NCBI GenBank assembly: GCA_003562365.1
Contig: PWVB01000452.1
Coordinates: forward strand, 1 to 34,708
Origin: Anaerolineae bacterium
GTDB taxonomy: Bacteria > Chloroflexota > Anaerolineae > B4-G1 > SLSP01
DNA: 34,708 bases
Direction: 5' to 3'
In this document: in pieces, positions 1 to 34,708 of the stretch
How the letters are laid out: each line of letters starts with the position of its first letter
How positions within the stretch are numbered: the first letter of the stretch is position 1
Position numbers and translations under genes: made by a program
The notes under the pieces: model-generated
What the model was told of the DNA's origin: nothing
What the model saw: the letters and a program-made list of their open reading frames with translations, nothing else
Database searches by the model: none

Positions 1-1
1 G

Positions 2-610
2 AGCCATAGCCCGCCCCATCCGCCATCGCAGCTGCCGCCGCTGCGCATCGTTGGGCAGTTAGCCACGATGTTCGTCATAACCGAGGGGCCCGACGGTCTA
101 TATTTGATCGACCAGCACGCCGCCCACGAACGAGTGCTCTATGAGAAGCTTCACGCGCAGTCAGCCCAGGGTCAGGTGGCCAGCCAGCCGCTACTGGCGC
201 CGCAGAGTGTTACCTTACCAGCCGATCAGGCCGACCGTCTGGAACCGCTGCTGCCCAAGCTGGCCGAACTTGGACTGCAGGTCGAGGCGTTTGGACCGAA
301 CGCTTTCCTGGTCCGCGCCGTACCGGCCCTGCTTGAAAAGCTGGTGCCCGCCGATCTGCTCGCAGACATCGCCGCCGCGACCGAGGGGACTTCACCGATC
401 AGCGATGAGCTGGAGGAGGCTGTTATCCGCCACATCTGCAAGCGCGCGGCTGTCAAGGCAGGACAGGTGCTCTCTCGGGAGGAGATGGCACGCTTGGTCG
501 ATGACCTAGAACGCACCCGGAATCCGCGCACGTGTCCCCACGGACGGCCCACAATCGTCCAGATCTCCACCGAAGAACTGGCCCGCCACTTCGGCCGCAC
601 CGGCCACTAA
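2..610 (+). CDS. mutL: DNA mismatch repair protein MutL, C-terminal part (5' end outside window)
   Basis: The frame is open from the first bases of the window and enters LRIVGQLATMFVITEG, so the ATG at 68 is internal and the gene begins upstream. This is the C-terminal dimerisation and endonuclease domain of MutL. It carries DQHAAHERVLYE, which fits the metal-binding DQHA(X)2E(X)4E nicking motif, then CKRAAVKAG and the late CPHGRP motif. MutL proteins with these motifs are latent, MutS- and clamp-activated nicking endonucleases. They occur in bacteria that lack MutH-directed repair, which is family knowledge. The N-terminal GHKL ATPase domain is not visible. The protein ends ARHFGRTGH, a normal MutL end. 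No in-frame break is seen. The gene-free stretch behind it separates it from the opposite-strand operon. Confidence 0.96.
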   Translation, partial: SHSPPHPPSQLPPLRIVGQLATMFVITEGPDGLYLIDQHAAHERVLYEKLHAQSAQGQVASQPLLAPQSVTLPADQADRLEPLLPKLAELGLQVEAFGPNAFLVRAVPALLEKLVPADLLADIAAATEGTSPISDELEEAVIRHICKRAAVKAGQVLSREEMARLVDDLERTRNPRTCPHGRPTIVQISTEELARHFGRTGH

Positions 611-1053
611 GGACGGGCAAACGCATAACTTCCCGCGCGATTACAGCCTGGCCTATCCCGCACGCTGTTTTCGCGTTTGAAGTCTGCGAGCCCTAAGCAC
701 TCTTGGCGGCTTAACCTCGCGACTTTAGTCGCGCGATCGGGAAGTTGTTGACTAACAGACCCTAAGTCTATCAACTTGACGGGTTAACCCGCCTTTTCGG
801 CCGCGCCAACCCTCGACAGAACCGCGGGCTTGCCGACATCTACGTCTGCCACCCGACTTGAGTGCATACCTTCAGGGGACAACCTCGGGAAGCGTAGGTG
901 TGCGGGAAAGTGGCTCTTGCTGACAATCGATGGATGAGATCAACCCGCTGACCGGCTCCTAGCTGTGCAGAAGCCAATCGTAAGATGACGTTACCATGCA
1001 CGAGCGCTAGACTCCGTCTAACCCAATCCAGGTCCGTCGGTGGCCGGGTAGTC
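611..1053. other. Gene-free region with several hairpins; possible structured RNA or decayed DNA
   Basis: No convincing protein gene is seen in about 440 bases. The stretch contains CGCGACTTTAGTCGCG (718-733, a 6-bp stem with TTTA loop). It also has AAGTTG...CAACTT (arms about 742-747 and 772-777) enclosing a smaller AGAC/GTCT stem. A third element is the palindrome CGGGTTAACCCG (780-791) followed shortly by TTTT, which could act as a weak terminator. I compared it with tmRNA, RNase P RNA, SRP RNA and tRNA signatures and could not fit any of them. In particular there is no T-arm sequence. It may be an unrecognised non-coding RNA or just degenerate intergenic DNA. Confidence 0.4.
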
Positions 1054-2004
1054 CTAGACCATCACCGCTGCCAAGCCGGCCGCTCGCCCGGGCGTGCTGA
1101 TGGGGGACGCTTCAGCGCCGGCCACAACGCCTCCACCACGAGTCACGTAAGCATAGGCCAGATTGGGCGTATTGTGCGCCAGTCCGATCGTTCCCGCTGG
1201 ATCGATCACAATCACGCCGCCGTAGCCGCGGACGCGATCCCAGAGGCGCGCCAGCACTAAGTCGGCCGCCGCCTGCGCCGAGTGGCCGGCCGCCATCAGA
1301 TCCACCGCCGTCTTGCTGGTGACGATCCGCATAAGCGATTCACCGGAACCAGTAGCTGCTGCCGCGCCGGCGGCATCATCGGCGTACGCACCACATCCCA
1401 CCAGCGGCGAATCCCCTACCCGTCCAGGCCACTTGTCGGGGGTCCCACCCGTGGAAGTCGCGACGGCGAGATGTCCTGCCAGATCCAACGCCACAGCGCC
1501 CACGGTGTCACCGGGCCGCGCCGCGACGGTGTCCGACACCTCAGTCGGCAGCGGCGGTGCCCAGCTGCCGGCGTCCTGCTTGCCCATCAGATCCGCCGGG
1601 TCGCAGAGCTCCATACCCAGATGCTCGGCCAACGCCTCAGCACCTGGCCCGACGACGAAGCTGTGCGCGCACTGAGCCATCACCAGGCGCGCCAGGCTGA
1701 TGGGATGGCGCACCCGTTCCACCGCTGCCACAGCGCCGAAATCGAGCGTCTGCCCGTCCATAACGATAGCGTCCAACTGCACCTGACCCAGCCGATTCAG
1801 ATAGCTGCCTCGCCCCGCATCGTAGGATGGGTCATCTTCCAGCACCCTGACCGCCGCCTCAACAGCGTCTAATGCCCCTGCACCACTGAGCAAGCGCTCC
1901 CAGCCGGTGAGCGCCGCTGCGCGGCAGCCAGCAATGTTTGCCTCTAACTCGGCCTTGGCGATATGCCAGGCCCCGCCATGAACGACAATCACCGGACGAC
2001 GCAA
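1054..2004 (-). CDS. Isoaspartyl peptidase / plant-type L-asparaginase (Ntn hydrolase, family T2)
   Basis: The 316-aa product has the typical family length. It begins with the HGGAW strand and carries DAVEAAVRVLEDDPSYDAGRGS and the self-cleavage site GDTVGAVALD. Thr167 there becomes the N-terminal nucleophile after autoproteolysis. GDSPLVGCGAYADD follows and forms the substrate pocket. Known members hydrolyse isoaspartyl dipeptides and L-asparagine, and some process glycosylasparagine. The start is a TTG codon at 2004. It has GGGGAGG a few bases upstream, whereas the next candidate, GTG at 1992, is too far from that site. It is the last gene of the minus-strand operon, 19 bases after the polymerase gene. 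The exact substrate cannot be told from sequence. No signal peptide is seen, so it is likely cytoplasmic. Confidence 0.9.
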   Translation of the reverse strand: MRRPVIVVHGGAWHIAKAELEANIAGCRAAALTGWERLLSGAGALDAVEAAVRVLEDDPSYDAGRGSYLNRLGQVQLDAIVMDGQTLDFGAVAAVERVRHPISLARLVMAQCAHSFVVGPGAEALAEHLGMELCDPADLMGKQDAGSWAPPLPTEVSDTVAARPGDTVGAVALDLAGHLAVATSTGGTPDKWPGRVGDSPLVGCGAYADDAAGAAAATGSGESLMRIVTSKTAVDLMAAGHSAQAAADLVLARLWDRVRGYGGVIVIDPAGTIGLAHNTPNLAYAYVTRGGGVVAGAEASPISTPGRAAGLAAVMV

Positions 2005-2023
2005 GACAACCTCCCCAGAAAAT

Positions 2024-3517
2024 CTAGCCCTTCACCAGACCTTTTCCGTTCCCATCAGGGCAGCATCCAGCAGCACAGGATATCACCCACGCGCTGAGCG
2101 CCGCCATTACCCCGACATGCAGGTGCACGTTGTTCACCAACAGATGGTCAACCATGCTGTGGACCGCCAGATGGGTCCAAGCCCCAACCAGGCCGATCGC
2201 CAAGCCGCGGCGCCATCCCGCACAAAGCGGTAGGGCCTGCAGCAATCGGACGAAGATCAGCCCAATCCACACGAGATACGCGCCCAATCCCAGGACGCCA
2301 ACCTCGGCCAGCAGATTCAGGTAGAAGTTGTGGGCGTGTCCCAATGCCAGCGGCCAGTTGATCAGTCGATAGGCCGGATACGCAGCCTCATAGCCGCCAA
2401 TTCCCAAACCCAGCCAGAAGCGATCGCGCCACATATAGAGAGCCGCCTGCCAGTGCGCCATACGTTCGATGACGGCGAAATTGGCGTCGGTGATCCCCAC
2501 ACCCCGCACGTCCTCAAAGCGTGCGTAGGCGAAGAAGCCCACCAGCCGCTCAACGACTGCCGCAGGCAGCCGTCCCAAGGTGTAGAGAACGACACCGCCC
2601 ACGAGCAGCGCACCCACCAGCGCTACGCCCCACAGGGGACGGCGGGGCAGCAGCACCACCATCACCAGCAGCGCCACACCCAATCCCATCCACCCACCCC
2701 GTGACCAGGATGCCCCTAGCCCGGCAAGGAGCAGGCTTGCCGGAATGGCAACCGGCAGGGCCGCTTGCGCCGCAGACAACAGCGACCCACCGGTCCGCCA
2801 CTGTTCCACGATGATGCCGGCGGCAAGCCCCACAAACACGGCTCCCATCATGCCTAACAGTCCGGCAAATGGATTGGGCTGCTGGAAGGTCCCATAGGCC
2901 CGGTAGAAGCGCCCGCGGATCACGAACTGCGCCACGCCCTCACCCCGCAGTCCAAACTGCCACAGACCGATGAGCGCTTGAAGGAGCCCAGCGGCACCCA
3001 GCGCACCGACGACCAGGCAGACTCGCTGGTCGCTCCACCCACCCTCTAGGCGATCCGCCACCACCAGCATCACCAGGGCCACCTGAACCCACTTGGCAAG
3101 CTCCAGAAAGCCATGCCAGATGTCAACGGGGCGCCAAAGCGAAAGCAGTGCCACCCCCAGAAAGGCCAGCAGCGGCCCCAGCAGGAGTGGCAGCCTCAGT
3201 TGAACGTCCCGTGCCAACATCCGGCGCACGAGCCAGGCGGTCAACGCCAGCACGAGGACCACCTGTCCCACATAGGGCATCACGCCCGGGGCTCTGATCT
3301 CCAACCAGGCTCGCAGCGGCCCCAGGACCAGTGCCCCACCGATACCCACCAACGGCTCCATCGCCGCACCCACCACCAACCCAACGCTGACGACGGCCAA
3401 CGCCAGCGTCGCCAGCGGCAATCTGGCTACCAGCAACCCCATCAACAGCCCAACAAGGGCCAGGCCCAACATCCACGCGCGGGGAGCCAAGCTTCGCGCC
3501 CAGTCCAACCTCACCAT
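2024..3517 (-). CDS. O-antigen ligase / polymerase-like membrane protein (Wzy_C family)
   Basis: The product is about 497 aa and strongly hydrophobic, with roughly a dozen predicted membrane segments from the first helix (residues ~10-30) to the C-terminus. The central region holds the long periplasmic loop typical of O-antigen ligase/WzyE-like proteins. It ends in LGLGIGGYEAAYP and GHAHNFYLNLLAEVGVLGL, the PF04932 (Wzy_C) signature with its conserved H-x-H-N. Such proteins polymerise or ligate lipid-linked glycans at the outer face of the membrane. In a Chloroflexota cell the acceptor may be an exopolysaccharide or glycoprotein rather than LPS. I chose ATG 3517 because GGAGG precedes it by 6 bases. 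A GTG at 3532 gives 5 extra residues. It lies 42 bases after the NUDIX gene in the same operon. Confidence 0.85.
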   Translation of the reverse strand: MVRLDWARSLAPRAWMLGLALVGLLMGLLVARLPLATLALAVVSVGLVVGAAMEPLVGIGGALVLGPLRAWLEIRAPGVMPYVGQVVLVLALTAWLVRRMLARDVQLRLPLLLGPLLAFLGVALLSLWRPVDIWHGFLELAKWVQVALVMLVVADRLEGGWSDQRVCLVVGALGAAGLLQALIGLWQFGLRGEGVAQFVIRGRFYRAYGTFQQPNPFAGLLGMMGAVFVGLAAGIIVEQWRTGGSLLSAAQAALPVAIPASLLLAGLGASWSRGGWMGLGVALLVMVVLLPRRPLWGVALVGALLVGGVVLYTLGRLPAAVVERLVGFFAYARFEDVRGVGITDANFAVIERMAHWQAALYMWRDRFWLGLGIGGYEAAYPAYRLINWPLALGHAHNFYLNLLAEVGVLGLGAYLVWIGLIFVRLLQALPLCAGWRRGLAIGLVGAWTHLAVHSMVDHLLVNNVHLHVGVMAALSAWVISCAAGCCPDGNGKGLVKG

Positions 3518-3559
3518 CACGGCCCTCCACACATCATCGTGATCCCGCCAGCGCCGAGG

Positions 3560-4024
3560 TCAGTAGGCAATCCAGTCCACCAGCTGCAACGCTGAGTCGT
3601 AGACAAACTTAGCCTCAAACATCCCTGAGCCGGCGCGCAGAATGCGCGGGGCGAAGATCGCGTCGGCCTGGGGGATATCAAAGCTCGTGAAATAGGTCTC
3701 CAGATCGACCCAAGCCAGATCACCCTCCCGGCGGTCTGCCTTCAGCACCCCGGCAAAGCGCCGCGTCACATAGATGAACAGCATCCACTGCCACGCTGGA
3801 AGCGGCGATACCTCGGTGCAGAGCCCGCGCCATTCCAGCACCTCCGGCGTTAGCCCGGTCTCCTCCACCATCTCACGGCGCGCCGCGTCGTGGGGCGACT
3901 CGTCCAGCTCGATCTTGCCGCCCGGTGCGACCCAGAGGCCCAGGTTTGGTTCCTTATTGCGACGCATCAGCAGAACCTGTGTCTCGCGTAACGCATAGAC
4001 CAAGACCGTCGGGATACGTCCCAT
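3560..4024 (-). CDS. NUDIX hydrolase (MutT-like)
   Basis: This 154-aa single-domain protein has a perfect Nudix box, Gx5Ex7REUxEExGU. It runs from G36 through E42 and R50-E51-M52 to E54-E55 and G57-L58. The three Glu residues coordinate Mg2+ for cleavage of a nucleoside diphosphate linked to another moiety. The N-terminal PTVLVYALRETQVLLMRR is typical of MutT/8-oxo-dGTPase-like proteins, and WVAPGGK fits this group. Its ATG overlaps the stop of the upstream decarboxylase gene by one base (TAATG on the minus strand), so translation is probably coupled. In this operon it might act on nucleotide sugars or clean oxidised nucleotides. Sequence alone does not decide between these. Confidence 0.9.
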   Translation of the reverse strand: MGRIPTVLVYALRETQVLLMRRNKEPNLGLWVAPGGKIELDESPHDAARREMVEETGLTPEVLEWRGLCTEVSPLPAWQWMLFIYVTRRFAGVLKADRREGDLAWVDLETYFTSFDIPQADAIFAPRILRAGSGMFEAKFVYDSALQLVDWIAY

Positions 4025-4974
4025 TAGTCCAAGCCCAGGCGCGTGCGGAAGTAGACGATCGTCTTCCGCAGTCCATCCCGCAGCGCCACCTGCGGTTCCC
4101 AGCCCAGGGCTTCCCGGGCTAGGCTGATATCAGGGCAGCGCTGTTTGGGGTCATCCCGTGTTCGTTCGTCCTTGGGCACCACGAAGGTCAGCTCTGCTCC
4201 ACTCTCCGCTACGTCGATCACAAGTTTGGCGAAGTCCACGATCGTGATCTCGCTAGGATTGCCAAGATTTACCGGCCCTTCGACGTCCGCCTCTAACAGC
4301 CGGACAATGCCCTCAACCAGATCGCTCACGTAGCAGAATGAGCGCGTACGCTGGCCCTTATCATACACCGTGAGGGGCACGCCCCGCAGCGCCTGGCTGA
4401 TGAAATTCGGTACAACGCGCCCATCCTCAAGCCGCATCCGCGGGCCATAGGTGTTAAAGATGCGCACGATGCGCGTATCCACATCGTGGTAGCGATCGTA
4501 CGCCATCGTCAGCGCCTCGGCAAACCGCTTGCTCTCATCGTAGACGCCCCGCGGGCCGACCGGGTTGACATTACCCCAGTAGCTCTCGTCCTGAGGGTGG
4601 ACCAACGGGTCGCCGTAGACCTCCGAGGTGGAGGCCAACAGATAGCGCGCCCCCTTGGCGAGCGCCAGGCCCAGCGTGTTGTGGGTCCCCAACGCTCCGA
4701 CCTTCAATGTCTGGATCGGAAGGTTCAGATAATCCACGGGACTGGGTAGCGACGCCAGGTGCAGCACCCTGTCCAAGACGCCGGCAACGTAGATATAATT
4801 GGTGACGTCGTGATGGATGAAGCTGAATCGCGGATGTCCTGCAAGATGGGCGATGTTATCTGTTGATCCGGTCTTGAGGTTATCCATCGCAATAACTTCA
4901 TGACCCTCTGCCAGATAACGATCACAAAGATGGGAACCGATGAAACCAGCGCCACCGGTAATAAGAATGCGCAT
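4024..4974 (-). CDS. uxs: UDP-glucuronate decarboxylase (UDP-xylose synthase), SDR family
   Basis: The 316-aa protein is an extended short-chain dehydrogenase. It has the NAD-binding [10 protein letters not shown] (T6-H15), [20 protein letters not shown], the active-site strand [10 protein letters not shown] (residues 114-123), [13 protein letters not shown], and catalytic Y145-x3-K149 in [13 protein letters not shown] and [10 protein letters not shown] follow. This whole pattern is that of UDP-xylose synthases, which oxidise and decarboxylate UDP-glucuronate to UDP-xylose. The longest frame starts 30 codons upstream. I place the start at ATG 4974 because AAGGAGGTTGAG lies directly before it and the Rossmann motif begins there. 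It heads a four-gene operon and would supply UDP-xylose to the polymerase system. Confidence 0.93.
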
Positions 4975-5004
4975 CTCAACCTCCTTGCTATCTAAGGTGA
5001 GCCG

Positions 5005-5010
5005 ATTATA
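5005..5010 (-). promoter_or_regulatory. Candidate -10 box for the uxs operon
   Basis: On the minus strand this reads TATAAT, about 30 bases before the uxs start codon. No good -35 hexamer lies at 16-18 bases. TGACGT further upstream is at a poor distance. The site lies in the short divergent gap shared with the THEP1 gene. Confidence 0.5.
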
Positions 5011-5066
5011 CTCTACTCCCATACCTAAGCACGTCACGGCACAGACCGTGAGAAAAAGGATCACCT

Positions 5067-5600
5067 ATGGCCAGATCGCTGTTGCTCACCGGCCATCCCG
5101 GTATCGGCAAGACCACCATCATCGAGCACGTCATCCACATCCTGGGAAACCAGGCCGGTGGCTTCTACACACGCGAGATCAGTGGCCCCGGTGGGCGCAA
5201 GGGCTTTCGGCTCCTCACACTGGACGGCAAAGAGACGGTACTGGCCCACAAGGACCTGCGCAGCCCCCGATACCCCACAGTCGGTCGCTACGGCGTCGAT
5301 GTTGAGGCCCTGGAGCGCGTCGGTGTCGCAGCTCTGCACGCCGCTATGGATCAGGACCGCATCATCATCGTCGACGAGATAGGCAAGATGGAGCTCTACT
5401 CGCAGACCTTCCAAGAGACATTGATGCGGGCCATTATAGGCCCCCACCACGTCGTCGGCACGGTGATGTTGAAGCCCCACCCCGGCGCTGCTATCTTTAA
5501 GATGCTCGCGCAGGTTACCGTCTGGGAAGTCGAGCGCCGCAACCGTGATGCGATGGTGGGGCGGGTCTTGAAATGGATCCGCGAGCTCCACCGCACCTGA
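5067..5600 (+). CDS. Nucleoside-triphosphatase, THEP1 family
   Basis: The 177-aa protein has a Walker A P-loop, GHPGIGKT (residues 9-16), right at the N-terminus. GGFYTREISGPGGRKGFRL follows, and then Walker B IIIVDEIGKMEL with D103-E104. This order and the GFYTxEI motif define the THEP1 NTPase family (COG1618, relatives of human NTPCR). These enzymes hydrolyse NTPs broadly, and their cellular role is unclear. The start has AAAAGGA upstream. It is divergent from the uxs operon with about 90 bases between the starts, and is followed after roughly 100 bases by the tetR promoter, so it seems monocistronic. Confidence 0.9.
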   Translation: MARSLLLTGHPGIGKTTIIEHVIHILGNQAGGFYTREISGPGGRKGFRLLTLDGKETVLAHKDLRSPRYPTVGRYGVDVEALERVGVAALHAAMDQDRIIIVDEIGKMELYSQTFQETLMRAIIGPHHVVGTVMLKPHPGAAIFKMLAQVTVWEVERRNRDAMVGRVLKWIRELHRT

Positions 5601-5630
5601 AGCATCGCCCATCCTGCTCCAAGTGCACCG

Positions 5631-5676
5631 TTGACTTAGCCTAAGAGCCTGCTACACTACATACCGACCGGTCGGT
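5631..5676 (+). promoter_or_regulatory. Promoter and palindromic TetR operator of the tetR operon
   Basis: TTGACT (5631-5636) and TACACT (5653-5658) are separated by 16 bases and make a plausible sigma-70-type promoter. A perfect 14-bp palindrome, ACCGACCGGTCGGT, lies at 5663-5676, just downstream of the -10 where transcription should begin. The following gene is a TetR repressor. The position suggests autorepression of the three-gene operon by blocking initiation. The ribosome binding site AAGGAG (5691-5696) follows. Confidence 0.75.
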
Positions 5677-5702
5677 TTTTAAGCGACCGAAAGGAGATCT
5701 CT

Positions 5703-6308
5703 ATGGCTCAAAGTCAACGCGGGGCCGAGACCCGCGCCCGCATTCTGGAAGCAGCGGCACTGTGCTTCACCCGCGCAGGCTATGACAGCAGTGGCGTGGC
5801 CGCGATCTGCGATGGGGCCGGGGTGAGCAAGGGAGCATTCTACCACCACTTCCCCAGCAAACAAGCCGTCTTCCTCGCGCTTTTCGACCGGTGGATCGAC
5901 GGCCTGCAGCACGCCATCGACGCAACGCGAATCCCCGGTGAGACGGTGCCTCAGAGGCTTGAGGCAATGGCGGGCGTGGCACAGCAGGTTCTCCAGGCGA
6001 CGGAGGGGCAGATCCCGCTCTTCCTGGAGTTCTGGCACCGGGCCACCAAGGACCCCGAAGTGTGGCAGACTCTGATCGAGCCTTACAGACGGTTTCGCGC
6101 CACCTTTGCCGGAATGGTGCGCGAGGGCATCGCCGAGGGAAGCGTGCGCCCGGTCGATCCGGACCTGGCCGCGCACGTACTGGTCTCATTGGGGGTCGGG
6201 CTGGTGCTCCAGAGCGCCCTAGATCCAGGTGATGACATCGATCACCAGGCTGCTGATCAAGCTATCCGTCTGTTCCTGATTGGGCTGACCGATGGGAGGG
6301 AACAATGA
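5703..6308 (+). CDS. TetR/AcrR family transcriptional repressor
   Basis: The 201-aa length is standard for the family. The N-terminal 60 residues hold the DNA-binding domain: RARILEAAALCFTRAGYDSSGVAAICDGAG followed by VSKGAFYHHFPSKQAVFLALF, the recognition helix and its flank. The C-terminal part is a helical ligand-binding domain with no recognisable specificity. AAGGAG sits 7 bases before the ATG. A perfect palindrome overlaps its own promoter, so it is probably autoregulatory. Its stop overlaps the start of the next gene (ATGA), so it is co-transcribed with the two membrane-protein genes and probably senses a compound linked to their activity, perhaps an isoprenoid alcohol, lipid or metal. 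The ligand is unknown. Confidence 0.93.
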   Translation: MAQSQRGAETRARILEAAALCFTRAGYDSSGVAAICDGAGVSKGAFYHHFPSKQAVFLALFDRWIDGLQHAIDATRIPGETVPQRLEAMAGVAQQVLQATEGQIPLFLEFWHRATKDPEVWQTLIEPYRRFRATFAGMVREGIAEGSVRPVDPDLAAHVLVSLGVGLVLQSALDPGDDIDHQAADQAIRLFLIGLTDGREQ

Positions 6309-7039
6309 ACCCCAGTGACGTTTTAGGGGCTGCCACACTGCTGGCCTATTACCTGGTGGTGGTCGCCCTGCTGCCCACCCTACTCAAGCTTTGGACACGC
6401 ACACCCCGCGAGGTGGTGCGGAAGATCCAGCACATCACCTACAGCCTGTCCATCTATATACTGCTGACGTCGTTCAGCGATTGGTACGTGGCCATTGCAG
6501 CAGCCTTCCTGCTGGTATTGATCGGTTATCCTGGCCTCTGGATCGCCGAGAGGTTTCCCTGGTACCAGAGGACCTTCGTGGCGCGCGAAGGACACAGCGG
6601 AGAGCTGCGCAGGCAGCTTCTCTACGTCCAGCTCTCCTTTGCACTGTTGATCGCGCTCTTCTGGGGCCTATTAGGCATCCGCTGGCACTACATCGTCGCC
6701 GTCTCTGTGACCGCGTGGGGCTTTGGCGACGCCGCCGCCGCGCTGGTCGGCAAAGCCTTCGGGCGCCGCTTGGTCCTCCCGCGGCTCCTCCCTGACGCCA
6801 AAACCTACGAGGGTTCCGTGGCGATGATGGTTGCCTCGGCCCTCGCCCTTTTCTTGACGCTCCTGTTCTACGCGCGCCAGCCTTGGTACGTGAGTATCCT
6901 GGCCGCCGTCATCGTCGCCCCAGTCTGTGCTGCGGTGGAGCTCTTCTCCCTGCGGGGCACCGACACCCTCACCGTGCCGCTCTCAACGGCCCTGGCGATT
7001 CTGCCGCTGATGCTGCTCTTCTCAACTTTTGGATGGTAA
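6305..7039 (+). CDS. COG0170 membrane protein, dolichol/phytol kinase or phosphatidate cytidylyltransferase-like
   Basis: This 244-aa protein has about seven membrane helices. Family marks are REVVRKIQHITYSLSIY near the N-terminus, WGFGDAAAALVGKAFGRR in the middle, KTYEGSVAMMVAS, and a C-terminal ELFSLRGTDTLTVPL. This order (H...GDxxAALVGxxFG...KTxEGS...E...DNLTVPL) is that of the SEC59/VTE5 group in COG0170. Members are CTP-dependent kinases of polyprenols or phytol, or are annotated as phosphatidate cytidylyltransferase. Here D replaces the usual ExxGxDN context only partly (GTDTLTVPL). It overlaps tetR by ATGA and is followed immediately by the CDF-like gene. A role in polyprenol phosphate or tocopherol-type lipid metabolism is inferred. 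The substrate is not determinable. Confidence 0.82.
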   Translation: MNPSDVLGAATLLAYYLVVVALLPTLLKLWTRTPREVVRKIQHITYSLSIYILLTSFSDWYVAIAAAFLLVLIGYPGLWIAERFPWYQRTFVAREGHSGELRRQLLYVQLSFALLIALFWGLLGIRWHYIVAVSVTAWGFGDAAAALVGKAFGRRLVLPRLLPDAKTYEGSVAMMVASALALFLTLLFYARQPWYVSILAAVIVAPVCAAVELFSLRGTDTLTVPLSTALAILPLMLLFSTFGW

Positions 7040-7040
7040 C

Positions 7041-7685
7041 GTGACACCACTGACCCAGAAGCAGGTTGCAAGCCGGGAGAAGACACTCCGCGCAGCCCTT
7101 CTTCTCAGCCTGTGGGCGCCCTTGACCACGGGCATTGCCGTTCTACTCAGCCGCTCAACCACACAACTAGCGGATTTCATCCGCAGGACCGTGGAAATGC
7201 TCGCCTTGGCGGTCTCCTGGGGTGTCTTCCGCTATCTGGAGCAACGCAGGGAGCCAGCAGGCGTCCAGCGGACCCGGTTAGAGCACATCGCCAACGTGAG
7301 TGTGGCTGCGGCCCTGGCTTGCTCCGGAATGGTGATGCTGGTCATCGCCCTCACGCGCTGGCGGACCTACAGTCCAGGCGGTAACGTCTATCCCGGGCTG
7401 ACCATCGCTGGGCTGGCGTTTGTCGTACACACCTGGTTCTGGTTGCGCTACGCCAGGCTGACCCGCGAGCGCTACAACCCAATCATCGCAGCGCAGCTGC
7501 AGCTCTACCGCACCAAGACCTACGTGGACCTTTGCGTCATTGTGGCGCTGGCTGCGGTGGCCATCGCCCCAACTCATCCCAGCACCCGCTACGTCGATGT
7601 CATTGGCTCGATGGTGGTGGCGCTCTATCTCATATGGAGCGGCCTCCGCACCGCCCGTGGTGGCACTGCCGACCTGGTCCATTGA
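7041..7685 (+). CDS. Cation-efflux-like membrane protein lacking clear metal ligands
   Basis: The protein is 214 aa from GTG 7041, with GGATGG about 7 bases before it. A TTG at 7029 would add 4 residues and overlap the previous stop. It has about six membrane helices. The segments TRLEHIANVSVAAALACSG and the C-terminal DVIGSMVVALYLIWSGLR resemble the transmembrane domain of cation diffusion facilitators (PF01545). However, the HxxxD/DxxxD zinc ligands expected in helices 2 and 5 are replaced by RRTVEMLALAVSW and TKTYVDLCVIVAL. The cytoplasmic C-terminal domain is also missing. It may be a divergent non-zinc member or a protein only distantly related to CDFs. It is third in the tetR operon and ends convergently with the next gene. 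Confidence 0.65.
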   Translation: MTPLTQKQVASREKTLRAALLLSLWAPLTTGIAVLLSRSTTQLADFIRRTVEMLALAVSWGVFRYLEQRREPAGVQRTRLEHIANVSVAAALACSGMVMLVIALTRWRTYSPGGNVYPGLTIAGLAFVVHTWFWLRYARLTRERYNPIIAAQLQLYRTKTYVDLCVIVALAAVAIAPTHPSTRYVDVIGSMVVALYLIWSGLRTARGGTADLVH

Positions 7686-7723
7686 CGCTCGCCTACTCGT
7701 GATCAGCCGCGCCGCTCGAACAC

Positions 7724-8224
7724 TCAGACCCCGGATCGCTGCAATCGCCTCCGATAGCGGGCGACATGACGCTCGATGTCGACACGGTAGCATCTCAGAT
7801 AGGCGTCCACGAGAGCTGCACGATCCCCCTTATCGGCATCGCCGGAAAGCTCGCCCGTCTCGGCGAGGTGATCCAGAAAGCGGCACAGGGTCTCCTCCAG
7901 GGCAATGGGGACGCCGGCGCCGCGTACGGTGACGGCGTAGCGGCGATCACCTAGGCTCTCAATTTCCGGCCTGCCACACCAGAGTTGGTAGGGAGTGCCA
8001 TAGGCCGAGAAGGTGGTTGGGCGAGCGTTAACCAGGCCTCTCAGTGCCTTACGCACCCCCTTTTGGCCTCCGAAGCCCTGCAGCACCAGGTCCAGTACGT
8101 AGCCGTGTTGACCAAAGCCGCCAGCCACGTCACGCGCCTCAAAGCACTCAATGGTGAAATCGCCGAGCGTCTCGCCTGCAACCGGAAATTCCATCATAGC
8201 GGACCACTTCTTGGCAAAGGGCAT
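7724..8224 (-). CDS. Hypothetical protein, 166 aa
   Basis: I do not recognise this protein. The longest frame runs 98 codons further upstream. I place the start at ATG 8224, with AAGGAG 8 bases before it, since the upstream part is low-complexity shadow sequence containing promoter elements. The product MPFAKKWSAMMEFPVAGETL... is soluble and mixed alpha/beta. It has a Gly-rich turn GGFGQHGYVLDLVLQGFGGQ at residues ~33-52 and a basic C-terminal helix (YRVDIERHVARYRRRLQRSG). The middle holds LWCGRPEIESLGDRRYAVTVRG, suggesting beta strands. No catalytic motif is evident. It is divergent from the small membrane-protein gene at 8504 and faces a promoter with an inverted repeat. Confidence 0.75.
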   Translation of the reverse strand: MPFAKKWSAMMEFPVAGETLGDFTIECFEARDVAGGFGQHGYVLDLVLQGFGGQKGVRKALRGLVNARPTTFSAYGTPYQLWCGRPEIESLGDRRYAVTVRGAGVPIALEETLCRFLDHLAETGELSGDADKGDRAALVDAYLRCYRVDIERHVARYRRRLQRSGV

Positions 8225-8297
8225 TCTGGTCTCCTTAAGCGCTATAGAGACGAGGAACCGGGGACATCCCAGCTTTGCGGGCCTCGATCGTGGCGCC

Positions 8298-8349
8298 ATT
8301 CTACCATGCATCTGCGACCAGTCGCAAGTCTGTCGGCCTATGCTAGAAT
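8298..8349. promoter_or_regulatory. Divergent promoters around an inverted repeat
   Basis: On the minus strand, TTGCGA (8327-8322) and TAGAAT (8303-8298) with an 18-base spacer form a promoter for the 166-aa protein. On the plus strand, TGCTAGAAT (8341-8349) is an extended -10 that could drive the gene at 8504. Between the two -10 boxes lies the inverted repeat TGCGAC-CA-GTCGCA (8313-8326), overlapping the minus-strand -35. This is a good position for a regulator that controls both genes. Confidence 0.5.
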
Positions 8350-8503
8350 TGCACTGTGCTGGACAGATGTGGCGCCGCATCACGGATTGACGACCCGGCA
8401 AGGGCTCTGTCACCGGGCGTGCACCACCGCGATCCGGCCTGCTCGATTGCGGCTGGAGGGGCTGCCATACGCCATAGCTAATCACACTTAAGAAAGGATA
8501 ACT

Positions 8504-8806
8504 ATGACCTCTGACCAAGTAGAAGCCTACCTCGACGTGTTAGCCACTCGGAGCAGGGGCGCCAAACGTGACACGATCATCGCCGGGACGCTCTTGGTCT
8601 TAGCCGTAGTCACGGTCATCGTCTTCGGGGCCCTCCATGCCCGGACGCCGGCGAGTCTGGGCCTCTTCTTTCTGGGAGCGATGATCGTCGCCTTCCTGAT
8701 CTCATTCGTAAAGGCCTGGATGGAGCTGCAGATCACCCGTTCGTCCATCGACCTGCTCAAAACCCTTCGGCGCAGCGCTGAGGCCAACACCCGCTCCCTG
8801 CGTTAG
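8504..8806 (+). CDS. Small two-helix membrane protein, hypothetical
   Basis: The 100-aa product has a short basic N-terminal cytoplasmic stretch (residues 1-24). Two membrane helices follow, at about 25-47 (IIAGTLLVLAVVTVIVFGAL) and 52-72 (LGLFFLGAMIVAFLISFVKA), and then a charged amphipathic tail WMELQITRSSIDLLKTLRRSAEANTRSLR. AAAGGA lies 7 bases before the ATG. It ends three bases before the start of the SLC13 permease gene, so the two are probably translationally coupled. It might be an accessory subunit of that transporter. I do not recognise a family. Confidence 0.75.
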   Translation: MTSDQVEAYLDVLATRSRGAKRDTIIAGTLLVLAVVTVIVFGALHARTPASLGLFFLGAMIVAFLISFVKAWMELQITRSSIDLLKTLRRSAEANTRSLR

Positions 8807-8809
8807 TCT

Positions 8810-10600
8810 ATGACTACCGAGACCTTCGTCGTCCTAACCGTCTTCCTCGCCACCGCGGCCCTACTGGCCCTTGACCTATTCCGTATGGATATTGTGGCTA
8901 TGCTCTGCATGCTGGCACTTGCCTGGACGGGCGTTCTGTCTCCACAAGCCGCGCTGTCGGGCTTCTCCAGTAACGCCGTGATCGCGATGCTGGCCGTGAT
9001 GGTGTTGGGACGTGGAATTGCCAAAGCAGGTATAATGGATCGCTTTGCCCAGCTGGTATTGCGCATTGCCGGTGATCGCCAACCGCGCCTCATCGCTCTC
9101 ATTTCGATAGCGGTAGGACTGATGTCAGGCATCATCCAGAACGTTGGTGCCGCGGCGCTTTTTCTGCCTGCTATGCTGACCATCGCACGGCGCCGGCAGT
9201 TGCCCGCCGCCCAGCTCATTATGCCGATCGGTTTCGCCGCAATCCTTGGCGGCACGTTAACAATGGTCGGATCAGGCCCACTGATCTTGACCAACGACTT
9301 GCTGGCCAACGCCGGATTAGCACCATATGGGCTCTTCGCCGTCACGCCGGTAGGTCTGCTCCTGCTTGCTGCCGGTATTGGGTTCTTCGCGCTGCTCGGC
9401 CGCCACCTGCTGCCCCACCCGGCGCCTGAAACGAACTGCAGGTCGCCCCAGGAGGCGGTGATCGAGACCTGGCAGCTGCCCTTTTCCATCTGGCACTACA
9501 GGATTCCTCGCGACAGCTCCCTGGTCGGCAAGACACCGGAGGAGACGGGAATTTGGGATGCCTGCACCCTCAATATTGTGGGGATGACCCACGACGGGGC
9601 GATGGAATACGCCCCTTGGCGAAAGACGCGATTTGGGGCTGAGCAGGATCTGGCCATCTTGGGTGAGGAGGAGGACGTCCAGGCTTTTGCCGCCCAGTAC
9701 GAATTACGCCCCGTGGCGGAGCCCGGTAGCTTCGCGGCGCTGGACGACCCCAGCAGCGCAGGCTTTGCTGAGGTCGTGATCCCTCCGCGGTCGAGCATGG
9801 TGGGACAGACCCTACGCCAGTTCGCGCTGCGCCGCCGTTACGCCGTCGAGCCCGTGATACTCTACCATAAGGGCGAGCGAGTAGACCGTGACTTCTCTGA
9901 CCTCCCCATCGCCGCTGGCGATATCTTCATCGTCTACGGCGTTTGGGACAACATCCACGATCTTAAGGCCAGCGAGGACTTCGTGCTTTTGACCGACATT
10001 CACGTGGAGCGGCAGGATCGTTCCAGGGCCGGGCCAGCAGCCCTCTGTTTCGGCCTGGCCATCGGCCTGGCGCTGGCAGGCTTTCAGATCTCGACCGCCT
10101 TCTTATCCGGTGCCGTCGCAATGGTGCTGGTCGGCGGATTGTCCATTGAGGAAGCCTACGAGGCCATCGACTGGAAGGTGGTCTTCTTCTTAGCCGGGCT
10201 TATTCCCCTGGGGCTGGCGATGCAGCAGACTGGGACCGCAGCGATGCTGGCCGAGGGCGTGATGCATGTGGTCGCCGGACATCATCCGCTGTTCCTGCTG
10301 CTGGCGGTGGCAGCGCTCTCCACAAGCTTCTCACTCTTGATGTCCAATGTCGCCGCCACCGTCATCCTGGCTCCGCTCGTAATGAGTATGGCTCAAATCG
10401 GCGGGCTCAACCCTCGGCCCCTGGCACTGCTAGTGGCCGTCTGCGCCGCCAACTCTTTTATCCTACCTACTCATCAAGTAAACGCGCTGCTTAGGACGCC
10501 GGGCGGTTACCGGACCGTCGATTATCTCAAATCCGGCGGAGGTATGACCCTGCTGTTTGTAGCACTCGTCGTCACAGTGTTCTACGCTTTCTATCTCTGA
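8810..10600 (+). CDS. SLC13-type permease with two TrkA-C (RCK_C) domains
   Basis: The 596-aa protein has the layout of bacterial SLC13 (DASS) sulfur or anion transporters. The first helix bundle (residues 1-200) includes the re-entrant GIIQNVGAAALFLPAML. Two cytoplasmic TrkA-C ligand domains follow at about 222-300 (IPRDSSLVGKTPEET...) and 316-395 (VIPPRSSMVGQTLRQFALR). The second helix bundle has LLMSNVAATVILAPL, the second SN(T/V) hairpin. Proteins of this layout import sulfate, thiosulfate-like anions or dicarboxylates using Na+. The neighbours (persulfide dioxygenase, YeeE/YedE) favour a sulfur oxyanion, which is inference. It starts with ATG 8810, three bases after the previous stop, with no strong ribosome site, so coupled translation is likely. 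Confidence 0.88.
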   Translation: MTTETFVVLTVFLATAALLALDLFRMDIVAMLCMLALAWTGVLSPQAALSGFSSNAVIAMLAVMVLGRGIAKAGIMDRFAQLVLRIAGDRQPRLIALISIAVGLMSGIIQNVGAAALFLPAMLTIARRRQLPAAQLIMPIGFAAILGGTLTMVGSGPLILTNDLLANAGLAPYGLFAVTPVGLLLLAAGIGFFALLGRHLLPHPAPETNCRSPQEAVIETWQLPFSIWHYRIPRDSSLVGKTPEETGIWDACTLNIVGMTHDGAMEYAPWRKTRFGAEQDLAILGEEEDVQAFAAQYELRPVAEPGSFAALDDPSSAGFAEVVIPPRSSMVGQTLRQFALRRRYAVEPVILYHKGERVDRDFSDLPIAAGDIFIVYGVWDNIHDLKASEDFVLLTDIHVERQDRSRAGPAALCFGLAIGLALAGFQISTAFLSGAVAMVLVGGLSIEEAYEAIDWKVVFFLAGLIPLGLAMQQTGTAAMLAEGVMHVVAGHHPLFLLLAVAALSTSFSLLMSNVAATVILAPLVMSMAQIGGLNPRPLALLVAVCAANSFILPTHQVNALLRTPGGYRTVDYLKSGGGMTLLFVALVVTVFYAFYL

Positions 10601-10645
10601 AGATTCGGGTATTCTGTGCATAACTCCGTGTGAAAGGACAGTACG

Positions 10646-12079
10646 ATGTTACTAAAACACTTCTTCGTAGAGAAGATCGCCCATAGCTCCTATATTCTGG
10701 CGGGTAAGGAGACCTGTGCGGTGATCGATCCCCAGCGCGATGTCGACTGCTATATCCAGGCCGCACGCGATATGGGGGTGGAGATCACCCATATCCTGGA
10801 GACCCATCTCCATGCTGACTTCATCTCAGGACACCTGGATCTGGCGCAGAAGACCGGTGCTGAGATCTATGCACCCAAATCGGCCGACTGTGTCTTTGAC
10901 CACGTTGCCCTGGTCGAGGGGGACACCGTTGAGATCGAGGACATGCGCCTGCAGGTCCTGGAGACGCCTGGGCATACGCCTGAGCACCTCTGTTACGTCA
11001 CCATCGATCTAGCTCGTGGTGAGACACCGATCGGCGTCTTCGTGGGCGACGTGCTCTTCGTAGGCGACGTCGGTCGGCCCGACCTCTTCCCCAACCGGGC
11101 CGAGGAGCTTGCCGACAGACTCTATCATAGCTTGCACGACAAGGTCCTCCAACTGCCGGACCACTGTGAGGTCTATCCGGCCCACGGCGCCGGCTCGCTC
11201 TGCGGGCGCGCGATGGCAGCCAAGTACCAGACGACCATCGGCTACGAACGACGTTACAATCCGGCGCTCCAGATCCACGATAAGCCCGACTTCATCCGCT
11301 CCCTTACCTCCCATATGCCGCCGGCCCCCGATCACTTCAGCCGCTGCAGCGACATCAACCGCCGGGGTCCTGCCCTGATCGCCGACCTGCCAATCCTGGA
11401 GGAGCTACGCGTGCCGCAGTTTGCAGAACGACTAGATGATCCGGAGGTCATCGCCCTCGACATCCGTGGCTATGCCGCTTTCGCTGGGCTGCACATCCCG
11501 GGTGCCTGGCACATCGACCTGGCGGGCAACTTCCCCACCTTTGCCGGTTGGGTATTGCCCACCGACAAGGACATCCTGGTCGTCGCCAGGGACTATCGCG
11601 ACGCTGTGGACGCCAACCTCTGGGCGCGCCGTGTGGGTCTGGACCGGGTTGTGGGTTATCTAAACGGTGGCATGACCACCTGGGCAGCCACCGGGCAGGA
11701 GATTGGCGACATTCACCTTGTTTCCACTGAGAACCTGCACGACAAGGTAACCGGGACCGACAACTTTGTCCTGGTGGACGTCCGCGCCCCCGGAGAGTTC
11801 GAGGACAGCCATATCGAGGGCGCGCTAAATATTCCGGCGCCTGAGCTGCGCACACGTTTCAAGGAATTGCACCCTGAGAAAGCGACCTACCTGATCTGCA
11901 GTTCGGGGAACCGCTCGAGCTTGGCGGCAAGCATCCTTAAGCAACGCGGATTCGCCGAGGTACACAGTGTCGCCGGAGGCATGACTGGCTACAGCGCCGC
12001 CGGATACGCAAAACGGTGTGCTGTTTGTGAGAATCCCCATGGCTCGCGCTACTTCTCAAACTATCTCACTGTTTCCTAG
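10646..12079 (+). CDS. CstB-like persulfide dioxygenase with two rhodanese domains
   Basis: The 477-aa protein has three domains. Residues 1-~215 are a metallo-beta-lactamase fold with THLHADFISGH (H54, H56), TPGHTPEH (H110), GDVLFVGDVGRPDL (D135) and YPAHGAGS (H180). These match the mononuclear Fe site of ETHE1-type persulfide dioxygenases. Residues ~255-345 form a rhodanese domain whose active-site loop reads VVARDYRDA, so the Cys is missing. Residues ~365-460 form a second rhodanese with catalytic Cys418 in ICSSGNRSS. This order (dioxygenase, pseudo-rhodanese, active rhodanese) is that of staphylococcal CstB, which oxidises low-molecular-weight persulfides and yields thiosulfate. AAAGGAC precedes the ATG. 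It sits between the SLC13 permease and the YeeE/YedE pair. Confidence 0.92.
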   Translation: MLLKHFFVEKIAHSSYILAGKETCAVIDPQRDVDCYIQAARDMGVEITHILETHLHADFISGHLDLAQKTGAEIYAPKSADCVFDHVALVEGDTVEIEDMRLQVLETPGHTPEHLCYVTIDLARGETPIGVFVGDVLFVGDVGRPDLFPNRAEELADRLYHSLHDKVLQLPDHCEVYPAHGAGSLCGRAMAAKYQTTIGYERRYNPALQIHDKPDFIRSLTSHMPPAPDHFSRCSDINRRGPALIADLPILEELRVPQFAERLDDPEVIALDIRGYAAFAGLHIPGAWHIDLAGNFPTFAGWVLPTDKDILVVARDYRDAVDANLWARRVGLDRVVGYLNGGMTTWAATGQEIGDIHLVSTENLHDKVTGTDNFVLVDVRAPGEFEDSHIEGALNIPAPELRTRFKELHPEKATYLICSSGNRSSLAASILKQRGFAEVHSVAGGMTGYSAAGYAKRCAVCENPHGSRYFSNYLTVS

Positions 12080-12102
12080 GTTGACGGGAGGACAATAAGA
12101 TC

Positions 12103-12630
12103 ATGGCTTGGCTAACAGCGACGCGCTGGTCGCCCTATGCTGTGGGCATCGGCATTGGCATCCTGAGCTGGTTCACCTGGTTGATCTCCAGCAAGCCCCT
12201 CGGCTGCTCTACCTCTTTCGCGCGAACCGCCGGGATGATCGAGAAAGCCCTGCGGGGCCAATCTGCTGCACAGAGGCTCTACTATCAGGAGGTGCAGCCT
12301 AAGGTGGACTGGCAGTGGATGCTGGTCTTAGGGATGATCATCGGCGCCTTTTTCGCCGCCTTGCTCTCAGGTGACTTCGAACTGGTGTGGGTTCCCTCGC
12401 GATGGGCGACGGCCTTTGGCAGTGCCGTTGGGGTGCGGCTCATCGTCGCCCTGATCGGCGGCGTGCTCCTGGGCTTCGGCGCCCGTTGGGCTGGCGGCTG
12501 CACCAGCGGTCACGGTATCAGCGGGACGATGCAGCTCGCGGTCTCGAGTTGGATCTCCGCCATCTGCTTCTTCATCGGCGGCATCGTTGCAGCTCACCTG
12601 CTATACGGGCTGCTGGCATTAGGGGGCTGA
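12103..12630 (+). CDS. YeeE/YedE family sulfur-compound transporter, first half
   Basis: The 175-aa protein has about five membrane helices. It carries the family cysteines: C35 in KPLGCSTSFARTAGM and C133 in the GGCTSGHGISG motif. YeeE/YedE proteins (TsuA, PmpA/PmpB) import thiosulfate or other sulfane sulfur by relay between conserved Cys residues in the pore. Full-length members have two such repeats. Here they are split over two genes four bases apart, like PmpA/PmpB. GGGAGG lies about 11 bases before the ATG, a rather long spacing. It follows the CstB-like gene by 23 bases and is surely in the same operon. Confidence 0.92.
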   Translation: MAWLTATRWSPYAVGIGIGILSWFTWLISSKPLGCSTSFARTAGMIEKALRGQSAAQRLYYQEVQPKVDWQWMLVLGMIIGAFFAALLSGDFELVWVPSRWATAFGSAVGVRLIVALIGGVLLGFGARWAGGCTSGHGISGTMQLAVSSWISAICFFIGGIVAAHLLYGLLALGG

Positions 12631-12634
12631 CAAG

Positions 12635-13177
12635 ATGCGCAATCGGACCACACAGTTGCTCCAGGGCCTCGGTTTCGGCATCCTTTTCGGATTCCTGCTC
12701 CAGAAGGGCGGCGTGACCAACTACAATGTGATCATCGCCCAGCTACTACTGGAAGACTTCACCGTCCTCAAAATCATGCTGACCGCGGTGGTGGTTGGCG
12801 GCTTAGGGCTGCACGTCTTCCAAGCCCTGGGCTGGATCACGCTCAACCCTAAGCCCGGCTCCTGGGGTCGAAACGCCGTCGGCGGGCTTATCTTTGGTGT
12901 GGGGTTTGGATTGCTTGGCTACTGTCCCGGCACCATTGCTGGCGCCATCGGCAACGGCTACTTGGATGCCGCCATTGGCGGCCTGGTAGGCATTCTCATC
13001 GGCGCCGCGCTGCTAGCCGCCTATTATCCGGGTCTGAAACGCGGGATCTTCCTACAGGGCAACTTCGGCCCACAGACGCTGGCGCAGCTTCTGAAGGTCA
13101 GCCCTTGGGCGGTGCTTATCCCTCTCTCCACTTTGATCCTGCTACTGCTCTACATCCTAGAGCGAGCTGGGCTTTGA
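12635..13177 (+). CDS. YeeE/YedE family sulfur-compound transporter, second half
   Basis: This 180-aa protein of the same family has the N-terminal GFLLQKGGVTNYNVIIAQLLLEDF typical of the second half. It also has LLGYCPGTIAGAIGNG, whose C97 matches the conserved YCPGT pore cysteine. Five to six membrane helices are predicted. It begins four bases after the first half, so the two are co-translated and likely form one transporter. The C-terminal extra helix (PWAVLIPLSTLILLLLYILERAGL) is common in PmpB-like proteins. Together with the persulfide dioxygenase it suggests uptake of sulfane sulfur or thiosulfate and its oxidation. Confidence 0.92.
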   Translation: MRNRTTQLLQGLGFGILFGFLLQKGGVTNYNVIIAQLLLEDFTVLKIMLTAVVVGGLGLHVFQALGWITLNPKPGSWGRNAVGGLIFGVGFGLLGYCPGTIAGAIGNGYLDAAIGGLVGILIGAALLAAYYPGLKRGIFLQGNFGPQTLAQLLKVSPWAVLIPLSTLILLLLYILERAGL

Positions 13178-13350
13178 GTAGCCTTCTCTGCGCCCCGAGG
13201 TGCAAAATCTGGGTTTTGGTGTATGATGGGGCCACGCTGGGACTGGGAAACGCAACAGGCTGGACTCACAGAGCAGACGAAATAGCGGGCCAGTGAACAA
13301 ATCCCAACCCCACCGCAGTTCAGAGGATTAACCACAACGGAGGTTGAACA

Positions 13351-13506
13351 ATGGAGTTCGAAGGATACTGTGTGAAGTGCCGTGAAAAGCGAGAGATCAC
13401 CGAGGGTGAAGTCAAAGAAACCGCCAACGGCCGCCGGATGGCGCAGGGCACCTGCCCCAATTGCGGCACCAAGGTGACACGCTTCCTGCCAAAAGCGGAC
13501 AAGTAA
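13351..13506 (+). CDS. DUF5679 small zinc-ribbon protein, 51 aa
   Basis: This short gene encodes MEFEGYCVKCREKREITEG... ending in ...TCPNCGTKVTRFLPKADK. Two CxxC pairs (YCVKCR and CPNCGT) about 30 residues apart form a zinc ribbon. The central NGRRMAQGTCPNCGTK matches the DUF5679 pattern. GGAGGTTG lies 6 bases before the ATG, a near-ideal ribosome site. The role is unknown. Related proteins often sit beside ribosomal or topoisomerase genes, which gives no clue here. It lies 170 bases after the sulfur operon and ahead of a clear terminator, so it may have its own promoter in the gap, though I could not define one. Confidence 0.85.
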   Translation: MEFEGYCVKCREKREITEGEVKETANGRRMAQGTCPNCGTKVTRFLPKADK

Positions 13507-13536
13507 GGCGCAGTTTAGCTGCTGAACAGACTGGCT

Positions 13537-13574
13537 ATCCCGATCGTTCTCGGCAGGCCGAGGGCGGTCGGGAT
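13537..13574 (+). terminator. Long stem-loop terminator after the DUF5679 gene
   Basis: ATCCCGATCG pairs with CGGTCGGGAT with one G-T pair. An inner CTCGG/CCGAG stem closes a CAGG loop. CTTTG follows, so the U-tract is short. The position, 30 bases after the stop, supports a transcription terminator. Confidence 0.7.
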
Positions 13575-13671
13575 CTTTGAACCACCTCAAGTAACCAAGC
13601 CACAGCAGCCTTTACTGGATATTGTGGTATCCTTACGTATCGCCTGCGAAGAGGAGGTACAGTAAGGGTCT

Positions 13672-14397
13672 ATGTTTGGGCTTGCCAACACAGAACAGCG
13701 CTACCACCGTCAGCTATCCGTCCTGGCTTCGCTCATCTTCGCCACCGCGTTCTGCACCGGCTTGCTCGCTATGCGGATGGCTTACACTCGCGGCTACATG
13801 TACATCGGCCTGGCCTGGAACCTCTTCCTGGCGTGGCTGCCGGTGCTGAGCTCCTTCGCCGGGTACAACCTCTATCGTGGTCGACTGCGCCTCAGCACAT
13901 TTCTCGTGCTGGTTTCCGCTTTCATCTGGCTGCTCTTCTTCCCCAATGCACCCTACCTCGTCACCGACATCATACACCTGCACCGGTCCAATGCGCCCAT
14001 CTGGTATGACCTGATCCTGCTGGTCGCCTTTGCCTGGACCGGCACCTTCTTAGGCCTGGTCTCCCTCTATCTGATGCAGTCGGTCGTCAACCGGATGATC
14101 GGCCCTCTCGCCAGCTGGATCTTCGCGTTGGGCACTCTGGCTGCTGGCAGCTTCGGCATCTATCTGGGCAGGTTCCTCCGCTGGAACAGCTGGGACATCT
14201 TCACGAATCCCTCGCTGATCCTCGCCGACGTTCTAGAGCGGCTGCGCCATCCGATGGACCATCTGCAGACCTTCGTCTTCTCGGCCGTCTTCTACCTCTT
14301 CTTGGTCGCGGCCTACTGGATGCTGGTGGCTATGGTGAATCTTGGGCAGGAGACCGAGCCGCCTGATCACCTGCCAGAGCCGGAAGCCTTGGCTTAG
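13672..14397 (+). CDS. DUF1361 membrane protein
   Basis: The 241-aa protein has about seven membrane helices. It shows the family's marks: YIGLAWNLFLAWLPVL, then FIWLLFFPNAPYLVTDIIHLHR, PIWYDLILLVAFAWTGTFLGLVSLYLMQ, and GRFLRWNSWDIF near the C-terminus. Its function is unknown. It is a widespread single-copy membrane protein in Gram-positive bacteria and Chloroflexota. AAGGG lies directly before the ATG, and a stronger GGAGGT sits about 13 bases upstream. It stands alone between the terminator at 13574 and the convergent heavy-metal ATPase gene. Confidence 0.9.
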   Translation: MFGLANTEQRYHRQLSVLASLIFATAFCTGLLAMRMAYTRGYMYIGLAWNLFLAWLPVLSSFAGYNLYRGRLRLSTFLVLVSAFIWLLFFPNAPYLVTDIIHLHRSNAPIWYDLILLVAFAWTGTFLGLVSLYLMQSVVNRMIGPLASWIFALGTLAAGSFGIYLGRFLRWNSWDIFTNPSLILADVLERLRHPMDHLQTFVFSAVFYLFLVAAYWMLVAMVNLGQETEPPDHLPEPEALA

Positions 14398-14454
14398 CTG
14401 ACCCTCCGACACATCGATAAGCCAAGCGGTCGTCTCGCAAGTCGGCGCTCGCCA

Positions 14455-16650
14455 TCATCGCCGTAGGCGCATCCCGTTCAAGATCACTAACAACGAGGCA
14501 CCGACATCCGCAGCAATCGCCATCCACAGCGTGGCTACACCCAGCAGCGCCAGTCCGAAGACCAACGCCTTGACTGCCAGGGCAAAAGCGATATTGACGC
14601 CAATCACCCTCCGGGTCCGACGACTCAGCCGCACCAACCAGGGCAGCTGCATCAGATCGTCGCCCATCAACACGATATCGGCGGTCTCCAACGCTTGATC
14701 GGCGCCTGCCCCACCCATCGCAATGCCGACGGCGGCCTGTGCCAGTGCCGGGGCGTCATTGATGCCATCGCCGACCATCGCCACAGCGTGGCCGGTCTCA
14801 GAGAGCTGGCGCACCGTGGCCACTTTGTCCTCGGGCAGTAACTCGGCCCGCACCTCGTCTACGTCAACTGCATCACCGATGGCGCGCGCCACGACAGCAC
14901 CATCGCCCGTCAGCATCACCGTGCGGATGCCACCGAGGGCCCGGAGTCCGCGGAGCGCAGCGCCGGCCTCAGCCCGCGGCGTGTCCGCTACCGCCAGGAT
15001 CGAGCAAACGTGCTCATCGTGACACACCAGCATAACGGTCTTGCCGTCGGCCGCCAGTTGCTGGGCCTCTATGCAAACCCGCTCCGAATGGGCCACCTGG
15101 GCATCGAAGAAGGGATGGCTGGCCACAGTCACCTGCTGACCGTCAACCCGCCCAATGACTCCGTGCCCGCTGAGGACGACTACGTCCTCAGCTGGATAGA
15201 CGGCGGCCTGTCGTGCAGCGGCCTCAGCGACCAACGCACGGGCTAAAGGATGCGAGGAGCGCGCCTCGACGGCGGCGGCGTAGTCAAGACCTTGATGGAT
15301 GTGCGAGCCGTCGTCACAGACCTCCAGCACATCCGTCACCACCGGTCGGCCCTCAGTCAAGGTGCCCGTCTTGTCAAAAGCGAAGACCTCGATATCGCCC
15401 AGGGTCTCTAGGGTGTGTCCACCTTTGACCAGGACGCCGCGCGCCGCAGCCTGAGCAAGCGCGCTCACAACACTAACTGGCGTACTGATGACCAAAGCGC
15501 ATGGGCAGGCGATAACCAGCAACTGCAGTGCCCGCATCAGCCACCCCGCCGGCCCCCAGAAAGGATTGCCGAAGAGCAGCGGCGGCCCCCCCGCCACCAA
15601 CACCGCGACGAGGGTGACTACTGGCGTGTAGATGCGAGCGAAGCGGTCAACAAACCGCTGGATAGGAGCCTGCCGTGCTTGGGCTTCGCGAACCAAAGCT
15701 ACCATCCGGTTGAGCGTGTTATCCTCTGCCCGTCGCCGGATCTCAACCTCCAGTGCGCCGAAGGTGTTGATCGTCCCGGCAAAGACCTCATCGCCCGGGC
15801 CCTTGTCGGCAGGGATGCTCTCCCCGGTGATTGCAGCCTGGTCGACGGCGCTGCGTCCGGAGACCACCGTCCCATCGACGCTAACTCGATCGCCTGGGCG
15901 GATCAGGATCCGATCGCCGATCTCCAACGCCTCAACAGGCACCTGGGTCAGAGCGCCAGTCAATTCGATGCGCCACGCCGTTGGAGGAACCAAACGCAGC
16001 AGTCCCTCGAGGGCACCTCGGGCTTTATCGGCTGCATAGCCCTCTAGGCCCTCTCCCAGTGCGAAGAGCACCACCACGACGGCAGCCTCAGCCCACTCAC
16101 CGATCAACGCCGCGCCGGCAACAGCGATCACCATAAGGGTGTTGATCCCGAGGCTGTGGGCGACCCAGACCTCCTGGACTGCATGACGAGCCACCGGAAT
16201 GCCACCAATGACAATGGCAGCAGCGTAGGCAGCGAGCCTGATCACCGGTGGGGCGCCGCCCCAGCCCAGCATCAGACCAACTGCGGTCAGCACGCCGGCT
16301 ATCAACGCCAACATCGTGTCTGTTGAGTCCAGAAGAAAACTCAGGAATCCAACTATCCCGCTGTCGCCAGACCGAGCCGCCGTCGGTACAACAAGGCGAT
16401 GCCCAGTCTCAGCAACGATCTGAGCAACCGGTGCGATGTCGAGGTCGGCGCTATATGCCTCCAGAGTCAGCATCCCGTTGCTGTGATTCACCTCGCAACT
16501 GTGGATGCCTGCCAGACGACCCACCGCCGCCTCGATACGCCCGGCGCAGTCCATACACGTCAACCCTTCGACGCGATAGGTCCTCACTTTCCGAGAGCCA
16601 ACCTCCGTGGCGCGGGCGACACCGGCTCCCACTGTCCTGCCTGTGTTCAT
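14455..16650 (-). CDS. cadA: Heavy-metal P1B-type ATPase, Cd/Zn/Pb exporter
   Basis: The protein is about 731 aa. An N-terminal HMA domain holds GLTCMDCAG (Cys ~32 and 35). The transmembrane metal motif CPC (C382-P383-C384) lies in ACPCALVISTP, the phosphorylation site is D426 in DKTGTLTEG, and SSHPLA and MVGDGINDAPALAQA follow. The last helices contain NIAFALAVKALVF and DVGASLLVILNGMRL, that is N(X)7K...DxG. This is the P1B-2 signature, which predicts export of Zn2+, Cd2+ or Pb2+. The ATG at 16650 overlaps the stop of the sensor gene (TGATG). A GTG one codon earlier is the alternative. Expression should be controlled by the ArsR-type sensor at the operator at 17059. Confidence 0.95.
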   Translation of the reverse strand: MNTGRTVGAGVARATEVGSRKVRTYRVEGLTCMDCAGRIEAAVGRLAGIHSCEVNHSNGMLTLEAYSADLDIAPVAQIVAETGHRLVVPTAARSGDSGIVGFLSFLLDSTDTMLALIAGVLTAVGLMLGWGGAPPVIRLAAYAAAIVIGGIPVARHAVQEVWVAHSLGINTLMVIAVAGAALIGEWAEAAVVVVLFALGEGLEGYAADKARGALEGLLRLVPPTAWRIELTGALTQVPVEALEIGDRILIRPGDRVSVDGTVVSGRSAVDQAAITGESIPADKGPGDEVFAGTINTFGALEVEIRRRAEDNTLNRMVALVREAQARQAPIQRFVDRFARIYTPVVTLVAVLVAGGPPLLFGNPFWGPAGWLMRALQLLVIACPCALVISTPVSVVSALAQAAARGVLVKGGHTLETLGDIEVFAFDKTGTLTEGRPVVTDVLEVCDDGSHIHQGLDYAAAVEARSSHPLARALVAEAAARQAAVYPAEDVVVLSGHGVIGRVDGQQVTVASHPFFDAQVAHSERVCIEAQQLAADGKTVMLVCHDEHVCSILAVADTPRAEAGAALRGLRALGGIRTVMLTGDGAVVARAIGDAVDVDEVRAELLPEDKVATVRQLSETGHAVAMVGDGINDAPALAQAAVGIAMGGAGADQALETADIVLMGDDLMQLPWLVRLSRRTRRVIGVNIAFALAVKALVFGLALLGVATLWMAIAADVGASLLVILNGMRLRR

Positions 16651-17045
16651 CACGCACTTGCCCCCACGGGCGCGGCATCATCGCTGCGAGCGTGGTGGCG
16701 GATATGCGCTAGACCTTGCTGGAAGAGGTCGCGGATATGATCATCGTCCAGGGCGTAGTAGACATGGCGCCCGTCCTTTGTGTAGCTGACCAGATCCATC
16801 TCGCGCAGCAGCGCCAGCTGATGCGATATCGCTGAATGGGTCAGGTCCAAGGCCTGGGCTAAATCGTGGACGCAATAGGTGTTCGTTGCCAGAGCGGAGA
16901 TTATGCGGATGCGGGTAGGATCGCTTAGCACTTTAAAGGTTTCTGCCAGCCGTTCCGCAAGCCGCTCCTCCAACACCTCCACCACCGCTCGATGGCAACC
17001 GGGCTCCACCTCTACCTCACGGCTGTCCACCTCTCTATCCAGCAT
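16650..17045 (-). CDS. cadC: ArsR/SmtB-family metal-sensing repressor (CadC-like)
   Basis: The 131-aa winged-helix protein has ETFKVLSDPTRIRIISAL and the recognition helix LTHSAISHQLALLREMDLV, followed by the wing SYTKDGRHVYYAL. The C-terminal helix carries D101-x-H103...H114-x2-H117, the spacing of the alpha-5 zinc site of SmtB. Cys58 and His60 in NTYCVHDL sit where CadC has its alpha-3N cysteines, and C17/H18 near the N-terminus could complete that site. It may thus have both metal sites. Metal binding should release DNA and allow cadA expression. The ribosome site AAGGGGG precedes the ATG, and a perfect 12-2-12 operator lies 14 bases upstream of the start. Confidence 0.95.
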   Translation of the reverse strand: MLDREVDSREVEVEPGCHRAVVEVLEERLAERLAETFKVLSDPTRIRIISALATNTYCVHDLAQALDLTHSAISHQLALLREMDLVSYTKDGRHVYYALDDDHIRDLFQQGLAHIRHHARSDDAAPVGASA

Positions 17046-17058
17046 CTTATCCCCCTTA

Positions 17059-17107
17059 AATATATGAGCGCACGCTCATATATTATCACGAGGGACCGGC
17101 GTGTCAA
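17059..17107 (-). promoter_or_regulatory. Promoter and 12-2-12 operator of the cad operon
   Basis: AATATATGAGCG-CA-CGCTCATATATT (17059-17084) is a perfect 12-2-12 inverted repeat, the hallmark of ArsR/SmtB operators. On the minus strand, TTGACA (17107-17102) and TAATAT (17085-17080) with a 16-base spacer form the promoter. The -10 overlaps the operator, so repressor binding should block polymerase. Confidence 0.85.
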
Positions 17108-17602
17108 CCCTCAGACGGCCCAGCAGGTCGAAGCCATAGGCATTACAGGCCTTGCAGCCCAGGCCCAGCCAGTGCTTCATCATCCGTCTCAAGCGTGTCT
17201 GAAGCGCTCGCTCGGAGCTGGCGCAAGGTCATACGCCGTCACAGACAGAGCCGCAGCCACCGAGCCTCCCTGATGCCTTCCCGCGCCCAGACACGGATAG
17301 CACGGCAATTCTGATGCATCTCGAAACCCGCGCATATTGTGCGCGTCAACTACGCCGTAACAATTGTAGGGGTACGAAGTCCATCGGTAACTTAGGCGAA
17401 ACTCGTTCAACCCATCTGCGGCGTTGACTGATGCCATGCAGTAGGGCAAGTGCGTCATCGGTCTACGAGATCTGCCATCGCGCTTATGCTGATTGCGGCG
17501 CTATCCCAGACGCTGTATCGCTGGCGAAGACCCAAGGCCCGCCTATACTCTTGGACACTGACTGATGCCGGCAGACGAGGCTGGCAAGAAAGCGAGGCTG
17601 AG
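17108..17602. other. Gene-free region between cad operon and reductase gene
   Basis: About 500 bases show no credible gene. The 10-mer GACTGATGCC occurs twice (near 17425 and 17563). TATACT at 17544-17549 could be a -10 box for the reductase, but its -35 is weak. A short minus-strand frame (17189-17458) reads like protein in composition but matches nothing I know and has no ribosome site. It is left unassigned. Confidence 0.4.
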
Positions 17603-18445
17603 ATGACAAAGTTGAAGATCGGATTTCTTCATCCAGGCGCGATGGGGATATCATTGGCGGCGACAGTCGGCAACACCGGGCACACAGTCTACTGGGTTTC
17701 CGAGGGGCGCAGCGAAGCGACGCGCCAACGGGCCGAAAGCCAGAACCTGCATGATGCGGGGACGCTGGAGGCGTTGTGCGACACCTGCACGGTCATCGTC
17801 AGCATCTGCCCACCCCACGCCGCCGAGGATGTCGCCCGGAAAGTGCTGGCCTGCGGCTTCCGTGGCCTCTATCTTGACGCCAATGCCATCTCGGTGGAGC
17901 GAACAGAACGTATCGCCAGACAGATGGAAGACTCAGGGGCGAGCTTCGTCGACGGAAGCGTGATTGGTGGGCCAGCCTGGGAGCCGGGACGTACGTGGCT
18001 CTACCTCGCTGGTCCTCAAGCGCCGGAGATCGCAGACTGCTTCGCGGCTGGCCCCCTGGAGACAGCGTTGCTAGGCGGCGACATCGGCAAAGCCGCAGCC
18101 ATCAAGATGTGCTTCGCGGCCTATACCAAGGGCACGAGCGCCCTACTGGCGGCAATTCTAGCGACCGCCGAGGCCTCTGGCGTGCGCGAGGCCCTGGAAC
18201 ACCAATGGTCCCGCACCGGCTCGGAGTTTGCCGCGCAGACCAGACAGCGTGTCCAGCAGGTCACCGCCAAGGCCTGGCGTTTTGCCGGTGAGATGGAGGA
18301 AATCGACGCTACCTTCCGCAGTGCTGGCGTCCCCGGAGGCTTCCACAGCGCCGCGGCAGAGATCTACCGCCGGCTCGCGCCATTTAAGGACGCTGAGGCA
18401 CCGCCGGAGCTGGACGCGGTGCTCAACACACTTTTGAGACATTAG
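17603..18445 (+). CDS. NAD(P)-dependent oxidoreductase, 6-phosphogluconate/beta-hydroxyacid dehydrogenase-like (DUF1932)
   Basis: The 280-aa product starts at ATG 17603, with a purine-rich GCGAGGCTGAG upstream. The frame is open further up but shows no homology. The N-terminal Rossmann fold begins KIGFLHPGAMG, a variant of the GxGxMG motif with extra residues. The second motif, SVIGGPAW (residues 119-126), is the substrate loop of the beta-hydroxyacid dehydrogenase family. The catalytic Lys is likely K168 in GKAAAIKMCFAAYTKG. The C-terminal domain (residues ~180-270) fits DUF1932, which replaces the usual helical domain in a subgroup of uncertain substrate. It lies alone on the plus strand, divergent from cad. 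Confidence 0.85.
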   Translation: MTKLKIGFLHPGAMGISLAATVGNTGHTVYWVSEGRSEATRQRAESQNLHDAGTLEALCDTCTVIVSICPPHAAEDVARKVLACGFRGLYLDANAISVERTERIARQMEDSGASFVDGSVIGGPAWEPGRTWLYLAGPQAPEIADCFAAGPLETALLGGDIGKAAAIKMCFAAYTKGTSALLAAILATAEASGVREALEHQWSRTGSEFAAQTRQRVQQVTAKAWRFAGEMEEIDATFRSAGVPGGFHSAAAEIYRRLAPFKDAEAPPELDAVLNTLLRH

Positions 18446-18490
18446 TAGCCGATTGTTAGATCCGCCGAGGGGACAAGGAACACGCCGGTT

Positions 18491-18510
18491 CAGCCTGGGA
18501 AGCCAGGCTG
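18491..18510 (+). terminator. Hairpin after the reductase gene
   Basis: CAGCCTGG-GAAG-CCAGGCTG is a perfect 8-bp stem with a GAAG tetraloop, 46 bases downstream of the stop. There is no U-tract, so termination would be inefficient or factor-dependent. Confidence 0.4.
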
Positions 18511-18621
18511 CCCGGACTTCAGGCAGCATCTTGCAGACAACGGCGGCTTTCACCGGAAGTTGCGCAGCAATCAGGACTACGGAGATACGGCTATAGTCTG
18601 CGCGCGCGGCGACCGATCGAC

Positions 18622-18649
18622 TTGTCGTCGGGGCCGTCTGTCGTATACT
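18622..18649 (+). promoter_or_regulatory. Candidate promoter of the hypothetical gene at 18674
   Basis: TTGTCG (18622-18627) and TATACT (18644-18649) are separated by 16 bases. The -10 box is 24 bases before the start codon, so the leader would be very short. Confidence 0.5.
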
Positions 18650-18673
18650 TACGGTAGAGAGACGTAAAGACAT

Positions 18674-19255
18674 ATGATACCGTTGGCCGGCTACCTGGAG
18701 GACGATCTGCGCTGGACGCAGCCCTTAGCAGGGGTGCGCAGCTATCTCCTGGAAGCTGAAAGTGCAACCCTCGCCACGCTGCGCTTTGAGTGTCCGGGTG
18801 CGGCTCTCGCGTCCGGCCAGACTGCGCACCAGATTTGGCGCTTCAGCCACACTGGCTTTCTCAAGCCCACGGCAACCATCAAGATCAAGGGGCACCAAGC
18901 CATCCTGGCACTCTACCGTGCCACCTGGACGCTCGCGAATGGGGAACTGACCCTCTACGACGGTACCCAATACCGCTTCCGACCGACCAATCTCTGGGGC
19001 ACGCGCCACGCTTTTGAGACCTGCCGTGGCGAGGTCCTCCTCCGTTATCGATCAGGCCACGCGTTTGGGAAGCTCTCAGAGCGCTTCGAGGCCACCGTGA
19101 CAGCGACAGAAGTCGGCCGGGAAAGCCGTGACGTCGAGCTGCTGATCGTCGCGGGCTGGTATTTTCTGACCGCGGATCGTGGAAGCGCAGCGCTCGTCGC
19201 CCTGTTGGATGAGACGGTGCCGGCAGTCACACGCCCGGCAGACTGTCGAGGATAG
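18674..19255 (+). CDS. Hypothetical protein, possibly tubby/LURP-like beta barrel
   Basis: The 193-aa product is soluble and rich in beta strands. It has repeated pairs such as ATLATLRFECPG, WRFSHTGFLKPTATIKIKG, AILALYRATWTLANGELTLYDGTQYRFRP and GEVLLRYR. The pattern of short strands around 'L..Y.GT.Y.F' resembles small scramblase/LURP-one-like barrel proteins, but the resemblance is by eye only. No catalytic motif is seen. A hydrophobic stretch near residues 162-173 (VELLIVAGWYFLTAD) is too short for a confident membrane helix. The start ATG has a weak ribosome site (AGAGACG). It is a single gene with its own likely promoter. Confidence 0.65.
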   Translation: MIPLAGYLEDDLRWTQPLAGVRSYLLEAESATLATLRFECPGAALASGQTAHQIWRFSHTGFLKPTATIKIKGHQAILALYRATWTLANGELTLYDGTQYRFRPTNLWGTRHAFETCRGEVLLRYRSGHAFGKLSERFEATVTATEVGRESRDVELLIVAGWYFLTADRGSAALVALLDETVPAVTRPADCRG

Positions 19256-19750
19256 GCACGGGCAAGGTCACGCAGCCGAAGGAACGAGGCGCCACCCTCA
19301 ATCGAATCACCTTGGATCCCAGGGCAGCCTTACAGGAGGTCCTTCGCCCAGGCAGCGGCCTGTTCGAGCTCACCTGCCTTCAACGATTTCTTAGTTCCCC
19401 CAAAGCGGAATCCCTCCGGCGGCGTCGCCTGTCTGGCACCCGTCCTAATCAGCCGCTTGGTCATTGGCGCCGCAGCGTAGTCGAAGAGCCTCACAAGGTC
19501 CAATAACACCATACCGAGACGGCAGCTTGATTGCGGCTGTTTGCGCGTGCCCACCAGTGTATCACAATCCCGTAACCTGAAGCCCAACGCTATCGGCCAT
19601 CGCGTCGAGAGTGGGCGAACCGGTGAGAAGTCCGCTACCGCCGATGCTGACTAAGATTCCGCATCAGCACCGAACAAGGGGAACTCGTCGCCAGAGCAGA
19701 CATAGCTGCTCTAGCACCAAGGTTAGCCGCGGCCTAGCACACCTAGTAGA
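19256..19750. other. Gene-poor region, with an uncertain short minus-strand frame
   Basis: No clear gene is seen. A minus-strand frame (19587-19330) ends in GFRFGGTKKSLKAGELEQAAAWAKDLL, which has protein-like composition. It lacks a ribosome site and a recognisable family, so it may be the remnant of a decayed gene. The rest shows no conserved signal. Confidence 0.35.
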
Positions 19751-19778
19751 TTGCATTTTCTGCACTTACGTCTATGAT
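19751..19778 (+). promoter_or_regulatory. Candidate promoter of the subtilase gene
   Basis: TTGCAT (19751-19756) and TATGAT (19773-19778) have a 16-base spacer and lie about 50 bases before the start codon. Confidence 0.55.
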
Positions 19779-19830
19779 AGTAGCTGCTGTTCGGAAGCAA
19801 GCAAGCCACTGAACGTGCGAGGCCACACAG

Positions 19831-22728
19831 ATGCGGCGTCACCTGGCATTGTGCCACCTGCTCTTGACATTGACGCTCCTGACAGGGGGGCTGCCACCCA
19901 CGCTCTCCTCCGGCGTATCTGCCACCCCACACCGCATCGAGGTCGAGCCAGCGCTTGAGGCACAGTTCCAGGCTGATGGCAGCGCCGGCTACCTGATCTA
20001 CTTCCGAGATCGAGCCGACCTCTCCTCGGCCCACACCTTGAATTGGGAAGCTCGAGGCAAGTTTGTGGTGCAAGCCCTGCAGGCGACAGCCTCTCGCTCG
20101 CAGCGCGCGGTCCGCACCTATCTCGACCGCAGGGGCATCGACTACCAGGCCTTCTGGATCGACAATGTCATAGTTGTTTCCCATTCAGACATCACGACCT
20201 TTCAAGCACTGACCACAACCTTTCCGGAGATCGCCGCGCTTCGTGGGCGACGCGAGCCAATGTTGATCGAACCGGAAGCAGTGGCAGAAGCGCTACCGGC
20301 GTCTACTGCCATAGAGCCCAATCTGGCGCATATCCAGGTTCCCGACGCCTGGGCCTTAGGCTATACGGGCCGGGGCCTCGTCATCGCCAATATCGACTCT
20401 GGCGTCCGTTACACTCACCAGACCCTGGTGAACCAGTATCGCGGCACCCTGAGTGACGGAACCTTCGATCACGACTACAACTGGTACGATCCCTACGAAC
20501 AGAGTTCCGCACCCTGGGACGCTGACAACCACGGTTCTCACACGATGGGCACCATCGTTGGTGACGACGGTGCCGCAAATCAGATCGGCGTCGCGCCCAG
20601 TGCAGAATGGATCGCCTGTATGGGCTTCAACCCCAGAGCGACCGACGCCGGCCTACTGGCCTGCGGACAGTTCATCGTGGCCCCCACTACCGTCATCAAC
20701 ACCGACGCAGATCCCAACAAGCGCCCTCACGTGGTGAGCAACTCTTGGGGCTCCTGTGGTAATCCCACCACCTATGATGACTGGTACGAGGGCGTTGTTG
20801 CAGCATGGCACGCTGCGGGTATCTACCCCGTCTTCGCCAACGGCAACATCCGCACCACCTGTCCTCAGGGACTCGGACAGGTCACCAACCCCGCGCGCTA
20901 CGCCAATGTGACTGCCGTCGGTGCGCTGGGGCAGGCCGACGCGACGCTAGCCAGCTTCTCGCTCTGGGGGCCAACCGATCAGATAGACACCCTGAATCCA
21001 CGCGGGTATCCAAGTCTAAAGCCACAGGTAGCGGCGCCAGGTACAAACCGCTCGGCGGGTCAGCAGAGCGACACCACCTATCTCACACTCCAAGGCACCT
21101 CAATGGCAGCCCCCCATGTGGCGGGATTGGTGGCGTTGATGTGGCAGGCCGGCGCCTGTCTGGTGGGTGACTACGCGGCCACCGAGACCCTCATAGAGCT
21201 GACGGCCACGACAACCGCGACACCGGGCTATCCCGGGCACCCATCCGACGGGCCGGAGGGCAGGCCCAACCAGGCCACCGGCTGGGGACAGATCAATGCC
21301 CTGACAGCCGTGGAGGCCGCCCGCACTGCTTGTGGCCCCACCGGTACCCTGGTCGGTCGCGTCACTAACGCCGAGCAGGATGAACCGCTTTCGGGCGTGG
21401 CTGTCGAGGCCACAACTCAGGCGACCTCGCGCCTTACCCTGACCGACAGTCGAGGCTACTACACGATCACCGCCGCCGCGGCCGGTGTCTACACGGTAAC
21501 CGCTTCCTCTTTCGGCTACCTGCCCAAGACCAAGGACGGCGTCGAGGTCATCTCCGACACCCTCACGGTGCAGGATTTCACCATGGCGCTGGCGCCGCAC
21601 CATACCCTCAGCGGCACCGTGCGCGACGCTGAGGCAGGTTGGCCGCTCTATGCGCTACTGACACTGACCGGCGAGCCGGCGATGGCGCCAGATCTCAACA
21701 TTGCGGTCTGGACCGATCCGGCCCGAGGACGCTACAGCCTATCGCTACCCGAAGGCGTCACAATTACGCTCAGTGCAACGGCATGGGCTCCCGGCTATAA
21801 GTCCACGGAGGTCAGCGTCCCGCCCCTCGAGGACAATGTCGTCCAGGATATAGGGCTGCATGCTGACTTGGTGGCGTGCACGGCACCTGGGTACGCGATC
21901 AGCCACCTATACTGGGAGGACTTCGAGTCAGACGATGGCGGTTACCTGGCCGGCGGGTTCCCGAGCGGGGAATGGCAGTGGGGCTCACCCAGCGTCTGGC
22001 CGCACCGCTGTGCTTCGGGCAACCGGTGCTGGGGCACCAACCTAAATGGGAACTACGCGAATAATGCTGATGCCCACCTGACCTCCCCGGTGATCACGCT
22101 GCCAGAACACCGGGCTCCGCCAACCCTACGTTGGTGGCAGGCCTACCATCTGGAGCATTCGCGCTGGGATCAAGCCTATGCCGAAGTCAGGATAAACGGT
22201 GGAGCTTGGCAGCTGTTATGGGAGCATGCCCAGGAGACCTCTAGCGCGGACTGGTCTGTCAAGGCGTACAACGTTGCATCGGCCCGCGGCGGCACCTTGC
22301 AGACTCGCTGGCGCCTCGTCACCGATGGCTCCGTAAGCTACGCCGGGCTCTACGTGGACGAGGTAGCCGTCACTGTCTGCGAAGCCCAGACCGGCGGCCT
22401 GGGGATCGGCCACGTCCGCGAGGCCGATACCGGCGCACCGCTGGTGGGCGCAAGGGTCGCCTGGAAGCATGGTGAGACCTTCACCCAAAGGGTGCCAGAA
22501 GACCCGGGTGTGGACGATGGCTTCTACACACTCTTCTTGCCCATCGGCAGCAGCGTCCTGACCGCAACGCTTACAGCCGATATGTCCACGGGCGCATACT
22601 GTGACTACGCACCGACGGCCGCTGCAGTGACGCTGTCCACCGTGGGTTCCACGGTGGTTCAAGATTTTCTTCTAACTCGTGCCGGCTTCAGGTTCTATCT
22701 ACCGGCCGTAATGCAGAATAGCCCCTGA
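19831..22728 (+). CDS. Secreted subtilisin-like serine protease (S8) with carboxypeptidase-regulatory-like repeats
   Basis: The 965-aa protein begins with a signal peptide: MRRH, a hydrophobic core LALCHLLLTLTLL, and likely cleavage near residue 31. A propeptide-like segment (residues ~40-150) precedes the catalytic domain. The triad is D189 (IANIDSGVRYTH), H234 (DNHGSHTMG) and S424 (GTSMAAPHVAG). From about residue 510 there are carboxypeptidase-regulatory-like beta domains (GTLVGRVTNAEQDEPLSGVAVEA...YTVTASSFGYL; LSGTVRDAEAGWPL) and a region around 690-850 that resembles a jelly-roll (DDGGYLAGGFPSGEWQWG...YVDEVAV). The extreme C-terminus is FRFYLPAVMQNSP, matching the (F/Y)LPxVxxN tail seen on many exported Chloroflexota proteins. 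It is a probable extracellular, cell-associated protease. Confidence 0.93.
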   Translation: MRRHLALCHLLLTLTLLTGGLPPTLSSGVSATPHRIEVEPALEAQFQADGSAGYLIYFRDRADLSSAHTLNWEARGKFVVQALQATASRSQRAVRTYLDRRGIDYQAFWIDNVIVVSHSDITTFQALTTTFPEIAALRGRREPMLIEPEAVAEALPASTAIEPNLAHIQVPDAWALGYTGRGLVIANIDSGVRYTHQTLVNQYRGTLSDGTFDHDYNWYDPYEQSSAPWDADNHGSHTMGTIVGDDGAANQIGVAPSAEWIACMGFNPRATDAGLLACGQFIVAPTTVINTDADPNKRPHVVSNSWGSCGNPTTYDDWYEGVVAAWHAAGIYPVFANGNIRTTCPQGLGQVTNPARYANVTAVGALGQADATLASFSLWGPTDQIDTLNPRGYPSLKPQVAAPGTNRSAGQQSDTTYLTLQGTSMAAPHVAGLVALMWQAGACLVGDYAATETLIELTATTTATPGYPGHPSDGPEGRPNQATGWGQINALTAVEAARTACGPTGTLVGRVTNAEQDEPLSGVAVEATTQATSRLTLTDSRGYYTITAAAAGVYTVTASSFGYLPKTKDGVEVISDTLTVQDFTMALAPHHTLSGTVRDAEAGWPLYALLTLTGEPAMAPDLNIAVWTDPARGRYSLSLPEGVTITLSATAWAPGYKSTEVSVPPLEDNVVQDIGLHADLVACTAPGYAISHLYWEDFESDDGGYLAGGFPSGEWQWGSPSVWPHRCASGNRCWGTNLNGNYANNADAHLTSPVITLPEHRAPPTLRWWQAYHLEHSRWDQAYAEVRINGGAWQLLWEHAQETSSADWSVKAYNVASARGGTLQTRWRLVTDGSVSYAGLYVDEVAVTVCEAQTGGLGIGHVREADTGAPLVGARVAWKHGETFTQRVPEDPGVDDGFYTLFLPIGSSVLTATLTADMSTGAYCDYAPTAAAVTLSTVGSTVVQDFLLTRAGFRFYLPAVMQNSP

Positions 22729-22741
22729 TGGCTACCCCCTA

Positions 22742-25654
22742 CTACGCTGTCACGTCTCGGTAGCGATGTGCGGCATAGTCAAACCATTGGCCCTCGAAGG
22801 AGCGGATCAGCGTCGTGTAGACTCGCGTCCGCAGCCGATTGGTGCCGACCCGCAGCCCATCCGTAGCAGCGACCACGCAGCGGGGGGTCCACAGGACCGG
22901 CTGGTACGCCCCATCGTTGATTGCTACCTCGGTGGCTTCGTGAAAAGCACCGGCCCCACCGGCGTGCCCATAGTCAAAGGCCACCAGCACTTCTGCTGCC
23001 TCAGGCACGGCAGTAAGCGGGAAGGTGGTGGTGTATTCGACACAGCCTGCATAGAAGGGAAGCCGGTTGCCCACATAGTCCTCGAAGCGTCCCTCCCTTA
23101 TCGGGGCCACCAGACCCAGTGGCGTTAAGCTAACGCCAAACCCCCCGGACAAATAGAGCGGCGCCCGTAAGCCACCGTCCAGGCGGTCGGTGGTCACCTC
23201 GACGCGGATAGTGTTGTCTCCCGGCTCGAGTAGTTCAGTGACATCCACGCTCAGGCTACCCCGGACGTGCGCCGTGGTCGGTGCGAAATCGTCTTCTTTC
23301 AACCACGCCGATCCGTTCATCGAGATCCGCCAAGCACCTGCGAGCGTGCCCGGCTCCATCAACAACGCAACCGGACCGGTATAGGTATTATGTAGCTTAG
23401 CCCGATAACGCACCGCCACTTCAGGCAACGCCATGTCTGGGACGTGACCGAAATAATGCTGGAAGGCCGGGGCAAAGGGCAAAGCCGACTCGGAGAGCTG
23501 ATTGGCCAACGGCATTCCCGAGACACTCGCTGCCGGCCCGTATCCACCATCGGGCTGGCGAAGCGCCATCTGCCAATCGTCCAGCCGCAGCAAATTGGCG
23601 CTGAGCGGGCGCAGCAGCGCCGGCCCATCTACCTTGACGTCGAGCCGCGGCAAACGGTGTCGGGACGGTGCTGGGGCCTCGCGGGACACCGCCTCCAGCA
23701 GCAGCGACTCAAAGGGCGCAACGCGACGATGATAACGGCCGTCCGCCTGTCGCAGCTGAGCCGGCAACGCTGGATTCAGGGGTCGCTCGCGCAGGCGTTC
23801 CGCGCTCTCAAAGGTCATCTCCAGCGTTTTGTCACCGATATTGAGACCGAACCAGAGGGTCCGCTCTGATCCCTCCCGCTTCACCAACAACAGGTCCTCA
23901 GCCTCTTTCCCATCCACTGTGGCCCGAAGGCTCGGGGCTACATGCGCCCGCAGCGCCTCCAGGACAGCATCCGGGCCCGTGGAGAGCTCGCTACGGAGGA
24001 CGATCCCACCCAGCGACGCGAAGCGCTCAAGCCATGCCTGCAGGGGCGGCTCCACCACGGGCATCGCCGGCACCACGACCACGCGCGCGACCACGTCAGC
24101 GACGGTGACGCTGCCATCAACGACGGTCCCGGCCTCAAGGATATCGGTGTCGACGATCTGAAAGTCAAGATGGTGGCGCATCAGCGCCCAAAGCAGGTCC
24201 TCGTAGGCCTGCAGATACGGATAGGCAGCCCGATCTTCGTGCAGTGGCACACCGCTTCCCGGATCCACCATCAGGATTTCTGCAGCGATATGGGTTCCGT
24301 CAAAAGCTTGCGCGACTCGCGCCACGTGTTCAGAAAGCTGCCCGAAAAAGGGCCAGAAGGGCATCTGGAAGAAGAAGGTGGGTGGCGCATCGTGCTTCTT
24401 CAGCGCGTGGGTGCTGTAGAAGAACCCGTGAGGCACCAGATATTGGATGCCCGCCAAAAGCAGCCCATCGGCGATCGCTTTGGCGTCCTGCAGAGTAGCG
24501 CTCCAACCGGTGCTATGGTAGCATTCGCAGAGCGCCCCCAGCTTACCGTAAAAATAGGCCGCCGCTGCGGTCGCCTTAGCGTTGCTGCGCAGCCGCGCCT
24601 GTAACCAGTCAGGTCGGGCACCGACCTTGGTATGACCCGGCTCACAGCCAGGAATGTCCATGTACCGCAGCTGCGCCATCCGCACCGAGGGCTTCTCTCC
24701 GGCATAGGCGATGCTATGATTATGACACCAGTCTGCCAGCTGAGCCTCAAAGGCCTCACAGAACAGATCGTAGCGCAGCTTCCCCAGGTCGTAAGCCACG
24801 CGCTTGTGATCAGGATGGTCAAGACACTGCAGCGCCGGCAAGCTGCCGATGAGATCGTAGCCGTAAGCTCTGTCAAATGCCTCCGGCAAAGCGGACGACC
24901 AGCCGGGCGCCGTCTCATCGGCGAAGATGGATAGAATCGTCGCACCAAAGGCATCGCCGTAACGACGATAGTATCGTTCATGCGTCAGCTCGATGAAACG
25001 TGCGATCGCCTCCGGATTGAGCGCGTCAACATAGCCCCCCCAGTATTTGTGGTGGGTCACCTGCGCCTGGACCGTGACGCACAATCGATAGCCCGACGCA
25101 CCCGGCAGCACCGTCTCCAACACCGGCGTCGGCGCGCTGGCAAAGTAGCGCTTACGATTGTACTGGGTCAGCCCCATTTCGTTGTAGGATTCATGCGCCA
25201 GGACAAATCCCACATGCTGACTCAGATCAAGCTCATTGTCCCAGTCGACCTGATCGTCCGCTATCGGATAGGCCACACAAGCTAAGACCTGACCCGGGGG
25301 CAGTGTCAGTTTCATTGATCCCGGTGCCAGATCGTAGGTACGTTGGACCAGCTGCGTTGCCTGATATTCAGGAGCCCCCGCGATCACCTCTCCACCGGCG
25401 ACACCACTCGGATAGGGGTACTCATCATAGAGATGTACTGAGAGACCCTCCGCCTGAGCCGCCTCAACCGCCGCATCGACCATCTCAAAAAACGCCTCGG
25501 AAAGATAGGGTTGCGCCAGGCCCTGCCGCGAATGGATGAAGAAACCGCGCACACCTTGCTCAGCCATCTCCCGGATCTGGCGTCGAATCTCCACCTCCGA
25601 GAGGCGATCATTCCAGAACCAGAAGGGGTAAAAACCCACTGCCATTGACGTCAT
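22742..25654 (-). CDS. Glycoside hydrolase, GH106-like (alpha-L-rhamnosidase type)
   Basis: The protein is about 970 aa and has no signal peptide. The N-terminal 100 residues hold FWFWNDRLSEVEIRRQIREM, GVRGFFIHSRQGLAQPYLS and VHLYDEYPYPSG, typical of large GH106-related glycosidases with a TIM-barrel start. The middle (residues ~200-520) continues the barrel with FADETAPGWSSALPEAF and EILMVDPGSGVPLHED. The last third is beta-rich, with a galactose-binding-like sandwich (WRISMNGSAWLKEDDF...VDVTELLEPGDNTIRVEVTTDRLDGG) and a second similar module. Characterised GH106 enzymes remove rhamnose from pectic rhamnogalacturonan, so the substrate is inferred. The start is ATG 25654, 6 bases after GGAGGT. 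The longest frame would use a GTG at 25684. It follows the mannonate-dehydratase-like gene by 45 bases in one operon. Confidence 0.8.
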   Translation of the reverse strand: MTSMAVGFYPFWFWNDRLSEVEIRRQIREMAEQGVRGFFIHSRQGLAQPYLSEAFFEMVDAAVEAAQAEGLSVHLYDEYPYPSGVAGGEVIAGAPEYQATQLVQRTYDLAPGSMKLTLPPGQVLACVAYPIADDQVDWDNELDLSQHVGFVLAHESYNEMGLTQYNRKRYFASAPTPVLETVLPGASGYRLCVTVQAQVTHHKYWGGYVDALNPEAIARFIELTHERYYRRYGDAFGATILSIFADETAPGWSSALPEAFDRAYGYDLIGSLPALQCLDHPDHKRVAYDLGKLRYDLFCEAFEAQLADWCHNHSIAYAGEKPSVRMAQLRYMDIPGCEPGHTKVGARPDWLQARLRSNAKATAAAAYFYGKLGALCECYHSTGWSATLQDAKAIADGLLLAGIQYLVPHGFFYSTHALKKHDAPPTFFFQMPFWPFFGQLSEHVARVAQAFDGTHIAAEILMVDPGSGVPLHEDRAAYPYLQAYEDLLWALMRHHLDFQIVDTDILEAGTVVDGSVTVADVVARVVVVPAMPVVEPPLQAWLERFASLGGIVLRSELSTGPDAVLEALRAHVAPSLRATVDGKEAEDLLLVKREGSERTLWFGLNIGDKTLEMTFESAERLRERPLNPALPAQLRQADGRYHRRVAPFESLLLEAVSREAPAPSRHRLPRLDVKVDGPALLRPLSANLLRLDDWQMALRQPDGGYGPAASVSGMPLANQLSESALPFAPAFQHYFGHVPDMALPEVAVRYRAKLHNTYTGPVALLMEPGTLAGAWRISMNGSAWLKEDDFAPTTAHVRGSLSVDVTELLEPGDNTIRVEVTTDRLDGGLRAPLYLSGGFGVSLTPLGLVAPIREGRFEDYVGNRLPFYAGCVEYTTTFPLTAVPEAAEVLVAFDYGHAGGAGAFHEATEVAINDGAYQPVLWTPRCVVAATDGLRVGTNRLRTRVYTTLIRSFEGQWFDYAAHRYRDVTA

Positions 25655-25699
25655 TGCCCTACCTCCCATCTCTTGTTTCACCACGGATCAGGGCTCCCA

Positions 25700-26665
25700 C
25701 TACCCCCCTAGCTCAGCTTCCGCCCGCTCCTTCAGCGCCCGCATATAGCCAATGGCATAGGCTGGACCGCCGCCCTTAGCGAAATCCCCCACGAATTTCG
25801 GCGTGTGATCGAGCGTCATAGTTCCGGCGTAACCGACCTCGCAGAACGTCTTCATCACCTGGTACATATCCATATAGCCGTTGTCGAGGAAGGTCTCATC
25901 GAAGACCGGCAGCGGTGCGGTGATGTTGCGGAAGTGGACGATGAAGATCTTGCCCATCTCGTGGAAGTGGCGGATGCCATCCAAAACGTTACCGAAAGCC
26001 TGGCCTCCTTCCAGCCAGCAGCCCACGCAAAACTCCATACCCAGATAAGGGCTGTTGGCAATGGCAAAAGCCCGGTCGTAGGACTCCCTGTTCTGGATCA
26101 GGCAGGGAATCCCCCCCAGTTCATCGGTAGGTGGATCGTTGGGATGCAGTGCCAAGCGCACTTCCGCCGCCTCGCAGACCGGCATCATACGTCGCACGAA
26201 ATACTCAAAGTTCGCCCAGATCTCCTCCGGAGAGTAGGCCCGTGCGTGAGTGAAAGGACGCCGCTTCATCTCATTGAGATCGACGTGGCGAGTCACGGCA
26301 TCCCCCCGTGTCACGCTTGACGGGGAGCTCCAGACCTGATCCGGTTCCCAGGTGAATGTCGTGTAGGGAATGCCAACGCGACCCAGATGGCGCACAAACG
26401 CCTGAAACTGATCGATCTTCTCATCGCGTCCGGGCAACCCTAGATGAATCTTGTCAGACTTGCCGACGTCCATGCTGCCGACCATGTATAGCATCAGGCC
26501 AGCGGCCTCCACACTCTCTCGCAGGCGGGCCAGGAAGTCGTAGGTCCGCTGCTCGGGACGTACCCAGGTGTAGACACAAGGGACATCCAGCTGCCGGGCA
26601 AAACGCAGCTCCTCGTCATTGTCCTCGGGCCGAACCGCCATCGAAAACTTGATCTTGCAGGTCAT
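25700..26665 (-). CDS. Mannonate dehydratase-like TIM-barrel protein (UxuA family)
   Basis: The 321-aa protein starts at ATG 26665, preceded by AAGGAGGTGA. The frame continues 63 codons upstream but that part is unrelated. Family marks are RLALHPNDPPTDELGGIPCLI, MEFCVGCWLEGG and IFIVHFRNITAPLPVFDETFLDNGYMDM. These match D-mannonate dehydratase, whose Mn/Fe site uses the His, Cys and His of such motifs. UxuA converts D-mannonate to 2-keto-3-deoxygluconate in hexuronate breakdown. The protein is somewhat shorter than classical UxuA (about 350-390 aa), so it may be a family relative with another sugar-acid substrate. It is first in the operon with the GH106-like enzyme, which fits acidic polysaccharide degradation. 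Confidence 0.82.
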   Translation of the reverse strand: MTCKIKFSMAVRPEDNDEELRFARQLDVPCVYTWVRPEQRTYDFLARLRESVEAAGLMLYMVGSMDVGKSDKIHLGLPGRDEKIDQFQAFVRHLGRVGIPYTTFTWEPDQVWSSPSSVTRGDAVTRHVDLNEMKRRPFTHARAYSPEEIWANFEYFVRRMMPVCEAAEVRLALHPNDPPTDELGGIPCLIQNRESYDRAFAIANSPYLGMEFCVGCWLEGGQAFGNVLDGIRHFHEMGKIFIVHFRNITAPLPVFDETFLDNGYMDMYQVMKTFCEVGYAGTMTLDHTPKFVGDFAKGGGPAYAIGYMRALKERAEAELGG

Positions 26666-26822
26666 CACAGTCACCTCCTTGGAAAGCTCAGACCCTAGTC
26701 TATAAGCTTCGTCGATTGTCGCAAGCTTGTGACCTACACACTCTATGCTACCATCAGGATCCACACGTTGACACAACAGCAGTAACAGATCCCGCCATCT
26801 GGCGAGAGTTAAGGAGAGACTG

Positions 26823-28280
26823 ATGACCGATGAACTACATATGACCCTCGACAACCTCGATGAGGTTCTCTCTGAGCACCTGAGTCCCGATCAGCTCGCG
26901 CGCGCCAAGACGCTCTTCCTGAAACGGCTCTCGGTGGCTGCCCACCGCTTTTACCACGGCAAGCTGCAGACGACGCCGAAGGCCGGCGTGTTTGGCTTCA
27001 ACTGGTTCAACGTTTGGTATACACCCGGCGTCTCGGAGATCTCCACCACAATTCGCGATAACAACGAAGCCGCCTACGAGCTTTCCAACCGCGGCAACCT
27101 CGTCGCCGTCGTCACCGACTCAACCCGCGTCCTGGGCGACGGCAACGTCACGCCGCCGGGAGGTCTGGGCGTGATGGAAGGCAAGGCCTTCCTGATGAAG
27201 TACCTTGGCGGGGTGGATGCCACCGCACTCTGCATTGACAGCCGCAACGCTGAAGGCGTGCATGAAGCCGATAGGATCATCGACTTCGTCAGAATGATCC
27301 AGCCGAGTTTTGGCGCGGTGAACCTGGAGGACATCTCCCAGCCCAACTGCTACAAAGTGCTCGATACGCTTCGCGAGACGTGTGACATCCCGGTTTGGCA
27401 CGACGATGCGCAGGGCACAGCATGTGTGACCCTCGCAGGCCTGATCAACGCCCTTAAGCTGGCCGATAAACGTATGGACGAGGCCAAGATGGTATTCCTG
27501 GGCGCCGGAGCCTCCAACACCACCATCGCTCGCATCATCATCGCCGCTGGCGGCAACCCCGAGCGCATGATCATGTTTGACTCACGTGGCGGTCTGCACA
27601 CCGACCGCGAGGACATCCGGTCCGATCCACGCTTCTACCGCAAGTGGGAACTCTGCGAACAGACAAATCCCCAGCGGGTCTCCGACTTCGATGTGGCAAT
27701 GAACGGCGCAGATGTGCTCATCGCGGCATCAACTCCCGGACCGGACGTCGTCAAACCTGCATCCGTCAGCCGGATGGCCCCCAAGTCCATTGTCTTTGCC
27801 TGTGCCAATCCTGTACCTGAGATCTATCCTCACTCTGCAAAAGAGGCCGGGGCCTTCATTGTCGCTACCGGTCGAGGCGACTTCCCGAACCAAGTCAACA
27901 ACTCACTAGGTTTCCCAGCGATTTTGAAGGGCGCACTGCTGGTGCGGGCAAGGGCCATCTCAGACCGGATGACCATCGCGGCAGCTGAGTCCCTAGCCGC
28001 CTTCGCCGAAGCCCGCGGCATAGATCCGGACAACATCATCGCCCGGATGGACGAGCGGGGGGTCTTTCCCCAGGAGGCCGCCGACGTTGCGCTCCAGGCC
28101 ATTGAGGAAGATCTGGCCCGGGTTACCATCACGCGCGAGGCGGCCTATGCGGATGCGCAAGCCGATATCGAGGCCGCCAGAGCCACCGTCGACCTACTGA
28201 TGGCCGAGGGTCTAATCCCTCGACCGCCGCAGGCGATGCTGCAGGAGGCCCTAGACTGGACCTTGGCCCAGTTAGCTTAG
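26823..28280 (+). CDS. NAD(P)-dependent malic enzyme
   Basis: The 485-aa product is a malic enzyme. It has GKLQTTPKAGVFGFNWFNVWYTPGVS with the catalytic Tyr in YTPGV and VTDSTRVLGDGNVTPPGGLGVMEGKAFLMKYLGG with the catalytic Lys. WHDDAQGTACVTLAGLINALK carries the metal-binding D-D pair, and the nucleotide fold is VFLGAGASNTTIARIIIAAGG. It lacks the phosphotransacetylase domain of the large MaeB form. Malate is oxidatively decarboxylated to pyruvate. AAGGAGAG lies 6 bases before the ATG. The gene is divergent from the mannonate-dehydratase gene and ends at a strong hairpin facing the next convergent gene. About 160 bases separate the divergent starts. I could not define the promoter. Confidence 0.95.
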   Translation: MTDELHMTLDNLDEVLSEHLSPDQLARAKTLFLKRLSVAAHRFYHGKLQTTPKAGVFGFNWFNVWYTPGVSEISTTIRDNNEAAYELSNRGNLVAVVTDSTRVLGDGNVTPPGGLGVMEGKAFLMKYLGGVDATALCIDSRNAEGVHEADRIIDFVRMIQPSFGAVNLEDISQPNCYKVLDTLRETCDIPVWHDDAQGTACVTLAGLINALKLADKRMDEAKMVFLGAGASNTTIARIIIAAGGNPERMIMFDSRGGLHTDREDIRSDPRFYRKWELCEQTNPQRVSDFDVAMNGADVLIAASTPGPDVVKPASVSRMAPKSIVFACANPVPEIYPHSAKEAGAFIVATGRGDFPNQVNNSLGFPAILKGALLVRARAISDRMTIAAAESLAAFAEARGIDPDNIIARMDERGVFPQEAADVALQAIEEDLARVTITREAAYADAQADIEAARATVDLLMAEGLIPRPPQAMLQEALDWTLAQLA

Positions 28281-28309
28281 CAACAGAAGAGTGAGAACTT
28301 CTCTTCAGC

Positions 28310-28341
28310 TGCCGCAGGCGGTGCATCCGTCGCCTGCGGCA
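28310..28341. terminator. Bidirectional terminator hairpin between convergent genes
   Basis: TGCCGCAGGCG (28310-28320) and CGCCTGCGGCA (28331-28341) form a perfect 11-bp stem with a 10-base loop. It lies 30 bases after the malic-enzyme stop and 5 bases past the stop of the opposite gene. No U-tract follows on either side, but the position supports a shared terminator. Confidence 0.6.
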
Positions 28342-28345
28342 AGCT

Positions 28346-29074
28346 CTACCCTGAGAGCGCCCAGGCAGCGATGGTCAACAGCAACAGAAGAACCAGCAAT
28401 GACAACAGGCCGCTGATGAGCCACACGCCCATCATACTGAACAGCATGGCTGCGACCACGACACCGCCAGCGACCAGGATCGCCGACTGCGCGAACTCCA
28501 TCGGGCGGTGAGCCTTCCCGTGGCCACTGATCCATAGGAACGCGCCAACGACCATCAGGATGATGCTGAGGCCGACCATCACGGCCGTCACCTGGGCTCC
28601 AGTAGCTTGGGGCAGGCCCACGACCAGGATCCCACAGGATCCCGTGCGCGAGGGAAGCGGCAAATTTCGCAGCTCGTGTACCCGTACCAATACCAAGCGC
28701 CCCCAGGCCGCGTCCTCTGGTGTCACCGTCCACGCTAATCGCTGCGACTCGCCCGGTTCGAGGAAGAAGCTGGCGGTCTCCTCACGCATCAGCGTGACAA
28801 AGCCGTGGCTAATGTGGACGCGAATGGAGCGCAGACGCCGGGTCCCACTAGGATTCCGAAAGGTAGCCGCGACTGTCACCGTCTCATCACTGGTCATCAT
28901 CGGTGGACAGCTTAGTCCTCGGAACGGCGCATCAGCAACCAAATAAGATGCGTCAAAGAGCGAGGCTTCCATGTTGGCCCAGGCTACCAGGGCAGCGAAA
29001 AGCATGCCTACCAACAGGCCGAAGACGAAAAGATAGGCTCCCAAGGAACGCCTCGTCCGCATTCCGTCGCGCAT
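28346..29074 (-). CDS. Membrane protein with an extracytoplasmic domain, hypothetical
   Basis: The 242-aa product starts at ATG 29074, with GGGGAGGTGGGCA directly before it. The frame is open for 136 codons more, but they are not protein-like. One N-terminal helix (LGAYLFVFGLLVGMLFAALVAW) anchors the protein. A beta-rich domain of about 120 residues follows (DETVTVAATFRNPSGTRRLRSIRV...LEPGESQRLAWTVTPED). Three to four C-terminal helices close the protein. The middle domain resembles an immunoglobulin-like fold, with paired strand phrases typical of such domains. I recognise no family. It is transcribed toward the malic-enzyme gene and divergent from the PHP gene. Confidence 0.75.
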   Translation of the reverse strand: MRDGMRTRRSLGAYLFVFGLLVGMLFAALVAWANMEASLFDASYLVADAPFRGLSCPPMMTSDETVTVAATFRNPSGTRRLRSIRVHISHGFVTLMREETASFFLEPGESQRLAWTVTPEDAAWGRLVLVRVHELRNLPLPSRTGSCGILVVGLPQATGAQVTAVMVGLSIILMVVGAFLWISGHGKAHRPMEFAQSAILVAGGVVVAAMLFSMMGVWLISGLLSLLVLLLLLTIAAWALSG

Positions 29075-29276
29075 TGCCCACCTCCCCTTCCAGGGATAAG
29101 GAGACGTACCGTCGACCACCGGTGCCCGCGTCACTACACACCAGACGAGGTCCGCGATCGTCGGACCATGGTAACATGAAAGTGTGCACCAGCAAGCTGT
29201 TGTACCACCTATGTGGACTGAGCCAGGTGATCGAGTTGGACCGCGCCCCACCCGTAGCACCCCCCGAGACCGCAGC

Positions 29277-29304
29277 TTGCCCTTCCCAGTGATCGAGCTA
29301 TGCT
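29277..29304 (+). promoter_or_regulatory. Candidate promoter of the PHP gene
   Basis: TTGCCC (29277-29282) and TATGCT (29299-29304) have a 16-base spacer and sit about 50 bases before the start codon at 29356. Confidence 0.4.
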
Positions 29305-29355
29305 CCCGGGAAAGAGGCGTGGGGTGTAGCCATAAGTCGCAGCCAAGGGAGAAGT

Positions 29356-30876
29356 ATGCACCTACACTATGCGGGCAGCCTGACAGCCCATAACGCCAAG
29401 TGTCATATCCAGCACTCCTTCGACGTGCCCGACCAGGCCGAGGTATTGAATATCGAGTTCCGCTTTGCACCAGCCGGCGCACACAGCGTCAGCAACATGC
29501 TGACACTGACCGTCTTTGATCCTGACGGGTTCCGCGGGGCAGGCCACCGCGGGGGTTCGCAGCATCAAGTTCGCATCACGATCGACAACGCAACGCCGGG
29601 CTACCTACCAGGTCCGCTCCCTGCCGGGCCCTGGATTGCGGTCATCGACACACACATGATTATGCCAGGTGAGCCGCTGAAGTACAGTTTAGACTTGATG
29701 ATCGAAACCGCTTCCAGCACCGATCACGGTAATCACCCGGAAGAGATGACAAGCGCCCGGAAGCCGGCTCATCGCGGACGCTCAGGTCTGATCCCTTCAG
29801 TCGGACGACCACAAGCAGCTTGGTACTGCGGTGATCTCCATGCCCACTCGCACCACTCCGACGCTGCCGAGTTTACCGTCGCTGACCTACTCGCCGCTGC
29901 GCGGCTCGCCGATCTGGATTTCGTTTTCCTCACCGACCACAATACGATCGCCGGACTGCACGAACTCGAGGATGACCACGAGGGCATCCTGGCGGCTGGC
30001 GGCATCGAGCTGACCACGTTCTGGGGGCATGCGCTGCAGCTCGGGGGCCGGAACTGGGTAGACTGGCGAGTGCGCCCCGGCACCGGTGAGATCGCCCGCA
30101 TCGTTGCCTCCGCTCGCGCGCAGGACCAAGTGTTTATCATCGCTCATCCGCAATCCGTTGGCGACCCGACCTGCACGGGATGCGCCTGGCGCTTTGGCGA
30201 GATGATGCCAGGGAAGGCACGCTTTGTCGAGGTATGGAATGGACCCTGGTGGGGAGACTCCAACAACGAGGCATCGTTAGCGCTTTGGTACGATTGGTTA
30301 AACCAGGGATGGCGACTGGTAGCAACAGCCGGGACCGATGCCCATGGGGCTGGCTTTGCGCGCCGCGCAAGCGCCGGACTGGGCTTCAGCGTCATCTATG
30401 CCGAGGCACTCACCGAGCCCGCGCTCCTGGACGGCCTGCGGGCGGGGCACCTCTACCTCAGCGCGGGTCCGAGGCTCCTCACAGAGATTCAACAAAACGC
30501 CTCCCATCGGTGGATGATGGGAGACACGCTGCCCCGCCTTGACGCCGATGAACCACTGAGCCTGAGAGTGCGGTGGGCTGGCTGCCCAGCTAAGGCCCAG
30601 CTTTACCTGATTGCCAACGGACGTCGCTGGACTACTCAGACGATCGAGGGCGCTGGCTCGGCTACTTGGCAGCTGACGCCCAAGGCGGCAGACTGGGTGC
30701 TTGCCGAGCTTAGAGGCCGCGATGGCGACCTACTCGGCGTCACCAATCCCATCTTCCTCGCGCCTACGCACCAAAGCCGACCCGAAGACCTGGCGTGTGG
30801 CAGCGATCTCCATCCGCGAAGTGTCCAGCGACCCCAACCGAAAACCAGCGCGCAAACGTCACGAGCCAACGCCTAA
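29356..30876 (+). CDS. PHP-domain metal-dependent hydrolase (CehA/McbA-type)
   Basis: This 506-aa protein has a beta-rich N-terminal domain (residues 1-~120). The PHP domain follows, from CGDLHAHSHHSDA (H162, H164) through LTDHNT (D194, H195), the Glu of GGIELTTFWGHAL, IIAHPQS, and ATAGTDAHG. These are the metal ligands of the polymerase-and-histidinol-phosphatase superfamily. The CehA/McbA subgroup has a carbaryl hydrolase among its members, but most substrates are unknown, often phosphoesters. The C-terminal ~90 residues form another beta domain (LRVRWAGCPAKAQLYLIANGRR). The ribosome site AAGGGAGAAG is close to the ATG. Its stop overlaps the stop of the convergent radical SAM gene by three bases (TAA against TAG). 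Confidence 0.85.
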   Translation: MHLHYAGSLTAHNAKCHIQHSFDVPDQAEVLNIEFRFAPAGAHSVSNMLTLTVFDPDGFRGAGHRGGSQHQVRITIDNATPGYLPGPLPAGPWIAVIDTHMIMPGEPLKYSLDLMIETASSTDHGNHPEEMTSARKPAHRGRSGLIPSVGRPQAAWYCGDLHAHSHHSDAAEFTVADLLAAARLADLDFVFLTDHNTIAGLHELEDDHEGILAAGGIELTTFWGHALQLGGRNWVDWRVRPGTGEIARIVASARAQDQVFIIAHPQSVGDPTCTGCAWRFGEMMPGKARFVEVWNGPWWGDSNNEASLALWYDWLNQGWRLVATAGTDAHGAGFARRASAGLGFSVIYAEALTEPALLDGLRAGHLYLSAGPRLLTEIQQNASHRWMMGDTLPRLDADEPLSLRVRWAGCPAKAQLYLIANGRRWTTQTIEGAGSATWQLTPKAADWVLAELRGRDGDLLGVTNPIFLAPTHQSRPEDLACGSDLHPRSVQRPQPKTSAQTSRANA

Positions 30877-32165
30877 GGACACTGGACCACGCCCTGAGCC
30901 CAAAGGCAGCCACCACAGGTGGGGAACGGATTGCCGAAGCAGTCAGTCTCGTTGTCGGCGGAGAGGTCGCAGCCCCCGCAAAGCGTGCAAGGCGAGAAGT
31001 CAAAGTCCTGCACACGCTCGCGGAAGTCAGCGTAGTCCGGTCTACGCCACAGGACATCGAGCTCGGTCTCGTTGACGTTTCCGACGGCATAGCTGCGCGA
31101 CCGTCGCTCACGGTTTTCGAGATAACTGGTGTGGTCGTGCAACAACGGAAGGCAAGGGCTGACCTCGCCGTTCCAAGCCACCGCCAACGCGCCACCCTCG
31201 ATAAACGGACAGCGGCTACGGTGCTGGGCCACCTTGCGGTCGCCCAGCGCCACGTTGGGAGCCACCCGCAGTAGCCTGCCTAGGACTGTCTGGGTTACAG
31301 CGGTGATATCCATGACCGGCAACGTCACCAGAGGGAAATCGGGCGTGGTGGGCACGTCCCGCTTGGTTGTCACCGCTGGCGTGTACAGTCGCTCGTCACA
31401 CATCTCGCGAGTATACGGCAGCACATTGGTGACCATGAACCGCGCGGCACCCAAAGTACGTCCCAGGCTGAGTACTCGTGTCAGCTCCCCAAAGTTGCTA
31501 CGCATTGCCACAAACGCAATCCCTAGCTCTGGCTGGGGCACGCTTGACGGCGGGCGTGCATCCCGAAAGGCTGTTATGTGATCCATCACCTGGCTCCACG
31601 CCGCTCCAGCTCGAATTTCCGAATAAGCCTGCACGTCGGCACCATCCAGCGAGACCCACAACGTATCCAGTCCAGCTGCGATCAGCTCTCGGGACAGATC
31701 AGGCGTAAGTAGGGTAGCGTTGGTGATCAGTGTGACCGAGGGGCTCACCCGTCGCGCAGCTGTCACCATCGCAACAATGTCAGGATGGCTCAGCGGCTCA
31801 CCCAAACCACCGAAGAAGATCTCGGGTGCCGGGTCGAAGTCCACCACGCCCTCCAAGATACGTTCGAAGGTCGCCTCAGCCATAAAGCCGGTAGACTCCT
31901 CCCACCGGTTGCGCACACAGGTCCGACACATCAGGTTGCAGTGGTTGGTCGCCTCTACGTATACACGCGCCGGGCGCAGCGTGGGCCGACGCAGATAGAT
32001 GCCGTTGGACTCCAGATCATAGCGTACGCGAGCCCCAGGCTGCAAGCCCAGTCGCACAGCAGCCTCGGCGGGAAGAATCAACCGCCCGTCACCATCGACC
32101 CTGGCCTGATCGGAAGACAGCGCCTCAACGGGACCGCCATCGTAGTCTCGGGGAATGAAGGTCAT
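30873..32165 (-). CDS. Tungsten-cofactor oxidoreductase radical SAM maturase-like protein (SPASM)
   Basis: This 430-aa protein has an N-terminal AbrB-like swapped-hairpin segment (DGDGRLILPAEAAVRLGLQPGARVRYDL, residues ~24-52). The radical SAM core begins at C76-x3-C80-x2-C83 in HCNLMCRTC, which binds the 4Fe-4S cluster. FFGGLGEPLSHPDIV and VLPYTREMCDERLY follow. The C-terminal part holds a Cys-rich SPASM-like region from CPFIEGG through CTLCGGCDLSADNETDC to FPTCGGCLWAQGV. The phrases around TREMCDERLY and the CGGCLWAQG tail match, from memory, the maturases paired with tungsten aldehyde ferredoxin oxidoreductases (cofactor-modifying). No such oxidoreductase gene lies in this window. The start ATG has GAGGTG before it. 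It follows the thioredoxin-like gene by 77 bases, with a hairpin in between. Confidence 0.85.
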   Translation of the reverse strand: MTFIPRDYDGGPVEALSSDQARVDGDGRLILPAEAAVRLGLQPGARVRYDLESNGIYLRRPTLRPARVYVEATNHCNLMCRTCVRNRWEESTGFMAEATFERILEGVVDFDPAPEIFFGGLGEPLSHPDIVAMVTAARRVSPSVTLITNATLLTPDLSRELIAAGLDTLWVSLDGADVQAYSEIRAGAAWSQVMDHITAFRDARPPSSVPQPELGIAFVAMRSNFGELTRVLSLGRTLGAARFMVTNVLPYTREMCDERLYTPAVTTKRDVPTTPDFPLVTLPVMDITAVTQTVLGRLLRVAPNVALGDRKVAQHRSRCPFIEGGALAVAWNGEVSPCLPLLHDHTSYLENRERRSRSYAVGNVNETELDVLWRRPDYADFRERVQDFDFSPCTLCGGCDLSADNETDCFGNPFPTCGGCLWAQGVVQCP

Positions 32166-32189
32166 TACACCTCGTTTCTCTCACACAGT

Positions 32190-32215
32190 CATCCGCTGCG
32201 CTATCGCAGCGGATG
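32190..32215 (-). terminator. Strong hairpin between thioredoxin-like and radical SAM genes
   Basis: CATCCGCTGCG and CGCAGCGGATG form a perfect 11-bp stem with a CTAT loop, 27 bases downstream of the thioredoxin-like stop on the minus strand. It lacks a U-tract but probably ends or attenuates the permease operon before the maturase gene. Confidence 0.55.
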
Positions 32216-32242
32216 GTCAAGGGACAGCGTCTGGGTGCCCGC

Positions 32243-32482
32243 TCAGCGGGCTGCCTGCAGCCACCCGACGATCTCCTGGATACTGGGTAATCGGCCCGAG
32301 GCCTTCACCTCACCGTCAACCACCAGGCCTGGCGTACTTGCGATCGGATAGTTCATAATCTCGTTGATATCCGTCACTTTCACGAAGGTCGCCTCTACCC
32401 CGGCCTCTTCCGCCGCCTGATGCGCCGTTCGCTCGAGGCGCTTACACTTCGGACAACCTGTTCCTAGAATCTTGATCTCCAT
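32243..32482 (-). CDS. Small thioredoxin-like redox-active disulfide protein
   Basis: The 79-aa protein has the thioredoxin/glutaredoxin fold, with the active-site CPKC (C10-C13) right after the first strand (MEIKILGTG). The conserved cis-Pro is in IASTPGLVVDGEV. This size and motif match the small 'redox-active disulfide protein 2' group. These proteins often sit next to permeases of the ArsP/DUF318 type and may supply electrons to them or to metal reduction, which is inference. The start ATG is 20 bases after the permease stop, so they form one operon. Confidence 0.88.
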   Translation of the reverse strand: MEIKILGTGCPKCKRLERTAHQAAEEAGVEATFVKVTDINEIMNYPIASTPGLVVDGEVKASGRLPSIQEIVGWLQAAR

Positions 32483-32502
32483 AGCCTAAGCCTCCACTGA
32501 GA

Positions 32503-33900
32503 TTAACGAACCACCCACCCATAGATCAGCCCTGAAAGGGTACTGAACACAGTGACCAAAACCACGTAGAGTGCCGTCTTCTTATACCCAATGACCTTGT
32601 TTGTGATCAGAATCGACTGCAGACTGGCGACCGGATCAGACAGCAGGTAAGCCAGGAGGGGCCCGCGCTGCATGCCCAAGGCGAGAAAAGTCTGCGCAAT
32701 CGGCACCTCTACCAGCGTCGGGAAGTACATAAACATCCCAAACAGGACGCCGGCGAGGTTGGCCCAGACGGTATTGTTGCCCGCGATGGTGCGGATCCAA
32801 GTAGGCGGTATTAACGCGCGTGCCATACCTGCCGCGAAGACTCCCACAATCAGGAGCGGCATGATCTGTTTGACAAAACGCCAGACCTCCCAGAGCCACT
32901 CTTGGATCTCGTAAGTCTCAAACTGCGTCACTGCCATCCACCAGACAGCGCCGATCAACAGAACTTCAGCAATCAAGGTCCCCGTCACGCCAACGGTCAG
33001 GCCGTCCAAGCCTACCGTCACCGAAAGCGACGCCAAAAGCAATGTCAGGGAAATCAACCCCAGAGCCGCATAGGTCCAGGTGTTGTAGCCCTCATCGACT
33101 CGCTCCAGACCCTTCCACGCGGTTGCCCCGATCGTCGATAGCATACCGATCAGCACGACGCCGTGGACACTAACCCCCTCGATACCTAGCGCCTCGTTAG
33201 GCGGGACAACACCGTCGAGCCAACCTTGCAGCCGGGCGGCCCAATGTGTCGGCGCGCCGACGCCGGGAGTGGCAGCCAGCGCCACCGGCGACCCACCTAG
33301 CCTGAAACTGGCGTAGGTGTTGGTCAGCAGCCCCACCTGCAGCGTGCCGGCGATCAGGATGCTCAGCAGCAGGCCGAAAAAGACCCAAGTGCGCCCGGGC
33401 ACTCGGCCCTCCTGTGCAAAGGCGTCCACTGCGCTGGTCGCGGCGTCGTGAGCAGCGTCATCCTTGCGGAAGACCCCGGCCATCACAAGTCCGATCCCAA
33501 CTCCGAACAGGATCGAGAGCACGACCCGCGCTAAGGCGATGTCCATACCAATCGCCACCCCGGTCAACGAGATGGCCAGGATATTAACCGCCGGCCCCAC
33601 GAAGAGAAACGTGATCGCCGGCCCCAGTCCTGCTCCTTTTTTGTGGATGCTAGCAAAGAGCGGCATAATGGTACAGGAACACACTGCCAGCACGAAGCCG
33701 CCGATCGCTGCCGCTGGATAGGAGATCCACTTGGGTGTCTTGCGACCCAAGTACTTGGTAATCGCCTCCTTAGGAACCAAAGCAGCCAGCGCACCGGCGA
33801 TCAGAAACGCCGGCAGCAGACAGAGCAGCACGTGTGCCGCCAGATAGGCCGCCAGGCTGCCCAAACCAGTCTGAACCAGTTCCCCCAAAACCTGCAGCAT
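32503..33900 (-). CDS. Permease of the ArsP/DUF318 family (metal or organoarsenical efflux type)
   Basis: The protein is about 465 aa with 10 or more membrane helices. The first half shows the CSC motif (C74, C76) in FVLAVCSCTIMPLFASIHKKGAGLGPAITFLFVGPAVN. The second half repeats the pattern in FAAGMARALIPPTWIRTIAGNNTVWANLAGVLFGMFMYFPTLVEVPIAQTFLALGMQRGP. This two-fold arrangement is that of PF03773 permeases, of which ArsP exports trivalent organoarsenicals. Others are proposed zinc or copper exporters. The substrate is not fixed by sequence. ATG 33900 has AGGAGGTGCC before it. An ATG at 33918 lies too close to its own ribosome site. A consensus promoter and a palindrome lie upstream, so regulated expression is likely, although no repressor gene is adjacent in the window. 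Confidence 0.87.
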   Translation of the reverse strand: MLQVLGELVQTGLGSLAAYLAAHVLLCLLPAFLIAGALAALVPKEAITKYLGRKTPKWISYPAAAIGGFVLAVCSCTIMPLFASIHKKGAGLGPAITFLFVGPAVNILAISLTGVAIGMDIALARVVLSILFGVGIGLVMAGVFRKDDAAHDAATSAVDAFAQEGRVPGRTWVFFGLLLSILIAGTLQVGLLTNTYASFRLGGSPVALAATPGVGAPTHWAARLQGWLDGVVPPNEALGIEGVSVHGVVLIGMLSTIGATAWKGLERVDEGYNTWTYAALGLISLTLLLASLSVTVGLDGLTVGVTGTLIAEVLLIGAVWWMAVTQFETYEIQEWLWEVWRFVKQIMPLLIVGVFAAGMARALIPPTWIRTIAGNNTVWANLAGVLFGMFMYFPTLVEVPIAQTFLALGMQRGPLLAYLLSDPVASLQSILITNKVIGYKKTALYVVLVTVFSTLSGLIYGWVVR

Positions 33901-33990
33901 CGGCACCTCCTGGTGCATTACTCCTCAAGTCGGGCGTCCAGTGCCCAAGAAGAAGAAGACGGCGCCAAGTTAAGCTCGACACCGCCACAA

Positions 33991-34042
33991 TCATATTCAT
34001 CGAACTAGATATGAGTATATCGCCATCCCCCCGCGTTGTCAA
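33991..34042 (-). promoter_or_regulatory. Promoter and palindromic operator of the permease operon
   Basis: On the minus strand, TTGACA (34042-34037) and TATACT (34019-34014) with a 17-base spacer form a near-consensus promoter. TCATAT-N12-ATATGA (33991-34014) starts at the edge of the -10 and covers the likely transcription start. The half-site resembles the TCATAT of the cad operator, so an ArsR-type repressor could bind here. Confidence 0.7.
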
Positions 34043-34124
34043 GGGAGACCTGCGCCGATATGCCCGTCGTCAGATCGTCCTCCGAGCCCTTGGGCACGAG
34101 AATGAGGCTTGGTTTGCCCGCTGA
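34042..34124 (+). pseudogene. Possible ThiF/MoeB-like fragment
   Basis: A short plus-strand piece reads DLRRYARRQIVLRALGHENEAWFAR before a stop. RYARRQIVLRALG resembles the RYxRQIxLxxxG start of E1-like ThiF/MoeB proteins with one extra residue. It has no ribosome site and stops at once. It may be a chance likeness or a relic. Confidence 0.2.
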
Positions 34125-34175
34125 TCAGCGCCGATCATTGGCGAACCCCAGTAACCCCAGTGTTCACCAGTCCCC

Positions 34176-34205
34176 TTGACAGGCAAAGACACCTCGTCCT
34201 ATAAT
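34176..34205 (+). promoter_or_regulatory. Consensus promoter before the broken polygalacturonase gene
   Basis: TTGACA (34176-34181) and TATAAT (34200-34205) are both perfect hexamers, with an 18-base spacer. The start codon is 88 bases downstream. Confidence 0.75.
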
Positions 34206-34292
34206 GATCGTGTTGAACAAGACTCGCGTTGGCGTTCGTTCGCATTATCCCAAGGATTGCAGCTTCCCATTCACCACAATGGAGGGAGTAGG

Positions 34293-34595
34293 ATGATTGA
34301 TGTACGCAGCTTCGGCGCAGTGGGCGACGGGCAGACATTAGACACCGCCGCCCTCCAGAGGGCGCTGGACGCCTGCAGGGACGCAGGCGGTGGTGAGGTC
34401 ACGAGGTCACGCACGATACCTGCCGGCCGCTAACTGACCGGCACCCTGCGAGTTCACAGCTATACCACCCTGAACATCACCCCAGGCGCAACCCTCTTCA
34501 GCAGTCCACGGATCGAGGGCTACACGCACGATCCCCGCGGCAAGGACGGTAATCAGACAGGCTATCACCTGGTTTACCAAACTGTGCCAACTTGA
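34293..34595 (+). pseudogene. Broken 5' end of a polygalacturonase-like gene (GH28 / pectate lyase 3)
   Basis: The start ATG 34293 has GGAGGGAG upstream. The frame opens with VRSFGAVGDGQTLDTAALQRALDACRDAGGGEV, the classic beginning of GH28 polygalacturonases and related right-handed beta-helix pectinases. At 34431 a TAA falls exactly where Tyr is expected in PAGRYLTGTL. The same frame then continues with LTGTLRVHSYTTLNITPGATLF and GYTHDPRGKDGNQTGYHLVYQT, all family-like. Just before this, an extra 9 bases are present next to the direct repeat GAGGTCAC-GAGGTCAC (the first G at 34395). After HLVYQT the family match ends and TGA stops the frame at 34593. The gene thus carries a nonsense codon and has lost the rest. 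A sequencing error could explain the TAA but not the loss of the 3' part. Confidence 0.75.
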
Positions 34596-34605
34596 CACGG
34601 TTTGG
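34577..34605. repeat. Inverted repeat at the point where the GH28 homology ends
   Basis: CCAAACTGTG and CACGGTTTGG are inverted copies with one mismatch around a 9-base loop. The repeat sits exactly where the polygalacturonase reading stops. The remaining 100 bases of the window show no gene. It could be the edge of an inserted or rearranged element, or a hairpin. Confidence 0.5.
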
Positions 34606-34708
34606 AAGGCTGCCTTTCTGCAACCATATTTTCACGTTTCGACGCAGATTGCTCCGAAGAGTCTGATATCTGCTCCACGTGCATTTTAGGTCTCCGTGAA
34701 CCCACCCC

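Follow-up and report, generated by a model that had tools for sequence, protein, structure and literature searches.

What is the function of a radical SAM enzyme that resembles the maturases of tungsten-dependent aldehyde oxidoreductases (AOR) when its locus encodes no such oxidoreductase? This question is raised by a gene of an Anaerolineae bacterium, carried by the window, that is the whole stretch of 34,708 nucleotides analysed here. An initial annotation, made from the sequence alone, had described a protein with the radical SAM cluster motif, SPASM cysteines and a fused AbrB-like segment, and had left the choice between a tungsten-enzyme partner encoded elsewhere and another substrate. 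In what follows, the protein, its operon and the genomic contexts of its family are considered in turn, and the possible functions are then weighed.

The radical SAM protein and its nearest named families

The features of the gene and of its 3′ neighbour are as follows.

30873-32165, minus strand: AbrB-like/radical SAM/SPASM protein, 430 aa (open frame, domain matches, model, cysteine conservation)
31986-32108, minus strand: AbrB/MazE-like N-terminal segment, residues 20-60 (PF04014 sub-threshold, matches of relatives, model)
31557-31955, minus strand: radical SAM core, residues 71-203, CX3CX2C at C76/C80/C83 (PF04055 above cut-off)
30876-31211, minus strand: SPASM domain and C-terminal tail, residues 319-430 (PF13186 above cut-off)
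29356-30876, plus strand: CehA/McbA-type PHP metallohydrolase, 506 aa, convergent with the radical SAM gene

The cluster motif and the SPASM cysteines are readily recovered. With the Pfam models, the protein reaches 52.8 bits for Radical_SAM (PF04055, cut-off 29.5) and 46.3 bits for SPASM (PF13186, cut-off 21.5). The three cysteines of the CX3CX2C motif are present in 65/65 rows of the family alignment. Nine further cysteines of the SPASM domain and tail (positions 319, 338, 393, 396, 399, 409, 417, 420, and 429) are also kept in all 65 rows, C429 in 64, which brings the conserved cysteines to twelve. From their number, these nine residues would suffice for two auxiliary clusters. The AbrB-like segment requires a distinction. 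In the window protein itself, PF04014 stays below the Pfam cut-off (16.8 bits against 24.7). However, 22 of the 65 family members match it at E ≤ 0.01 (best 5.3e-8) and the predicted model has short beta/alpha/beta elements at this front end, which argues that the segment is real at the family level.

The AlphaFold2 model, built from the 65-row alignment, has a mean pLDDT of 84.1 and a pTM of 0.86. Its closest solved fold is that of BlsE (Z 22.1, rmsd 3.2, 276 aligned), and ChlB, anSME, CteB, DesII, SkfB, SuiB, MoaA, and PqqE are also near. Because small-molecule enzymes (BlsE, DesII, MoaA) stand in this list together with peptide- or protein-modifying ones (ChlB, anSME, CteB, SkfB, SuiB), the fold cannot pick the type of substrate.

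Among named models, the best is TIGR04317 (W_rSAM_matur), which agrees with the initial assignment to the tungsten maturases as far as closeness is concerned. The match spans residues 66-430 but gives 287.6 bits, under the curated cut-off of 380. The second-best model, TIGR04311 (rSAM_Geo_metal, for a putative metalloenzyme maturase), gives 228.2 bits, and its cut-off of 400 is not reached either. No NCBIfam model names the protein as an enzyme of ars operons. The likeness to TIGR04317 includes full-length similarity, the same cysteine pattern, the AbrB-like front end of the relatives and the location of some sub-family members beside AORs. The differences are the score, the arsenic-type operon with its operator described below, and the position in the tree. 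Indeed, in the 111-row tree, the 93 window-like rows and the 18 rows of the type scoring over the cut-off lie on opposite sides of a starred branch. In 400 genomes of the phylum, TIGR04317 is matched at E ≤ 1e-50 in 24 and above its cut-off in only five. The window-like type scores about 268-299 bits in full-length matches, and both types occur together in two genomes, G162 and G272.

As noticed initially, the gene is convergent with that of the PHP protein (246.5 bits against the CehA/McbA model NF038032, cut-off 80), with 4 nt in common. The overlap looks incidental because in G001, a genome of the same genus, a short-chain dehydrogenase stands 3′ of the radical SAM gene; the PHP protein was judged unrelated and a functional tie was dropped. 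A role as a RiPP peptide maturase was also set aside, no candidate precursor being recognised among ORFs of at least 50 aa adjoining the gene. Three type-A relatives show a conserved 61-aa ORF just 5′ of their radical SAM genes (L050:6063-6248, L051:6926-7111, L053:2691-2876); by eye, it has no likeness to a precursor.

A probable operon with an ArsP-family permease and a thioredoxin

Upstream of the radical SAM gene, two genes of the same strand, missed by the initial annotation, are preceded by a promoter and an operator-like site.

32243-32482, minus strand: 79-aa thioredoxin-like protein with a CPKC motif, MTH895/ArsE family (TIGR00412, PF13192)
32503-33918, minus strand: ArsP_1-family permease, 471 aa (PF03773; orthologues in ars operons)
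33992-34013, no strand: ArsR-type operator-like inverted repeat CATATTCA-N6-TGAATATG, 2 mismatches (motif of relatives)
34014-34042, minus strand: sigma-70-like promoter TTGACA-17-TATACT (11/12), reading into the permease-thioredoxin-radical SAM operon

The thioredoxin scores 104.4 bits against TIGR00412 (cut-off 62) and the permease 228 bits against PF03773 (cut-off 32.3); the latter protein matches the broad ArsP_1 family only and no substrate-specific model. The order is permease, thioredoxin and radical SAM, with gaps of 20 nt and 77 nt, respectively. Only two ArsP_1 matches are found in the genome in all, and the thioredoxin of the operon is its only strong stand-alone Thioredoxin_3 gene. 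Thus, the gene has a partner operon of another kind, composed of ArsP and thioredoxin with an ArsR-type operator, which by the initial annotation's own standard counts against its tungsten reading. The same gene order is retained in G001 (81, 81, and 68% identity), where a glutaredoxin-domain protein precedes the operon. It is also seen at locus L197 of the distant genome G064, with ArsR and ACR3.

Orthologues of the permease (E ≤ 1e-40) occur in 22 of 60 relatives. Of 16 permease-orthologue loci, 14 have a same-strand thioredoxin no more than about 1.5 kb away, and the remaining two are truncated where their contig ends. An ArsR gene shares the strand of the permease in 11 of the 16, ACR3 is found in five and ArsF/ArsG in one. 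None of the 16 loci contains the radical SAM gene, which is therefore an optional addition to the arsenic module. At L243:4007-10722 (G054), the ArsP orthologue has an AOR 1.8 kb upstream in the same orientation; three thioredoxins and an FeS protein follow, and no radical SAM gene of this family is present.

The TTGACA-17-TATACT promoter is the best one on the operon strand and the operator-like site abuts its -10 box, directly downstream of it. The motif was assembled by eye from the ArsR-promoter sites of relatives (L080, L093, L122, L140). It occurs once in the window against 0.04 expected, a somewhat optimistic expectation since the motif was assembled in this way and the CATAT...ATATG repeat had been spotted by eye before the motif search. 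A strict inverted-repeat search of the window leader gave nothing above shuffles; the operator emerged solely with the motif of the relatives. Related loci totalling 1767 kb contain 29 sites at up to 3 mismatches, where 4.3 would be expected. With up to 2 mismatches, 16 of 16 sites are in arsenic-type loci. Of 13 sites checked, eight are 19-49 bp away from a match to an ArsR gene. In G001, one site precedes the first gene of the operon. At L078 and L090, a site is found 48 bp and 85 bp, respectively, before the radical SAM match.

No arsR gene adjoins the window operon. The sole ArsR/SmtB-like gene found in the window (16650-17045) is far from it and has no CVC motif. The closest ArsR of the genome is on another contig, with CVS in place of CVC, and neither an operator nor arsenic genes are recognised around it.

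Other features of the window may be mentioned. At 14455-17045, the gene of a heavy-metal P-type ATPase is immediately preceded, on its own strand, by that of an SmtB/CzrA-like regulator, and the pair probably represents a zinc/cadmium-type efflux system. Between the operon promoter and the permease start, a terminator-like hairpin of 12 pairs followed by a T-rich stretch (33958-33986) is a possible attenuator; Rfam gives no match in the window. Finally, at 34176-34438, a divergent 12/12 promoter-like site is followed, at the end of the contig, by a short ORF resembling, by eye, a truncated pectate-lyase-type gene.

Genomic contexts of the family

Contexts were counted over 111 loci, after exclusion of the duplicates L074, L108, L150, and L153 (judged from their length and content to be the same contigs as L046, L191, L192, and L187). 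An AOR lies within 1.5 kb in 27 of the 93 non-redundant window-like loci and in four of the 18 members of the other branch. In 21 of the 93, an arsenic-type or thioredoxin marker stands in the same orientation at no more than 1.5 kb, these linkage counts being lower bounds because 24 of the 93 loci have less than 1.5 kb on one side. AOR and arsenic-type markers never occur together within this distance (0/93; hypergeometric P 2.4e-4, loci taken as independent). Thioredoxin is the commonest close arsenic-type neighbour (16/93 within 1.5 kb, 17/111 within 1 kb). The arsenic permease next to the enzyme varies in type, with ArsP in six loci, ArsG in four and ACR3 in four; the ArsG and ArsF neighbours score above their cut-offs. 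Over the 111 loci, the density per 100 kb falls from 8.1 within 1 kb to 0.5 at 6-10 kb for thioredoxin, from 13.3 to 0.5 for AOR and from 1.9 to 0 for ArsG, whereas control clusters (ABC-transporter, kinase) show no such fall with distance.

On the 111-row tree, labels assigned within 4 kb give 35 AOR rows, 26 arsenic-type rows and 50 without label. At least nine AOR/arsenic changes are required, against an average of 19.8 and a minimum of 14 in 200 shuffles. Hence, the two contexts are clustered on the tree yet repeatedly exchanged. The window protein and that of G001 belong to an 11-row clade (SH-aLRT 88) with six arsenic-type, two AOR and three unlabelled rows. In both AOR rows of this clade, L078 and L085, an ArsR with a CVCH motif is directly upstream. 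There (L078:9316-14149 and L085), the order is ArsR, radical SAM gene, protoglobin-domain protein and AOR, so that the AOR is apparently under arsenic-type control. A search for residues diagnostic of AOR- or arsenic-linked members was not retained: the total variation of the best columns, 0.72, is only a little above the highest value of 100 label shuffles, 0.67, these columns track the AOR clade, and no active-site column cleanly splits the contexts.

A recurrent arsenic-type cassette, whole or partial, is observed at L106, L134, L138, L091, L133, L152, L088, L079, L093, and L185. It comprises ArsR, a GcvH-like protein, two DGC proteins, an OsmC-like protein and a radical SAM protein of the same family. 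Thioredoxin, CMD/AhpD-like and FeS-domain proteins also belong to it, and some loci add ArsD and ArsA. The cassette looks like a putative lipoyl/thiol-carrier system. At L059:1119-2561 (G027), the type-A radical SAM gene that comes after DGC, OsmC and thioredoxin genes is split between two reading frames.

Comparison with known arsenic systems

By its place in an arsenic operon beside an exporter, the radical SAM enzyme recalls ArsL of the arsinothricin cluster arsQML, which forms a C-As bond (PMC8552651). According to the part of that article used here, ArsL has only three conserved cysteines and a single cluster, whereas the window protein has a SPASM domain with nine more cysteines, and other partners. 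The operon also resembles those of the ArsP, ArsEFG and ACR3 types by its ArsP-family permease, its ArsE-family thioredoxin and its ArsR-type operator, and ArsF and ArsG stand beside sub-family members at L104, L105, and L112. It differs from ArsP/ACR3 operons in that neither ArsR nor ACR3 adjoins it. In the sections of PMC6205960 considered, no radical SAM/SPASM member of ars operons is described. In those of PMC10138600, the radical SAM protein is NitD of a nitrilase cluster. The model of ArsS, the arsenosugar radical SAM protein, is absent among the matches listed, i.e., the best 25 of 37 families. The fold, the enzyme class and the nearest named family are already known; among the titles and abstracts retrieved from an open-access full-text library, no description was found of this enzyme in ars operons or with ArsR operators.

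Possible functions of the enzyme

Considering the gene neighbourhood and the operator, the explanation that we cautiously prefer, and hold to be somewhat on the probable side, is that the enzyme takes part in arsenical detoxification, in an operon controlled by ArsR, rather than being dedicated to the maturation of a tungsten enzyme. In this model, the three genes would be co-transcribed as one operon, permease first and radical SAM last, once arsenic(III) has bound to an ArsR-type repressor and made it leave the operator. The SAM-binding [4Fe-4S] cluster would generate a 5′-deoxyadenosyl radical, the SPASM auxiliary clusters serving in electron transfer or substrate binding. The enzyme would then alter an arsenical, a C-As bond being formed, broken or remodelled, perhaps on thiol-bound arsenic. 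The ArsE-like thioredoxin would provide thiol electrons and ArsP would export a trivalent organoarsenical. As far as the consulted part of PMC6205960 goes, ArsP exports trivalent organoarsenicals and not arsenite, so that the operon would be sensible with an enzyme that makes or reshapes an organoarsenical. The C-As bond formation reported for ArsL, in the passages used, offers a precedent for such chemistry. Whereas gene order, protein families, operator-like site and conservation in relatives are observed, the joint transcription, the role of ArsR, the substrate and every step of the chemistry are inferred. Against this explanation, many sub-family members have no nearby arsenic gene and 27/93 are beside an AOR; moreover, ArsR does not adjoin the operon, the enzyme is optional and the contexts are intermixed on the tree.

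A second possibility would be that the enzyme modifies a protein partner of its operon post-translationally, in the way in which other SPASM enzymes act on peptides and proteins; the partner would most likely be the ArsE-like thioredoxin, which would thereby be helped to bind or reduce arsenicals; in AOR loci, the target would be the AOR or a ThiS-like carrier. The frequency of thioredoxin among the close neighbours and the many peptide- or protein-modifying enzymes among the closest folds are consistent with this idea, and a protein-modifying role suits loci with an AOR as well as those with a thioredoxin. However, the arsenic-linked loci L105, L122, and L130 have no adjoining thioredoxin, and BlsE, DesII and MoaA, which act on small molecules, are in the same fold list. 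This mechanism is nearly as economical as arsenical chemistry, for it also accounts for the AOR-linked relatives, which would act on a different protein partner. We regard it as unlikely.

Less likely is a third model, in which the protein is a maturase serving in trans the tungsten-cofactor oxidoreductases of the genome, its arsenic-type neighbourhood being secondary. As stated in the initial annotation, the window encodes no AOR; the genome has ten AOR matches, none of them on the window's contig. It has no second strong TIGR04317-like gene either, the next best match reaching 83 bits. Together with TIGR04317 as the best named model over the whole length, the AOR-linked members of both branches and the ThiS and DUF1952 proteins that accompany such members, these data would fit a maturase in trans. 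However, the score is 92 bits under the curated cut-off, the operon bears an arsenic-type operator and AOR and arsenic-type neighbours are never found together within 1.5 kb. Furthermore, AORs are encoded in 35 of 35 relatives examined, among which G001 has the radical SAM gene and G002 a remnant. The other 33 show no family member, their matches to the window protein being no better than E 5.5e-16 where family members reach 1e-38 or better in the same search; for one of them, G004, the absence is uncertain, its permease being cut by the contig end. Genomes rich in AOR are among these 33, for instance G028 (97% complete, 9 matches) and G024 (100%, 8). This distribution argues that the AORs of the group do not generally depend on the gene. 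At L214 of G002, which belongs to the same genus, only the last 26 codons of the gene are left, owing to a recent loss or to a rearranged contig. Tungstate transport was also considered; the genome has four matches to PF12849, which decide nothing because this family presumably also includes phosphate-type binding proteins. Altogether, we consider a maturase acting in trans quite unlikely. Of the two options of the initial annotation, another substrate is thus favoured; a partner encoded elsewhere is conceivable in principle, given the ten AOR matches, but many AOR-bearing relatives do without the gene.

Returning to the arsenical-detoxification operon, a bolder proposal, doubtful at this stage, may be formulated. 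Besides ArsL and ArsS, another branch of radical SAM enzymes could act on arsenic. Derived from tungsten maturases and endowed with SPASM domains, its members would synthesise or break down an organoarsenical not yet described, with ArsP or ArsG as its exporter and ArsR as the regulator; the AORs of L078 and L085, which have this enzyme beside them under the same ArsR type, would then be arsenic-responsive tungsten enzymes.

Implications

Because its nearest model is that of a tungsten maturase, the sub-family may be read as such, which would be misleading if a large part of it acts on arsenic. If the family has repeatedly switched between AOR loci and ars operons, it is tempting to speculate that the two contexts share some chemistry, for instance that of dithiol or dithiolene groups. 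With an operator, a small operon and a single candidate enzyme, the idea is directly testable. If true, it would point to an organoarsenical metabolism in uncultured anaerobic Chloroflexota.
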